Below are positions 1-54,824 of a stretch of DNA of 54,824 nt, piece by piece. How positions within the stretch are numbered: the first letter of the stretch is position 1; every line of letters starts with the position of its first letter. The notes below the pieces were generated by a model that saw only the letters and a program-made list of their open reading frames with translations, ran no database searches and was not told the DNA's origin. This stretch comes from Marivita sp. XM-24bin2 (lineage in GTDB: Bacteria > Pseudomonadota > Alphaproteobacteria > Rhodobacterales > Rhodobacteraceae). Both the position numbers and the translations under genes were made by a program. The DNA lies in contig QCWH01000015.1 of assembly GCA_003149565.1 (NCBI GenBank), positions 1 through 54,824 on the forward strand, read 5' to 3'.

Positions 1-118
1 GCCCCCGCAGAAACGCCAGATCGACATCTGATGTCGGCTCAAGCAGAATCAACCGCGCGCCCTGTGAGAGCATGAGCGCGCCTGTTTCTAAGGCGTGTTC
101 TAGTCTTGCTAACGTCAT
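1..118 (-). CDS. 5' end of a possible class I methyltransferase (partial)
   Basis: A minus-strand reading frame opens with ATG at 116-118 and runs open to the window edge, giving only 39 residues that start MTLARLEHALETGAL. It begins 21 bp after the clpS stop in the same direction, so the two are probably cotranscribed. The short amphipathic N-terminus is compatible with RsmC-like methyltransferases, which I recall near clpS in related genomes. The catalytic part lies outside the window, so the identity is inference. Confidence 0.45.
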   Translation of the reverse strand, partial: MTLARLEHALETGALMLSQGARLILLEPTSDVDLAFLRG

Positions 119-139
119 GAATGACCCGGGACTGCCCGG

Positions 140-499
140 TTATTCCTTTTCCATCGTGCACTGCAGCGGATGCTGATGCCGCCGGGCAAAATCCATCACC
201 TGACCAACCTTGGTTTCGGCAATCTCGTGGCTGAAGACACCAACGACCGCGACGCCTTTTTTGTGCACTGTGAGCATGATCTCAAAGGCTTGGGCGTGGG
301 TCATGCCGAAGAACCGTTCGAGCACATGCACCACAAATTCCATGGGCGTGTAGTCATCATTCAGCAACATCACCTTGTAAAGCGGCGGTCGCTTGGTCTT
401 GGCACGCGTCTCAACGACGACGCCCGTATCGTTGTCCTCGTTCGACGGTGGTCCAGCCTTGGGGCGGGACGACGTGATGTTGGGCAACGGTTGTTTCAT
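140..499 (-). CDS. clpS: ATP-dependent Clp protease adaptor ClpS
   Basis: Adaptor that binds the N-domain of ClpA and delivers N-end-rule substrates to ClpAP in the cytoplasm. The 119-residue product has a disordered, charged N-terminal tail of about 35 residues, then the ClpS core: [19 protein letters not shown] at about 42-60, carrying the conserved NDD and TPMEFV segments that form the N-degron pocket, followed by the MLTVHKKG segment. Length and motif order fit the family well. The gene is divergent from the HAD hydrolase at 585. Confidence 0.95.
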
Positions 500-584
500 A
501 CTGGGCTCGGGACCTCGGGTTCCATATCCTAGATGGCTCTATATAACCTGTCCTGTCTGCGAGAAAAGAGGCCCATGCCACGCT

Positions 585-1283
585 ATGGCGCGAAAGCTGC
601 AAACAATCGGGTTCGATGCCGACGACACGTTGTGGCACAACGAGCGCTTCTTCAAGCTCACGCAAGCGCATTTCGAAGAGCTGTTGGCCGATCACGCGGA
701 TACTTCACAGCTGCATGAACATCTGATCGAAGCCGAAAAACGCAATATCGGGCATTATGGATTTGGCGTGAAAGGATTTGTGCTCTCGATGATCGAAACG
801 GCCATCGATGTCACAGACGGCCGTGTGCCCGGCAGCGTTATTCGCCAGATCCTTGATGCAGGTCAGGACATGCTTGCCCATCCCATTGAATTGCTGCCGC
901 ATGTCCAATCCACCGTGGAAAGCTTGGCCGCGACCCATCGACTTGTCCTTATCACCAAAGGCGATCTCCTGCACCAGGAACGGAAACTGGCGCAATCGGG
1001 CCTGGGTGATTTGTTTGATGACGTTGCCATCGTGTCGGACAAGACTGTTCAAACCTATCAGACCATCTTTGCGCGGCATCCCGGCGGTGTTGATCAGGCG
1101 ATGATGGTCGGCAATTCCATGCGGTCAGATGTGGTTCCGGCAGTCGAGGCTGGCGCATGGGGTGTCTACGTTCCTCACGACCTCGAATGGGATCTTGAGA
1201 AGGCCGAACCACCACAGGCTCCTCGATATGTCGCGATCACCGATCTGGGTGATTTGCCAGCAGTCGTGGCGGATATTGGCTGA
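585..1283 (+). CDS. HAD-superfamily hydrolase
   Basis: A 232-residue cytoplasmic haloacid-dehalogenase-type phosphatase. Motif I is D11-A-D13-D-T15 near the N-terminus, motif II is the ITKGD segment, and the C-terminal MVGNSMRSDV segment supplies the acidic motif. I chose ATG at 585 because the HAD core begins six residues after it. The open frame extends back to 393, but that part lies over clpS on the other strand and has no HAD content. The size and cap resemble YjjG-like nucleotidases. The substrate cannot be read from sequence. Confidence 0.85.
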   Translation: MARKLQTIGFDADDTLWHNERFFKLTQAHFEELLADHADTSQLHEHLIEAEKRNIGHYGFGVKGFVLSMIETAIDVTDGRVPGSVIRQILDAGQDMLAHPIELLPHVQSTVESLAATHRLVLITKGDLLHQERKLAQSGLGDLFDDVAIVSDKTVQTYQTIFARHPGGVDQAMMVGNSMRSDVVPAVEAGAWGVYVPHDLEWDLEKAEPPQAPRYVAITDLGDLPAVVADIG

Positions 1284-1492
1284 TCAAACTTGCCACATTC
1301 TTGCCACAATGGCTGACCTAGTGAGGCGGCCCGGCGCATTCCCCAACATATTGGGTCAACGCAGGGCCAAATGAGGAAAAAAGATATAAAAATAAGGCCT
1401 TTATCGGCTTCTGCTCCTGTGCTAGCCTGTTTCCATAATAAAAAAGGCTGACTGGAAAAATCCGGCGGCGTGAGGCAGAGAAGGCGGATATC

Positions 1493-3040
1493 GTGACGGG
1501 ACGGCATAGAAAGCCGGGCCGATTGGGCCTGTATTTAATCACTGCAATTTGGCTGGCGGTACTGGTGCCTATCAGCGCTATGGCAGCTCCCTACGCGGCG
1601 ATGGTCATGGATGCCAGAAACGGCGAAGTGATTCATTCCTCCAACGCCGATACCAGGTTACACCCAGCGTCCCTCACCAAAATGATGACGCTCTACGTCG
1701 TTTTTGAAGCGGTGCAGAACGGTGAGATCAGTATGGACACAGAAGTGCGAATCTCGCGCAAAGCTGCGTCCGAACCGCCCTCAAAGCTGGGCCTGCGCTC
1801 TGGCTCTAGCATTAAACTGCGGTATCTCGTACGCGCCGCGGCTGTAAAATCAGCAAATGATGCGGCCACAGCCTTGGCCGAAGCGATCTCTGGATCTGAG
1901 GCCGCCTTTGCCCGTCGGATGAATCGCACCGCAAAAGCTTTGGGCATGAGCCGGACGACCTTTAAAAACGCTCACGGCCTGACCGAAAACGGTCACATGT
2001 CAACGGCGCGGGATATGACCATCCTTGGACGCCATGTGCTCTATGACTATCCTCAATACTACAATCTGTTTTCACGTCGGAGCACGGACGCTGGAATCAA
2101 GGCCGTTTCAAACACCAACCGCCGATTCCTAAACGCGTATAAAGGCGCGGATGGCATCAAAACAGGCTACACGCGCGCAGCGGGATTTAACCTCGTGGCG
2201 TCTGCAGAACGCGGAAGCGAACGCATCATTGTGACTGTGTTCGGTGGAAACTCAACCGCATCGCGAAATGCTCAGGTGGCCAAGCTGATGGATCTTGGAT
2301 TCAGCAAGGCGCCAAGTCGGATGGCGCTGCGCACGCCTCGCAAACCACCATATCTGGGCCCCGATGCCTCGTCTTCGACGGAAACCGTGATTGCGCGCAG
2401 CCAGACTCCGTCTACTACAACGCGCGCCAAATCTATCCGGGTCGTGGCCGCCGCCGTTAAAGCCAGCTTGCGCCCTGTAGCGCGTCCTGTTTCAGAGCCT
2501 GTCCTGCCAGACACTTTGGTGGCTGAACTACAGGAAGACATTCAGTCCGTACTCGCCGACGTGCAAACGGAAGAGGTTCAGCAGGTGGCCGCATCCGCAG
2601 CTCAGGTCGCGATTGCCGCGGCCGCTCCGGCAACGGCCCCAGCAGCTATCGCATCTGCCGATAAAACCGCGCCCAGCGCATCTGTAAAGCCGGTGGTGCG
2701 CCCCCGCACCATCGTGCTAGCGTCAGCATCACAAGACGCCGCTCCAGCAAAGCCCGTGCAAAAACGCGAAGCCGAAATCGTGACGCGTATTTCCACGTCA
2801 GGAGGACGCCATTGGGGGATTAATGTGGGCCGTTTTCCAAGCCGCTATGCCGCCGAAAAGGCGCTTTTGAAGACTGCTCTTGCCGAGATGGCGACGCTGG
2901 ATGGATCGCTGAGAAAGGTCGTGAACGGCGCGCGTGGGTATGATGCAAACTTCATGGGGCTCACACGCGATGCTGCAGATTTGGCGTGCCGCAGGCTTCA
3001 GGCGCGGCAAGTCACGTGCTTTATGATCGGGCCAAGCTGA
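1493..3040 (+). CDS. D-alanyl-D-alanine carboxypeptidase with C-terminal SPOR domain
   Basis: Penicillin-binding-protein-type D,D-carboxypeptidase that trims the terminal D-Ala of peptidoglycan stem peptides in the periplasm. The GTG start at 1493 opens a signal peptide (hydrophobic stretch 11-31, ending SAMAAP). The serine-peptidase triad motifs are complete: SLTK at 60-63, SAN at 120-122 and KTG at 223-225. Residues of about 290-430 form an Ala/Pro-rich linker. The last 85 residues look like a SPOR domain, which binds denuded glycan and would place the enzyme at the septum. The 515-residue length fits DacA-type proteins with an added SPOR tail. Confidence 0.92.
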   Translation: MTGRHRKPGRLGLYLITAIWLAVLVPISAMAAPYAAMVMDARNGEVIHSSNADTRLHPASLTKMMTLYVVFEAVQNGEISMDTEVRISRKAASEPPSKLGLRSGSSIKLRYLVRAAAVKSANDAATALAEAISGSEAAFARRMNRTAKALGMSRTTFKNAHGLTENGHMSTARDMTILGRHVLYDYPQYYNLFSRRSTDAGIKAVSNTNRRFLNAYKGADGIKTGYTRAAGFNLVASAERGSERIIVTVFGGNSTASRNAQVAKLMDLGFSKAPSRMALRTPRKPPYLGPDASSSTETVIARSQTPSTTTRAKSIRVVAAAVKASLRPVARPVSEPVLPDTLVAELQEDIQSVLADVQTEEVQQVAASAAQVAIAAAAPATAPAAIASADKTAPSASVKPVVRPRTIVLASASQDAAPAKPVQKREAEIVTRISTSGGRHWGINVGRFPSRYAAEKALLKTALAEMATLDGSLRKVVNGARGYDANFMGLTRDAADLACRRLQARQVTCFMIGPS

Positions 3041-3051
3041 CCCGAAACCGG

Positions 3052-3210
3052 TCAAACCTTGGGGTGATCGTCGTAATCGTCTGACAGAATACGTTGCGCC
3101 GCCCCATCCGGGTCTTCATACTGCTTGGACTTCACAGTGAAGACAAAGGCCAAAAGACCAATCCCTCCAAGGATCAGCGACACCGGGATGAGGTAGGCCA
3201 AGACGTTCAT
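3052..3210 (-). CDS. ccoS: cbb3-type oxidase assembly protein CcoS
   Basis: Small 52-residue membrane protein starting MNVLAYLIPVSLILGG. One transmembrane helix covers residues 4-25, followed by a short, acidic cytoplasmic tail (YEDPDGAAQRIL, then DDYDDHP), which is the usual CcoS layout. CcoS is needed for cofactor insertion into cbb3 oxidase. It starts 13 bp after the ccoI stop and is the last gene of ccoGHIS. Its stop lies close to the convergent carboxypeptidase stop. Confidence 0.9.
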   Translation of the reverse strand: MNVLAYLIPVSLILGGIGLLAFVFTVKSKQYEDPDGAAQRILSDDYDDHPKV

Positions 3211-3223
3211 AGAACTCTCCGGA

Positions 3224-5410
3224 TCATTTCAGGCGCAGTGCGTTCAAAGACACGGTAACTGAAGAGCTGGACATCGCCAAGGCGGCGATCAGAGGCGAGC
3301 AGAGCCCCGCCACAGCAAGTGGAACCGCGATGATATTGTACCATGTGGCAATGGTGAAATTCTGGCGAATACGCTTGATCGCCACGCGCGATGTCGCAAG
3401 CGCGTCGGCAATCGGGTCAAGCGATTTACCCAAGAGAACAACGTCAGACGCCACCCGCGCTGCATCAAGCGCGCTAGCCGGAGAGATCGACGCATGCGCC
3501 CCGGCAAGAGCCGCCGTGTCGTTCAAACCGTCACCAACCATCAAAACCCTTTTGCCGCTTTCGGTCAGTTGAGCGACCCGCGCCGCTTTGTCCTCTGGCA
3601 GTGCTTCGGCAATCCACCTGTCAATTCCGAGGCGATCTGCAAACGCCTCAACCGCGGGCGTTGTGTCCCCGGACATCAGGATCACCTCGTAGCCGTTTTT
3701 CTGCAATTGCGCGACGAGCGCTTCGGCACCGTCACGAATTTGGTCGGCAAATCGGAACGGATCTGCAACCGTATCTCCAACACGCAGCCAGGCACAGGTC
3801 TCGGGGCTATCGCCGCCTCCAACCCAGCTTGCTCGGCCAAGGCGGACCACCTGCCCCATCCAGGATCCCTCGGCGCCGTGACCCGGAACCTCCGTGATGC
3901 CAGTCACTTTTGCCGGTGCAATCCCGGAGTCGCGTATCGCGCTTGCCAAGGATTGTGACAGTGGATGCGACGACCCTTCGGCAAGCGCCAGGGTGATGCT
4001 CAGATCCCTGCGCGAGTGATCTCCGAGGTTTACGACTTCGGGCGCACCAGCGGTCAGCGTGCCAGTTTTGTCGAAAACCACAGTGTCTACCTGTGCCATA
4101 CGCTCAAGCGCAGTCGAATCCTTGATGAGCAGGCCTTTTCGGAACAACCGTCCGGAGGCCGCAGTGGTCACAGCGGGCACCGCCAATCCCAAAGCGCAGG
4201 GGCATGTGATGATCAGAACCGCGGCGGCAATGTTCAACGCCGTGCGAAGATCGAAGGTATAAATATACCAGCCCGCGAAGGCGAGCGCCGAAAGGATATG
4301 CACCCCCGGCGCATAGAGCTTGGCCGCTTTGTCTGCTAGAGATGTATATCGCGACCGTCCGGACTCGGCCACGGCAACCAGATCCGCCATGCGATGTAAT
4401 GATGTATCCCGGCCGACGGCACTTGCCCGGATCGTCAGAGGACCGGTCAGATTGACCTCGCCCGCGCTGACTGTGGCCCCCACACCCGCATAGATCGGTC
4501 GGGTCTCCCCGGTCAAAAGCGACCGATCCAATTCAGATTGACCATCAACGATTTCACCGTCTACCGGCATGCGCCCCCCAGGACGCACGCGGATCAAGTC
4601 GCCCACGACAAGCTCGGACATGGCAATCTGTTCTTCGCCGTCTTCGCTGACGCGCCAGACGCGCGGCACTTCGAGTGCGGCCAGTTCTTCAGCTGCAGAT
4701 CGTGCTGCTGCACGGGTGCGGTGATCCAGATACCGACCTGCCAGCAGGAAAAAGGTCAGAGTGATCGCCGCATCGAAATATGCATGTTCTCCCGAGAGGG
4801 ACGTCTCCCAGAGAGATGTCGCCACCGCCAATGCAATGGCCAGCGAGATCGGAACATCCATGTTGAGCCGTCCGGCCCGGAGCGCTGTCCATGCATGTTT
4901 GAAGAAAGGCTGCGCGGAAAAGCCGATGGTGGGCAGAGCAATCGCGGCGGATATCCAATGGAACATGTCCCGCGTAGGACCATCCGCACCGGACCACACT
5001 GCCACAGACAGCAGCATGATATTCATCATGGCGAAGCCAGACACAGCCAGACGCATCAGCAGGTCGCGCCCTGCCTTGTCGGTCTCGGTTGCGCGTAGCG
5101 CCGTCGAGTCCAGCTCATGCGCTTCATAGCCGGCGCTTTCCAGCACGTTGATCAGGTCATCTGCCGTCACATCTGAACCGGCTTCAATTTGCGCCCGCTT
5201 CAGCGTCAGGTTCACCCGTGCCCCTTTGACCCCGTCCGTCGCGGCAAGAATGTGTTCGACCCCTGAAATACAGGCGGCACAATGGATCGACGGGAGAGAC
5301 AGGACGATGTTGACGTCCTGAGGAATGGCCGCACCGGCCAGCGCCTCGGCCGCAGGCGCGGCAGAGCACGCGGGGCACCCCGAAGCGGTTGGACGCATGG
5401 CGACGGTCAC
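3224..5410 (-). CDS. ccoI: Copper-translocating P1B-type ATPase CcoI (FixI)
   Basis: 728-residue inner-membrane ATPase that exports copper for cbb3 oxidase maturation. An N-terminal CPAC pair (12-15) precedes a heavy-metal-associated domain with C44-A-A-C47. The actuator TGE is at 300-302, the membrane metal site CPC at 403-405, the phosphorylated Asp in DKTGT at 447, and the GDGLND hinge motif follows near the C-terminus. The position between ccoH and ccoS supports CcoI rather than a detoxifying CopA. It begins 3 bp after ccoH ends. Confidence 0.96.
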   Translation of the reverse strand: MTVAMRPTASGCPACSAAPAAEALAGAAIPQDVNIVLSLPSIHCAACISGVEHILAATDGVKGARVNLTLKRAQIEAGSDVTADDLINVLESAGYEAHELDSTALRATETDKAGRDLLMRLAVSGFAMMNIMLLSVAVWSGADGPTRDMFHWISAAIALPTIGFSAQPFFKHAWTALRAGRLNMDVPISLAIALAVATSLWETSLSGEHAYFDAAITLTFFLLAGRYLDHRTRAAARSAAEELAALEVPRVWRVSEDGEEQIAMSELVVGDLIRVRPGGRMPVDGEIVDGQSELDRSLLTGETRPIYAGVGATVSAGEVNLTGPLTIRASAVGRDTSLHRMADLVAVAESGRSRYTSLADKAAKLYAPGVHILSALAFAGWYIYTFDLRTALNIAAAVLIITCPCALGLAVPAVTTAASGRLFRKGLLIKDSTALERMAQVDTVVFDKTGTLTAGAPEVVNLGDHSRRDLSITLALAEGSSHPLSQSLASAIRDSGIAPAKVTGITEVPGHGAEGSWMGQVVRLGRASWVGGGDSPETCAWLRVGDTVADPFRFADQIRDGAEALVAQLQKNGYEVILMSGDTTPAVEAFADRLGIDRWIAEALPEDKAARVAQLTESGKRVLMVGDGLNDTAALAGAHASISPASALDAARVASDVVLLGKSLDPIADALATSRVAIKRIRQNFTIATWYNIIAVPLAVAGLCSPLIAALAMSSSSVTVSLNALRLK

Positions 5411-5413
5411 GGG

Positions 5414-5875
5414 TCAGCTTTCAACATGAAGAACAACGCGCTGCTCGAAACGCACGCCTTCAAGGGAAGTGGCGGTCATCCGGATATTCCAATTTCCAGG
5501 AGCAAGGGTTTCGCGGGCGACGTAAGCCCGCCCGTCAAAAGAAAATTCCGGGCTGCGGTCATCTTGAACATGCGTGGCGCGGCCCAAAACGGCGTCCAGC
5601 GTGCCCGCTTGCACGGGTTTGCCCGCTTCGTCCTTGATGCTCAGAATAAGCAAGCCGCCCTTCGCCTCGGCGTAAACCTCCCAGCCGAGCGATTCCTGTT
5701 CATTCCGACGCGCATCAAAGCTTTGCGACGCCACATAGGAATTCTTCACTTCCAGTCCGGGAAAGGTTTTCACTGCGGAGTAGGCCAAGACAAGATTGAC
5801 GGAAATGATGACGGCAAAGCAGCTGCCAAAAATGGCCAATGCATGCCAGCCTGTAAGTTTGCGTTCCTTGGGCAT
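5414..5875 (-). CDS. ccoH: FixH/CcoH family assembly protein
   Basis: 153-residue protein with one N-terminal membrane anchor (about 10-32) and a periplasmic beta-rich domain, as in FixH/CcoH, which helps assemble or stabilise cbb3 oxidase. The segment LGWEVYAEAKGGLLILSIKD and the late NWNIRMTA stretch match the family's immunoglobulin-like pattern. Its ATG overlaps the ccoG stop by one base (TGATG), indicating translational coupling. Confidence 0.9.
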   Translation of the reverse strand: MPKERKLTGWHALAIFGSCFAVIISVNLVLAYSAVKTFPGLEVKNSYVASQSFDARRNEQESLGWEVYAEAKGGLLILSIKDEAGKPVQAGTLDAVLGRATHVQDDRSPEFSFDGRAYVARETLAPGNWNIRMTATSLEGVRFEQRVVLHVES

Positions 5876-7311
5876 CAGTTGCTTCTCCCGTTGAATATGC
5901 TGTCGGTATAGGCGCGGTCGCCGTTGGTCAGGTCCTCGACCCAGAAGCGAATGTCGCTGCGTTCTGCCTCGGCCGGATCAGACCCGGGCGCTGCGACGAC
6001 ATAGACGCGCTGCAGGTAGGTTTCATTCGCAGGCACATCGACCGTTTCATAGGGCGTGCCTTCCAACTGGACCCGCAGGGATGGGTGCCCCGTAACGGAC
6101 ACGCGGAACGGACGATCCTCTCCGTGTTTGTTGAGCAAGCGCACATCATAAGTGTTGCGGATCGACCCATCGGACAGCGTGACAAATGTCGGGTTCCGCA
6201 CTGGCGCCACGGTCATGTCGATTTCGGGTCGGATAAACAGAGCGAACACCAAGCCGAAGCCGACAAGCGCCCAGAGGGCCGTGTACATCATTGTCCGGAA
6301 GCGGAAGATGTGGAACCACGCTGTGCGCGGTTTTTCCCCCGCCCGCTCACGAGGTTCATCTGAAAGCGCAAGATAGTCGATCAGACCACGTGGCTTTCCA
6401 ATCTTTTCCATGATGTCATCGCAGGCATCGATGCAGAGACCACAAGTAATGCACTCCATCTGCTGCCCATCGCGAATGTCGATACCCATGGGGCAGACGT
6501 TTACGCAGGCCATGCAGTCGATGCAGTCACCCAATTGCTCGGCCCCATCACCTTTGCGGTGCTTGCCGCGCGGTTCACCCCGCCATTCGCGGTAGCCGAT
6601 GGTCAGCGTGTCCTCGTCCATCATCGCGGCCTGAATACGGGGCCACGGGCAAGCGTAGATGCAGATCTGTTCGCGGGCAAAGCCACCGAAGAAGAACGTG
6701 GTCGCGGTCAGGATCAACATTGTGGTGTAGGCCACAGGGTGTGCTTGTCCTGTCACCAGGTCCTGAAGCAGGGTTGGCGCATCTGCAAAGTAAAACACCC
6801 ATGCCCCGCCTGTGGCGAGACCGATCAGGAACCAAGCAACCCACTTGGTCACACGCAAGCGCGCCTTACGGAAATCCATTTTCTTTTGGCGGTGGAGACG
6901 CAGGCGTGCGTTGCGGTCTCCTTCGATCCAGCGTTCGACGAGAATAAACAGGTCGGTCCAGACGGTCTGCGGGCAGGCATAGCCGCACCAAACCCTGCCC
7001 AGCGCCGAGGTGAACAGGAACAAACCCAGCCCGGCCATAATGAGAAGACCCGCAACGAAGTAGAATTCGTGCGGCCAGATTTCGACCCAGAAGAAAAAGA
7101 ACCGGCGGTTTGCAAGATCCACCAGAACCGCTTGATCAGGAAGCTGAGGGCCACGGTCCCAGCGAATCCACGGCGTGACATAATAGATGCCCAACGTGAC
7201 GATCATGATGATCCATTTGAGGCTTCTGAAATTCCCTTTCACACGCTTGGGAAAAATTGGTTCACGCGCAGCGTAAAGATTCGGCGGCGTAGAGTTTTCT
7301 GCTTGAGACAC
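5875..7311 (-). CDS. ccoG: Cytochrome c oxidase accessory protein CcoG (RdxA/FixG)
   Basis: 478-residue membrane iron-sulphur protein, first gene of ccoGHIS, thought to reduce copper for cbb3 assembly. Several transmembrane helices (about 32-50, 85-105, 155-175, 195-212 and 345-365) surround a two-cluster ferredoxin module: C263, C266, C269, C273 and C287, C290, C293, C297. Additional membrane-side cysteines occur at C109 and C113. The C-terminus is an Ig-like periplasmic domain. An FNR-type box at 7377-7390 lies about 70 bp upstream of the start. Confidence 0.96.
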   Translation of the reverse strand: MSQAENSTPPNLYAAREPIFPKRVKGNFRSLKWIIMIVTLGIYYVTPWIRWDRGPQLPDQAVLVDLANRRFFFFWVEIWPHEFYFVAGLLIMAGLGLFLFTSALGRVWCGYACPQTVWTDLFILVERWIEGDRNARLRLHRQKKMDFRKARLRVTKWVAWFLIGLATGGAWVFYFADAPTLLQDLVTGQAHPVAYTTMLILTATTFFFGGFAREQICIYACPWPRIQAAMMDEDTLTIGYREWRGEPRGKHRKGDGAEQLGDCIDCMACVNVCPMGIDIRDGQQMECITCGLCIDACDDIMEKIGKPRGLIDYLALSDEPRERAGEKPRTAWFHIFRFRTMMYTALWALVGFGLVFALFIRPEIDMTVAPVRNPTFVTLSDGSIRNTYDVRLLNKHGEDRPFRVSVTGHPSLRVQLEGTPYETVDVPANETYLQRVYVVAAPGSDPAEAERSDIRFWVEDLTNGDRAYTDSIFNGRSN

Positions 7312-7376
7312 GAAAAATTGGCTCCCAAAGACGGTTTGGCTTGAGCGTCTTTTCTCAGGTGCCGCGGGGCCAGACT

Positions 7377-7390
7377 TTGACTTGCATCAA
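7377..7390. promoter_or_regulatory. FNR/FnrL-type box upstream of ccoG
   Basis: TTGACTTGCATCAA is a close match to the FNR consensus TTGAT-N4-ATCAA, with one mismatch in the left half-site. It sits 66-79 bp before the ccoG start and just after the LysR stop. Anaerobic or microaerobic activation of ccoGHIS is inferred from the known FnrL regulon of Rhodobacter. Confidence 0.75.
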
Positions 7391-7406
7391 ATACTGTATC
7401 TTTAAT

Positions 7407-8285
7407 TCAGGTTTTTGCCGCCTCCCGGCGGATCCATCGCAAAAATGCTTTTAGCGGAGCACGTTGTACACCGGGTCGGGTGACAAGGTTGTAGCCCGCG
7501 TCCAACCTGTCCTCAAACACGGCGATGAGCCGCCCGACGGCGAGATCTTCGGCAACCGCGATTCGGGTCGAAACCGCCACACCTTGGCCGTTTCTTGCGC
7601 CATCGAGCATCAGGTTCCCCGGCACATGGGTCCGTGACAGGACTTTTTCATTTGCAAGCCCATGTGCCGCAAGCCAGGTGGATGATTCAGTTGTGCCCAG
7701 TTCCTCCAGCCAAGGGTAGGTCACCAGATCTCGTGGTTCCGACGGCGTGTTGCCTTTGAAGAGTGACGGCGCGCCAACAACGACAATCGGTGACGCAAGC
7801 AAACGTTCACACTCCAACCCAGCCCACCCCCCGTTGCCAAATCGGATGGCAACATCGATCCCGCCCGGCGATGGATCGGTCAGGATCGGACTGGGGGTCA
7901 CGATCATATCAATGCCTGGATGTTCCACCTGAAATCCAGCCAGGCGCGGCATCAGCCAGGCACTCGCAAAAGTCGGAGTGCAGCCCACGTTGAGCGGTCT
8001 TTGCGCATCTGCATTTGCAAGCGCCTCGACCCCAGTGGCGATCCGACCAAACCCGTCATCCAGCGCCCGTGCAAGCTCACGGCCGTCGGCCGTCAACTCA
8101 AGGGCCCGACTGGAGCGATCAAAAAGCGGCGCGCCAAGGTGGGCCTCGAGGCTGCGCAACTGCTGAGAGATGGCGGCATGGCTCACATTCAGTGCGACAC
8201 CCGCCTCCACGACGGATCCCGTTTGAACGAAAGCGCAAAAGGCTCGCAGGGAGGAGAGAGACGGCAGCCGCGCCCAATCAATCAT
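7407..8285 (-). CDS. LysR-family transcriptional regulator (GcvA-like)
   Basis: 292-residue regulator. The N-terminal winged helix-turn-helix spans about residues 9-65, with the recognition region VSHAAISQQLRSLEAHLGAPLF, followed by the substrate-binding-protein-like effector domain (about 95-285). The IDWARLPSL start and AISQQLRSLE helix resemble the GcvA/AmpR branch. It sits between ccoG and ccoP and is divergent from the small genes at 8384 and 8521. A T-N11-A dyad at 8316-8330 lies in the shared promoter region. Its target is probably itself and the microprotein pair. No effector can be read from sequence. Confidence 0.88.
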   Translation of the reverse strand: MIDWARLPSLSSLRAFCAFVQTGSVVEAGVALNVSHAAISQQLRSLEAHLGAPLFDRSSRALELTADGRELARALDDGFGRIATGVEALANADAQRPLNVGCTPTFASAWLMPRLAGFQVEHPGIDMIVTPSPILTDPSPGGIDVAIRFGNGGWAGLECERLLASPIVVVGAPSLFKGNTPSEPRDLVTYPWLEELGTTESSTWLAAHGLANEKVLSRTHVPGNLMLDGARNGQGVAVSTRIAVAEDLAVGRLIAVFEDRLDAGYNLVTRPGVQRAPLKAFLRWIRREAAKT

Positions 8286-8315
8286 GTAAATTCACCTTAC
8301 ACATTAGATTTATCC

Positions 8316-8330
8316 CTGAGTCGCATTCAG
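8316..8330. promoter_or_regulatory. Candidate LysR-type operator (T-N11-A)
   Basis: The dyad CTGA-N7-TCAG has the T-N11-A spacing of LysR boxes (T at 8317, A at 8329). It lies 31 bp before the LysR start and 54 bp before the divergent microprotein start, where an autoregulatory and activating site would be expected. Only the pattern is seen. Binding is inference. Confidence 0.5.
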
Positions 8331-8383
8331 AGGTAAAAAACACAAGTATGATTGCAGGAACACAGGACACAAAGGAGCCAATC

Positions 8384-8524
8384 ATGTTCACGACATTTGC
8401 AAGAACCTTTTTCCGAGCCAGCGGTCTGTCTCCAACCCGCTACCAGTCGTCGATGCCGCCGTCTTGGTATCGCGAAGACCTGCGCGTCACCTCTGGACCA
8501 AAGCGCTGGGAGGATTGGAGATGA
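8384..8524 (+). CDS. Uncharacterised 46-residue microprotein
   Basis: ATG at 8384 follows a strong Shine-Dalgarno AAAGGAG at 8371-8377. The predicted protein is basic and Trp-rich: MFTTFARTFFRASGLSPTR at the start, PPSWYRED in the middle and ending KRWEDWR. It has no signal peptide or clear transmembrane helix. Its stop overlaps the start of a second small gene (ATGA), so the two are probably translated together. It is divergent from the LysR gene. I do not recognise the family. Confidence 0.65.
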   Translation: MFTTFARTFFRASGLSPTRYQSSMPPSWYREDLRVTSGPKRWEDWR

Positions 8525-8622
8525 TTGATCCAGTGATCTACCAACCACCAAATATCTGGTACGGCCAGACCATGAAAAACCGCGCCCGGCGGTGGCCTTG
8601 GCGCGGTCGCAGATGGCAATAA
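8521..8622 (+). CDS. Uncharacterised 33-residue Arg/Trp-rich microprotein
   Basis: Starts on the ATG of an ATGA overlap with the preceding gene and ends with TAA just before a terminator hairpin at 8630. The peptide starts MIDPVIYQPPNIWYGQ and ends in a strongly basic Trp/Arg tail (RARRWPWRGRRWQ). That tail could bind nucleic acid or a membrane surface, but this is inference. The tight coupling, the shared SD-led upstream gene and the terminator argue that it is a real cistron. No known family was recognised. Confidence 0.55.
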   Translation: MIDPVIYQPPNIWYGQTMKNRARRWPWRGRRWQ

Positions 8623-8629
8623 ATCAAAT

Positions 8630-8682
8630 AAAAGCGCCGGTGCCTCGAAACGCGCGAACAGAAAGAGGCAACCGGCGCTTTT
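8630..8682. terminator. Bidirectional intrinsic terminator
   Basis: A long stem pairs AAAAGCGCCGGT at 8630-8641 with ACCGGCGCTTTT at 8671-8682, with an inner GCCTC/GAGGC helix. T runs are produced on both strands, so it can end the microprotein transcript (plus) and ccoNOQP (minus). Confidence 0.9.
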
Positions 8683-8716
8683 CCATCTGGCCCGAAGGCC
8701 AAACGGTATCTTGAAG

Positions 8717-9586
8717 TTACTCGACCGTTGCTTCGCCGCCTCCGAGCCCATGCACATAGGTTGCTACGGCACGGATCTCAGCTTCACTCAGTCGGTCTGT
8801 CCAAGGCGGCATCACGCCAAAGCGTGAATAGGTCACTGTCTCTTTGAGAGTTTCGAAGTCACCACCATAAAGCCAGATGGCGTCCGTCAGGTTGGGTGCA
8901 CCTTGCCATCGATCGCCTGTGCCGTCGTCCATATGACAGGCCGCACAGTTGTCGAGAAACACGGTTTCGCCTGCTGCAACCTGTGACGCATCCTGTGGCT
9001 CACCAGACAAAGACATCACGTAGTTAACGACCTGATTGATCTCGTCTTCGGCCAGTATTTCGCCAAATGCCGGCATCTGAGACCAGCGTGCATCGGGGTC
9101 TTCCTCATTCCGAATGCCGTGGGCAATCGTCGTGTGGATGGCTTCGATGTCACCACCCCAAAGCCACGCATCGTCGAGCAGGTTTGGATAGCCTTTGGCT
9201 CCCGCAGCACCCGAGCCATGACATTGCGCACACCAAGTCCGGAAAACGGCAGCACCCGCGTTCTGAGCGTACTGGTTGAGCTCTGCATCCTGCGCAATCT
9301 CGGTCAATTCAACAGAGGCCAACTGGGCGTTGATATCGGCATTTGCTTCTTCGAAGGCAGCAATCTCTTCTGCGACCTGAGCGCGCGTCGAGAAGCCGAG
9401 AATGCCCGGAGTGGCCTCTTTGATGCCAGGCCATGCCGGATAGGCGATCGTGTAGAGCACACCCCAAACGATGGTTGCGTAGAATGTCCACAGCCACCAG
9501 CGTGGAAGCGGCTTGTTGTATTCCTTGATACCGTCCCACTCATGACCGGTGGTTTCATAATCAAGATCGTCGTCTTTTTTACTCAT
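8717..9586 (-). CDS. ccoP: cbb3-type cytochrome c oxidase subunit III, CcoP (FixP)
   Basis: 289-residue membrane-anchored dihaem cytochrome that passes electrons from c-type cytochromes into cbb3 oxidase. A transmembrane helix at about 30-50 is followed by two periplasmic cytochrome c domains with haem-binding motifs C119-A-Q-C122-H123 and C214-A-A-C217-H218. Downstream Met ligands are present (SQMPAF and GVMPPW regions). Its start overlaps the ccoQ stop by 4 bp. It is the last gene of ccoNOQP and is followed by a terminator. Confidence 0.97.
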
Positions 9587-9768
9587 TTCCTCGCCTCCTT
9601 GGATGCGGCGGGTTTGTCTTCATTGCGAAACGGGATGTTGGCTGTATCGCGATGCGTCTTGTTGCTGCCGGGGCGGACGGCCCAGAAGATCACCCCGACA
9701 AAGAACAGGAACAGGACGAGCAGCATCCAGCTGTCGGCAAATTCTCTTAGAAACGAATAGGTTTCCAT
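9583..9768 (-). CDS. ccoQ: cbb3-type oxidase subunit IV, CcoQ (FixQ)
   Basis: 61-residue protein with one transmembrane helix at about 14-31 and a charged C-terminal tail, typical of CcoQ, which stabilises the cbb3 complex. The segment ending FWAVRPGSN is characteristic. It starts 10 bp after ccoO and overlaps ccoP by ATGA, so its position in the operon confirms the call. Confidence 0.93.
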
Positions 9769-9778
9769 CAGGTCCTCC

Positions 9779-10507
9779 TTAGCGGCTTGCGTCGGGTGTG
9801 AAGGTCGAGAAATCGACCAAAGTGCCCAACATCTGAAGATATGCGATCAAGGCATCTGCTTCAGAAACGCCCGGCTGGCCATCAAAGTTGCGCACATTCA
9901 CCTTTTCGCCATAGCGTTCGATCAATCCGTCGAAATCGCTGTCGGGATCCGCTTGAGCGCGGAAATCCTGCTGAGCGGCTTCGATCATCTCGCTTGTATA
10001 CGGCACACCGACAAAGGCGTTGGTCGCCATCAGGTCACCGATATATTTGCCATCCAGCAATGTCGCCTCGAGGTAGCCGTATTTCGGCATCACCGATTCC
10101 GGCACAACCGACTGCGGATCCCGCAGGTGGTCAACATGCCAGTCGTCCGAATAGCGGCCACCAACGCGGGCAAGGTCAGGCCCGGTCCGTTTTGATCCCC
10201 ACTGGAACGGATGATCATACATCGACTCTGCCGCCAGCGAGTAGTGACCGTACCGCTCCACCTCGTCACGCATCGGACGGATCATCTGGCTGTGGCAAAC
10301 ATAGCAGCCTTCGCGGATGTAGACGTCACGCCCCGCCAGTTCGAGAGGTGTGTAGGGACGCATGCCCTCAACCTCTTCGATGGTGTTTTCGAGGTAGAAG
10401 AGCGGCACAATCTGCACCAACCCCCCGATAGTCACGACCAGAAAGCTGAGGACCAGCAACAGCGTCGCGTTGGTTTCGATGAGCTTGTGCTTGTCAAGAA
10501 TACCCAT
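9779..10507 (-). CDS. ccoO: cbb3-type cytochrome c oxidase subunit II, CcoO (FixO)
   Basis: 242-residue membrane-anchored monohaem cytochrome. An N-terminal helix covers about 15-38. The haem motif is C68-Y-V-C71-H72 in the conserved context [14 protein letters not shown], and the axial Met is in the [10 protein letters not shown] region. It transfers electrons between CcoP and CcoN. It begins 13 bp after ccoN in the same operon. Length and motifs match the family. Confidence 0.97.
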
Positions 10508-10520
10508 AGTCCAAGCCTCC

Positions 10521-12131
10521 TTATTCGGCCGGGACGGCTGTGGAGGACACCGCGGCTTCTTTTGCCGGGCTGCGCTTCACAGTCATCCAAAGATTGTAGC
10601 ACATGATGAGGCCACCAGCTGCATACATCACACCGCCCAGAGCACGTACGACGTACATCGGGAACTTCGCACTCACGGTGTCGGCAAAGCTGTTCACGAG
10701 GAACCCGTTTGCATCGACTTCGCGCCACATCAGGCCTTCCATGATCCCGGTGACCCACATTGAGGCCGCGTAGAGGATGATGCCGATGGTGGCGAGCCAG
10801 AAGTGCCAGCTGACCATGCTCAGGCTATAGAGCCGCTGACGGTTCCAGAGCTTGGGCACGAGGAAGTACAGAGCACCGAAGGTGATCATACCGTTCCAGC
10901 CAAGCGCGCCGGAGTGGACGTGACCAATGGTCCAGTCGGTGTAATGCGACAGCGAGTTGACCGCGCGGATCGACATCATCGGACCTTCGAAAGTCGACAT
11001 GCCGTAGAAGCCAAGCGAGATCACCATCATCCGGATGACCGGGTCGGTGCGCAGCTTGTCCCATGCGCCGCTCAGCGTCATCAGACCGTTGATCATGCCG
11101 CCCCAGCTGGGCATCCAGAGCACGATCGAGAAAACCATGCCAAGTGTCGATGCCCAATCCGGCAGAGCGGTGTAGTGCAGGTGGTGCGGACCCGCCCAGA
11201 TATACAGGAAGATCAGGGCCCAGAAGTGGATGATCGACAGTTTATAGCTGAAGACCGGGCGTTCCGCCTGTTTGGGCACGAAGTAGTACATCATACCCAG
11301 GAAGCCGGCTGTCAGAAAGAAACCGACAGCATTGTGGCCGTACCACCACTGAACCATCGCATCTTGAACGCCTGCAAAAACCTGAACCGACTTGGAACCG
11401 AAGATCGAGACCGGAATGCTCAGGTTATTGAAAACGTGAAGCATCGCGACAGTGACGATAAAGGACAGGAAGAACCAGTTTGCCACGTAAATATGCGGCT
11501 CTTTACGCTTGATGATCGTGCCGAGGAAAACCGCCAGATACGCCAGCCAGACAATGGTCAGCCAAAGGTCCACATACCATTCGGGTTCTGCGTATTCCTT
11601 GGACTGGGTCCCACCCAGCAGATAGCCAGTGGCCGCCAGCACGATAAAAAGGTTGTAGCCCCAGAAGACGAACCAGCCGAGGTTGCCTCCCCAAAGGCGC
11701 GCCGCGCTGGTACGCTGTACAACGTAGAACGATGTTGCGATCAAGGCGTTGCCACCAAACGCAAAAATCACCGCAGAGGTGTGCAGCGGGCGAAGGCGCC
11801 CAAAGTTCATATAGCCTTGTGCCCATTCAAAATTGAGCACCGGAAAAGCCAGCTGAAACGCGATAAAGGTCCCCGCGAGGAACCCGACCACACCCCAGAA
11901 CGCCGTTGCAATCACGCCGTAGCGGATCACTCCGTCCATGTAGCTTGTTTCAAGAACAGCCGCAGGTACCGGTTCATCAGTGTTCCGCAACGTCCAGAGG
12001 AAGAGCCCGGCAGATACCGCCATGATAATTATGGCGTGAACCTGATAGGCCAAATCGCGCGCGTAGCTTGCAGCGATCATCGCGAAAAGCGTGATCAAAC
12101 CAAGCGCGATCAGCTTGATATAGTTCAACAT
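10521..12131 (-). CDS. ccoN: cbb3-type cytochrome c oxidase subunit I, CcoN (FixN)
   Basis: 536-residue catalytic haem-copper subunit that reduces oxygen to water with high affinity. It has at least twelve transmembrane helices. Haem ligand H117 lies in the RPLHTS segment, the [11 protein letters not shown] segment carries a CuB-site His, and the later GPHHLHYT and [13 protein letters not shown] segments supply the other metal ligands. A Shine-Dalgarno (AAGGGAC) precedes the ATG. An FNR-type box at 12224-12237 lies about 93 bp upstream, shared with the divergent UspA gene. Confidence 0.98.
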
Positions 12132-12223
12132 TTTTTGTCCCTTCGTCTTACCTGCGCGATTCGGCTGCCGCGCAGGCGGTTTTCAGACTGGGCCCTTAAT
12201 GCGAAACTTGGCTGAACCTATCC

Positions 12224-12237
12224 TTGATCTGCATCAA
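12224..12237. promoter_or_regulatory. FNR/FnrL box between ccoN and uspA
   Basis: TTGATCTGCATCAA matches the FNR consensus TTGAT-N4-ATCAA exactly. It lies about 93 bp from both the ccoN start (minus) and the Usp start (plus), so one site could serve both promoters. Low-oxygen activation is inferred from the well-studied FnrL control of ccoNOQP in Rhodobacter. Confidence 0.88.
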
Positions 12238-12330
12238 TAGAATTGCCGGACTTGTTTGATGGGTGTCAAAGCGCGTCACGCGGTATGAGCCGATGGTGAC
12301 AAAAGAGGAAAACATCCAAGGGAGCTAACC

Positions 12331-13170
12331 ATGTCTTTCAAAACGATCTTGGCCGTCGCAACCGACGAGGCCCAATTGACCGAGACACTAACGCAAGCCA
12401 CCGCTATGGCTGGCGCGCTGGATGCCCATCTTGATGTACTTTGTATCGGCGTGGATCGCACGCAAACTGGTTATTATTATGCGGGCATGAATGCAGCGGT
12501 GCTCCAGGAAACGCTGCATCAGGCACGGGAAGATGCATCTGGCTTGGCCGAGGTCGCCAAAGAAAAGCTCAACCAGACCGACCTTCGATGGGGCGTTACA
12601 GAAGCCGTCTGCCAATTGGCAGACGTCGCCCGATTCGTCGCGTCTCACGCCCGGTTCGCTGATCTGACGGTGGTACCGCGCCCGTATGGCGATGATCGCG
12701 GTATTGAACTTGAGCCCGCTGTCGAAGGCGCACTGTTCGAGGGACAATCACCCGTGATCGTTCTGCCAGATGGCGGAACCGAGTTGAAATTGCCTCAGAA
12801 AGTGGCAATCGGCTGGAATGAAAGCGCCGAAGCTCTGCGTGCCGTTCGAAGCGCCATGCCCTTTCTCACTGAGGCGAAAAACGTGCATATCGTCGTGATC
12901 GATCCCCCCAAACATGGGCCAAACCGATCCGATCCCGGCGGCTTGCTGTCGCAATTCCTCGCCCGGCACGGCGTCAGCGTCGAAATCGACGTTCTATCGA
13001 AATCAATGCCGCGGGTGTCCGACGTGATGCGCCGGCATGTAACTGATATCAATGCTGATATGGTGGTCATGGGCGCATATGGTCACTCGCGCTTCCGCGA
13101 AGCCATCCTTGGCGGGGCCACGCGCAATATGCTCGAAACCTGCGAAGTCCCAGTGTTCATGGCGCATTGA
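12331..13170 (+). CDS. Universal stress protein (tandem UspA domains)
   Basis: 279-residue cytoplasmic protein with two Usp folds (about 1-150 and 155-279). The second carries the nucleotide-binding pattern GAYGHSRFREAILGGATRNM near the C-terminus (G-x2-G-x9-G-[ST] type), suggesting ATP binding. The first domain's motif is degenerate. An AAGGGAG ribosome site precedes ATG 12331. It is divergent from ccoN across a shared FNR box, so it is probably expressed at low oxygen, as reported for Usp genes beside oxidase operons in related bacteria. Confidence 0.9.
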   Translation: MSFKTILAVATDEAQLTETLTQATAMAGALDAHLDVLCIGVDRTQTGYYYAGMNAAVLQETLHQAREDASGLAEVAKEKLNQTDLRWGVTEAVCQLADVARFVASHARFADLTVVPRPYGDDRGIELEPAVEGALFEGQSPVIVLPDGGTELKLPQKVAIGWNESAEALRAVRSAMPFLTEAKNVHIVVIDPPKHGPNRSDPGGLLSQFLARHGVSVEIDVLSKSMPRVSDVMRRHVTDINADMVVMGAYGHSRFREAILGGATRNMLETCEVPVFMAH

Positions 13171-13182
13171 TATTGTGCGCGA

Positions 13183-13833
13183 CTAGCCGGTCAGAAGGCG
13201 CAAACCCTGCGTGACGTCTGATCGGACCGCAAGTCGAAGGCCGGGTTCATCTCCGGCCTTCAGGGCCGCAATGATCAAACGATGATATTGCGGCGCTTCT
13301 GTCCGCCGGAGCCGTCCATAGAGTGCTCGCATAGTCGGGCCCAATTGCAGCCATACGGTTTCCGCCATCGCCAACATCGCTGGAGCCTGCGCGCGTAGGT
13401 ATAATGTTCGGTGGAAATCAAGATTTGTACGGATGTATCCAACCGCATCCCGGTTTGAAATGGCATCAGCTATGCTGCCGTTGATCGCCTGCAGGCGGTC
13501 TATCAGGGCAAGGTGGGCCCGCGGCAGCGCGCGGCTGGCCAGTTCGACTTCGATCAAGGCCCGTAATGCAGCCAGCTCTTCGATCCGGTCATTTGACAAT
13601 TCCGGCGTCGACACGCGACCCGAGGCCGACATGGACAGCGCGCCTTCCGCGACGAGTCTCTGAAACGCCTCGCGTGCTGGCGTCATCGACACGTCGAACT
13701 CCCGTGCAACCCCGCGCAGTGTCAATTGCTCCGCAGGCGACATCTGCCCGAACATGATGCGATTGCGCAAACCACGATAAACACGGTCATGCGCCGACAA
13801 GGTGGGTTCAGTGGGACGGGTCAGGACGCTCAT
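13183..13833 (-). CDS. GntR-family transcriptional regulator (FCD subfamily)
   Basis: 216-residue regulator. The N-terminal winged helix (about 12-78) includes LRGVAREFDVSMTPAREAFQRL, the GntR recognition region. The C-terminal all-helical FCD effector domain (about 85-210) has His and Asp residues that can hold a metal. No Shine-Dalgarno precedes the ATG. Instead a 14-bp palindrome at 13839-13852 sits there, suggesting autoregulation. The gene converges with UspA. The effector is unknown. Confidence 0.88.
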   Translation of the reverse strand: MSVLTRPTEPTLSAHDRVYRGLRNRIMFGQMSPAEQLTLRGVAREFDVSMTPAREAFQRLVAEGALSMSASGRVSTPELSNDRIEELAALRALIEVELASRALPRAHLALIDRLQAINGSIADAISNRDAVGYIRTNLDFHRTLYLRAQAPAMLAMAETVWLQLGPTMRALYGRLRRTEAPQYHRLIIAALKAGDEPGLRLAVRSDVTQGLRLLTG

Positions 13834-13838
13834 ACCAA

Positions 13839-13852
13839 ACTGTGATCACAGT
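13839..13852. promoter_or_regulatory. Palindromic operator in front of the GntR gene
   Basis: ACTGTGATCACAGT is a perfect 14-bp palindrome placed 6 bp before the GntR start codon, where the ribosome-binding site would normally be. The position suggests autorepression. TGTGATCACA also resembles a CRP site without its 6-bp spacer, which makes CRP binding unlikely. Confidence 0.55.
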
Positions 13853-13863
13853 CTTGGATCGGG

Positions 13864-14556
13864 TCAAGCATCAAACCGAAACCGATGCAGCTTGGGGCCG
13901 TCTTGACGCAGCCAATCGCGCGCCTTTTTGTGCGGTCCATACAGGTGATCCACCAAGCGCCAGAAATCCGCGGAATGATTCATCTCCTGCAAATGCGCGA
14001 CTTCGTGAGCCGCCACATAATGCAACACGAATCGTGGCGCGAGAATCAGCCGCCACGAATACATCAGAGCGCCAGCAGAAGAACACGACCCCCACCGCGA
14101 CCGGGTATCTCTGAGCGTCAAACGCGAATAGCGGCGGCCCAATTGCGTAGCGTAATGATCAGATGCACGCGTCAGTTCGGCCCGGGCCTGTTCTTTCAGC
14201 CACGCCAGCAAGTGCCGCCTTCCTGTTTCAATGGGATCCGGCAACATGATGCGCGATCCATCCAGCAGCAACCGCTTCCCCGCCCCCTGGACAAGCTCAA
14301 GCCGTTCGCCCCCGACACTCAGCACATGGCCCGGTCCGACAAGCTCCGGCGCAGAATGTTGTGCCAGATGGCCCTCAACCCACGCGTGCTTTTCTGCCGC
14401 AAAGGCCAGAGCGTCTCTCTCTGAAACACCGCGAGGGACCGTGAGCGTCACCACGCCGTCGATCCGCGAAATGCGTAAAGTCATGCGGCGCGCCCGGGAA
14501 CTTTTCCGCAATTTCAGCGGGATTTCGGGGTTGCCGGGGAAGGTTCTGACGCCCAT
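13864..14556 (-). CDS. M48-type metallopeptidase (YgjP/DUF45-like)
   Basis: 230-residue cytoplasmic protein of the YgjP family of zinc peptidase-like proteins. The zinc motif HEVAH lies near residue 178 in VAAHEVAHLQEMNHSADFW, with a further downstream His and Glu candidate ligand. The preceding RDTRSRWGSCSS segment is the family's hallmark. Physiological substrates are not established. The gene is cotranscribable with the GntR gene downstream. Confidence 0.87.
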   Translation of the reverse strand: MGVRTFPGNPEIPLKLRKSSRARRMTLRISRIDGVVTLTVPRGVSERDALAFAAEKHAWVEGHLAQHSAPELVGPGHVLSVGGERLELVQGAGKRLLLDGSRIMLPDPIETGRRHLLAWLKEQARAELTRASDHYATQLGRRYSRLTLRDTRSRWGSCSSAGALMYSWRLILAPRFVLHYVAAHEVAHLQEMNHSADFWRLVDHLYGPHKKARDWLRQDGPKLHRFRFDA

Positions 14557-14661
14557 ATGCCGCTCGAAGATATCTATAGCCTAAAGCCTTTGACACTGGT
14601 TCGGTGTTATGGCAGTTGGCGCAGATTGTCGATATGACCACGCAATTGAAGGGGATCTCCC

Positions 14662-14979
14662 ATGCCCAAAGAAGAATGGGGCGTCAAACGCGTTTGCCCA
14701 ACGACGGGAAAGCGCTTTTATGACCTAAACGCCGATCCGATCATCAGCCCGTACACAGGTGAAGTGGTCGAAATTGATACCGGCAAGACCCGCATGATCG
14801 CGGCAGATGCCGAAGACCGTCAGAACAAGGCCAAGGCTGACAACGTCGAGGAAGTTGACGTGCTCGACGAAGATGATGTCGATGTCGAACTCGAAGACGA
14901 TGATGTTCTTGAGGATGATGACGACGATAATGTGTCGCTGGACGACATTGCTGACGTCGCAAGCGACGACGACGATTAA
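14662..14979 (+). CDS. TIGR02300 (FYDLN acidic) family protein
   Basis: 105-residue conserved alphaproteobacterial protein of unknown function. The N-terminal 30 residues carry the hallmark CPTTGKRFYDLN followed by PIISPYTGE. The remaining two thirds is a strongly acidic Asp/Glu tail, probably disordered. ATG 14662 has a good AAGGGGAT ribosome site. A hairpin follows the stop, and then tRNA-Ala. An RNA-polymerase or chaperone-like role is speculation. Confidence 0.92.
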   Translation: MPKEEWGVKRVCPTTGKRFYDLNADPIISPYTGEVVEIDTGKTRMIAADAEDRQNKAKADNVEEVDVLDEDDVDVELEDDDVLEDDDDDNVSLDDIADVASDDDD

Positions 14980-14989
14980 TTTCTGCAAA

Positions 14990-15017
14990 GGGGCGGAATC
15001 ACGCTTGATCCCGCCCC
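14990..15017 (+). terminator. Stem-loop after the TIGR02300 gene
   Basis: GGGGCGG at 14990-14996 pairs with CCGCCCC at 15011-15017, extended by ATCA/TGAT around a CGCT loop with one internal mismatch. There is no T run, so termination may be weak or factor-dependent. Confidence 0.55.
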
Positions 15018-15046
15018 CGGCATTGCGTAATTGAACGCGCACGAAC

Positions 15047-15122
<76 letters not shown>

Positions 15123-15183
15123 AACACTTCCCTCACAGTTTTAAGTTCTGTCAGCGCGGTATGTCGTTTGATCTGCGCACGGG

Positions 15184-16119
15184 TTATGTCGTTGATGTAT
15201 CGCCCAGCACAGTGACTTCCGGGGCCCGTTGCCTGAGCGACTGACAGACAAGCGAGGCAAGCAGGCGAAACTCGCTCTCTCGCGACGTTCCTTTCCGCCA
15301 TACCATACCGATCATCCGCGCAGGCGCGGTTCCGCGGAAAGGTCGTGCGACGACCAGATCCTGATGTGCAACTTCCGATTTCACGTAAAGCGCCGGCATC
15401 AACGACAACCCCATGCCCGTCGCCACCATTTGTCGAAGCGTATCGAGACTGGTGCTTTCGTAGTCATGGGACAGCTCGACGCCGTGCTCTTCTGAAATCC
15501 GACGCACCAGTTCATATAACCTGTGCCCCGGCTCAAGCGACAGAATCGTCTCGCCCCGCAGCATGACCGGATCAATCTCTGACTCAGCCGCAAGCCGATG
15601 CTCCGAAGGCATGACCACCTGAATCGGTTCGCGAAAAAGTGGTTGGGTCTCCAACTCGGTCCGCGCGACGGGTAACGGAAAGAACAGCAAATCCAATGAC
15701 CCGTCTTCCAGGCTCCGCAACAAGAGGTCTGGAAGACCCTCCCGAATATAGAGTCCAAGCTTCGGATATTTCTTGTGCAGGTCCGGGATCACCAGCGGCA
15801 GGAAGTACGATCCAACAGTCTGTACAACACCGACGCGGATAACAGAACTGAGCACGCTTTGACGTGACTTGGCGATCGTATGGATCTCGGAAACCTCACG
15901 AAGAACCCGCCGGCCGCGCTCAACGATGTCTTTCCCGGTGGGGGTCATAATCACCTTGGATCGGCTGCGCTCCACCAGACTGACCCCCAATCGCAGCTCA
16001 AGCTCCTTGATCTGCGCGCTCAGCGTCGGTTGCGTGACGTTGCACGCCTCGGCAGCGCGCCGGAAATGCAGGTGATCTGCCACCGCAACAAGGTAACGCA
16101 GTTGTTGAAGGCTTGGCAT
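15184..16119 (-). CDS. OxyR-like LysR-family regulator lacking the redox cysteines
   Basis: 311-residue LysR protein whose N-terminal domain (NVTQPTLSAQIKELELRLGV) and overall alignment resemble OxyR. In E. coli OxyR the peroxide-reactive C199 lies in a GHCL context. Here the equivalent segment is EPGHRLYEL, with Arg200 at that place and no Cys at the C208 position. The only cysteines I see are C26 in the DNA-binding domain and one near the C-terminus. It therefore probably does not sense peroxide by the classical disulphide. Its own upstream region carries an OxyR-type operator (16133-16169), and it is divergent from mrpA. Confidence 0.85.
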   Translation of the reverse strand: MPSLQQLRYLVAVADHLHFRRAAEACNVTQPTLSAQIKELELRLGVSLVERSRSKVIMTPTGKDIVERGRRVLREVSEIHTIAKSRQSVLSSVIRVGVVQTVGSYFLPLVIPDLHKKYPKLGLYIREGLPDLLLRSLEDGSLDLLFFPLPVARTELETQPLFREPIQVVMPSEHRLAAESEIDPVMLRGETILSLEPGHRLYELVRRISEEHGVELSHDYESTSLDTLRQMVATGMGLSLMPALYVKSEVAHQDLVVARPFRGTAPARMIGMVWRKGTSRESEFRLLASLVCQSLRQRAPEVTVLGDTSTT

Positions 16120-16132
16120 GTTTGCCCCTGAG

Positions 16133-16169
16133 ATAGTTATTATCTATCAAAACTACAGATACTTTCGAT
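16133..16169. promoter_or_regulatory. Tandem OxyR-type operator
   Basis: The first element, 16133-16147, is ATAG-N7-CTAT and fits the OxyR consensus ATAGnTnnnAnCTAT at every specified base. Seven bases on, 16155-16169 reads ACAG-N7-CGAT, a weaker copy with the correct spacing. It begins 14 bp before the OxyR-like start codon, consistent with autoregulation. Confidence 0.65.
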
Positions 16170-16411
16170 TTGCTCAATGAAAACCAGCGCCTATTTCACT
16201 TCTTGGGCGAAGGAGCAGGGTTTGTGTTGAAAGCAAGAGACAATTCATTTGTCCGCGATTTCGGATATGTTAATCGGAATGTACAAGCTGCGCTAAGCAG
16301 TGGCGCGGCCGTGGTTTATTTTGGGCGCGCAGCCCGGATCACCACTGACACTGCTTCACTCCTGAATTTCGACCCACCGCTCAGCGCAAAATCCGCAGGA
16401 GGTAACCACTG

Positions 16412-18670
16412 ATGGCAGGCGGATTTCCAACCGACACGCGTGGAAACGGTATTGTTGGGGTCATCCCCGTCCTGTTTTCCGCCGCGCTGTTCGTGTATTT
16501 TGCCTCTCTCATGCCCACGATCGCCGCGACCGAGGTGATCCGTATGACACTCCCGTGGATTCCTTCCCTCGGGATTGAATTGGCGTTCCTCGTAGACGGG
16601 CTTAGCCTGACATTTTCGCTCCTGATCTCAGGCATCGGTACTCTGGTACTGCTCTATTCCAACACCTACCTGGCCGGACACCCGCAATATGCCCGGTTTG
16701 CCCTGTTCCTAACCGCTTTCATGGTGTCGATGCTGGGTTTGGTGCTGGCAGACGACCTGATCCTTCTCTTTGTCTTTTGGGAGTTGACCACGCTCACTTC
16801 CTATATGCTCATCGGATTCTCGCATGAGGCCGAGAAAAGCCGCCGTAACGCGCTGCAGGCTCTGTTTGTCACCGGCGCGGGGGGACTGGCCTTCCTTGCC
16901 GGTCTGATTCTGCTGGCCGCTGCCACCGGCACCACCAGCATTTCAGGCATCATTGCGCAGGGCAGTGCGCTCAAAGAACATGCAATGTACCTGCCCATCC
17001 TGATCCTGCTGCTGGCGGGGACATTTACGAAGTCGGCACAGGTGCCGTTCCACTTCTGGCTCCCCAACGCAATGGCTGCGCCCACGCCGGTCAGCGCCTT
17101 TCTGCACTCGGCGACGATGGTCAAGGCGGGCGTCTACGTCATGGCGCGGATGCACCCGGCGATGTCCGGAACCGATGTCTGGCTCTGGACACTGACTATT
17201 TTCGGCGCAGTAACGGCAGTCTTCGCAAGCCTTCTGGCGCTGCGCCAGACCGACCTCAAGCAGGCGTTGGCCTACACCACGCTGATGGCGCTTGGCACGC
17301 TGACGCTCTTTCTGGGGCAAGAGTCAGGCTACGCGATGACTGCGTTCGCGACCTTCCTGATCGTGCATTCGCTTTACAAAGCGTCGCTCTTCCTTGTCGT
17401 CGGTTGCATCGACCTCTCCACCGGCACCCGCGAGACCGACCAACTCGGCGGGCTGGGGCGGATCATGCCAATCACAGCCGTCGCCGCGGCGCTTGCTGCC
17501 CTGTCGATGGCGGGCTTCCCGCCCTTCCTTGGCTTCATCGGCAAGGAGCTGAAATACGCAGGCGCAATCGCCGTGGCTTCCGAGCCAGTGTTGGTGGCGG
17601 GTGCGGCGCTTCTGTCGAACGCGCTGATGCTGGCCGTTGCCGGTGTTGTCGCCTTCCGTCCGTTCTGGCGCGGCACTGTGCCATCAAGTCAATCCCCACA
17701 AGAAGCTCCCTGGCAGATGTGGGCTGGGCCAATCATCCTCGCCAGCCTCGGTGCGATCTTCGGCATCTACCCCGACCTGTTGCAGGTCGCCCTCGTCGCG
17801 CCGACCGTTGTGTCGCTCACCGGAGAGGTGGGTGAGGTCAAGGAGTTGCAACTCTGGGCCGGGTTCAACATCCCGTTGATCCTCAGCGTTGCGACATTTG
17901 TCCTTGGTCTGGTCCTGTACGCCCGCCACGTACAACTGCGCGCGCTGCTGGAGCGCGGTTTCAGAGCGATCCCGAACCTCGACAAAGGCTGGGACAAGTT
18001 CCTTGACGGGCTCAAGGCGTTTGCAAAATGGCAGACCCAGCTCGTGCAAAATGGCAAACTCTCCAGCTATCTCTTTGGCACCTTCCTGACCATCGCGGCC
18101 GGCATCCTTTTGACGCTGATCTACACGGGCATGCCGATGATCGCAGTCGATCTTTCGGATGTGGAATGGAAGCACACATCCATCGCCCTGCTGACCATTG
18201 CGGGCGCACTCCTTGCGCTTGTCACCAACTCTCGCATCGCCGGCATCGCCGCACTTGGCGTGGTCGGCATCGGTATCGCGATGATCTTCATCGTCTTCAG
18301 CGCCCCCGACGTGGCGATCACACAGCTCCTGGTCGAAACCTTGGTCGTGGTGCTGGTCGCAGTTGTCATGCTGCGCCTGCCATCGCTGCCCAAGGCTGAG
18401 TTCCGCCTGAACCACGCTTTGCTGTCCGTTGCCGTTGGTGCATCTGTTTCGCTGATCCTCATCGCCGTTGTGTCCAGCCCGCTTGATCTGCGACTGACCG
18501 AGTATTTCGAGGTCACAAGCTGGCCCGAAGCCTACGGGCGCAACATCGTCAATGTCATCCTCGTGGATTTCCGCGCGCTCGACACATTCGGAGAAATCGC
18601 CGTGGTCGTGATCGCCGCTCTGTCGGCCTACGCACTGCTGCGCACAACACGCAAGGGAGACCAGAAATGA
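16412..18670 (+). CDS. mrpA: Mrp Na+/H+ antiporter subunit A
   Basis: 752-residue polytopic membrane protein, the large NuoL-like subunit of the multisubunit cation/proton antiporter. The proton-channel core contains the conserved Glu in FVFWELTTLTSYMLIGF, the Lys-bearing helix region AGTFTKSAQVPFHFWLPNAM, and broken helices up to about residue 500. The C-terminal part carries the DUF4040/MrpB-N-type helices. A strong AGGAGG precedes ATG 16412. MrpB is a separate gene, so this is the seven-gene operon type. The stop overlaps mrpB by ATGA. Confidence 0.95.
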   Translation: MAGGFPTDTRGNGIVGVIPVLFSAALFVYFASLMPTIAATEVIRMTLPWIPSLGIELAFLVDGLSLTFSLLISGIGTLVLLYSNTYLAGHPQYARFALFLTAFMVSMLGLVLADDLILLFVFWELTTLTSYMLIGFSHEAEKSRRNALQALFVTGAGGLAFLAGLILLAAATGTTSISGIIAQGSALKEHAMYLPILILLLAGTFTKSAQVPFHFWLPNAMAAPTPVSAFLHSATMVKAGVYVMARMHPAMSGTDVWLWTLTIFGAVTAVFASLLALRQTDLKQALAYTTLMALGTLTLFLGQESGYAMTAFATFLIVHSLYKASLFLVVGCIDLSTGTRETDQLGGLGRIMPITAVAAALAALSMAGFPPFLGFIGKELKYAGAIAVASEPVLVAGAALLSNALMLAVAGVVAFRPFWRGTVPSSQSPQEAPWQMWAGPIILASLGAIFGIYPDLLQVALVAPTVVSLTGEVGEVKELQLWAGFNIPLILSVATFVLGLVLYARHVQLRALLERGFRAIPNLDKGWDKFLDGLKAFAKWQTQLVQNGKLSSYLFGTFLTIAAGILLTLIYTGMPMIAVDLSDVEWKHTSIALLTIAGALLALVTNSRIAGIAALGVVGIGIAMIFIVFSAPDVAITQLLVETLVVVLVAVVMLRLPSLPKAEFRLNHALLSVAVGASVSLILIAVVSSPLDLRLTEYFEVTSWPEAYGRNIVNVILVDFRALDTFGEIAVVVIAALSAYALLRTTRKGDQK

Positions 18671-19086
18671 ATTCCGTCATCCTGCGCGTCGGTACGCGCT
18701 ACCTTGCAGGTCTGCTGCTTGTGTTCTCGTTCTACATGATGCTGCGTGGCCATAACGAACCGGGTGGCGGATTCATCGGCGGTCTGACTGGGGCCACCGG
18801 CTTTGTCCTTTATGCCATCGCCTGCGGCACACAGGATGCCCGCGCGGCGCTGCGTGTGATGCCACAGACGATCGCGATCTGGGGTCTGGGAATCGCCCTT
18901 GCCGCCGGTCTCTTTGCGGCACTCTTCGGAGACGCGCTTTTCACCGGGCAATGGCTCTTCATCGGGGCAACCGAGGACGACAAAGGCTTGCCGCTGTCGT
19001 CGGTGCTGGTTTTCGACATCGGCGTCTACCTTGTGGTCTTCGGGTCGATCCTCACCCTTGTCTTCGCGATGGAGGAGGAAATCTAA
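18667..19086 (+). CDS. mrpB: Mrp antiporter subunit B
   Basis: 139 residues with four predicted transmembrane helices and the MrpB hallmark RGHNEPGGGFIGGL near residues 27-42. It overlaps mrpA (ATGA) and mrpC (TAATG), implying coupled translation of the membrane complex. Confidence 0.95.
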   Translation: MNSVILRVGTRYLAGLLLVFSFYMMLRGHNEPGGGFIGGLTGATGFVLYAIACGTQDARAALRVMPQTIAIWGLGIALAAGLFAALFGDALFTGQWLFIGATEDDKGLPLSSVLVFDIGVYLVVFGSILTLVFAMEEEI

Positions 19087-19445
19087 TGGAGTTTCTCTTT
19101 GCCATCACCATCGGCGTCATGGTCGCTGCGGCGGTCTATTTGATGCTGTCTAACCATCTCCTGCGCTTTATCTTCGGCCTCGTGCTGATCTCGAACGCGG
19201 CCAACCTGACGATCTTTGTGGCAGGCCGCCTCACCGACGGCGCCCCGCCCCTGATCCCCGAAGGCGCCAACGCCCCTGCAATTGCGGCCAACGCCTTGCC
19301 GCAAGCGCTTGTGCTGACCGCCATCGTGATCGGCTTCGGACTTTTCGCCTTTGCCATCGTGCTGGTCTTCCGCGCCTGGACCTCGCTCAATTCCCTGACG
19401 CCGGACGAGATGCGACTGGCCGAACCCGAAGAGGCACATAAGTGA
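19086..19445 (+). CDS. mrpC: Mrp antiporter subunit C (NuoK-like)
   Basis: 119-residue subunit with three helices, related to NuoK. I chose ATG 19086 because it overlaps the mrpB stop by one base and gives the family N-terminus MEFLFAITIGVMVAAAVYL. The open frame continues further upstream inside mrpB without meaning. Conserved segments include the NHLLRFIFGLVLISNAANL helix and the DPLPQALVLTAIVIG-type helix, seen here as NALPQALVLTAIVIGFG. It overlaps mrpD by GTGA. Confidence 0.95.
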   Translation: MEFLFAITIGVMVAAAVYLMLSNHLLRFIFGLVLISNAANLTIFVAGRLTDGAPPLIPEGANAPAIAANALPQALVLTAIVIGFGLFAFAIVLVFRAWTSLNSLTPDEMRLAEPEEAHK

Positions 19446-20938
19446 GCTGGCTTCTTGCACTTCCCGTCGTCATCCCCTTCCTGACGGCCATCCTTGCTTT
19501 CCTGACGCGGCAAAACCACTTGGGGCGCTGGATTTCCGTAGCCGGATCATCTGTGTTGCTGGTGGCCTCAATCGTCCTGATGAACACCGTCCTGCGCGAA
19601 GGGGTGATCGCCGGACAGATGGGCAACTGGCCCGCGCCCTTCGGCATCACGCTGGTGGCCGATCTGCTGTCCGCCGTCATGGTCCTGATAACCGCCATTG
19701 TCGCGCTTGCTGTGTCGATCTATGCCATCGCGGATGTCGATGAAGGAATGGAGCGTCTGGGCTATCACGCGCTTTTCAACATGCTGATCGCAGGTGTGGT
19801 CGGCGCGTTCATCACCGGCGACCTCTTCAACCTCTATGTCTGGTTCGAGGTCATGCTGATCGCGTCTTTTGGCCTTCTGGTGTTGGGTGGACGGCCCGAG
19901 CAAATCGACGGTGGCGTAAAATACGTGGCGCTGAACCTTGTGTCCACGATCATGTTCCTGACCGGCATTGGCCTGCTTTACGGCATGACCGGAACACTAA
20001 ACATGGCCGACCTCGCCACTGCGGTGGACGGAGCGGATCAGCGCCTGCTTACCATCGTCGCAGTCCTCTTCATGATTGCGTTCGGCGTCAAGGCGGCGGT
20101 CTTCCCCCTCTTCTTTTGGCTGCCAGCCTCCTACCACACGCCCGCGTTTTCGGTGTCTGCGGTGTTCGCAGGACTGCTGACCAAGGTCGGCGTCTACGCC
20201 CTGCTACGAATGTTCACGCTGGTCTTCGACCATGACACAGCCTTCACCCACACGATCCTCCTGTGGGTCGCAGGGTTCACCATGGTGGTCGGCGTTCTGG
20301 GCGCAGCCGCGCAATCAGACATGCGCAAGATCCTGTCGTTCCACATTGTCAGCCAGATCGGCTACATGATCCTCGGGCTTGCGCTTCTCACCCCGCTCGC
20401 CATCGTCGGCGCGGTTTTCTACCTCGTGCACCACATCGTGGTGAAGGCGAACCTGTTCCTGATCGCAGGCGTCGCCCAGCGCATCGCAGGCGGCACCGAG
20501 CTGTCGCGGATCGGCGGCCTCTACAAATCCGCGCCACTCTTGGCGGTGCTCTTCGTGGTCCCCGCCTTCTCGCTCGCTGGCTTCCCGCCACTGTCGGGCT
20601 TCTGGGCCAAATTCCTGCTGGTGAAGGCGGCGCTCGACGTTCAGGGCTGGATCATCGCGGGCATCGCGCTTGCCGTAGGTCTCCTGACGATCTACTCCAT
20701 GACCAAGATATGGGCGCAGGCCTTCTGGGAACCTCATCCCGACGGGATCGAACCAAAACTGTCGTCGCTCAGCAGCCGCGACCGAGCAGCGATGCTGATC
20801 CCGATTGGCGGTCTCGCCGTGTTGACCGTCATCATTGGCACGATGCCTGAACCCTTTGTGCAATTCGCCGAAGCCTCGGCAGCGCAGCTTCTTGATCCGG
20901 CTGCATACATCACCGCGGTGCTGGGAGAGCAGCCATGA
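19442..20938 (+). CDS. mrpD: Mrp antiporter subunit D (NuoM/N-like)
   Basis: 498-residue polytopic protein, second antiporter-like core of the complex. It starts with GTG at 19442, overlapping the mrpC stop. The YVWFEVMLIASFGLLVLGG helix carries the channel Glu, and the conserved Lys-containing helices include FGVKAAVFPLFFWLPASYH. Length and motifs match MrpD. Its end overlaps mrpE by ATGA. Confidence 0.96.
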   Translation: MSWLLALPVVIPFLTAILAFLTRQNHLGRWISVAGSSVLLVASIVLMNTVLREGVIAGQMGNWPAPFGITLVADLLSAVMVLITAIVALAVSIYAIADVDEGMERLGYHALFNMLIAGVVGAFITGDLFNLYVWFEVMLIASFGLLVLGGRPEQIDGGVKYVALNLVSTIMFLTGIGLLYGMTGTLNMADLATAVDGADQRLLTIVAVLFMIAFGVKAAVFPLFFWLPASYHTPAFSVSAVFAGLLTKVGVYALLRMFTLVFDHDTAFTHTILLWVAGFTMVVGVLGAAAQSDMRKILSFHIVSQIGYMILGLALLTPLAIVGAVFYLVHHIVVKANLFLIAGVAQRIAGGTELSRIGGLYKSAPLLAVLFVVPAFSLAGFPPLSGFWAKFLLVKAALDVQGWIIAGIALAVGLLTIYSMTKIWAQAFWEPHPDGIEPKLSSLSSRDRAAMLIPIGGLAVLTVIIGTMPEPFVQFAEASAAQLLDPAAYITAVLGEQP

Positions 20939-21414
20939 ATGCATTTGGACTGAACATCATCCTCGCCATCGCATGGGTCGCTTTCACCGGCTCGGTGTCC
21001 CTTGTCGGCCTGATCACCGGCTTCGTGATCGGCTATGGCGCGCTTTGGCTGATCCAGCCCTTGATCGGAACAAGCACCTATTTCAACCGTGTCACAGCGT
21101 GGATCAAACTGGTGATCATGTTCCACTATGAACTCATCGTATCCAGTCTTGCTGTGGCCTTTGATATTCTCACCCCGCGCCACCGCGCCCGTCCCGCAAT
21201 CATCGAAGTTCCGCTTGATGTGAAATCAGACACTGGCATTTTGCTTGTCACCAACCTGATATCCCTGACGCCGGGCACACTCAGTCTGGATGTGAGCGAA
21301 GATCGCAAGACACTACTGGTTCACGCAATGTTTGCCGATGATCACGATGCACTGCGAAAAAGTCTCAAAAACGGGATGGAACGCTGGGTAATCGACGCTG
21401 TGGAGGGCACATGA
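20935..21414 (+). CDS. mrpE: Mrp antiporter subunit E
   Basis: 159-residue small subunit: two N-terminal helices (about 5-40) then a cytoplasmic domain with the MrpE signature NLISLTPGTLSLDVSEDRKTL. It follows mrpD with a 4-bp overlap and precedes mrpF with a 4-bp overlap. Confidence 0.94.
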   Translation: MNAFGLNIILAIAWVAFTGSVSLVGLITGFVIGYGALWLIQPLIGTSTYFNRVTAWIKLVIMFHYELIVSSLAVAFDILTPRHRARPAIIEVPLDVKSDTGILLVTNLISLTPGTLSLDVSEDRKTLLVHAMFADDHDALRKSLKNGMERWVIDAVEGT

Positions 21415-21713
21415 TGACCGGCTTTCTGGAACTGAGCCTTGAGATCGGATTTCTGTGTATCGTGTTGTCCGTCGTTATGGCGTTTGTTCGTCTGATCAAA
21501 GGGCCAAGCCTGCAGGACCGCGTTGTCGCGCTGGACTTCATGACCGTCGCAATCGTGGCCTTCTGCGGGCTTGCCGCAATCCGCTACGCGACATCGGCGT
21601 TCCTTGATGTCGCGCTCGTCCTCGCGCTGGTTGGCTTTCTCGCAACAGTGGCGTTGGCGCGCTTTGCCGAACGAAGCAGTGTCCGCACCCGAAAGGAGGC
21701 TTCAGATGAGTGA
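21411..21713 (+). CDS. mrpF: Mrp antiporter subunit F
   Basis: 100-residue subunit with three helices. The hallmark RLIKGPSLQDRVVALDF is at about residues 28-44, followed by the DVALVLALVGFLATVALARF helix. The start overlaps mrpE, and two adjacent ATG codons are possible. The end overlaps mrpG by 8 bp. Confidence 0.94.
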   Translation: MMTGFLELSLEIGFLCIVLSVVMAFVRLIKGPSLQDRVVALDFMTVAIVAFCGLAAIRYATSAFLDVALVLALVGFLATVALARFAERSSVRTRKEASDE

Positions 21714-22065
21714 AATCGTTGCAGGTTGCCTGATTATTCTCGGTGGCGTCTTTGCCGTGATCGGCGCGCTTGGTCTCCTGCGCATGCCTGACGTGCTGAT
21801 CCGAATGCACGCCTCAACCAAGATCGGCACCTTGTCGACCGGTCTTATCCTGCTGGGCTGCGCTGTGATCTTCGCAACTCCTGACATCATCATCCGGGTG
21901 ATTGCGATCGTGCTGTTCATTCTTCTCACTGCCCCGATTGGCGCGCATATGATGGGCCGCTCAGTCGTGTCGACCGGTGTCCCACTTTGGAAGAACGAAG
22001 ATGTGCCTCAAGACGAAGTCGAAGAGAAACTGCTTCAGGAACACCCCGCCCCCGACAAACGGTAA
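21706..22065 (+). CDS. mrpG: Mrp antiporter subunit G
   Basis: 119-residue subunit with three helices and the family signature GALGLLRMPDVLIRMHASTK followed by TLSTGLILLG. ATG 21706 is supported by a strong GAAAGGAGG site at 21691-21699. The longer open frame upstream lies inside mrpF. This is the last gene of the operon, followed by a hairpin at 22074. Confidence 0.94.
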   Translation: MSEIVAGCLIILGGVFAVIGALGLLRMPDVLIRMHASTKIGTLSTGLILLGCAVIFATPDIIIRVIAIVLFILLTAPIGAHMMGRSVVSTGVPLWKNEDVPQDEVEEKLLQEHPAPDKR

Positions 22066-22073
22066 AATGAAAA

Positions 22074-22095
22074 AGGCCGCTCCAACGAGCGGCCT
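22074..22095. terminator. Intrinsic terminator between mrpG and the HU gene
   Basis: GGCCGCTC/GAGCGGCC stem with a CAAC loop. On the minus strand it is followed by a T-rich run, so it best terminates the HU transcript. On the plus strand it lacks a T run. Confidence 0.8.
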
Positions 22096-22118
22096 GTTCC
22101 AAGAATTTATGTATAGGC

Positions 22119-22406
22119 TCAGCCGTTCACGCTGTCCTTAAGCGCCTTTGCAATGGTCATCTTGACCACCTTGTCAGCTTCTTTCTTGAACTGCTCGCCG
22201 GTCGCAGGGTTGCGCACCATGCGCTCAGGGCGCTCGCGGCAGTAGATTTTGCCTACGCCCGGCAATGTCACAGCGCCACCACCCGAAACTTCTTTGGTGA
22301 TGATGTTTGTGACTGCGTCCAGCGCGGCTCCAGCGGTTTTCTTGTCGCTGCCCATTTCTTCGGCCAGAGCGGCCACAAGCTGGGTCTTTGTCATTGGTTT
22401 CGCCAT
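22119..22406 (-). CDS. HU-family DNA-binding protein
   Basis: 95-residue nucleoid protein. It has the N-terminal helices (MTKTQLVAALAEEMGSDKKTA) and a beta arm that is divergent from the HU consensus: GVGKIYCRERPERMVRNPATGEQ instead of the usual GFG.F..R.R..R.GRNP.TG. The RNPATGE tip of the DNA-bending arm is retained. It is a single-gene unit with its own terminator downstream and an inverted-repeat-rich region upstream (22467-22500). Confidence 0.92.
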   Translation of the reverse strand: MAKPMTKTQLVAALAEEMGSDKKTAGAALDAVTNIITKEVSGGGAVTLPGVGKIYCRERPERMVRNPATGEQFKKEADKVVKMTIAKALKDSVNG

Positions 22407-22466
22407 TTCGTGGTCTCCTTAACTGCCCGATCTTGGGCCTCGTGGGGAAAAACTAACCGTATATTG

Positions 22467-22500
22467 CGGGGAAACACAACGGTTGGTAGGCGTTTCCCCG
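22467..22500. repeat. Inverted repeat upstream of the HU gene
   Basis: CGGGGAAAC at 22467-22475 and GTTTCCCCG at 22492-22500 form 9-bp perfect arms 16 bp apart. A third GGGGAAA occurs at 22444. It could be an operator for HU or a terminator-like stem for the upstream amn transcript. No T run is present. Confidence 0.5.
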
Positions 22501-22590
22501 ACGTTTTTCGGCTTTTTCAAAGGTTTTCCGGCGGTATTTGGCGTCCTCATCAAGGTGAAGCCGTCATTTCAGGCCGCAGCCAAAGAATCG

Positions 22591-24075
22591 CTATAGAAAC
22601 GCAGTCTCCTCAAAGCTGCGCAGCTTGCGGCTGTGGATGCGCTCCAGCGGCATGTCACGCAGATGTTCCATGGCGTGAATACCAATCATCAAGTGCCGCG
22701 CCACCTGCGTTTTATAGAAATCCGACGCCATACCTGGCAGCTTCAACTCGCCGTGCAGTGGCTTGTCACTCACACAGAGCAAAGTGCCGTAGGGTACACG
22801 AAACCGAAATCCGTTAGCCGCAATCGTGGCGCTTTCCATGTCCAGGGCGATCGCCCGCGACTGGCTCAAACGCTGGACAGGGCCACGTTGGTCGCGCAGT
22901 TCCCAATTGCGGTTGTCCACACTGGCCACAGTGCCTGTCCGCATAATGCGTTTTAGATCGTACCCCTCAAGCTGCGTCTCCGTCGCCACCGCGCGTTCCA
23001 ACGCAATCTGGATCTCTGCCAGCGCCGGGATAGGCACCCAAACCGGCAGGTCATCATCCAGCACCCGGTCCTCGCGCAAATACGCATGCGCAAGCACGAA
23101 ATCCCCAAGGCTCTGAGAATTGCGCAGACCTGCGCAATGCCCCACCATCAGCCACGCATGTGGTCGCAAAACCGCGATATGGTCAGTGGCTGTTTTTGCG
23201 TTCGACGGCCCAACGCCGATATTCACCAGCGTGATCCCCGCCCCACCTTTTCGTTTGAGGTGGTAGGTCGGCATCTGAGGCATCTTTTCGACCAATGGCA
23301 ACGGTGCGTCCGCCTCAAAAATCTCGGCATTCCCGGTGCTCACAAAACTTGTGTACCCGCTTTCGGGGTCGGCCAGCTGTGCCCGTGCATAAGCTTCAAA
23401 CTCGGCGACATAGAACTGGTAGTTGGTGAAAAGAACGTGGTTCTGAAAATGATGCGGATCCGTCGCCGTATAATGCGACAGCCGCGCCAAGGAATAGTCG
23501 ATGCGTTGTGCTGTAAACGGTGCAAGCGGTTCGGTACCGTCTGGCGCAGGCTTGGCGACACCGTTGACGATGTCATCATTTGTGGTCGCCAGATCAGGCA
23601 CATCGAACACATCGCGCAGAATGAAGTCAGCGGCCCCTTCCTGCGGGACCGAAATTGCAGCATCGTTGGCCACTGCAAAATGAACCGGCATCGGCGTGTC
23701 CGACATTCCAACCTGGACTGGGACGTTGTGGTTCTCAAGCAGCAGCGAGATCTGCTGTTCAAGATAGTGCCGGAACAGATCGGGACGGGTGATTGTCGTG
23801 GCATGCGTTCCGGGATGCGCAACGTGGCCAAAGCTCAAACGGCTGTCGACCTTGGCAAAGCTGGTCGTCGTAATCCGCAGCTCGGGATAAAACGCGCGGT
23901 ACCGCACGCCTGGATGACCCTGCTCCATTGCCGCCTGAAAGGTATCGCACAGAAATCGCGTAGACGCCTCATAGAGCGCGCACAGCCGATCAACCGCTGC
24001 CTTCGGATCATCGAACCACTCCGGAGCCGGGGCGTCCGGAGTGACAACATCAAGATTGATCGACCGGTCCTGCAT
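22591..24075 (-). CDS. amn: AMP nucleosidase
   Basis: Hydrolyses AMP to adenine and ribose 5-phosphate, controlling adenylate pools. The 494-residue length fits Amn. An N-terminal regulatory domain is followed by the nucleoside-phosphorylase-like catalytic domain with NIGVGPSNAKTATDH, LMVGHCAGLR and, later, MESATIAANGFRF, which holds the substrate. I chose ATG 24075 because AAAGGCAG precedes it and it gives the usual N-terminus. An in-frame upstream ATG at 24141 adds 22 unlikely residues. Confidence 0.93.
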   Translation of the reverse strand: MQDRSINLDVVTPDAPAPEWFDDPKAAVDRLCALYEASTRFLCDTFQAAMEQGHPGVRYRAFYPELRITTTSFAKVDSRLSFGHVAHPGTHATTITRPDLFRHYLEQQISLLLENHNVPVQVGMSDTPMPVHFAVANDAAISVPQEGAADFILRDVFDVPDLATTNDDIVNGVAKPAPDGTEPLAPFTAQRIDYSLARLSHYTATDPHHFQNHVLFTNYQFYVAEFEAYARAQLADPESGYTSFVSTGNAEIFEADAPLPLVEKMPQMPTYHLKRKGGAGITLVNIGVGPSNAKTATDHIAVLRPHAWLMVGHCAGLRNSQSLGDFVLAHAYLREDRVLDDDLPVWVPIPALAEIQIALERAVATETQLEGYDLKRIMRTGTVASVDNRNWELRDQRGPVQRLSQSRAIALDMESATIAANGFRFRVPYGTLLCVSDKPLHGELKLPGMASDFYKTQVARHLMIGIHAMEHLRDMPLERIHSRKLRSFEETAFL

Positions 24076-24188
24076 GCACTGCCTTTCTTGGGTCTTCGGC
24101 TGCCTCGCGCGTAGGTTGACAGCTTGCATGGGTGGGATCAAGCTGCAGAAAGGGTCAGCACCGCTGACTTTTTAAACGGAGCCCACAA

Positions 24189-24608
24189 ATGGACTACGAA
24201 ACGGTATCCGCCGACGCCTTCGGTGCCAGTCTGAAAGGCTTGGGATTGAACCTGCTGACTCGCGATGTGCGGCGCATGGTGCAGCAACTGACGGATGTCT
24301 TTTCCATGACAGCACATCAAGTATCCGACGATTTCGCGATCCTGCGTTACGGCGATCATCTCTTTCAAATCCATTCCGATCAGACCTTTGGTGCGCACCC
24401 CCTGCTCGGCCTCTTGCCGGAAAATCCGCCGCGCGGCGCGGGGGTGGAAATCCGGCTCTACGAAACCGATCCGGATCAAGCTTTCGAACACGCGGAAAAC
24501 GCGGGGTTTACGGTGTTGCAGGAACCAACCGACAAACCGCACGGATTGCGGGAATGCACATTGCTGTGCGCAGACGGCTACGCCTGGGTGCCCTCCCGCC
24601 CCCTCTAA
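24189..24608 (+). CDS. VOC (glyoxalase/bleomycin-resistance fold) family protein
   Basis: 139-residue cytoplasmic protein with the paired beta-alpha-beta-beta-beta modules of the VOC fold: GLGLNLLTRDVRRMVQQL at the first module and VEIRLYETDPDQAFEHAENAG at the second. Metal ligands are not obvious, so it may be a non-enzymatic or differently ligated member. It is followed at once by topoisomerase IB on the same strand. Confidence 0.78.
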   Translation: MDYETVSADAFGASLKGLGLNLLTRDVRRMVQQLTDVFSMTAHQVSDDFAILRYGDHLFQIHSDQTFGAHPLLGLLPENPPRGAGVEIRLYETDPDQAFEHAENAGFTVLQEPTDKPHGLRECTLLCADGYAWVPSRPL

Positions 24609-24644
24609 TCTGGAACCCTCACAATTGAAGTGCGTTTCGATGTC

Positions 24645-25640
24645 ATGTCGATTGCTGCGCATCTTGAATACTACCCCGACAACCGCCCCGGCATCCGTCG
24701 AGAAAGGCGCGGTCGCGGGTTTTCCTACATTGCGCCGGATGGCACGCGGATCGACCAAAAAGGCGAACGCGCCAGGCTGAATGCGCTCGCTGTGCCGCCT
24801 GCATGGGAACAGGTTTGGATGAGTCCTTTGAAAAACGGTCACCTTCAGGCCACAGGCCGTGATGTCAAAACCCGCAAGCAATACCGCTATCACCCGGAAT
24901 GGAACGCCTTTCGCTCCAAACGGAAATTCGCCCATTTGTCGGCTTTTGGGAAAAAACTGCCCAGCCTTCGCCGCCGCATTCTGCGCGACCTGCGCAATGC
25001 CGAAGCCGGCGATCGCACATTCGTAATCGCCGCCGTACTTGCCCTGATCGACCGTGCCAGCCTCCGTGTTGGAGCACCGGACTACACTCAGGAAAACCAG
25101 ACCTATGGCGCGACAACGCTGCGGAAACGGCACCTGTCGCTCGAGAACCAAGCGTTGCGCTTGTTCTACACTGGCAAAGGCGGTGCCAAGATCGAAAAAA
25201 CGCTCAGCGACCGGACGCTCAACCGTGTGCTGTCGCGGCTAGACGATCTGCCGGGCCCCGAGTTGATGACATGGGTCGATGAGGATGGTGCCGCCCGGGC
25301 AGTCACGTCGGGCGAGGTCAACGGCTTTCTGACCAACTATCTTGAAGATACCACCCTGACAGCCAAGACGTTTCGCACTTGGAATGGTTCCGTCGCGGCG
25401 ATGGACGTCGCCATGCGGGCCGAAAAGCCCACCATCAAGTCCATGACCGAGGCTGCGGCACAGCGCTTGGCCAATACACCTGCGATTTGCCGGTCTTCAT
25501 ATGTGCATCCAGCAGTGATTGACCTGCACTCTGTTTCCAATGCAACGCGACGTGCGTTGGGCGACACAGCTCCAGAAATCGCAGGCTTGCGCCGCTCCGA
25601 GGCACAACTGCTCCATCTGCTCGAGGGAAACACGGGTTGA
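24645..25640 (+). CDS. Type IB DNA topoisomerase (poxvirus-like)
   Basis: 331-residue enzyme that nicks one strand through a 3'-phosphotyrosine and relaxes supercoils. The N-terminal domain is followed by the catalytic core: Arg in ASLRVG, Lys in FYTGKGGAK, Arg in TFRTWNGS and the nucleophilic Tyr (about 286) in SSYVHP. I chose ATG 24645. A GTG at 24630 would add five residues, and neither start has a strong ribosome site. Bacterial forms of this enzyme are scattered and often horizontally spread. Confidence 0.92.
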   Translation: MSIAAHLEYYPDNRPGIRRERRGRGFSYIAPDGTRIDQKGERARLNALAVPPAWEQVWMSPLKNGHLQATGRDVKTRKQYRYHPEWNAFRSKRKFAHLSAFGKKLPSLRRRILRDLRNAEAGDRTFVIAAVLALIDRASLRVGAPDYTQENQTYGATTLRKRHLSLENQALRLFYTGKGGAKIEKTLSDRTLNRVLSRLDDLPGPELMTWVDEDGAARAVTSGEVNGFLTNYLEDTTLTAKTFRTWNGSVAAMDVAMRAEKPTIKSMTEAAAQRLANTPAICRSSYVHPAVIDLHSVSNATRRALGDTAPEIAGLRRSEAQLLHLLEGNTG

Positions 25641-25688
25641 CTTTATCCATCAGAGAGCGTGCTCTAAAGCGAGAAACAGGAGGCTTTT

Positions 25689-26444
25689 ATGTCCGTCACC
25701 CAGTTCGCACCGAATATGGAGTATTGGGAGGAACGCGTTGATCTGGCCGCAGCATTCCGCTGGACAGCACGGCTCGACATGCACGAAGGCGTCGCAAACC
25801 ACTTCAGCCTGTCGATCAATGAGGACGGCACGCGGTTCCTCATGAACCCCAACCAAATGCACTTCGCCCGCATCAAGGCCAGCGACCTGATCATTGTCGA
25901 CGCGAACAATCCCGACACGCTCCAAGGCCCCAATGCCCCGGACCCGACGGCTTGGGGGTTGCACGGCGGTTTGCACCGCCATTGCCCGCATGCGCGATGC
26001 GCCATGCACGTACATTCGATCCACGCCACTGTTCTCGCCTGCCTGCAAGACCCGCAATTGCCTCCTATCGACCAGAACTGCGCCACGTTCTTCAATCGTT
26101 ATGTTGTGGACACGCATTATGGCGGGCTTGCCTTTGAAGAAGAGGGCGAACGCTGCGCGCAGTTGTTCAGTGATCCCAAGCAAAAAGTGATGATCATGGG
26201 CAATCACGGGGTCATGGTGATCGGTGACAGCGTGGCAGACACGTTCAACCGTCTCTATTATTTCGAACGTGCCGCCGAGACCTATATTCGCGCGCTTCAA
26301 ACCGGACAGCCCCTCAAGATTTTATCTGATGAGATCGCAGAGAAAACAGCACAAGAGGTAGAGAGCTATCCGGAACAGGATGCGCGGCATCTCTCGGAAG
26401 TGAAGAAAATCCTTGATTCCGAGGGATCCGATTACGCGTCTTAG
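25689..26444 (+). CDS. Class II aldolase/adducin family protein
   Basis: 251-residue fuculose-aldolase-fold protein. The zinc-binding HVHSIH segment lies near residue 106 and a third His lies in MGNHGVMVIG. The N-terminal GNHFSL-type loop appears as VANHFSLS. Substrate specificity cannot be assigned. It starts 48 bp after the topoisomerase stop and has an AGGAGG-like site (ACAGGAGG). Confidence 0.88.
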   Translation: MSVTQFAPNMEYWEERVDLAAAFRWTARLDMHEGVANHFSLSINEDGTRFLMNPNQMHFARIKASDLIIVDANNPDTLQGPNAPDPTAWGLHGGLHRHCPHARCAMHVHSIHATVLACLQDPQLPPIDQNCATFFNRYVVDTHYGGLAFEEEGERCAQLFSDPKQKVMIMGNHGVMVIGDSVADTFNRLYYFERAAETYIRALQTGQPLKILSDEIAEKTAQEVESYPEQDARHLSEVKKILDSEGSDYAS

Positions 26445-26513
26445 ACGTTGATGAGTCTGTGGGCAGCATGTTGCCCCGCTTGTATTTGACCGTCGGCATA
26501 CCAACTTCGCACT

Positions 26514-27377
26514 ATGGAAAAGACACTGCTTTCTCTCGGCCACGGCTACAGCGCGGCCTATCTGGCGAGGCGATTGCTGCCCAAAGGGTGGAAGATCGCG
26601 GGCACAACGCGTGACCCTGACAAGTTTGAGGCATTCCACGCGCAAGGGATCACTCCACTTCTCTGGGACCGCGACGCAATCCTGCCGTGGCTTGAAAACG
26701 CAAGCCACGTGCTTGTGTCTGCAGGCCCGACGGACAGCGGTGACCCGACACTGGCCTTGCTCGCGCCCGACATTGCGGAACACGCACATAGGCTGGATTG
26801 GCTCGGCTACCTGTCGACCACCGGTGTGTACGGGGACGCGCAGGGTGGTTGGGTTGACGAAACTGCACCACTGACGCCCACAACCGAGCGTGGTCGCCGT
26901 CGTGTCCAGGCCGAAGCGGCATGGTCAGCCATTCCCGACTTGCCGCTGCACATTTTCCGCTTGGCTGGCATCTATGGTCCGGGACGCGGCCCCTTTTCCA
27001 AGGTGCGCGACGGCACGGCCCGTCGGATCATCAAATCCGGTCAGGTGTTCAGCCGCATTCATGTCGAGGACATCGCCCAAACCCTGGAAGCGTCAATGGA
27101 GGCCCCCAATCCGGGGACGGCCTACAATCTCTGCGACGACGATCCAGCTCCGCCGCAGGACGTGATCCTGCACGCCGCCTCTTTGCTGGGGGTCGAAGCA
27201 CCGCCAGAAGTCCCATTCGACGAAGCCGACCTCTCACCAATGGCCCGCAGCTTCTACGCCGAGAGCAAACGCGTCCGGAACGACCGGATCAAAGATGATC
27301 TTCAGGTCACCCTGAAATACCCCGACTACCGGACAGGTCTGGCCGCTATCCTTGCAGCAGAGCGAACAGGACAGTGA
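26514..27377 (+). CDS. SDR-family NAD(P)-dependent oxidoreductase/epimerase (YeeZ-like)
   Basis: 287-residue extended-type SDR. The N-terminal nucleotide loop is GHGYSAAYLAR at about 9-19 (GxGYxxxxLA pattern, as in YeeZ). The active-site region LSTTGVYG and RLAGIYGPGRGP are well conserved. The usual YxxxK Tyr/Lys pair is not evident in its classical form, which is typical for YeeZ-like proteins of unknown substrate. It overlaps the following ExoD gene by 4 bp (GTGA). Confidence 0.85.
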   Translation: MEKTLLSLGHGYSAAYLARRLLPKGWKIAGTTRDPDKFEAFHAQGITPLLWDRDAILPWLENASHVLVSAGPTDSGDPTLALLAPDIAEHAHRLDWLGYLSTTGVYGDAQGGWVDETAPLTPTTERGRRRVQAEAAWSAIPDLPLHIFRLAGIYGPGRGPFSKVRDGTARRIIKSGQVFSRIHVEDIAQTLEASMEAPNPGTAYNLCDDDPAPPQDVILHAASLLGVEAPPEVPFDEADLSPMARSFYAESKRVRNDRIKDDLQVTLKYPDYRTGLAAILAAERTGQ

Positions 27378-28006
27378 CCTCTGAACAGGCGGCACCAAGG
27401 TCGCTGACAGACCTTTTGGACACGCTGGACCCAGACAATCCGGCCACAGGGGTGGAGGAACGCAAGCACGACGCGCATGATGGATTGACCATTCAGGACA
27501 TGCTTGACCGCGTCGGGGTCCGCTCTTTTGGGGCTGCCCTTCTGGTGCCCTCTCTGATCCTGGTATCCCCTCTGTCGATTATTCCGCTGATGCCCACAAT
27601 TGGCGGTTTGGTGATCCTCACGATTTCCATTCAGGCCTTCTTTGGCCGCAGCCACCTCTGGTTGCCACGTTTTCTTGCATCGCGCCGGCTCACTGGGCCT
27701 CAATTGAAACGGGCAGTCACTTACCTGCGCAAGCCCGCCGCTTGGCTTGACCGAAAAAGCCGCCACCGGTTGCGCTTTCTCTCACGCCCACCGATGGACA
27801 GGATCGCTTTGCTAAGCGTGATGGTGGTTGCAGCCACCTGGCCGTTTCTCGAAATCCTGCCCATGTTCACCTCGGTCAGCGCCGGAGGCATCGCATTGGT
27901 GGCGTTCGCGCTTATGGTGCGCGATGGGTTCGTTCTGATCGCCGGATATATTGTGCTCGGCTTTTCGCTGGCTGTTGTGGCAGCCCTGCTCATCGGAATT
28001 TTTTAG
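27374..28006 (+). CDS. ExoD-family exopolysaccharide synthesis protein
   Basis: 210-residue membrane protein with several helices and the ExoD hallmarks [22 protein letters not shown] and [12 protein letters not shown]. ExoD influences exopolysaccharide production and alkali tolerance in rhizobia. The mechanism is unknown. The GTG start at 27374 overlaps the SDR stop. Its TAG stop overlaps the dxs stop on the other strand. Confidence 0.87.
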
Positions 28007-29928
28007 GCGCGTTTGCCAATCGACGCGACGCCCAACACATCCAGCACCTTCTTCTCGATCTGCACCGCATTGAGCCCTGCCACGTCGTACATGGCCTGTG
28101 GGCTGGCTTGGTCGATAAAGATATCGGGCAAAAACATTGATCGGAACTTCAACCCGTGGTCGAACACCTCTTCCTCGGCCAGCAGCTGCGCGACATGGCT
28201 GCCGAACCCTCCGACAGCGCCTTCCTCGATGGTGATCAGAGCCTCATGGTCTGCAGCCAATTGCAGGATCAGTTCGCGGTCCAAGGGCTTGGCAAAACGC
28301 GCGTCGGCCACGGTTGGGGTGATGCCTTTGGCTTCCAAGGCCTCACACGCCGTCAGAACCTCTCCCAGTCGGGTCCCAAAGGACAGGATCGCGACGCGCT
28401 TGCCCTCGCGGATCATCCTTCCTTTACCAATCGGTAAAATTTCGCCCCGTTCCGGTAGATCGACGCCTTGCCCTTCTCCACGCGGATAGCGGAAGGCGAT
28501 TGGCCCGTCATTATGAGCCACCGCCGTTGCCACCATGTGCTTCAATTCCGCCTCATCTGCGGCGGCCATGACAACAAAGCCCGGCAAGTTGGCGAGATAG
28601 GCGATGTCATAACTGCCCGCATGAGTCGCCCCGTCCGCACCCACCAGCCCGGCGCGATCAATCGCAAAGCGCACGGGCAACCGTTGAATGGCAACATCAT
28701 GCACGACCTGATCGTATCCGCGCTGCAGAAAGGTCGAATACATCGCACAGAACGGCTTGAGCCCACCCGCAGCAAGACCGGCACAGAACGTCACGCCGTG
28801 CTGTTCAGCAATCCCGACATCAAAGCTGCGAGAGGGATACCGCTCCGCAAAAAGATCAAGACCCGTCCCATCCGGCATCGCAGCGGTCACTGCGCAAACC
28901 AATGGGTCATTTGCTGCTGCCTGACACAGCGCATCTGAAAACACCTTTGTATAGCTCGGTGCATTCGACGCCGCCTTCTTTTGCTCGCCGGTGAGGACAT
29001 CGAACTTGGCGCGTGCATGCCCACGGTCCGCTGATTGCTCTGCCGGAGCATAGCCTTTGCCCTTCTGCGTCACTGCATGGATCAGGATTGGCCCATCGGC
29101 CCGATCTTTGACCGTGCGCAGCACCGGCAAAAGCTGCTCCATGTCGTGGCCATCAATCGGCCCGATATAAGAGAACCCAAGCGCCTCAAAGAGCGTCCCG
29201 CCTACGGCCATGCCCTTCAGCAAATCCTTCGCCCGTTTCGCTCCCTCGCGGAACGGCTCTGGCAGGAAGCTGACCGCTCCCTTGGCCGCAAGACGCAAAT
29301 CCTGAAACGGTGCGCCCGCATACAGCTGCGATAAATACGAGGATAACGCCCCTACCGGCGGGGCAATGCTCATATCATTGTCATTGAGGATAACAATCAG
29401 CCGCTTCTTCAAATGGCCTGCGTTGTTCATCGCCTCATAGGCCATACCGGCCGTCATCGCGCCGTCTCCGATCACGGCAATCGCGTCACCATGCCCTGTG
29501 TCGCAATTGCCGCCAAGATCGCGCGCCACGGCAAATCCCAACGCGGCAGAAATCGACGTCGAGCTATGAGCCGCGCCAAACGGATCATACGGAGATTCTG
29601 ACCGTTTGGTAAAACCTGACAGACCGTTTTCCTGCCGCAGGGTCGTCATCTGCTCACGCCGACCCGTGAGGATCTTGTGCGGATAACACTGATGCGACAC
29701 GTCCCAGATGATCTTGTCGCGCGGCGTATCGAACACCGCATGCAAGGCCACGGTCAGTTCGACAACGCCCAATCCAGCCCCCAGATGCCCACCGGTCTTG
29801 GACACCGCAGAAATCGTGTCCCGGCGCAATTCATCTGCCAACTGCTCAAGCTGCGCGTCAGACAGCCTCTTCAGGTCTGCCGGTGACGTAACGGTATCCA
29901 AGAGCGGGGTTTCTGTGGAAAAGGACAT
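28003..29928 (-). CDS. dxs: 1-deoxy-D-xylulose-5-phosphate synthase
   Basis: 641-residue thiamine-diphosphate enzyme that condenses pyruvate and glyceraldehyde 3-phosphate, the entry step of the MEP isoprenoid pathway and of thiamine and pyridoxal synthesis. The TPP-binding [18 protein letters not shown] motif is complete with NDN downstream. The transketolase [15 protein letters not shown] segment and the C-terminal domain (from about residue 490) are present. It is the last gene of the deacetylase-like/xseB/ispA/dxs operon and starts 21 bp after ispA. Confidence 0.97.
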
Positions 29929-29949
29929 CGGCCGCGCCTCCCGGTCGCA

Positions 29950-30819
29950 TCAGGTGTCGCGCGAGATAACGAAGCGCGCCGCGTGATTCAAGGTTTGCGC
30001 CCGGTCTCCGTAGGGCGACAAAGCCTCACAGGCCGCCTCGACCAATTCCGCCGCACGCCGCTTGGCCCCCTCGAGCCCCAGAAGAGACACAAAGGTCGCC
30101 TTGCCGCGATCCGCATCCTTGCCCACCGCCTTGCCAACGGTCGTTTCATCGCCTTCCACGTCCAGAATGTCGTCCGCAATCTGGAACGCGAGACCCAGCG
30201 CAGTGGCGTAATCGGTCAGTGGCGTCAGGTCCGCCTGCGCCAGCCGCGCACCGGCCTCTGCAGACCACACGATCAAAGCGCCGGTTTTGCCCGCCTGCAA
30301 TTCGGTGATCTGGTCAAGCGTCAACGGCGCCTCGGCGCTTTCCGCCGCGATATCGAGCGCCTGCCCCAGAACCATGCCGTCGCGGCCCGACGCCCGGCCA
30401 AGACTCAATGCCAGGTCTGCCCTAACCTCGGCACTTGGGTGGCAGGCTGGATCCAGCGTCAGCTCAAACCCCAGGGTCTGGAGTGCATCTCCCACCAATA
30501 CCGCAGTGCCATCATCCCATTTGCGGTGAACGGTCGGCAGCCCCCGGCGCAGATCGTCATCGTCCATGCAAGGCAGATCATCATGCACAAGGCTATAGGC
30601 ATGGATCGCTTCAATCGCCGCTGCTGGCCAGATCGCCTGTGTCTCGGGAACACCATGCAACCGCGCACCTTCCATCACGAGAAATCCGCGCAGGCGTTTT
30701 CCCCCGGCCACCGCATAGCGCATGCCTTCGATTACTGGCAGGTTCGGCCCGGCCGACAGAACCGTCTCTAGATGCGCGCCGATTTTAGCGGCATCGCGGC
30801 GCAACGAGTCGGAAAACAT
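29950..30819 (-). CDS. ispA: Farnesyl/geranylgeranyl diphosphate synthase (polyprenyl synthetase)
   Basis: 289-residue all-helical prenyltransferase. The first Asp-rich motif is the IspA-type DDLPCMD at 80-86, with a further DDD after it. The second is DDILD at 216-220. It makes C15 diphosphate from IPP and DMAPP. Its position between xseB and dxs supports the call. It starts 9 bp after xseB. Confidence 0.95.
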   Translation of the reverse strand: MFSDSLRRDAAKIGAHLETVLSAGPNLPVIEGMRYAVAGGKRLRGFLVMEGARLHGVPETQAIWPAAAIEAIHAYSLVHDDLPCMDDDDLRRGLPTVHRKWDDGTAVLVGDALQTLGFELTLDPACHPSAEVRADLALSLGRASGRDGMVLGQALDIAAESAEAPLTLDQITELQAGKTGALIVWSAEAGARLAQADLTPLTDYATALGLAFQIADDILDVEGDETTVGKAVGKDADRGKATFVSLLGLEGAKRRAAELVEAACEALSPYGDRAQTLNHAARFVISRDT

Positions 30820-30828
30820 TGGGCTGTC

Positions 30829-31071
30829 TTACTCAGGATCAAAGGGCGCCGTGCCCTTGGGCGTGCCATCCGCGTCCAAAGTGATCGCCGCAACCTTTTC
30901 CTGAGCCTCATTCAGCTTGGCTTCGCAGCGCTTCTTGAGCGCAGCGCCGCGTTCATAGAGCGCAATGGATTCCTCCAAAGCCACATCACCCCGTTCAAGC
31001 TGGCCAACGACCTTTTCAAGCTCGGCCATCGCGGCCTCAAAGCTCATGTCTTCCACAGGTGTCTGGCTCAT
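30829..31071 (-). CDS. xseB: Exodeoxyribonuclease VII small subunit
   Basis: 80-residue helical protein matching XseB: FEAAMAELEKVVGQLERGDVALEESI then LYERGAALKKRCEAKL. With XseA (not in the window) it degrades single-stranded DNA. It overlaps the deacetylase-like gene upstream by 4 bp and precedes ispA, a linkage common in bacteria. Confidence 0.96.
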   Translation of the reverse strand: MSQTPVEDMSFEAAMAELEKVVGQLERGDVALEESIALYERGAALKKRCEAKLNEAQEKVAAITLDADGTPKGTAPFDPE

Positions 31072-31994
31072 GATGCGGCCTCCATCAGTTCTTCCACATG
31101 CGCACGTGCGCTTTCTGCGAGCGCAGACAAATCATAGCCACCTTCCAGAGTCGAGACGATCCGCCCCTCGCACAGGTCTGTCGCCAGCGCGCAGAGTTGC
31201 CGTGTCAGCCAGCGGTAATCCTCGGTAGACCATTGCAGCTCAGCCAAGGGGTCGTCTTGATGTGCGTCGAATCCGGCAGAGATGATGATCAGTTCGGGCT
31301 TGAAGTCACGCAGGCGCGGGAACACCTGCGCCTCATAGGCCGCGCGCATTTCAGACCCGCCCGAACGCGGCGCCAAAGGCACGTTCAGCACAGTGTCATG
31401 CGCCCCCTTTTCCGACGGATCACCACTGCCCGGCCAAAGCGGCATCTGCTGACTGGTGACGGTCAGGGCGCGCGCCTCGTTCCACAGAAGATCCTGCGTG
31501 CCATTGCCGTGATGCACATCAAAATCGACGACTGCAACACGGGACAGCCCATGCGCCTCAAGCGCATGCTTGGCCGCAATCGCGGCATTGCCGAACAGGC
31601 AGAATCCCATGGGTGTAGACGTTTCCGCGTGGTGTCCCGGCGGGCGGATGGCGCAGAACGCGTTGCCCACCTCGTCGCTCAAAACCATATCTACGGCCCG
31701 CACAACCGCCCCCGCCGCGCGAAAGGCGGCGTTTACGCTGCCAGGTGACATCCAAGTGTCAGCATCAAGCTGGCGAAATCCATCGTCAGGCTGCGCTGCA
31801 ACAATCGCATCGACATGCGATTGAGGATGCACATAGGCCAAATGCGCCGGCTCCACCAAGGGCGCCGTTTCGCGCCGCAGGTCCAGCCCCTGCAAAGCAT
31901 GCAGCACATGCTCCAACCGCGCCACCCGTTCGGGATGTCCATCCGGTGTCACATGCTCCAGACAATCCGCATGTGTGATCAAAGCTGTCGCCAT
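31068..31994 (-). CDS. Histone deacetylase/acetylpolyamine amidohydrolase family protein
   Basis: 308-residue zinc hydrolase of the arginase-deacetylase fold. Catalytic segments are RPPGHHAE, then VVDFDVHHGNGTQDLLW (metal ligands Asp and His), and SAGFDAHQDDPL. I chose ATG 31994 (MATALITH), since the extension upstream adds 15 residues over an intergenic element. The family acts on acetylated polyamines or proteins. The substrate here is not known, though a polyamine-type importer lies 3 kb away. It is cotranscribed with xseB. Confidence 0.92.
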   Translation of the reverse strand: MATALITHADCLEHVTPDGHPERVARLEHVLHALQGLDLRRETAPLVEPAHLAYVHPQSHVDAIVAAQPDDGFRQLDADTWMSPGSVNAAFRAAGAVVRAVDMVLSDEVGNAFCAIRPPGHHAETSTPMGFCLFGNAAIAAKHALEAHGLSRVAVVDFDVHHGNGTQDLLWNEARALTVTSQQMPLWPGSGDPSEKGAHDTVLNVPLAPRSGGSEMRAAYEAQVFPRLRDFKPELIIISAGFDAHQDDPLAELQWSTEDYRWLTRQLCALATDLCEGRIVSTLEGGYDLSALAESARAHVEELMEAAS

Positions 31995-32006
31995 GGGCGC
32001 ACCCCC

Positions 32007-32037
32007 TGCTTCTTCTTTTTTCAAATATGCAAAGACC
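32007..32037 (-). repeat. Short AT-rich element resembling a common Rhodobacteraceae intergenic motif
   Basis: Read on the minus strand, the stretch has a TATTTGAAAAAAGAAGAAG core followed by G-rich sequence. I recall similar ATATTTGAAAAAGAAGAAG stretches between genes in many Rhodobacteraceae genomes. The resemblance is from memory and the role is unknown. Confidence 0.3.
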
Positions 32038-32044
32038 AAACCCG

Positions 32045-32746
32045 TCAGTCGGGCGCAAGCATATACCCGGCTCCGCGCACCGTTTGCAGGTAGCGCGGCT
32101 GTTTGGGATTGTCCTCAAGCTTGCGCCGCAAGCGGGTGATCTGCACGTCGACCGCCCGCTCCTGGCTCTGCCCCCGGTCGCGGCCCAGTTCCTCGACCAG
32201 CTGCGTGCGGCTGAGTGCAATTCCCGGTTTCGCAGCAAACACTTTCATCAACTGGATTTCGGTCGAGGTCAGTCGAACCAGATCATCCCCGCGCCACATC
32301 TCGCCCCGCTCGGTATCATAACGGATCGGTCCAAGGCTGAGATATTTCGGCGCGCTGTCCGCAGCCGTTTGTTCAGGCATCCTACGCAGGATCGCATTGA
32401 TCCGCAGCAGCAGTTCCTTGGGCTCAAACGGTTTGGCCAGATAATCGTCGGCTCCCGCCTCTAGCCCGGCAATGCGGTCTTCGGTCTCTGCCCGAGCGGT
32501 CAAAAGGAGGATCGGCGTGCTCGAGCCTTCCCGGATGCCGCGCGTCAGACTGATGCCGTCTTCGCCGGGCATCATCACGTCGAGTACGATCAAATCGAAA
32601 TCCAGCCCCGACAGGATGCGCCGCGCATGCGCCGCATCACGCGCCGCGCTGACAAGGAACCCGTTGCGGATCAGAAATTTCTGCAACAGCCCGCGAATGC
32701 GTTCGTCGTCATCGACAATCAGCAGATGGGCATCGGGGTCGGCCAT
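32045..32746 (-). CDS. petR: OmpR-family response regulator (PetR-like)
   Basis: 233-residue two-component regulator. The receiver domain has the phosphorylated Asp at 56 (LDVMMPGEDG), acidic residues at 12-14 and Lys at 105. The C-terminal winged helix (about 135-230) contains RTQLVEELGRDRGQSQERAVDVQITRLRRKLE. It starts one base after the MarR stop. The MarR-plus-OmpR pair matches petP/petR of Rhodobacter capsulatus, which are linked to cytochrome bc1 expression. No sensor kinase is present here. The Pet name is inference from arrangement. Confidence 0.75.
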   Translation of the reverse strand: MADPDAHLLIVDDDERIRGLLQKFLIRNGFLVSAARDAAHARRILSGLDFDLIVLDVMMPGEDGISLTRGIREGSSTPILLLTARAETEDRIAGLEAGADDYLAKPFEPKELLLRINAILRRMPEQTAADSAPKYLSLGPIRYDTERGEMWRGDDLVRLTSTEIQLMKVFAAKPGIALSRTQLVEELGRDRGQSQERAVDVQITRLRRKLEDNPKQPRYLQTVRGAGYMLAPD

Positions 32747-32747
32747 G

Positions 32748-33257
32748 TCATCGCCCCTCCCGCAGCGCCAGATAAGCGCGCTTCATATCGTCATCCATCA
32801 TCGCTTCCAGGACCGTCTTGAAACCAGCCACCGCCTCGGGCCCGGCTTTGCGATAGGCATCCCGCATCCGGGCGCGTTGCGCATCCGACAATTGCTGTTC
32901 CAGCGCTTCTCCGGCCTCGGTCAGGGTCAAATGCCGCTCTCTCTTGTCGCTGCGTCCCACATGACTTGTGACAAGACCATCTTCGATCAAAGTGCGCAAC
33001 ACACGGTTCAGCGATTGCTTGGTGACCCCGAGAATCGCGAGCAAGTTGTTTACCGTCGTACCCGGCGCGCAATGGATGAAATGGATCGCACGATGATGCG
33101 CGCGTCCATAGGACAATCCTTCAAGAATGCGATCGGGATCGGCGGTGAAGCCGCGATAGGCAAAAAACATCGCCTCGATCCCCTGCCGCAGCTGTTCGTC
33201 CGTGAGATACAACAGCGCCTGCCCGCTCGACGTGTTCTGCGATTGTCCTTCCGCCAT
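32748..33257 (-). CDS. petP: MarR-family transcriptional regulator (PetP-like)
   Basis: 169-residue winged-helix regulator. The DNA-binding region contains NNLLAILGVTKQSLNRVLRTLIEDGLV and the wing segment SDKRERHLTLTEAGEAL. Its coupling to the response regulator downstream (1-bp gap) is the petPR arrangement. It is divergent from ilvE across a region holding a palindrome at 33363-33375 and repeated GCAATTTTATG-like elements, which could be its operator. Confidence 0.82.
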   Translation of the reverse strand: MAEGQSQNTSSGQALLYLTDEQLRQGIEAMFFAYRGFTADPDRILEGLSYGRAHHRAIHFIHCAPGTTVNNLLAILGVTKQSLNRVLRTLIEDGLVTSHVGRSDKRERHLTLTEAGEALEQQLSDAQRARMRDAYRKAGPEAVAGFKTVLEAMMDDDMKRAYLALREGR

Positions 33258-33352
33258 GTCCTGCCGTCCAATCCGTCTTTTTGCTGCTTCTGAAAATACG
33301 TCAGTCTTGTTGACATTCCAAGGATCAAATGGTAGCGAATCTCAGTTTTGAC

Positions 33353-33394
33353 GCAATTTTATGTCCGGTTCGGACCTAATATGCGCAATTTATG
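33353..33394. promoter_or_regulatory. Repeat-flanked palindrome between petP-like and ilvE
   Basis: A perfect palindrome GTCCG-GTT-CGGAC (33363-33375) is flanked by near-identical direct repeats GCAATTTTATG (33353-33363) and GCAATTTATG (33385-33394). The position just before ilvE and the MarR gene suggests an operator. Binding is not shown. Confidence 0.45.
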
Positions 33395-33418
33395 CAAATC
33401 CGGGCGAGGAGATTTGAG

Positions 33419-34288
33419 ATGGCCGGAACCTATGACGACCGCGACGGCAAGATCTGGATGGATGGGCAGTTGATCGACTGGCGCGATGCAAATGTCCACA
33501 TCCTGACCCATGCAATGCACTACGCAAGCTCGGTCTTCGAGGGCGAGCGCGCTTATGGCGGCAAGATTTTCAAATCACGCGAGCACTCGGAACGGCTCAA
33601 GCGGTCGGCGGAAATGATTGACTTTGAAATTCCGTATACTGTGGATGAGATCGAGGCGGCCAAGAATGCGGTTCTCGAAGCCAACGGCCAGTCCGACGCC
33701 TATGTGCGTGCGGTGGCATGGCGTGGAGTGGGCGAAGACATGGGTGTCGCATCCGCGCGCAACCCGGTCCGCATGGCCATCGCCAGCTGGGAATGGGGTG
33801 CCTACTATGGCGACGCCAAGATGAAGGGCGCAAAGCTCGACATCTCCAAATGGAAGCGCCCCTCCCCCGAAACCATCCCGAGCCACGCAAAAGCGGCCGG
33901 TCTCTACATGATCTGCACCATGTCGAAACATGCAGCCGAGGCCAAAGGCTGCTCGGACGCGATGATGTTCGACTACCGCGGATACGTGGCCGAGGCGACG
34001 GGTGCCAACATCTTCTTCGTCAAGGACGGCGAAGTGCACACGCCAGACCCGGATTGCTTCCTCAACGGCATCACCCGCCAGACCGTGATCGGAATGCTCG
34101 AGGATCGTCAGATCAAGGTGCATGAGCGTCACATCATGCCGGAAGAACTCGAAGGGTTCGAACAATGCTGGCTGACAGGCACAGCAGCTGAGGTAACCCC
34201 GGTTGGTCAGATCGGTGACTATAATTTCGAGGTGGGCTCGCTGACCCGCGATATCGCGGAAAGCTACGAAAAGCTCGTCCGCAGCTGA
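33419..34288 (+). CDS. ilvE: Branched-chain amino acid aminotransferase
   Basis: 289-residue fold-type IV PLP enzyme interconverting Leu, Ile and Val with their 2-oxo acids. PLP Lys158 lies in ETIPSHAKAAG and the YVAEATGANIFFVKDG segment is conserved. I chose ATG 33419 (MAGTYDDRDG) because of the GAGGAG site at 33406. An ATG nine codons earlier is less likely. A strong terminator follows at 34307. Confidence 0.95.
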   Translation: MAGTYDDRDGKIWMDGQLIDWRDANVHILTHAMHYASSVFEGERAYGGKIFKSREHSERLKRSAEMIDFEIPYTVDEIEAAKNAVLEANGQSDAYVRAVAWRGVGEDMGVASARNPVRMAIASWEWGAYYGDAKMKGAKLDISKWKRPSPETIPSHAKAAGLYMICTMSKHAAEAKGCSDAMMFDYRGYVAEATGANIFFVKDGEVHTPDPDCFLNGITRQTVIGMLEDRQIKVHERHIMPEELEGFEQCWLTGTAAEVTPVGQIGDYNFEVGSLTRDIAESYEKLVRS

Positions 34289-34306
34289 GCCTCCACCGCC
34301 TCAAAC

Positions 34307-34343
34307 AAAAAGGCCCTGCACATCGGTGCAGGGCCTTTTTTCT
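34307..34343 (+). terminator. Strong intrinsic terminator after ilvE
   Basis: AAAAAGGCCCTGCAC pairs with GTGCAGGGCCTTTTT around an ATCG loop, ending in a T run on the plus strand. The A run makes it usable in reverse for the ABC operon as well. Confidence 0.93.
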
Positions 34344-34377
34344 TTGAGCGCAAATCCGCTTTGAAGCGGCGTCCCCT

Positions 34378-35568
34378 TTAACCTGGTGACATTCCCCGGA
34401 GCCGTTCAGACCGACGGCGCAGGATCTCGACCGATGTCAGCAAACAGATCGAGATTGCCACAAGGATCGTCGCAGCCGCGAGGATCGTCGGTGAGATCTG
34501 CTCACGCAGACCGGTAAACATTTGCCACGGCAGAGTCTGCAATTCAGCAGAACCGATGAACAGTACCACGACCACTTCATCAAACGACGTGATGAAGGCA
34601 AAGAGGCCCCCCGAAATCACACCCGGCAGGATCAGCGGCATCTGCACCTTGAAGAAGGTCGTCACCGGGTTTGCTCCCATATTTGCTGCAGCCCGCGTCA
34701 GCGACCGGTCAAAGCCAACCAACGTCGCCGTAACCGTGATGATCACAAACGGAATGCCAAGCACGGCATGCGCCAGAACGATGCCCCAATACGTGCCGAC
34801 CAGGCCGATTTTGGAGTAGAAGAAGTACATGCCTGTTGCCGAGATGATCAGAGGCACGATCATTGGCGAGATCAGGATTGCCATGATCGCCCGCTTGCCC
34901 GGCACGTGGCTCTGACTGAGGCCGATGGCCGCCAGCGTGCCAAGAGAAACCGAAATCAGCGTCGCCACAGGTGCGACCATCAACGAGTTTTTCACCGCGT
35001 TGGTCCATTCCGGATTGGTCAAGAAGTCCCGATAATGCTTGAGGCTGTATCCGGCAGGATCGAAGGACAGCATTTCCGGCGTGAAGGTAAAGAAGTCCTC
35101 AGCGTTGAACGACAGCGGCATCACCACGATGATCGGCGTGATCAGAAAGACAAAGATAGCTCCGCAGATCACCCGGAACGAGTAGTGCCACAGCACTTGA
35201 CCCGGTGTCAGGTATGGCACGAGATGCGCGCGGTAACGCCCCATACCAACCCAGTAGATGAACCAGCCGAAGAACCACCCGAACAGGCCGCCCATGATGA
35301 GGCCGGGGATGCCGTTGAACAGAAAACCCGCAACAACCCCAATAGCGATCATTGCCCAACGCAATGACTTTTCCAGCCCTTCGCCGAGCATTTCCATCGC
35401 GACAAAAGCCAGCGCCGCCATCAGCGCAGCCCCGATTACGACGCCCAACAGGCCCGAGCCTTGCGCAGTGCCGAGGAACAACCCGGCGAACCCGCCAGCC
35501 GCGGCCAGCACCCCCGCCGTGAACCCGATGGGCTTTTTCTCGATTGGTGTGAGAATGGCTTCCGACAT
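34378..35568 (-). CDS. ABC transporter permease, polyamine type (PotC-like), extended
   Basis: 396-residue inner-membrane permease of a spermidine/putrescine-class importer. Residues of about 15-135 form extra hydrophobic segments before the canonical domain. The PotC-like core (about 130-390) carries the EAA motif AAANMGANPVTTFFKVQMPLI. E. coli PotC has about 264 residues, so the N-terminus is about 130 longer and adds roughly three to four helices. It is the last gene of the operon and starts 3 bp after the partner permease ends. Confidence 0.87.
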   Translation of the reverse strand: MSEAILTPIEKKPIGFTAGVLAAAGGFAGLFLGTAQGSGLLGVVIGAALMAALAFVAMEMLGEGLEKSLRWAMIAIGVVAGFLFNGIPGLIMGGLFGWFFGWFIYWVGMGRYRAHLVPYLTPGQVLWHYSFRVICGAIFVFLITPIIVVMPLSFNAEDFFTFTPEMLSFDPAGYSLKHYRDFLTNPEWTNAVKNSLMVAPVATLISVSLGTLAAIGLSQSHVPGKRAIMAILISPMIVPLIISATGMYFFYSKIGLVGTYWGIVLAHAVLGIPFVIITVTATLVGFDRSLTRAAANMGANPVTTFFKVQMPLILPGVISGGLFAFITSFDEVVVVLFIGSAELQTLPWQMFTGLREQISPTILAAATILVAISICLLTSVEILRRRSERLRGMSPG

Positions 35569-35571
35569 GGC

Positions 35572-37269
35572 TCAGCCCCCCAGTTTCACGTTGTCGATGC
35601 CGACGATCCTGTCGTAGGCCCAGTAGAGCACCAGAACCACCACCAGCAAGATCGAACCCAAGGCAGCCGCAAGGCCCCAGTTCAGCGAGCTTGAAATGTG
35701 ATAGGCGATCCGGTTCGAAATGAAGATACCCGATGTACCGCCCACGATTTCCGGCGTGATGTAGTAGCCGATCGACAGGATGAACACGAGGATCGAGCCC
35801 GCGCCGATTCCCGGCACCGATTGCGGGAAATAGACCCGCCAGAATGTCGTCCAGTTGGTCGCGCCAAGCGACTTGGCAGCGCGCACATAAGACGGCGGGA
35901 TCGTCGACATGACCGAATACATCGGCAAGATCATGAACGGCAGCAGAATATGCGTCATGGCGACAATCGTACCAAATTGGTTGTTGATCATCGTCAGACG
36001 CGCATCGTCGGCCACCATACCCAACCACACAAGGACATCATTGATCACCCCTTGCTGCTGCAACATGACCTTCCATGCACTGGTCCGCACCAGAAGCGAG
36101 GTCCAGAAAGGCAGCAGCACAAGGATCATCAAAAGGTTCGCCTTGCTCGCCGGCAGGTTCGACAGAAGGTACGCGATCGGATAGCCCAGCAGAATGCAGC
36201 TGAAGGTAATCACAAGGCTCATGAACATGGTGCGCTGGAACAGCAGACCATAGATCCGCTCGTCCTCGTCACGCAGCGCCGGGCCTTCAGCGGTTTTCTG
36301 CATGTCGATGGAGTTCAGGAAGTAGCCGGACGTGTAGGCCGGACTGTACATCTTGATGGTTTGCCAGATTTCCGGAGCGACCCAGTCCTCGTCAATCTCT
36401 TCAAACCCGTCGCGGAACGCAATTGTTTCGAAATCCGGGCTGGCGACGAGCTCATCCGCCGCTTGCAGCATGTCTGCACGCGGGCCTGTGTATCCGCTGA
36501 CATCGTTCTCGGCGAGGTCCTGGTACAGCGCGGTGTGCACGACACTCCAGGGCTCTTCCTCCAACGGGCTGTCGCCCTCTTCGGTCTGCATGAAACGTGC
36601 GAAGATTTCGTAGGCTTCAGCAGTGCGCGGCAGAAGATCGGAAATGTCCGAACGCACCTCAAACTCGGGCATCGACCCATTGCCGTCCCAGGCCTCCTGC
36701 GCCGCAATCCAGTCCGGATCACCCATCAGTTCCGCCCAAGGACGCGCTTCGTCCCAGTTTTCGTCAAGATCTTCGAACTGATCGAGATAGACCTCGCCGA
36801 TATCTTCAATACCACGGCCCGATTTCCGGAACAGCGAGGACGCGCCAGTCTGTTCGTAGTTCAGACGGGACCCCAACCGCGTATGTTCTTTGCGCTCGGC
36901 GGCGAAGAAAACGTCGTAATACGCCGCCTCAAACACCTCGTCACGCGGCAGTTCGCCAGATTCCGCGTCGTAATCGGCCAAAGCAACGACAGTACGCGGC
37001 AGCGTATCCCGAACGATCTGATTTTCGACCGAGCGGAACAACATGTCGCCAATCGGCGCGATAAAGCTTACGAGAACAAAGATCAAAAGCGGCGCGATCA
37101 ACATCAGCGCCCGGAGCTTCTGTGCGCGCAGAGCCCGGTTCAGAGACCGTTTCAGTGGTGTCCCGTCCGCCGCCAGAACAGGGCCAGAATCGGCCTTGTC
37201 TGCCGCGCGCAGCGCGTTGTCGGGTGTCGGTCCCGTGATCTTGTCGGGTTCGGTTGCTGCGTCCGTCAT
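35572..37269 (-). CDS. ABC transporter permease, polyamine type (PotB-like), with large soluble insertion
   Basis: 565-residue permease. After an N-terminal cytoplasmic tail, the first helix spans 54-77. Then an acidic, soluble stretch of about 270 residues (78-345) precedes the remaining helices (from about 346) and the EAA motif YVRAAKSLGATNWTTFWRVYFPQS. E. coli PotB is about 275 residues, so the insertion is unusual. By position it should face the periplasm. The gene lies 3 bp after the DUF1330 gene. Confidence 0.87.
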   Translation of the reverse strand: MTDAATEPDKITGPTPDNALRAADKADSGPVLAADGTPLKRSLNRALRAQKLRALMLIAPLLIFVLVSFIAPIGDMLFRSVENQIVRDTLPRTVVALADYDAESGELPRDEVFEAAYYDVFFAAERKEHTRLGSRLNYEQTGASSLFRKSGRGIEDIGEVYLDQFEDLDENWDEARPWAELMGDPDWIAAQEAWDGNGSMPEFEVRSDISDLLPRTAEAYEIFARFMQTEEGDSPLEEEPWSVVHTALYQDLAENDVSGYTGPRADMLQAADELVASPDFETIAFRDGFEEIDEDWVAPEIWQTIKMYSPAYTSGYFLNSIDMQKTAEGPALRDEDERIYGLLFQRTMFMSLVITFSCILLGYPIAYLLSNLPASKANLLMILVLLPFWTSLLVRTSAWKVMLQQQGVINDVLVWLGMVADDARLTMINNQFGTIVAMTHILLPFMILPMYSVMSTIPPSYVRAAKSLGATNWTTFWRVYFPQSVPGIGAGSILVFILSIGYYITPEIVGGTSGIFISNRIAYHISSSLNWGLAAALGSILLVVVLVLYWAYDRIVGIDNVKLGG

Positions 37270-37272
37270 GGC

Positions 37273-37560
37273 TCAGGTGCCCTCGACTAGAATGATTGTG
37301 CTTGTCGCGGTGCGCCGGCGAATCTCTGCGACCTCCTGATAGGCGGGGTCGTGATACGCGCGCTTCGCTGTCTCGAAATCTTGGAATTCTATGACGACAT
37401 GGCGATTTTGCGTCTCGCCTTCCATCGTCTCGGACTGTCCACCCCGGACAATGAATTTGGCACCGTAACTCTCAAGGATCGGCGTATCGCGCTCGATATA
37501 TTCCTTGTAGGCTTCGGGGGCGTTCACGGTGATATGGCCAATGATATAGCCTTTGGGCAT
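37273..37560 (-). CDS. DUF1330 family protein in the ABC operon
   Basis: 95-residue ferredoxin-fold-like (dimeric alpha-beta barrel) protein with the family hallmarks KGYIIGHITVNAPEAYKEY, VRGGQSETMEG and VVIEFQDFETAKRAYHDPAYQ. The function is not established. It sits between the binding-protein gene and the permeases, so it is presumably made with them. A strong stem-loop at 37580-37604 separates it from the binding-protein gene. Confidence 0.88.
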   Translation of the reverse strand: MPKGYIIGHITVNAPEAYKEYIERDTPILESYGAKFIVRGGQSETMEGETQNRHVVIEFQDFETAKRAYHDPAYQEVAEIRRRTATSTIILVEGT

Positions 37561-37579
37561 GAAACTGTCCTTCTGGTGC

Positions 37580-37604
37580 GGGATGGGCCACGCAGGCCCA
37601 TCCC
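37580..37604 (-). promoter_or_regulatory. Stem-loop after the binding-protein gene
   Basis: GGGATGGGCC and GGCCCATCCC form a perfect 10-bp stem around a 5-nt loop just after the binding-protein stop. Such hairpins often protect the abundant 5' cistron or attenuate downstream genes. No T run follows. Confidence 0.6.
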
Positions 37605-37619
37605 AAAGCCGTTAAAGGC

Positions 37620-38738
37620 TTATTGTGCCAACCACGCCTGGAACTTCGCGTCGATATCGTCGCGATAGTCAGCCCAGAACTCGTAGTTGTAGAGGAACGT
37701 GTTCTGCGCGTTGTTCGGATCAGTCGGCATATGCGGTGCCATTTCGATGCCGAGCTCAGCGTGCGTGGAAACCAGCGGTGCCGAGGATTCACGTGCCGGA
37801 CCATACGAAATGTACTTGGCCTGATCCGCCAGACGCTGGGTATCTGTCGCGAAACGGACAAAGTCCTTCACGCGGGCCAGACGATCTTCCGGAAGACCTT
37901 CCGGGATGATCCAGCCGTCAAGGTCGAACACCTGTGCGTCCCACATCATGGCAACCGGCTGATCCTGCTCTTCGATCACGCTGAACAGACGACCATTGTA
38001 GGTCGAGCCCATGAAGATCTCGCCATCGGCCAGAAGCTGCGGCGTGTCAGCACCGGCAGACCACCAGATCACTTCGTCCTTGATGGTGTCGAGCTTGGCC
38101 AGAGCCTGGTCCTGTCCTTCGTCGGTTTCCAGAACGTCGTAGACGTCTTCCTTGGCCACGCCATCACACAGCAGCGCCCATTCCATGTTGTTGATCGGAC
38201 GCTTTTCCAGCGCGCGCTTGCCCGGATAGGTTTCCAGATCGAAGACCGAGCAGATGTCGGACGGCGCATCGGCGCCTTCCGGAACCATGTCGGTGCGGTA
38301 GCCGAAGGTGGTCGAGTACACGATCTGCGGAATAAAGCAGTCGGATACGATCAGATCACCGAAGTCATCGCTGGCATCGGTCCCGTCGGGCGCCGGAGCA
38401 AGCAGCTCGTCGTGATCGACCTCCATCGCCAGGCCCTCGTCACACAGACGGATCGCGTCAGACGCAACAACGTCCACGAGGTCCCAGGTGATGTTGCCAG
38501 CTTCATTCATCGCGCGCAGCTTTGCAACGGCTTCAGCCGAGCTTTCGTCCCATGTGGCCGAGACACCTTCGTTCATTGCGACGTAAGGCTCGACATAGGC
38601 GTTCTGCTGCGATTCCTGATAGGCACCGCCCCAGCTGACCAGAGTCATGCTGTCCGCCATGCCATGACCGGCGGCGTATGCACCTGCAGCGGCAACGGTC
38701 AATGCGCTGGTCGCCAAAAGTGTTTTAGACAGTCTCAT
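37620..38738 (-). CDS. Periplasmic solute-binding protein, polyamine type (PotD/PotF-like)
   Basis: 372-residue secreted protein. The signal peptide at 1-22 ends AYAAG. The mature part begins MTLVSWGGAYQESQQNAYVEP, the usual start of the polyamine/iron-class binding-protein fold, and later contains IPQIVYSTTFGYR and a GADTPQLLADGEIFMGSTYNGR region lining the cleft. The ligand is probably a polyamine or a related amine, but this is not proven. The gene follows the ATPase gene by 109 bp with a hairpin between. Confidence 0.88.
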   Translation of the reverse strand: MRLSKTLLATSALTVAAAGAYAAGHGMADSMTLVSWGGAYQESQQNAYVEPYVAMNEGVSATWDESSAEAVAKLRAMNEAGNITWDLVDVVASDAIRLCDEGLAMEVDHDELLAPAPDGTDASDDFGDLIVSDCFIPQIVYSTTFGYRTDMVPEGADAPSDICSVFDLETYPGKRALEKRPINNMEWALLCDGVAKEDVYDVLETDEGQDQALAKLDTIKDEVIWWSAGADTPQLLADGEIFMGSTYNGRLFSVIEEQDQPVAMMWDAQVFDLDGWIIPEGLPEDRLARVKDFVRFATDTQRLADQAKYISYGPARESSAPLVSTHAELGIEMAPHMPTDPNNAQNTFLYNYEFWADYRDDIDAKFQAWLAQ

Positions 38739-38815
38739 TCATATTCTCCCGTTTCGACCCGCTTATGACACATGGCGCTGGCGGTCGGGCCGACCCAGCC
38801 ACGCCTGTAATGACA

Positions 38816-38836
38816 CGGGGACGTTGTCCGTCCCCG
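38816..38836 (-). promoter_or_regulatory. Stem-loop between the ATPase and binding-protein genes
   Basis: CGGGGACG and CGTCCCCG form a perfect 8-bp stem with a 5-nt loop, 12 bp after the ATPase stop. GGTCGG-G-CCGACC (38783-38795) lies closer to the next start. There is no T run, so it may stabilise mRNA rather than terminate. Confidence 0.5.
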
Positions 38837-38847
38837 CGGCAATTCCG

Positions 38848-40035
38848 TTACTTGGGCGCGTCCAACGCGCGGCAGTCATCGGGCAGCCACCCGATTTCGA
38901 TCTGCGTGCCCGGCTCAAGACGCACCTGGTCCGGTGCGTTCCGGGTCTTGATGACAAACTCATCGTTGCCCGCAACCCGAAGGCGAGTCCGGAAGATGTC
39001 ACCCATATAGATAAACTCAAGCACTTCCGCCTTGAGCGTGTGCGCGCCTTCCTGAAGACGATCCTTGTTGATCTCGACGCGCTCTGGCCGGATCGAGACA
39101 CGGGTGCGTTCACCGACCTCGCTGACATTAACCGGCTTCGCGTCTATCAGGCCGCCATCGTCCAGTTGCACGAGACAATGATCGCCCTTGATCTCACGGA
39201 CAACGCCTTCAAGCGTGTTATTTTCACCAATGAACTGCGCAACAAAGCTGTTCTTGGGCGCTTCATACAATTCATCTGGAGGAGCAAGCTGCTGGATACG
39301 CCCATCGTCAAACACCGCGACGCGGTCCGACATGGTCAGCGCTTCCGTCTGGTCGTGGGTCACGTAGACCACGGTAATGCCAAGACGGTGCGCGAGGTGC
39401 GTGATCTCGAACTGCATCTTCTCTCGCAGCTGTTTGTCCAACGCGCCCAGCGGTTCATCCATCAGAACCAATTCGGGCTCGAACACCAGCGCCCGGGCCA
39501 ACGCGATCCGCTGCTGCTGACCACCCGACAGCTGGGCTGGACGGCGACCACCAAAGGCCCCCATCTCCACCATATCCAGCGCGCGTTTGACCTTGGCTTC
39601 ACGATCCGATTTGCCCATGTTGCGGACCTCGAGCGGAAAGCTGAGGTTCTCGGCAATCGTCATGTGCGGGAACAACGCGTAGTTCTGGAACACCATCCCG
39701 ATGCCGCGCTTATGCGGCGGAATGTTGTTGATGGGCTTGCCATCCAACCGAATGTCCCCATGCGTGGCGGTCTCAAATCCCGCCAACATCATCAGACAGG
39801 TGGTCTTCCCCGATCCCGATGGCCCGAGCATCGTAAGAAACTCGCCCTTCGGCATGGTAAGGTTAAGGTCTTTTACGACAAGCTGAACGCCGTCGTAGCT
39901 CTTTTGCACTCGTTCAAATTCGACGAACGCGTCACTGTTTGACGTGTCGGGCAAAAACGAACTCCCTGTTTTGTCCACGGATTTGTTCCGTTTGTCGTAG
40001 TAAACTAAATCGCGTTGCGATGCGCTTTGCAACAC
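38848..40035 (-). CDS. ABC transporter ATP-binding protein, polyamine type (PotA-like)
   Basis: 395-residue ATPase. Walker A is GPSGSGKTT, the signature is AQLSGGQQQRIALARAL, Walker B is LVLMDEPLGALD, and a C-terminal TOBE-like regulatory domain follows from about residue 270. The first 38 residues before the family start (FVEFERVQKSYDG) are atypical. The GTG at 40035 and a later GTG near 39978 are both possible. It is the first gene of the operon, followed by binding protein, DUF1330 and two permeases. Confidence 0.93.
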   Translation of the reverse strand: MLQSASQRDLVYYDKRNKSVDKTGSSFLPDTSNSDAFVEFERVQKSYDGVQLVVKDLNLTMPKGEFLTMLGPSGSGKTTCLMMLAGFETATHGDIRLDGKPINNIPPHKRGIGMVFQNYALFPHMTIAENLSFPLEVRNMGKSDREAKVKRALDMVEMGAFGGRRPAQLSGGQQQRIALARALVFEPELVLMDEPLGALDKQLREKMQFEITHLAHRLGITVVYVTHDQTEALTMSDRVAVFDDGRIQQLAPPDELYEAPKNSFVAQFIGENNTLEGVVREIKGDHCLVQLDDGGLIDAKPVNVSEVGERTRVSIRPERVEINKDRLQEGAHTLKAEVLEFIYMGDIFRTRLRVAGNDEFVIKTRNAPDQVRLEPGTQIEIGWLPDDCRALDAPK

Positions 40036-40105
40036 GGTTGCCCACGTTTCGCCAAAAACGCACGGTTTGCGGGAAATTTGGGCATTTGTTGACGCCTTCT
40101 TCGGG

Positions 40106-40132
40106 AAAAAAGCCTGCGACAGAAGCTTTTTT
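40106..40132. repeat. Inverted repeat in the 408-bp gap 40036-40443
   Basis: AAAAAAGC at 40106-40113 and GCTTTTTT at 40125-40132 form an 8-bp stem with an 11-nt loop. It would resemble a terminator in either direction, but no gene ends nearby. The rest of the gap holds no ORF or RNA that I can support. It presumably contains the divergent promoters of the ABC and KpsT-like genes. Confidence 0.5.
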
Positions 40133-40443
40133 GGACCAATCGCTCAAAACAACTTGGGTCACTTGGGCTCTATATCCTGAAAAACATGCACGCCTGAGGA
40201 CAAAGAAGACAGAGTCGCCGCAGACCGTGTTGGCGATTCGCGACCCTTTGTGCATCAAAAGGGCCACGCTCACGCGCCTCGATTAAGGACGCACGGCGGA
40301 CCCGATCTGTTGGGCGCTGGCACCCATCCAGAGACAATACCTGCTTTTTGCTAAGGATTGGCCACAATCCAGTCAAACTCGACTTCTAAACAGAATGGAA
40401 ACCAACCCGTGCAAATGCTGAACGGGCGCAACTTGGGGCTTCC

Positions 40444-41103
40444 ATGCTTGAATTTGACAGTGTGAGCAAATCGTTCTGGACGGGGTCGCACCGCAAGGTG
40501 ATCCTGGATCGGGCATCGTTCCAGGTCGAGTTGGGGCAGTCGCTGGGGATTTTGGCGCCCAATGGCACCGGCAAGACCACACTGATCAAGATGATGGCCG
40601 GTCTGGAAAAGCCCGATGAGGGGGAGATCCGCAAGACCAGCCGGGTGTCCTTTCCGCTGGGCTTCATGGGCGGTGTCGTGACCAAGCACACCGCGATGGA
40701 GAACTCCCGCTTCATTGCCCGGCTTTACGGGCTCGATCCCGATTATGTCGAGGCATACTGCCGCTGGCTCTGCGATCTGGGGGAATATTTTGACCAGCCG
40801 CTGGGCACCTATTCCTCGGGCATGCGGGCGCGGTTCACCTTTGCGCTCATGCTGGCGCTCGATTTCGACATCTATCTCGTGGACGAGGGCATGCCCACCT
40901 ACACGGATGTGGAATTCAACCGGAAGGCGGGCGATATTCTCGCCGAGCGGCTGCGCACCACCACCATGATCATCGTCTCTCACCAACCCGAAACGCTGGC
41001 GCGATTTGTCAGCAAGGCCGCTGTCCTGATGGACGGCCAATTGCACATGTTCGACAGCCTCGAAGAAGCGAAACAGCTCTATGACTACGAAACCCAAGGC
41101 TAA
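40444..41103 (+). CDS. Capsule polysaccharide export ATP-binding protein (KpsT-like)
   Basis: 219-residue ATPase of the group-2 capsule type. The P-loop reads APNGTGKTT (38-46), with Ala in place of the first Gly of the usual GxxGxGK. The signature is YSSGMRARFTFALML and Walker B is DIYLVDEGMP, both typical of KpsT. It would energise polysaccharide export with a KpsM permease, but no such gene is nearby. The next gene begins inside its 3' end (23-bp overlap). Confidence 0.85.
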   Translation: MLEFDSVSKSFWTGSHRKVILDRASFQVELGQSLGILAPNGTGKTTLIKMMAGLEKPDEGEIRKTSRVSFPLGFMGGVVTKHTAMENSRFIARLYGLDPDYVEAYCRWLCDLGEYFDQPLGTYSSGMRARFTFALMLALDFDIYLVDEGMPTYTDVEFNRKAGDILAERLRTTTMIIVSHQPETLARFVSKAAVLMDGQLHMFDSLEEAKQLYDYETQG

Positions 41104-42703
41104 ACGCTTTCGCATCCGCCGCAGCGAGCCGGGCCCCGGTGCCAGCCATATGGCAACCGCGGGCCTTGCCGCAGGACCATCGACTGCCGCAGCGTCCGAA
41201 GCGCCGCAACCGCGCATGCCAAGGCACGCTGACGGCGGCGTCGAACAGGCCCTATCGGACATTCGCGACGAAGGGCTCACGGGTCGCCAGCTCCGCATGG
41301 CGCGGCGGATCGCGCAGAAGCACGGGCTTGAGCCAAACTCCGACTTCGAAGCGGTCTACCTGCTGCGCCTGCGCGGCATCGACCCGTTTCAGCGGGAAAA
41401 TGCGCTGGACCTGATGGTGCCAGCGAACGCGCAGGCACCATCCAAGCCCAAGACACCACCTGCCGCAACGCCGCGCATGGCCGCGCCGCAATTGCCGCAA
41501 ACCACGGATGCTGGGCCCCAGACGCTTCCCGCGACGGACGCGCGCAGCCCGGCGGAGCGGCGTCAGCAGGAGATCATGCAAATCCAGAAGGACATGGCGC
41601 GCCGCCGCCGCCGCCGCATGCGCATGCTCTTTGCCCGGCTGGCCGCTTTCGTGCTTTTGCCCACCATCGTCGCAGGCTGGTACTTTTTCACCCTCGCCAC
41701 CCCGATGTATGCCTCGAAATCCGAGTTCCTCATCCTCAAGGCCGAATCCGGCGGCGGCGCCATGGGCGGGCTCTTCTCGGGCACGCAATTCGCCACCAAT
41801 CAGGATGCCATCGCGGTGCAGAGCTATCTCACCTCGAAAGACGCCATGCTGCGGCTGAACGAGGACGAGGGCTTTCAGGCGCATTTCTCGCAGCCCGACA
41901 TCGACCCGCTCCACCGGCTCGACCCTGACGCCACCGCCGAGGACATGTACAAGCTCTACAAGAAATACGTCCAGATCGGCTATGACCCGACCGAGGGCGT
42001 GATCCGCATGGAGGTGGCCGCCGCCAATCCGCAGGTCGCCGCGGATTTCTCAACCGCGCTCATTGGCTATGCCGAGGAACGTGTCGACAACCTCTCGGCC
42101 CGCAAGCGCGAGAACGCGGTCAAGGATGCCCAGCTGGGTCTCGAAGAGGCGGAACAGGCCCGCCGCGTTGCGCAGGAAAAGCTGGTGCGCCTGCAACAGG
42201 ACAGCGCCGTGCTCGACCCCCGCGCCCGCATCGGCGCGCTGCAGGCCCGCATCGAAGCGGTCGAAACCCAGCTGCAGGAAAAGAACCTGCAATTGCAGGC
42301 ACTGCTCGACAATGCCCGCCCCAACCGCAGCCGCGTCGAAGGGGTCGAGGCCGATATCCGTCGTCTCGAAGCGCTCAAGGCCGAGATCAACACCGAGATG
42401 ACCGCCGAAAGCGAAGGCGCAGGCTCGCTGGCTGAAACCGCCGTACAGATCCAGCTCGCCGAGGCCGACCTCGCCACCCGCGACATGATGCTGGCCGCCG
42501 CCCTCGAACGGCTCGACCAGGCCCGCCGCGACGCCGACAGCCAGGCCCGCTACCTGACCACCTCGGTCTACCCCCTCGCCGCGCAGGACCCAAGCTACCC
42601 CCGCGCCTTCGAAAACACGCTGCTCACCTTCCTCGTCTTCTCAGGCATCTACCTCCTCATCTCCCTCACCGCGTCCATCCTCAGAGAACAAGTCGCGAAT
42701 TGA
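41081..42703 (+). CDS. Capsule export inner-membrane protein (KpsE-like)
   Basis: 540-residue polysaccharide co-polymerase. A basic, proline-rich cytoplasmic N-terminus contains a helical segment at about 55-115 (QALSDIRDEGLTGRQLRMARR) and a run of arginines before the first helix at 183-205. A long coiled-coil periplasmic region (about 330-500) follows, then a C-terminal helix (about 508-530). The start overlaps the KpsT-like gene by 23 bp. The gene is Gly/Ala-rich and high in GC. It ends 6 bp before a pair of palindromes. Confidence 0.86.
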   Translation: MTTKPKAKRFRIRRSEPGPGASHMATAGLAAGPSTAAASEAPQPRMPRHADGGVEQALSDIRDEGLTGRQLRMARRIAQKHGLEPNSDFEAVYLLRLRGIDPFQRENALDLMVPANAQAPSKPKTPPAATPRMAAPQLPQTTDAGPQTLPATDARSPAERRQQEIMQIQKDMARRRRRRMRMLFARLAAFVLLPTIVAGWYFFTLATPMYASKSEFLILKAESGGGAMGGLFSGTQFATNQDAIAVQSYLTSKDAMLRLNEDEGFQAHFSQPDIDPLHRLDPDATAEDMYKLYKKYVQIGYDPTEGVIRMEVAAANPQVAADFSTALIGYAEERVDNLSARKRENAVKDAQLGLEEAEQARRVAQEKLVRLQQDSAVLDPRARIGALQARIEAVETQLQEKNLQLQALLDNARPNRSRVEGVEADIRRLEALKAEINTEMTAESEGAGSLAETAVQIQLAEADLATRDMMLAAALERLDQARRDADSQARYLTTSVYPLAAQDPSYPRAFENTLLTFLVFSGIYLLISLTASILREQVAN

Positions 42704-42709
42704 GCGGAG

Positions 42710-42751
42710 GCGGAGCGTCGACGCTCCGCGAAACCGCGTCGGCGCGGTTTC
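42710..42751. repeat. Paired palindromic element A (GTCGAC-centred)
   Basis: Two back-to-back palindromes start 7 bp after the KpsE-like stop. The first, 42710-42729, is a perfect 20-bp palindrome with core GCGTCGACGC. The second, 42730-42751, has 9-bp perfect arms (GAAACCGCG/CGCGGTTTC) and one substitution in the same core (GCGTCGGCGC). There is no T run. Confidence 0.85.
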
Positions 42752-42794
42752 AGCCGGACCATGCCGCAGGTGCAAACTGACACAGGTGACAACC

Positions 42795-42826
42795 CGGGTC
42801 GCGCGCCCTATAAAGCGCGCGACCCG
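42795..42826 (+). promoter_or_regulatory. Strong stem-loop in the leader of the pyrophosphatase gene
   Basis: CGGGTCGCGCGC and GCGCGCGACCCG form a perfect 12-bp stem around an 8-nt CCTATAAA loop, 24 bp before the ppaC start. It could end the capsule transcript or shape the leader. Only ATTTT follows, so termination would be weak. Confidence 0.6.
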
Positions 42827-42850
42827 ATTTTGGCAGAGCAGAGGCCCCAC

Positions 42851-43771
42851 ATGACAACCCTCGTTTTCGGACATAAATCCCCCGACACCGACAGCACCGG
42901 AAGCCCGATCATCTGGGCCTGGTATCTCACCCAGATCAAAGGCGAAGACGCCAAGCCGGTCCTCCTGGGAGAGCCCAACACCGAAGCCGCGTTTGTGCTC
43001 AAGCACTGGGGCCTCGACATGCCCGAGATCATCTCGACCGTAGACGCCGACCAGCCGGTCGTGATCGTGGACACCAACAACCCGGCCGAACTGCCCGACG
43101 CAATCAACAGCGCCGACATCCGCGCGATCATCGACCACCACAAACTGGTGGGCGGCCTGGAAACCAAAGGCCCGATCGACATCCGCATCGAACCCGTCGC
43201 CTGCACCGCCACCATCATGTGGAAGATGATCGGAGACGACCTCGCCCAGGCCCCGCGCGGCATCAAGGGCGCGATGTTGTCATGCATCCTCAGCGACACG
43301 CTGGAATTCCGCTCCCCGACAACCACGCAGGAAGATAAAGCCATCGCCCACGCGCTCGCGGAGGAACTTGGCGTGTCGATCCCCGACTTCGCCGGTGAGC
43401 TGTTCGCAGCGAAATCCGACGTGTCGGCCTTCTCCGACGCTGAACTGCTGCGCATGGACAGCAAGGAGTACGAGGTAGAGGGCACCAAATTCCGCGTGTC
43501 CGTGCTTGAAACCACTGCGCCGAAAATGGTGCTCGATCGCAAGGACAACCTGATGGCCTCCATGACGGATGTGGCCAAGGAGGATGGCGTCGATCAGGTG
43601 CTCCTCTTTGTCGTGGACATCCTCAACGAGGAAGCCACCATGCTGATCCCGAACGACCTGACCAAAACCGTCGCCGAGAAAAGCTTTGCGGCCACCGTGT
43701 CTGGCGACACAGTGGTTCTGCCCGGCATCATGAGCCGCAAGAAGCAGATCATCCCGAACCTCACGCTCTGA
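42851..43771 (+). CDS. ppaC: Manganese-dependent inorganic pyrophosphatase (family II)
   Basis: 306-residue DHH-family enzyme that splits pyrophosphate. The metal-binding N-terminus is GHKSPDTDSTGS, the DHH motif is IIDHHKL, and the C-terminal DHHA2 domain includes the SRKKQIIP segment near the end. I chose ATG 42851 because the core begins at once. The upstream extension runs through a hairpin. A clear terminator follows at 43799. The family is typical of cells that need Mn-activated pyrophosphatase. Confidence 0.95.
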   Translation: MTTLVFGHKSPDTDSTGSPIIWAWYLTQIKGEDAKPVLLGEPNTEAAFVLKHWGLDMPEIISTVDADQPVVIVDTNNPAELPDAINSADIRAIIDHHKLVGGLETKGPIDIRIEPVACTATIMWKMIGDDLAQAPRGIKGAMLSCILSDTLEFRSPTTTQEDKAIAHALAEELGVSIPDFAGELFAAKSDVSAFSDAELLRMDSKEYEVEGTKFRVSVLETTAPKMVLDRKDNLMASMTDVAKEDGVDQVLLFVVDILNEEATMLIPNDLTKTVAEKSFAATVSGDTVVLPGIMSRKKQIIPNLTL

Positions 43772-43798
43772 ACCAATCGGACCTTGTAGCGTTTTCGA

Positions 43799-43825
43799 GG
43801 GGGTGCTGGACGGCACCCCTTTTTC
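43799..43825 (+). terminator. Intrinsic terminator after ppaC
   Basis: GGGGTGC/GCACCCC stem with a 6-nt loop followed by TTTTT. A standard intrinsic terminator. Confidence 0.92.
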
Positions 43826-43863
43826 ATGTGACCAAAGACCATAACCGCTCAGAAAGACGCACC

Positions 43864-44736
43864 ATGACCCAGATTATCTCTTCCCTCGCCGACATCGCAA
43901 ACCGTTACGACGTGCTTCTGGTCGATCTGTGGGGCTGCGTGCACAACGGCGTCACCGCCCATGAAGAGGCGGTCGCCGCATTGCGCGGTTTCAAGCAGGG
44001 AGGCGGCACAGTGGTTCTGCTGACCAACGCGCCTCGGTCGCGGCATGAGGTGGCCAAGCAACTCAAACGCCTGAACGTGCCTGAAGATTGCTATGACAGC
44101 ATCGCCACCAGCGGCGACAGCGCGCGGGCTGCGATGTTCCGCGGCGCGGTCGGTGAAAAAGTCTGGTTCATGGGCCAGCCTTTTGACGAGACATTCTTTG
44201 AACCGATGGAGCTGATCGACGATCCGGTCGACATCCAGCGCGTCGAGCTGGAAGACGCAGAGGGCATCGTCTGTTGCGGACCGTTCGACCCCCATGCCGA
44301 TCCGGCGGTGAACCGTCCGCAATTTCTCTATGCCAAGCAGAAAGGCCTCAAACTCCTCTGCGCCAACCCGGACATCGTGGTGGATCGCGGCGAAAAGCGC
44401 GAATGGTGCGCCGGGGCGCTGGCGGCGCTCTATACTGAGATGGGCGGCGAAAGCCTCTACTTTGGCAAACCGCATCCGCCGATCTATGATCTTGCCCGCC
44501 GCCGCATTGCGTCGCTGGGTGTCGATGTGGACCCAAGCCGGATTCTGGCGATCGGCGACGGCGTCCACACCGACATCGACGGTGCGATGGGCGAAGATAT
44601 CGATTCCCTCTTCATCTCGGGCGGACTGGCGGCAGCGGAAACAAAAACGTCGCATCAACCCGATGCAGACGCGTTAAGCACCTATCTTCAAAAGGAAAAA
44701 GCGTCGCCAACCTATACCATTGGACAACTTCGCTGA
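43864..44736 (+). CDS. TIGR01459-family HAD-like hydrolase
   Basis: 290-residue NagD-like HAD-superfamily protein. Motif I reads VDLWGCVHNG (residues 20-29): the first Asp is kept, but the general acid Asp is replaced by Trp, as in the family. A cap domain is followed by FGKPHPPIY and IGDGVHTDIDGA, the usual motifs III and IV. I chose ATG 43864. A GTG at 43828 would add twelve residues with no clear ribosome site. The substrate is unknown. Confidence 0.85.
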   Translation: MTQIISSLADIANRYDVLLVDLWGCVHNGVTAHEEAVAALRGFKQGGGTVVLLTNAPRSRHEVAKQLKRLNVPEDCYDSIATSGDSARAAMFRGAVGEKVWFMGQPFDETFFEPMELIDDPVDIQRVELEDAEGIVCCGPFDPHADPAVNRPQFLYAKQKGLKLLCANPDIVVDRGEKREWCAGALAALYTEMGGESLYFGKPHPPIYDLARRRIASLGVDVDPSRILAIGDGVHTDIDGAMGEDIDSLFISGGLAAAETKTSHQPDADALSTYLQKEKASPTYTIGQLR

Positions 44737-44764
44737 CACAGTTTTTGCTTGCTTTTCTGCGGCC

Positions 44765-44819
44765 GCAAAGTAATAAAGTTGCCAAATTGGGCCTTTGACT
44801 TAGCTTTTTATTACTTTGC
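44765..44819. promoter_or_regulatory. Widely spaced inverted repeat upstream of the MaoC gene
   Basis: GCAAAGTAATAAA (44765-44777) and TTTATTACTTTGC (44807-44819) are perfect 13-bp inverted arms with a 29-bp centre containing GCCAAATTGGGC. They lie just upstream of the MaoC gene and after the TIGR01459 gene, so they could be an operator pair or an RNA hairpin. Confidence 0.6.
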
Positions 44820-44840
44820 CGCCCATGAGGGGAGAGCGGA

Positions 44841-45284
44841 ATGTTGGACAACCTGCCACGCGGAACGATCTGTATCGAAGACATCGAAATGGGGATGTCC
44901 CGCCACCTGCGCAAACAGGTGACCGATCAGGACATCGAGATGTTTGCTCAAATCTCCACCGACCGGAACCCGGTACATCTTGACGATGACTATGCGCAGG
45001 ACACGATTTTTGAAGGCCGCATCGCGCACGGCATGCTGACCGCCGGACTGATCTCTGCCGTGATCGGGGAACAACTGCCCGGACATGGGACCGTCTATAT
45101 GGGTCAGACGTTGAAATTCCTCGCTCCCGTGCGGCCTGGCGACATGGTCTATGCCGAGGTCAAGGTGGTGGATATCGACATCGCCAAGCGGCGTGTGACG
45201 CTGGATTGCCATTGCTCGGTCGATGGCAAGAAGGTCCTCATCGGCGAGGCCAAGGTGCTCGCCCCATCCCGCAAGTTCGACTGA
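44841..45284 (+). CDS. MaoC-family dehydratase/(R)-enoyl-CoA hydratase
   Basis: 147-residue hot-dog-fold protein. The catalytic Asp/His segment is NPVHLDDDYA with the FEGRIAHGMLTAGLIS region following, which is the (R)-specific hydratase hallmark. It probably hydrates enoyl-CoA esters, possibly supplying polyhydroxyalkanoate precursors. That is inference, as no pha genes are here. A GGGGAGAG ribosome site precedes ATG 44841. Element B follows its stop. Confidence 0.9.
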   Translation: MLDNLPRGTICIEDIEMGMSRHLRKQVTDQDIEMFAQISTDRNPVHLDDDYAQDTIFEGRIAHGMLTAGLISAVIGEQLPGHGTVYMGQTLKFLAPVRPGDMVYAEVKVVDIDIAKRRVTLDCHCSVDGKKVLIGEAKVLAPSRKFD

Positions 45285-45297
45285 TCCCGCCACGGAC

Positions 45298-45341
45298 GCG
45301 GATGCGTCGACGCATCCGCGATTTTCCGTCGACGGAAAATC
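45298..45341. repeat. Paired palindromic element B (GTCGAC-centred)
   Basis: Two adjacent perfect 22-bp palindromes. 45298-45319 has core GCGTCGACGC with GCGGAT/ATCCGC arms. 45320-45341 has core CCGTCGACGG with GATTTT/AAAATC arms. They are directly abutting and lie between the MaoC stop and ribF. Confidence 0.9.
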
Positions 45342-45401
45342 ACACCCCAAGCCGAGGTGCGGGGATTGCAACCCCCCAGCGCCGCCGCTAGTCCTCTGCG
45401 C

Positions 45402-46334
45402 ATGAAAATCGTGCGGGATTATCAATTCGTCTCCGAAGGAGATAAGGGCGCCACAGTTGCCATCGGCAATTTTGACGGTGTTCATTCCGGGCATCAAGCG
45501 GTCATTCAGATCGCCCGCGAAGCGATGCCCGAGGCGCCTTTGGGCGTTGTCACGTTTGAACCGCATCCCCGCGAATATTTTGCTCCCGATGCCCCGCCCT
45601 TTCGGCTGATGAACGCAACTGCACGGGCAACGCGGTTGCGCAAGCTCGGGGTCGATGTGCTTTACGAACTGAACTTCAACACGCAATTGGCCGAACTGAC
45701 GCCCGAGGGGTTCGCTGCGAACGTCATCTCAAACGGGCTCGGCCTGCGCCATGTTGTGGTCGGTGAGGATTTCTGTTTCGGAAAAGGTCGCACGGGAAAC
45801 GTGGATGACCTGAAGATTTTTGGCGAAAGAATGGGCTTTGGAGTGACCGTGGCTGAACTGATCACGTCTGCGTCGGGGGCGGTCTCCTCGACCGCCATTC
45901 GCACCGCACTGAGCGAAGGCGCACCTCGGCGCGCGGCGGAAATGCTGGGCCATTGGCACCGCATTGAGGGCGCGGTCATCGGCGGCGAACAGCGCGGGCG
46001 CGAGCTGGGATACCCCACAGCCAACATGTCCATCGATGGGCTGCATCCACCGAAATTCGGCGTCTATGCCGTGCTGGTCGATGTGCTCGACGGGCCGCAT
46101 GCCGGGTCGTATCACGGAGCGTCCTCGATTGGGGTACGCCCGATGTTCGGGGAAAACCGCGCCAACCTGGAGACCTTCCTGTTTGACTTCACAGGCGATC
46201 TTTACGGTGCGACAGTCTCGGTCGCGCTGGTTGATTTCCTGCGGCCCGAGTTGAAATTCGACAGTCTTGACGCGTTGATCACGCAGATGGATGCCGACTG
46301 CGCTGAGGCACGCGCGATCCTGTCCGCGCTATGA
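45402..46334 (+). CDS. ribF: Bifunctional riboflavin kinase/FAD synthetase
   Basis: 310-residue enzyme making FMN then FAD. The N-terminal adenylyltransferase domain has GNFDGVHSGHQ at about 23-33. The C-terminal riboflavin kinase domain has GRELGYPTANM. I chose ATG 45402 (MKIVRDYQF). The frame extends upstream without family content. It overlaps the YcgN-like gene by ATGA. Confidence 0.96.
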   Translation: MKIVRDYQFVSEGDKGATVAIGNFDGVHSGHQAVIQIAREAMPEAPLGVVTFEPHPREYFAPDAPPFRLMNATARATRLRKLGVDVLYELNFNTQLAELTPEGFAANVISNGLGLRHVVVGEDFCFGKGRTGNVDDLKIFGERMGFGVTVAELITSASGAVSSTAIRTALSEGAPRRAAEMLGHWHRIEGAVIGGEQRGRELGYPTANMSIDGLHPPKFGVYAVLVDVLDGPHAGSYHGASSIGVRPMFGENRANLETFLFDFTGDLYGATVSVALVDFLRPELKFDSLDALITQMDADCAEARAILSAL

Positions 46335-46804
46335 GCAAAGATCCGATTGATCGCCACGGTCTTGCGCCCCGATTCTGGGAACGCAAGGCGCTGACGGACC
46401 TGAACCCGCAGGAATGGGAAGCGCTCTGCGATGGCTGTGGCAAGTGCTGCCTCAACAAGCTTGAGGACGAAGACACTGGCCATGTGGAACTGACACGAGT
46501 GGCCTGCCGCCTGTTCGACGACACCACCTGCCGCTGCGCGCAATACGAGATCCGTCACCAGTTCGTGCCGGAATGCATCGTGCTGAAGCCATCCAATATC
46601 GACGACCACGCATACTGGATGCCAAGCACCTGCGCCTATCGATTGCTGTGGGAAGGGAAGCCGCTCTTCGACTGGCACCCGCTGATCTCCGGCACGCCGG
46701 ACACGGTGCATGACGCGGGGGTTTCGATGCGAAACCGGACCGTGGCCGAATTTGAAGTCGATGAAGACGACTGGGAAGATCACATTATCGAGGAGCCGAT
46801 CTGA
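46331..46804 (+). CDS. YcgN-family cysteine-cluster protein
   Basis: 157-residue UPF0260-type protein with the cysteine-cluster pattern: CDGCGKCCLNKLEDE (about 36-50), then CRLFDDTTCRCAQYE and later ECIVL. These cysteines probably bind an iron-sulphur cluster, but the function is unknown. It overlaps ribF and threonine aldolase by one to four bases, implying coupled translation. Confidence 0.93.
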   Translation: MSKDPIDRHGLAPRFWERKALTDLNPQEWEALCDGCGKCCLNKLEDEDTGHVELTRVACRLFDDTTCRCAQYEIRHQFVPECIVLKPSNIDDHAYWMPSTCAYRLLWEGKPLFDWHPLISGTPDTVHDAGVSMRNRTVAEFEVDEDDWEDHIIEEPI

Positions 46805-47853
46805 TGTTTTTTGCCTCTGATAACAGTGGACCGATACCGCAGGCCGTTCTGGATGCGATGGCCGAGGCCAACCAGGGCCATGTGATGGGCTATGGCGCCG
46901 ATCCCATGATGGACGAGGTGCGTCAGCGCATTCGCGATCTGTTCGAAGCGCCTGAGGCAGCGGTTTATCTTGCAGCCACAGGCACCGCGGCCAACGCGCT
47001 TGCGCTGGCGACACTGATCGAGCCGTTCGACACGGTGTTCTGCACTCCGATGGCGCATATCGAAGAGGACGAGTGCAACGCGCCCGAGTTCTACACCGGC
47101 GGCGCAAAACTGACGCTGGTGCCGGGGTCGGACCGGATGACACCCGAAGCGCTTACCCGGGCGATCGAAAGCCAAGGCAACCGGGGTGTGCATGGCCCGC
47201 GCCGCGGTGCGGTGTCGATCACCCAGGTGACCGAGATGGGCAATGTTTATAGCCTAGCGGAGTTGCAGGCGCTCTGCGATGTGGCCAAATCTTACGACCT
47301 CCCCGTGCATCTCGACGGTGCGCGTTTCGCCAATGCGACGGAGGCTTTGGGCTGCACACCAGCAGAGATGTCGTGGAAGCTCGGTGTCGATGTGGCGGTT
47401 TTCGGCGGCACCAAGAACGGGCTGATGGGGGTCGAGGCGGTGGTCTTTTTCGACCCGTCCAAAGCCTGGGAATTCGAGCTGCGTCGCAAGCGTGGTGGGC
47501 ATCTTTTCTCCAAGCACCGCTACCTGTCAGCACAGATGGCCGCGTATTTGCGGGACGACCTCTGGAAAGATCTCGCGCAGAAAGCCAATGCCAAGACGGC
47601 GCGTCTGCTCGACGGATTGCGCAAGCGCGATGAGGTGGAGATCGTCAACGAGGTCACCGCCAACATGATCTTTTTCCGCGCCCCCCGCGCGCTGCACCAA
47701 ACGCTTCAGTCCGGAGGTGCGCGGTATCACCTGTCGGGAGGAGACCTCGCAGAAGGCCCCGCCGGCGGCGTGCTGACCGGGCGGCTGGTCTGCGATTGGT
47801 CCTTGCAAGACAGCGAGATTGACCGATTTGTTTCGCTGCTGACCGCGGCATAA
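46804..47853 (+). CDS. ltaE: Low-specificity L-threonine aldolase
   Basis: 349-residue fold-type I PLP enzyme that cleaves threonine or allo-threonine to glycine and acetaldehyde. PLP Lys204 lies in FGGTKNGLMG, with the HLDGARFANA segment upstream. Its ATG overlaps the YcgN-like stop (TGATG). A perfect terminator stem follows at 47857. Confidence 0.94.
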   Translation: MFFASDNSGPIPQAVLDAMAEANQGHVMGYGADPMMDEVRQRIRDLFEAPEAAVYLAATGTAANALALATLIEPFDTVFCTPMAHIEEDECNAPEFYTGGAKLTLVPGSDRMTPEALTRAIESQGNRGVHGPRRGAVSITQVTEMGNVYSLAELQALCDVAKSYDLPVHLDGARFANATEALGCTPAEMSWKLGVDVAVFGGTKNGLMGVEAVVFFDPSKAWEFELRRKRGGHLFSKHRYLSAQMAAYLRDDLWKDLAQKANAKTARLLDGLRKRDEVEIVNEVTANMIFFRAPRALHQTLQSGGARYHLSGGDLAEGPAGGVLTGRLVCDWSLQDSEIDRFVSLLTAA

Positions 47854-47856
47854 GAA

Positions 47857-47880
47857 AAGGGCTCCCAATCGGGAGCCCTT
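47857..47880. terminator. Bidirectional terminator between ltaE and hspQ
   Basis: AAGGGCTCCC/GGGAGCCCTT perfect 10-bp stem with AATC loop. T and A tracts flank it modestly on both sides, fitting use by the convergent genes. Confidence 0.8.
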
Positions 47881-47902
47881 ACTCGTTAATTGCAGCAAAC
47901 TA

Positions 47903-47926
47903 AGAGAGAGAGAGAGAGAGAGAGAG
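47903..47926. repeat. (AG)12 microsatellite
   Basis: Twelve uninterrupted AG units end one base before the hspQ stop codon. The run is flanked by short inverted AACTAA/TTAGTT. Because it lies after the stop, slippage would not shift the hspQ frame. Confidence 0.95.
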
Positions 47927-47927
47927 T

Positions 47928-48254
47928 TTAGTTGTACTGGAAGTGCAGCTCATAGCTGCCATCCTCGAACGCGCCAAAAAGATCGGGCACGTCCGGGTGT
48001 TCCACTGGTTCGCCGGAATAATCGGCGATCAGGTTCTGTTCCGAGACATAGGCGACATAGAAACTCTGTTCGTTCTCTGCGAGCAGATGATAGAACGGTT
48101 GTTTCTTTGCAGGACGGCTGTCCTCGGGAATGGCCTGATACCATTCTTCGGTGTTGTTGAATTCGGGGTCCACATCAAACACCACCCCCCGGAACGGGTG
48201 GCGGCGGTGGCGAACGACCTGGCCGATATTGTATTTTGCGCGTTGTCTGATCAT
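47928..48254 (-). CDS. hspQ: Heat shock protein HspQ
   Basis: 108-residue hemimethylated-DNA-binding-type protein. HspQ is a Lon specificity factor and substrate in E. coli. The family core is complete: IGQVVRHRRHPFRGVVFDVDPEF, NTEEWYQAIPEDSRP, QPFYHLLAENEQSFYVAYVSEQNL and the late PDLFGAFEDG. I chose ATG 48254 (AGGAC ribosome site, MIRQRAKYNIGQ). An ATG at 48311 would add 19 residues. It ends one base from the AG repeat. Confidence 0.95.
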   Translation of the reverse strand: MIRQRAKYNIGQVVRHRRHPFRGVVFDVDPEFNNTEEWYQAIPEDSRPAKKQPFYHLLAENEQSFYVAYVSEQNLIADYSGEPVEHPDVPDLFGAFEDGSYELHFQYN

Positions 48255-48482
48255 GAGTCCTATCCGTTGCCACATACCTGCCCGATTTTCGCCAAATTGT
48301 CCAATTTTCACCGCGACTTTTCAGGAAACAATCTGTGACACATTTCGACACAAGAGTTTTTCCTGTCATGACAAGGGCTTGCCGGACCGAGCAATTGTGA
48401 TTTCCCCCTGAGCGGGTTTGCGCTAAACTGGGTGCAATCCGAAAGACGGATCAACCGTCTTCGAATATATTGCGAGAGGCCC

Positions 48483-49073
48483 ATGAGCAGATTCTTTCGC
48501 GCCTTGGTGATTGTCCTTTTGGCGGCCTCTTGTGGAGGCGGTGGCGGGACATCGGCGCCCCGAAACTTGGATAATGCCTGCTCTATTCTGCAGCAGCGCC
48601 CCGGCTATCTGCGCGCGTTTCGCGCCGCGGAACGGCGCTGGGGTGTTCCGGTGCATGTGCAAATGGCGTCGATGTACCAAGAGAGCAAGTTCAAATCAGA
48701 TGCCCGCACGCCGTTTCGGTATACGCTGGGCGTGATCCCGATGGGGCGGCAAAGCTCGGCTTTTGGGTATAGTCAGGCCCTGAACGGGACGTGGGAAGAA
48801 TATCAGGAAGACCAACGCAGGTTCCGGGCACGACGCAACAATATCAGAGACGCGGCCGATTTCATGGGTTGGTATATGGCGGAGTCAAACCGCCGCCTGG
48901 GCATTTCACTGGCCGATGCGCGGAACCAGTATCTGGCCTATCACGAAGGCCGGACGGGGTTTGCTCGGGGCTCGTATAATCGCAAGGCGTGGCTATTGCG
49001 TGTGGCAGACGAAGTGGCTGCGCGGTCGGTCATGTATCAGAGCCAGTTGGCGACCTGCCGGGTGCGTAGATAG
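48483..49073 (+). CDS. Lipoprotein with lytic-transglycosylase-like domain
   Basis: 196-residue lipoprotein. The signal peptide ends in a lipobox LLAASC, with C17 as the lipidated residue and a Gly-rich start to the mature form. The domain at about 45-185 resembles SLT muramidases: MASMYQESKF places the catalytic Glu at 67, then AFGYSQALNGTWEEY matches the second SLT motif. I chose ATG 48483, which follows GAGAGG. It probably cleaves peptidoglycan glycan strands at the envelope. Confidence 0.85.
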   Translation: MSRFFRALVIVLLAASCGGGGGTSAPRNLDNACSILQQRPGYLRAFRAAERRWGVPVHVQMASMYQESKFKSDARTPFRYTLGVIPMGRQSSAFGYSQALNGTWEEYQEDQRRFRARRNNIRDAADFMGWYMAESNRRLGISLADARNQYLAYHEGRTGFARGSYNRKAWLLRVADEVAARSVMYQSQLATCRVRR

Positions 49074-49162
49074 GTCCGAAATGGACCCAATGTTTCGCGC
49101 GCGAAACAATGGGGCAGTTGCTCTGACGCTTTAACCTTCTGTTAATATGGGAAGTCTCCTGC

Positions 49163-50377
49163 CTAGCCTTCGGGATAAGCTGTCGACAGTACCCTCAATG
49201 CCCGGTCGATCAAGGCGTCATCGGTTAGCACTGAAAGATCGCGCGCTGGACCGGCCCCATTGAAACCAAGGAGAATCGGTGCATCGAGCACAGGGGCAAG
49301 GTTAAGCCATTGGTTGAACTGACCCGGTGGCAGCCCCGTTTCCGGCGTCAGAATCCATGTGGTCTCTGCATCCCAGAACACGGTGTCAAACCGCAGGTAA
49401 AGCTTGTCCAGAAGGCCAAAGCCCAGACGGCGGATCGCAGTGTCCTTGTCTTTGGGCAAGGCGGGCGTAAAGGCGACGCGCTGCGCTTTCAGCACGCCCA
49501 GCGGCACGGTGACGATGACAGCGTCGAACCGGCCAAGATCGCCATTGGACGAACCAAGCTGCACGCCGTCATCCATCAGCGACACGCGACGGATTTCGGT
49601 GCCAAGGCGGATGTCCAGATCGCTGTCACCCTGTCCCAGGATCTGCGCATAGCCCCCAGGGAAGAGCAGATCCTTTCCCCCGTAATCGGGATCATCCTCG
49701 TATGCCTGCCAGTTGATGTCTCTCGTGCTGGCACCGTAGTCCTGCTGGATCGCGACCACGTCTTCAAACCAGTACGGCAGATCGCGATATCGCAGCCTGC
49801 GTCCCCCGGCGCCGCGCAACACGTAGTCATCACCGGTCGGTTCACTGGACATGCCGTGATCTGCCGCGAGCGCAACAAGTGGGTTGCCGTCGTCGCCATG
49901 CAGCCAGCTTGCCCCCAGATCGAGCGGGTGACCAAGGCTGGTGTCGGTCCAAATCCGCCCGCCGAGGCGGTTGCGCGCCTCAAAGAGCGTGACAGTGGCC
50001 CCTGTTTCGGCAAGGCGGCGCGCGGCGGTCAGACCGCTGATTCCGCCACCGATGATCGCCACGGTGCCTGCATCGGTTTGGCCGACGGCCTCCGCCACGT
50101 CCAGACCGGTTTCATAGGCCGCATGGACCGTGCTGTTATACGCGGGGTGGGTCGCCTCACCAGCGAAGTAGAGGCGATTTGCAACCGGATGCGAAAGAGC
50201 GTGGGTGTCGGCGCGCGAGGCGGCGCGCGCGATGTAGGAGTAGGACCCAAGGCTGAAGGGATCGCGACTCCAGTTGGTGCGCAGATAGCCTGTCGGTGCG
50301 CGCGCGGTTTGCGCTGCGGATGCGCAAGGCATCAGCAGGGCGGCAGTGGCGAGCGAGAGGATCTGTCGACGGTGCAT
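49163..50377 (-). CDS. Flavin-containing amine oxidase with circularly permuted domain order
   Basis: 404-residue FAD protein. It starts with an Arg-Arg signal peptide (2-22, possibly Tat). The region that normally ends amine oxidases then comes first: TNWSRDPFSLGSYSY (34-48) and RLYFAGEATHPAYNSTVHAAY (69-89). Only after these comes the dinucleotide-binding GGGISGLTAARR motif (110-121) and FEARNRLGGRIW (132-143) that normally start the protein. It ends RVLSTAYPEG, where the ordinary protein would continue into the TNW segment. I chose ATG 50377. A longer frame from 50482 runs through palindromic element C. Confidence 0.87.
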   Translation of the reverse strand: MHRRQILSLATAALLMPCASAAQTARAPTGYLRTNWSRDPFSLGSYSYIARAASRADTHALSHPVANRLYFAGEATHPAYNSTVHAAYETGLDVAEAVGQTDAGTVAIIGGGISGLTAARRLAETGATVTLFEARNRLGGRIWTDTSLGHPLDLGASWLHGDDGNPLVALAADHGMSSEPTGDDYVLRGAGGRRLRYRDLPYWFEDVVAIQQDYGASTRDINWQAYEDDPDYGGKDLLFPGGYAQILGQGDSDLDIRLGTEIRRVSLMDDGVQLGSSNGDLGRFDAVIVTVPLGVLKAQRVAFTPALPKDKDTAIRRLGFGLLDKLYLRFDTVFWDAETTWILTPETGLPPGQFNQWLNLAPVLDAPILLGFNGAGPARDLSVLTDDALIDRALRVLSTAYPEG

Positions 50378-50402
50378 GTGCGCAGCATTGAGGCTGGGCA
50401 GA

Positions 50403-50442
50403 GTTTGCGTCAACGCAAACATGCGATGCGTCGACGCATCGC
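50403..50442. repeat. Paired palindromic element C (GTCGAC-centred)
   Basis: 50403-50420 has 8-bp arms GTTTGCGT/ACGCAAAC around CA, i.e. the GCGTCGACGC core with one substitution. 50423-50442 is a perfect 20-bp palindrome with core GCGTCGACGC. Two bases separate them. They lie in the divergent region between the amine oxidase and the gene at 50545. Confidence 0.85.
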
Positions 50443-50544
50443 GGCGCGCACCGTGTGGTGTGACGGGCATGAAGGGGGCCAATTCCTGCCATTTTGAGGG
50501 GGTACCCTCTGCCTTCTACGCCACGTGAAAGGGCTCTGGCCGGC

Positions 50545-51213
50545 ATGTTTGATGAAGGCACCAAGATTGCGGTTTTTGGCATTGTTCTGGCGGCGTGGGT
50601 CTTTGGCCTGAGCGCTGACAAGACTGCGCCGCGTCCTGATCTGGCCACCGCCGTGGACCAAGCGCTGCTTCCTGCCGTTCCGCTGACAGCGGCGTCCGAT
50701 GGCGCGCCGGCGCAAAGCCGTTTGTCGGGAAGGCAGGTTGCCTTGGGCGACGGGTTTCAAGCCAAACTGTTGGCCAGTTACGTCCTTGAGGGACGTGTCG
50801 TGACCCGCCGGGAGTTTCGCAATGACGCGACCAGCGCGGTTTCACCGTTGGATCTGGGCATTGTCTGGGGGGATCTGGCAGCCCCCGGGGGCACCGATGG
50901 CTTGGCGTTCCGCACCGGACACCGGAGCATCTGGTTTTCGAACTCCCCAGAGGCCGATTTGCCGAAACGGTGGAAAGAGCAGGTCACCAACAATCATCTG
51001 GTCCCCGCCAACCGCCAGGTGAACGACGCCCTGATGGCGATCGGCATCGGAGAGCGGGTCAGGTTGCGGGGGTATCTGGTGACAGTCACCGGCAATGGAA
51101 CCTTGCCGTGGCGGTCTTCGACGCGGCGGGATGACGGGTCCATCGTCGGAGGCTGCGAGATCATTCTGGTGACGGATGTGCAGGTGTTGCCTGCCGATGC
51201 CGGTGCCGCCTGA
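50545..51213 (+). CDS. Conserved-type hypothetical membrane-anchored protein
   Basis: 222 residues with an N-terminal hydrophobic anchor (about 7-24, KIAVFGIVLAAWVFGLSA) and a probably periplasmic remainder. The C-terminal part has GERVRLRGYLVTVTG, then WRSSTRRDDGSIVGGCEIILVTDVQVL, reminiscent of a beta-barrel nucleic-acid or ligand fold, but I do not recognise the family. I chose ATG 50545, though no strong ribosome site is visible. It is convergent with lolA. Confidence 0.75.
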   Translation: MFDEGTKIAVFGIVLAAWVFGLSADKTAPRPDLATAVDQALLPAVPLTAASDGAPAQSRLSGRQVALGDGFQAKLLASYVLEGRVVTRREFRNDATSAVSPLDLGIVWGDLAAPGGTDGLAFRTGHRSIWFSNSPEADLPKRWKEQVTNNHLVPANRQVNDALMAIGIGERVRLRGYLVTVTGNGTLPWRSSTRRDDGSIVGGCEIILVTDVQVLPADAGAA

Positions 51214-51233
51214 GACAGCCCCGACCGAGCGGA

Positions 51234-51830
51234 TCAGCGGTTCGCGCGGCGTTCTTCCTCGATATTGAACAGGCTGTTGGGCAATTGCTTGCGATCCAGC
51301 GCGCCCAGCACCACTGTTGTCTGACCACCACTGTCATCGGTCACGATCCACTGACGCAGTTCGACCGGGTTGTCGGTGAACTTGAGCTGAATGCTGCCGT
51401 ATTCTGGGTTTTCCGGGTCCTGCGCTGTCACGGTCGTTGCGGTGCCATCATACCCATGCCCGACAACCATATTGGCGCGTGAAAGGTTCACGTTGCGGGC
51501 CAGAATCAGCCCGAGCGGCGTGCGATTGAGCGGATAGGTTTCCGGCTCGCCCCCAAGCTTGCGATCAAAGACAACAACCGCGCCATTGTTGGCCATCACC
51601 AGAGCCTGCTCTGGCGGATTGTATTCAAACCGCATCTTGCCGGGTCGGTGTATGTACAGCGTTCCAGTTGAGATCGTGCCGTCCGCGTTGATCTGGGTAA
51701 AGGTCGCCTCGGCGCTGGTCAGTTGGTTGAGGTAATTGGACAGCGTGTTCAGCGACAATTGCTGCGCCGCTGCGGGCAAGGCCCAGACCAAGGTGAGGGC
51801 TGCAATCAGGGCGATAATTCGGGTGCGCAT
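51234..51830 (-). CDS. lolA: Outer-membrane lipoprotein carrier protein LolA
   Basis: 198-residue periplasmic chaperone that carries lipoproteins from LolCDE to LolB. The signal peptide at 1-22 ends AAAQ. The mature half-barrel includes ATFTQINADGTISTGTLYIHRPGKMRFEY and LGLILARNVNL. I chose ATG 51830, since upstream codons precede the signal. It lies downstream of ftsK in the same direction, a linkage frequent in alphaproteobacteria. Confidence 0.93.
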   Translation of the reverse strand: MRTRIIALIAALTLVWALPAAAQQLSLNTLSNYLNQLTSAEATFTQINADGTISTGTLYIHRPGKMRFEYNPPEQALVMANNGAVVVFDRKLGGEPETYPLNRTPLGLILARNVNLSRANMVVGHGYDGTATTVTAQDPENPEYGSIQLKFTDNPVELRQWIVTDDSGGQTTVVLGALDRKQLPNSLFNIEEERRANR

Positions 51831-51934
51831 GAGGTCTGCGGTCCTGTCTGCTCGGAACTCTTGACCGCTATATGGCAAAGCTGGCGCTGTTATGCGATAG
51901 CAGCGCCAGCTTTTGTGACCGGATCGGCGGGTCT

Positions 51935-54824
51935 TTACTGTTCCGGCACGAGAATTTCGCGTTTCCCGACGTGGTTGGCCGCCGAGACCACGCCTTCATC
52001 CTCCATCTGTTCTACAAGGCGCGCCGCCTTGTTGTATCCGATGGCCAGCTTGCGCTGGATGTAGGAGGTCGAGCATTTGCGGTCGCGGATGACGATGGCG
52101 ACAGCCTGATCGTAGAGCGCGTCCTCGCCGTCGGTGTTGCCCCCGGTGTTGAGGCCCAGAACGGCGTCGATGCCGTCGGCCTTTTCCTCATCCGGGCCTT
52201 GCACCACGCCGCTGACATATTCGGGCGGGCCATAGGCCTTGAGGTGGGTGACAATTTCCTCGACCTCTTCGTCGGAGACAAACGGTCCGTGGCAGCGGAT
52301 GATCTTGGAGCCACCGGCCATGTAGAGCATGTCGCCCTGCCCCAGAAGTTGCTCGGCGCCCATTTCGCCAAGGATGGTACGGCTATCGATTTTCGACGTG
52401 ACTTGGAAGGAGATCCGGGTCGGGAAGTTCGCCTTGATCGTTCCAGTGATGACGTCGACCGAGGGGCGCTGCGTGGCCATGATAAGGTGGATGCCCGAGG
52501 CACGCGCCATCTGGGCGAGGCGCTGGATGCAAGCCTCGATCTCTTTGCCTGCGACCATCATCAGGTCGGCCATCTCGTCGACGATTACCACGATATAGGG
52601 CATCTTGACCGGCTGGATTTCTTCGGTCTCGAAAATCGGTTCGCCGGTCTCGTCGTCAAAGCCGGTCTGCACCGTGCGTTCGAACATTTCGCCCCGGCTG
52701 AGCGCGTCTTCAACGCGGCCATTGTACCCGTCGATGTTGCGAACGCCCATCTTGGACATCTTGCGATAGCGGTCTTCCATTTCGCCGACGACCCATTTGA
52801 GGGCCACCACGGCTTTTTTCGGGTCCGTCACAACGGGTGACAGCAGATGCGGGATGCCGTCATAGACCGAGAGTTCGAGCATCTTTGGATCGATCATCAC
52901 CAGACGGAGATCCTGCGGGCTGAGTTTGTAGAGCAGCGACAGGATCATGGTGTTGATGGCGACGGACTTGCCCGAGCCGGTGGTGCCCGCAATCAGCAGG
53001 TGAGGCATCTTGGCGAGGTTCGCGACAACCGGATCGCCGCCGATATCCTTGCCCAAGGCGAGTGGCAGCTTCTGGTTTCCATCGCCATAATCACGGGTCG
53101 AGAGGATTTCGCGGAAGCTGACCATCTCGCGCTTTTCGTTCGGGAGTTCAATGCCGATCACGCTGCGGCCCGGTACGGTGGAGACACGGGCGGAGAGCGC
53201 CGACATGGAGCGCGCGATGTCATCGGCCAGACCGATCACGCGCGACGCCTTGAGGCCCGGCGCAGGTTCGAGTTCGTACATGGTGACAACCGGGCCAGGG
53301 CGGACGCTGACGATCTCGCCTTTGACGCCGTAGTCATCCAATACCGCTTCTAACATGCGGGCATTTTCTTCGAGCGCTTCGTCACTCAGGTGGTGGCGTT
53401 CGATGCTGGCCGGGTCCATGAGGAGGCCCAGCGGCGGTAGCTCATAATCGGCCTGACTGTCTTCGAATTGCAGTTGTGGCTGGGCTTCCTGCTGCGCCCG
53501 TTTGGAGGGCTGATGCGGCTTGCGCTGGGGTTGCTGCACCACCTTTTTGGCGGTGGGCTGCGGTACAGGGGCAGGTGTCGGCGTGGGCGGGACCGGCGCA
53601 AAGGCCTGCGGTGCGTCCTCGTAATCATCCCAATCGGTCATGTCGTCGAAGATGTTTTCCGGCGCTTCTTCGGGCTCCGGCATCTGCGGCTGCGTTTGAT
53701 GCTCGGCGCGCGGTGCGGTGACCGGCGGTTCCGCACGCAGCGGTGAACGTGCGGTCACTGGCGGCTCGGGCGGCAGGTCGGCGGTTGGTTTGAAGATCAG
53801 TGGATCGGGTCCGCGACCACGTCCTTTGGTCAACGGTGCGGCTGCGGCCGATGTGACAGCCGGGTTCTGACGTACCCGGGATTTGATGGCGTCGGCGATC
53901 TTGGCGCGTACGCGGTCGTCGCCGGGTAGTGTCTCGGGAAGGTCGCCGGTTGGATAGGTCTCGACCAATTCCGGTTCCGGGTCCGCGCGACGGATCAGCG
54001 ATGGCATTTTGGACAGGAAGCCGGTTTTCTGGGGGGCCAGTGCCTCCTGCGGGTCTTCGATCAGGCTGTCTTCTGCGTGAAGCGCAGTGGACATCACAGG
54101 GGCCACGCGGGAGACACGCGGTTCGGATTTGACCGCTTCTTGGGCGGCGGCCCATTCGGCCGCCTCGGCCTCTTCCTGTGCGCGTTTGGCGCGACGTTCC
54201 GCAGATTTTGCCTGCATCTCGCGAGCTGCCGTCAAAGCGCCCGAAGCCCCTTTGCCCAAAAGCGACAACAGAGTTGCGTAGACCATGATCACGCCAACCA
54301 GCAGAAAGCGCGCAAGGCGACCAAGTTCGGCCTTTGTAAAGCCCAGAACAAAGGCGCCCATGACCAGAACAATCGCACCCAGCAGCAACATCATCAGTTT
54401 CAGCGCCAGCGTGGTGCCGAGCGGCAGGATGGTCAGGATCGATCCCATCATCATATCGCCGAACAAACCTCCCAGGCCGAAACTGTGCGTCCAAGCGGTG
54501 CTTTCGGGCACACCAGCAGCATAGACGGCGGCAAGAGCGATCCAGATGGGCGCGAAGATCAGGCACGACACTGCACGCTCTTCCCCTCTGTGCAGGGCAA
54601 AGCGGGCACCCCAGACCAGCAGAACCAGCGCCAGACCCCAGCTGGCCCAGCCGACGATCATAAAGAGAGGTGCAGCAACCGAGGCCCCTGCCCGGCCGAG
54701 CCAGTTCTGAACGGGCGCGTCAGTGGCGGACAGCCAGCTTGGGTCTTGCGGCGAGTACGAATAGATCATCGCGGCGGCCATCGTTCCCAGCGCCATCAGT
54801 ACGAAGCCACCCAGCTCTTTGCCG
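51935..54824 (-). CDS. ftsK: DNA translocase FtsK (5' end cut by window)
   Basis: Division-site DNA pump. The visible part holds 963 residues. The start lies beyond the window, because the frame continues upstream of ATG 54796. Several N-terminal helices (to about residue 180) are followed by a Pro/Gln-rich linker. The motor has Walker A GTTGSGKS at about residue 605, Walker [12 protein letters not shown], and a C-terminal winged-helix gamma domain ([28 protein letters not shown]) that reads KOPS. The protein is essential for chromosome segregation at the septum. Confidence 0.96.

Follow-up and report, generated by a model that had tools for sequence, protein, structure and literature searches.

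The permuted gene

On the minus strand of the window, by which we mean the whole 54,824-nucleotide stretch of DNA under analysis, one open frame runs from an ATG at 50377 to a stop that ends at 49163, and its translation is a flavin amine oxidase of 404 amino acids in which the C-terminal block comes first (49163-50377). MAO, LSD1 and the polyamine oxidases are all flavin amine oxidoreductases. The protein begins with a twin-arginine-like signal, MHRRQILSLATAALL..., and by motif reading the signal peptide region of this type covers residues 1-26 (MHRRQILSLATAALLMPCASAAQTAR; 50300-50377, minus strand). Residues 31-99 (YLRTNWSRDPFSLGSYSY...YFAGEATHPAYNSTVHAAYETGLDVAEAVG; 50081-50287, minus strand) are the relocated C-terminal block, which aligns with residues 572-654 of LSD1, close to where the linear domain ends, and also with the C-termini of linear relatives. 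The old C- and N-termini meet at residues 100-104 (50066-50080, minus strand), a junction placed by the spacing from VHAA to GxG, and the FAD-binding N-terminal block follows at residues 105-200 (TVAIIGGGISGL...EARNRLGGR...GASWLHG; 49778-50065, minus strand), with an NAD_binding_8 match at 3.8e-17. The middle block, residues 201-404 (49166-49777, minus strand), is recognized by the conservation of K325 and holds both the lysine segment GFGLLDK325LYLRF and the new C-terminus, STAYPEG. Read along the chain, TNWSRDPFSLGSYSY (residues 34-48) and YFAGEATHPAYNSTVHAAY (residues 70-88) both precede the AIIGGGISGL region (GGGISGL at 110-116), after which come the middle and then the lysine segment, and the protein ends in RVLSTAYPEG. 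The first-pass annotation had given these coordinates, a C-terminal block ahead of GGGISGL and this same ending, all of which are borne out by the translation and by the matches to PF01593 and LSD1.

The oxidase matches PF01593 at an E-value of 3e-66 and 225 bits (the Pfam cut-off is 19.8), with the match split into three stretches, and all 34 aligned permuted members match the same family at E 0.001. The linear block order, with the Rossmann piece N-terminal and the GEAT and VH motifs C-terminal, is absent from the window gene and from 46 further genes. By its sequence the oxidase is a permuted variant of the PF01593 superfamily and not an ordinary member. Where annotation splits PF01593 into pieces, a rearrangement common to dozens of genomes can go unnoticed.

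Continuity across the break

When the native protein is compared with LSD1 (2hko), the matching pieces are themselves permuted: query residues 103-175 fall on 107-179, 218-399 on 375-562, and 28-98 on 572-654, the last of these being marginal when taken alone (i-Evalue 0.0021). We rotated the chain by moving residues 26-104 behind residue 404, and LSD1 375-652 is then matched in one piece at 106.5 bits; in native order the two pieces reach 71.6 and 20.6 bits separately. Against PF01593, residues 116-373 of the rotated chain cover profile positions 180-442 of 443 in a single stretch, lifting the total from 225 to 246.9 bits; the Rossmann piece remains a separate match after rotation. The linear relative L045 matches the profile from 1 to 443 in a single stretch.

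The same behaviour extends across the family. Scored with an HMM built from linear relatives, rotation raises the best single-domain score in 41 of 41 permuted rows (five of them repeats, L088-L092), the median moving from 137.1 to 215.9 bits and the ranges, 125.6-154.2 native and 197.9-245.0 rotated, having no overlap. Of 50 linear sequences, 32 went into this HMM; a motif filter removed 16, among them the closest, L045 and L046, and the other two, L063 and L077, have no Rossmann motif. A head-to-tail alignment, which had been put forward as a check on the permutation, comes out differently according to how it is made. With the simple duplicate, the best single-domain score against the linear HMM has a median of 137.5 bits (maximum 203.6), no gain over the native 137.1, whereas the clean rotation gives the continuous match described above. 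We think that the duplicate fails to gain because the signal peptide sits at its junction; only the clean rotation brings out the continuity. All blocks are present once and rotation restores colinearity through the break, which on this sequence-level measure is a circular permutation; the first-pass reading of a real permutation with each block present once is thereby supported.

Distribution of the permuted family

In a scan of public genomes, in which the best 80 of 114 candidate loci were kept and blocks were placed by tblastn, the order C-N-M of the window is found in 38 of the best 80 loci (L008-L044 and L065; the last block of L037 is cut by a contig end). The ordinary order, with the C-block last, is found in 41 of the same best 80 of 114 (L045-L064 and L066-L086), including eight loci in which only two of the three blocks were placed (L068, L070, L072, L077, L078, L080, L083, L084). 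At the one remaining locus of these 80, L087, a contig end cuts the locus after the C-block and the order is unreadable. Judged by these block placements, the permuted order is far beyond chance, because all three blocks are so arranged at the 38 loci.

Sampling of related genomes places the family more narrowly. A full-length permuted match is present in 7 of 61 related genomes: 6 of 17 from the genus, including the window's own genome, 1 of 20 from other members of the family and 0 of 24 from other members of the class. A draw of 295 genomes from the family yields 15 with a match at 1e-50, the window's own among them, and the other 14 are all permuted; in a draw of 398 genomes from the phylum, the only three with a match at 1e-40 belong to the window's family. 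With repeat genes recognized by the identity of central 300-base stretches, there are eight new permuted genes beyond the 38 public loci (L093, L115, L117, L119, L120, L122, L124 and L125), which brings the distinct permuted genes to 47 including the window, or 48 if the cut locus L087 is counted. The 46 others are 37-78% identical to the window protein over the best segment or match. Four same-genus loci, L088, L089, L091 and L092, include central stretches that are identical to named Marivita records, which makes Marivita the very probable genus. On the genomes sampled, the permuted family is found mainly in Rhodobacterales, and the homologue check proposed in the first pass places the permuted order in a conserved family, not a local oddity. 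Plasmid records give 219 with a match and none that covers 80% of the query.

Several members deserve mention on their own account. L124 (47% identity) and L125 (37%) are divergent permuted members within the window's family, with the variant motifs ITRWRHDP and RSAWWDDS. L022, L042 and L044 are permuted relatives with interrupted frames, from decay or from sequencing errors in metagenome-assembled genomes (MAGs). Three permuted members lie outside Alphaproteobacteria: L028 and L031, in Opitutaceae MAGs, and L043, in an Acidimicrobiaceae MAG. Sample IP29b is the source of L028 and L031 as well as of the alphaproteobacterial L024, L026, L027 and L029, and L028 and L031 nest among alphaproteobacterial members. 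All three outliers suggest transfer or mis-binning.

Conservation and selection

Across the 34-row alignment, which omits loci with interrupted frames (L022, L042, L044), those at contig ends (L037, L087) and L043, the residues of the FAD-binding block G110, G112, G115, E133, R135, G139, G140, R141, W158 and H160 are invariant in all 34 rows. So are K325 and, in the relocated block, N35, W36, D39, P40, G44, Y46, S47, G73, E74, V84 and H85. Two motif positions vary: Y48 of the GSYSY motif is tyrosine in 23 of 34, and T83 is threonine in 30 of 34. K325 is aligned with the lysine of GFGNLNK in LSD1, which we take to be the catalytic lysine near flavin N5. In comparisons of the window with five congeners, dN/dS lies at about 0.09-0.12 in the C-block, against 0.13-0.16 in residues 105-404, and both blocks are under purifying selection; the signal region, at about 0.18-0.68 in the same comparisons, evolves faster than either block. 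This pattern points to a maintained and probably active enzyme family.

Probable single origin of the permutation

We built two trees with the blocks set in linear order. In the first, the 36 permuted rows of 83 fall on one side of a branch with support 95/96 that is recovered in 94% of bootstrap trees; in the second, which holds more diverse members, the 43 permuted rows of 68 do so with support 95/97 and in 96% of bootstrap trees. The first tree includes 47 of 50 linear rows (L063, L077 and L096 were dropped) and the second 25 hand-chosen linear rows; both omit L022, L042, L044, L037 and L087 and include L043. The permuted group is nested in a supported group (100/99 and 100/97) together with linear LSD- and polyamine-oxidase-like proteins from Chloroflexota, Myxococcota, Spirochaetota, Verrucomicrobiota and other Pseudomonadota. 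Because linear order lies on all sides in these trees, whose root is a midpoint only, the permuted order appears to be the derived state, and a single origin is the simplest reading.

The sequence itself shows that the old C-terminal block, which carries the last helix along with the NW..DP/GSYSY, GEAT and VH motifs, has moved ahead of the Rossmann block, that the old termini are joined through a few residues, and that new termini opened in the loop that leads from the last helix of the middle block to the TNW strand. A duplication or fusion whose outer parts were later lost is the probable route to this arrangement. How the permutation originated can be studied with the linear sister sequences. 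Among six linear regions (G052, G020 and four more) we found no permutation intermediate, each region having one set of blocks; isolated weak extra pieces, at E 0.046-0.064, occur in L109, L110 and L111. In G052 and G020, hits that contain an internal stop had the look of two genes head to tail and were candidates for tandem-duplication intermediates, but they were rejected as read-through past the end of the gene.

Junction, termini and predicted fold

Between VHAA and GxGxxG lie 22 residues in 31 of 34 permuted members. Linear relatives continue for 12-18 residues after VHGA (in the 10 rows measured, of 12), and the shortest linear N-termini have 6-7 residues ahead of GxG (L052, L057, L060), so the joining of the old termini added at most about 4 residues. 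The new termini map to the loop DEIPEPVG of linear L045, between helix 327-342 and strand 351-354, and the break in the permuted model lies correspondingly between the last helix (386-400) and strand 30-35. The permuted protein is also more compact: from the GASW tryptophan to the FPxGY glycine there are 84 residues (158 to 242), compared with 131 in L045 (55 to 186), so that, set against linear L045, the substrate domain lacks about 47 residues, the deficit lying in the stretch after the Rossmann piece. Such a shortened domain could mean altered chemistry.

AlphaFold models the permuted protein as a monomer, from 34 permuted sequences, at pLDDT 88.1 and pTM 0.87, with residues 1-23 the only stretch below 50; the linear control L045, from 12 sequences, is modelled at pLDDT 92.1 and pTM 0.91. 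The C-terminal elements of L045 (strand 351-354, strand 367-369, helix 376-383, strand 390-392, helix 405-419) have N-terminal counterparts in the permuted model in the same order (strand 30-35, strand 46-48, helix 55-62, strand 69-71, helix 84-99). LSD2 and LSD1 are the best Foldseek matches of both models. With this sequential aligner the permuted model reaches a TM-score of 0.66 at rmsd 5.0 and L045 0.93 at rmsd 2.2; an aligner of this kind is expected to lose a moved block, and the 0.66 is what a permutation predicts for these models, not proof of it. Together with FAD, the permuted chain would take the ordinary amine oxidase fold.

Export and gene neighbourhood

The N-terminus has the twin-arginine motif and hydrophobic stretch of a Tat substrate. 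All 39 homologue rows scanned, which represent 34 distinct genes, have an RR pair 31-39 residues before the NW motif, and by eye L115, L117, L119, L120, L122, L124 and L125 have it too. Start codons were picked adjoining the RR pair (by hand in L024 and L065), which makes the invariance of M1 one of construction. L043 has an RR pair followed by a lipobox-like LGC. The folded protein would be exported by the Tat pathway, and by this motif it reads as a likely Tat-exported periplasmic amine oxidase. The first-pass annotation had proposed that a signal sequence was placed at the new N-terminus. The signal is indeed there, but it need not be new, since 8 of 17 linear relatives from the same tree group (L045-L049, L053, L056, L082) carry RR-type or lipobox signals by eye; for this reason export may be older than the permutation, the signal having been kept rather than newly gained.

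By Pfam, the neighbours in the window are an SLT transglycosylase, a YccV-like protein, LolA, FtsK, a beta-eliminating lyase and an FAD synthetase/riboflavin kinase, with one neighbour that matches no family; these seven give no hint of the substrate, and none matches a cytochrome c family in Pfam. Of the 30 largest ORF clusters, those outside the gene occur solely in the window and the five congeneric loci, apart from three that Erythrobacter L036 has as well, and no operon partner was identified among these 30; the neighbours are conserved mainly within the genus. The FAD synthetase/riboflavin kinase gene (45357-46334, plus strand) lies about 3 kb from the flavoenzyme, probably by coincidence. 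A divergent ORF of up to 239 amino acids without a Pfam match (50494-51213, plus strand) begins about 116 bases from the oxidase start.

Function and alternative readings

Taken as a whole, we consider it likely that the window encodes a naturally permuted PF01593 enzyme with the ordinary fold, FAD, Tat export and a role in periplasmic amine oxidation. In the periplasm, FAD would take up a hydride as the C-N bond of an amine is oxidized, and the conserved lysine would sit close to the flavin. Where the electrons then go is the point on which the most serious alternative turns. NicA2 and Pnao also have Tat signals and, according to sections of PMC12224317, use a neighbouring cytochrome c; a Tat-type signal of the same sort would suit a permuted protein that is a dehydrogenase and passes electrons to a periplasmic cytochrome c or another acceptor encoded elsewhere, and the same sections describe one Tat flavin amine oxidase (FAO) that has no cytochrome c gene nearby and is slow with O2. 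Most of the tested FAOs in those sections that have a Tat signal and no adjacent cytochrome c are, however, fast with O2 and hence oxidases, although that sample was drawn from NicA2-related sequences and not from the LSD-like group considered here (PMC12224317). In our own loci, 49 of 51 have no CxxCH ORF of at least 80 amino acids in their flanks, as scanned up to 1.5-3 kb per side (shorter at contig ends) with six repeats included and the window and L093 set aside. The two exceptions are L065, where the ORF lies at the locus end and looks by eye like a cytochrome oxidase subunit, and L120, where it is uncharacterized. From the oxidase behaviour of most such FAOs and the 49 loci we infer a periplasmic oxidase, and by this weak analogy we lean slightly towards O2 as the electron acceptor; a dehydrogenase like NicA2 and Pnao seems rather unlikely, if still worth keeping in mind.

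The other alternatives are weaker. Catalysis might have been lost, leaving a family of FAD-binding or regulatory proteins, as the absence of about 47 substrate-domain residues relative to linear L045 and the tyrosine at position 48 of GSYSY in only 23 of 34 members could suggest; this is improbable in view of the invariance, in all 34, of Lys325, GxGxxG, E133/R135/G139-G140-R141, NW..DP and V84/H85. A domain swap, with the relocated block completing the FAD site of a neighbouring chain, would be compatible with the sequence, and the AlphaFold model is of a monomer only. That monomer model is confident, though, and the block leads into the Rossmann strand at the natural terminus through no more than about 4 added residues, so that we rate a swap as very improbable. 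The window does come from a draft genome in 116 contigs, where an assembly error or a chance fusion of two amine oxidase gene fragments might be feared; with the permuted order present in 46 other genes in other assemblies, 37-78% identical, and purifying selection on both blocks, the chance of this is negligible, and the concern of the first pass that two genes had been joined in error falls away. The preferred reading can also be taken further. Permutation and the loss of about 47 residues together might have produced a distinct periplasmic LSD-like oxidase whose active site is more open and whose substrates are large amines or amines bound to polymers, such as the lysine side chains of peptides. 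The reordered chain would then be functionally required, for example for folding behind a Tat signal; we regard this extension as speculative and unlikely.

Relation to known systems

LSD1 and LSD2 (KDM1A and KDM1B) are the nearest structures, LSD1 (2hko) being the best PDB sequence match at 3e-40 and LSD2 (4hsu) the best fold match, and the lysine segment, the FAD motifs, W..DP, GSYSY and TVH are common to both and to the window protein. Unlike them, the window protein is permuted, has no SWIRM among its Pfam matches, is bacterial and apparently exported, and has a reduced substrate domain. Linear bacterial FAOs such as L045 (Anaerolineales), L046 (Aliiglaciecola) and L047 (Myxococcales) are 33-39% identical over the best segment and share its tree group and motifs, but have the order N-M-C and, in L045, a substrate domain about 47 residues longer. 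Plant polyamine oxidase and mammalian spermine oxidase belong to the same superfamily (1b37 and 7oxl, matched at 7.6e-23 and 2.1e-37), from which the window protein differs in block order, export and compactness. NicA2 and Pnao resemble it as bacterial FAOs with a twin-arginine signal, but theirs is accompanied by an adjacent cytochrome c gene, and the string 'permut' has no occurrence in the main text of PMC12224317.

Circular permutation as such is already well known, and the abstract of PMC3503759, for one, calls it a common mechanism. In titles and abstract openings of the open-access literature we found no report of a permuted amine oxidase, an absence that is not proof, and in the part of PMC4432964 consulted permutation is mentioned only in the title of an unrelated reference. 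What we describe is a flavin amine oxidase in which a natural circular permutation, probably of single origin, has been conserved. A conserved natural permutation is a ready folding experiment, in which FAD binding and catalysis can be set against chain order, and a permuted amine oxidase is also a scaffold for engineering. A further observation concerns the linear relatives L045-L058, L060, L061 and L082, of which the L045 model matches LSD2 at TM 0.93 with 33% identity in the Foldseek alignment; this linear group may be of relevance to the bacterial ancestry of LSD-type demethylases.
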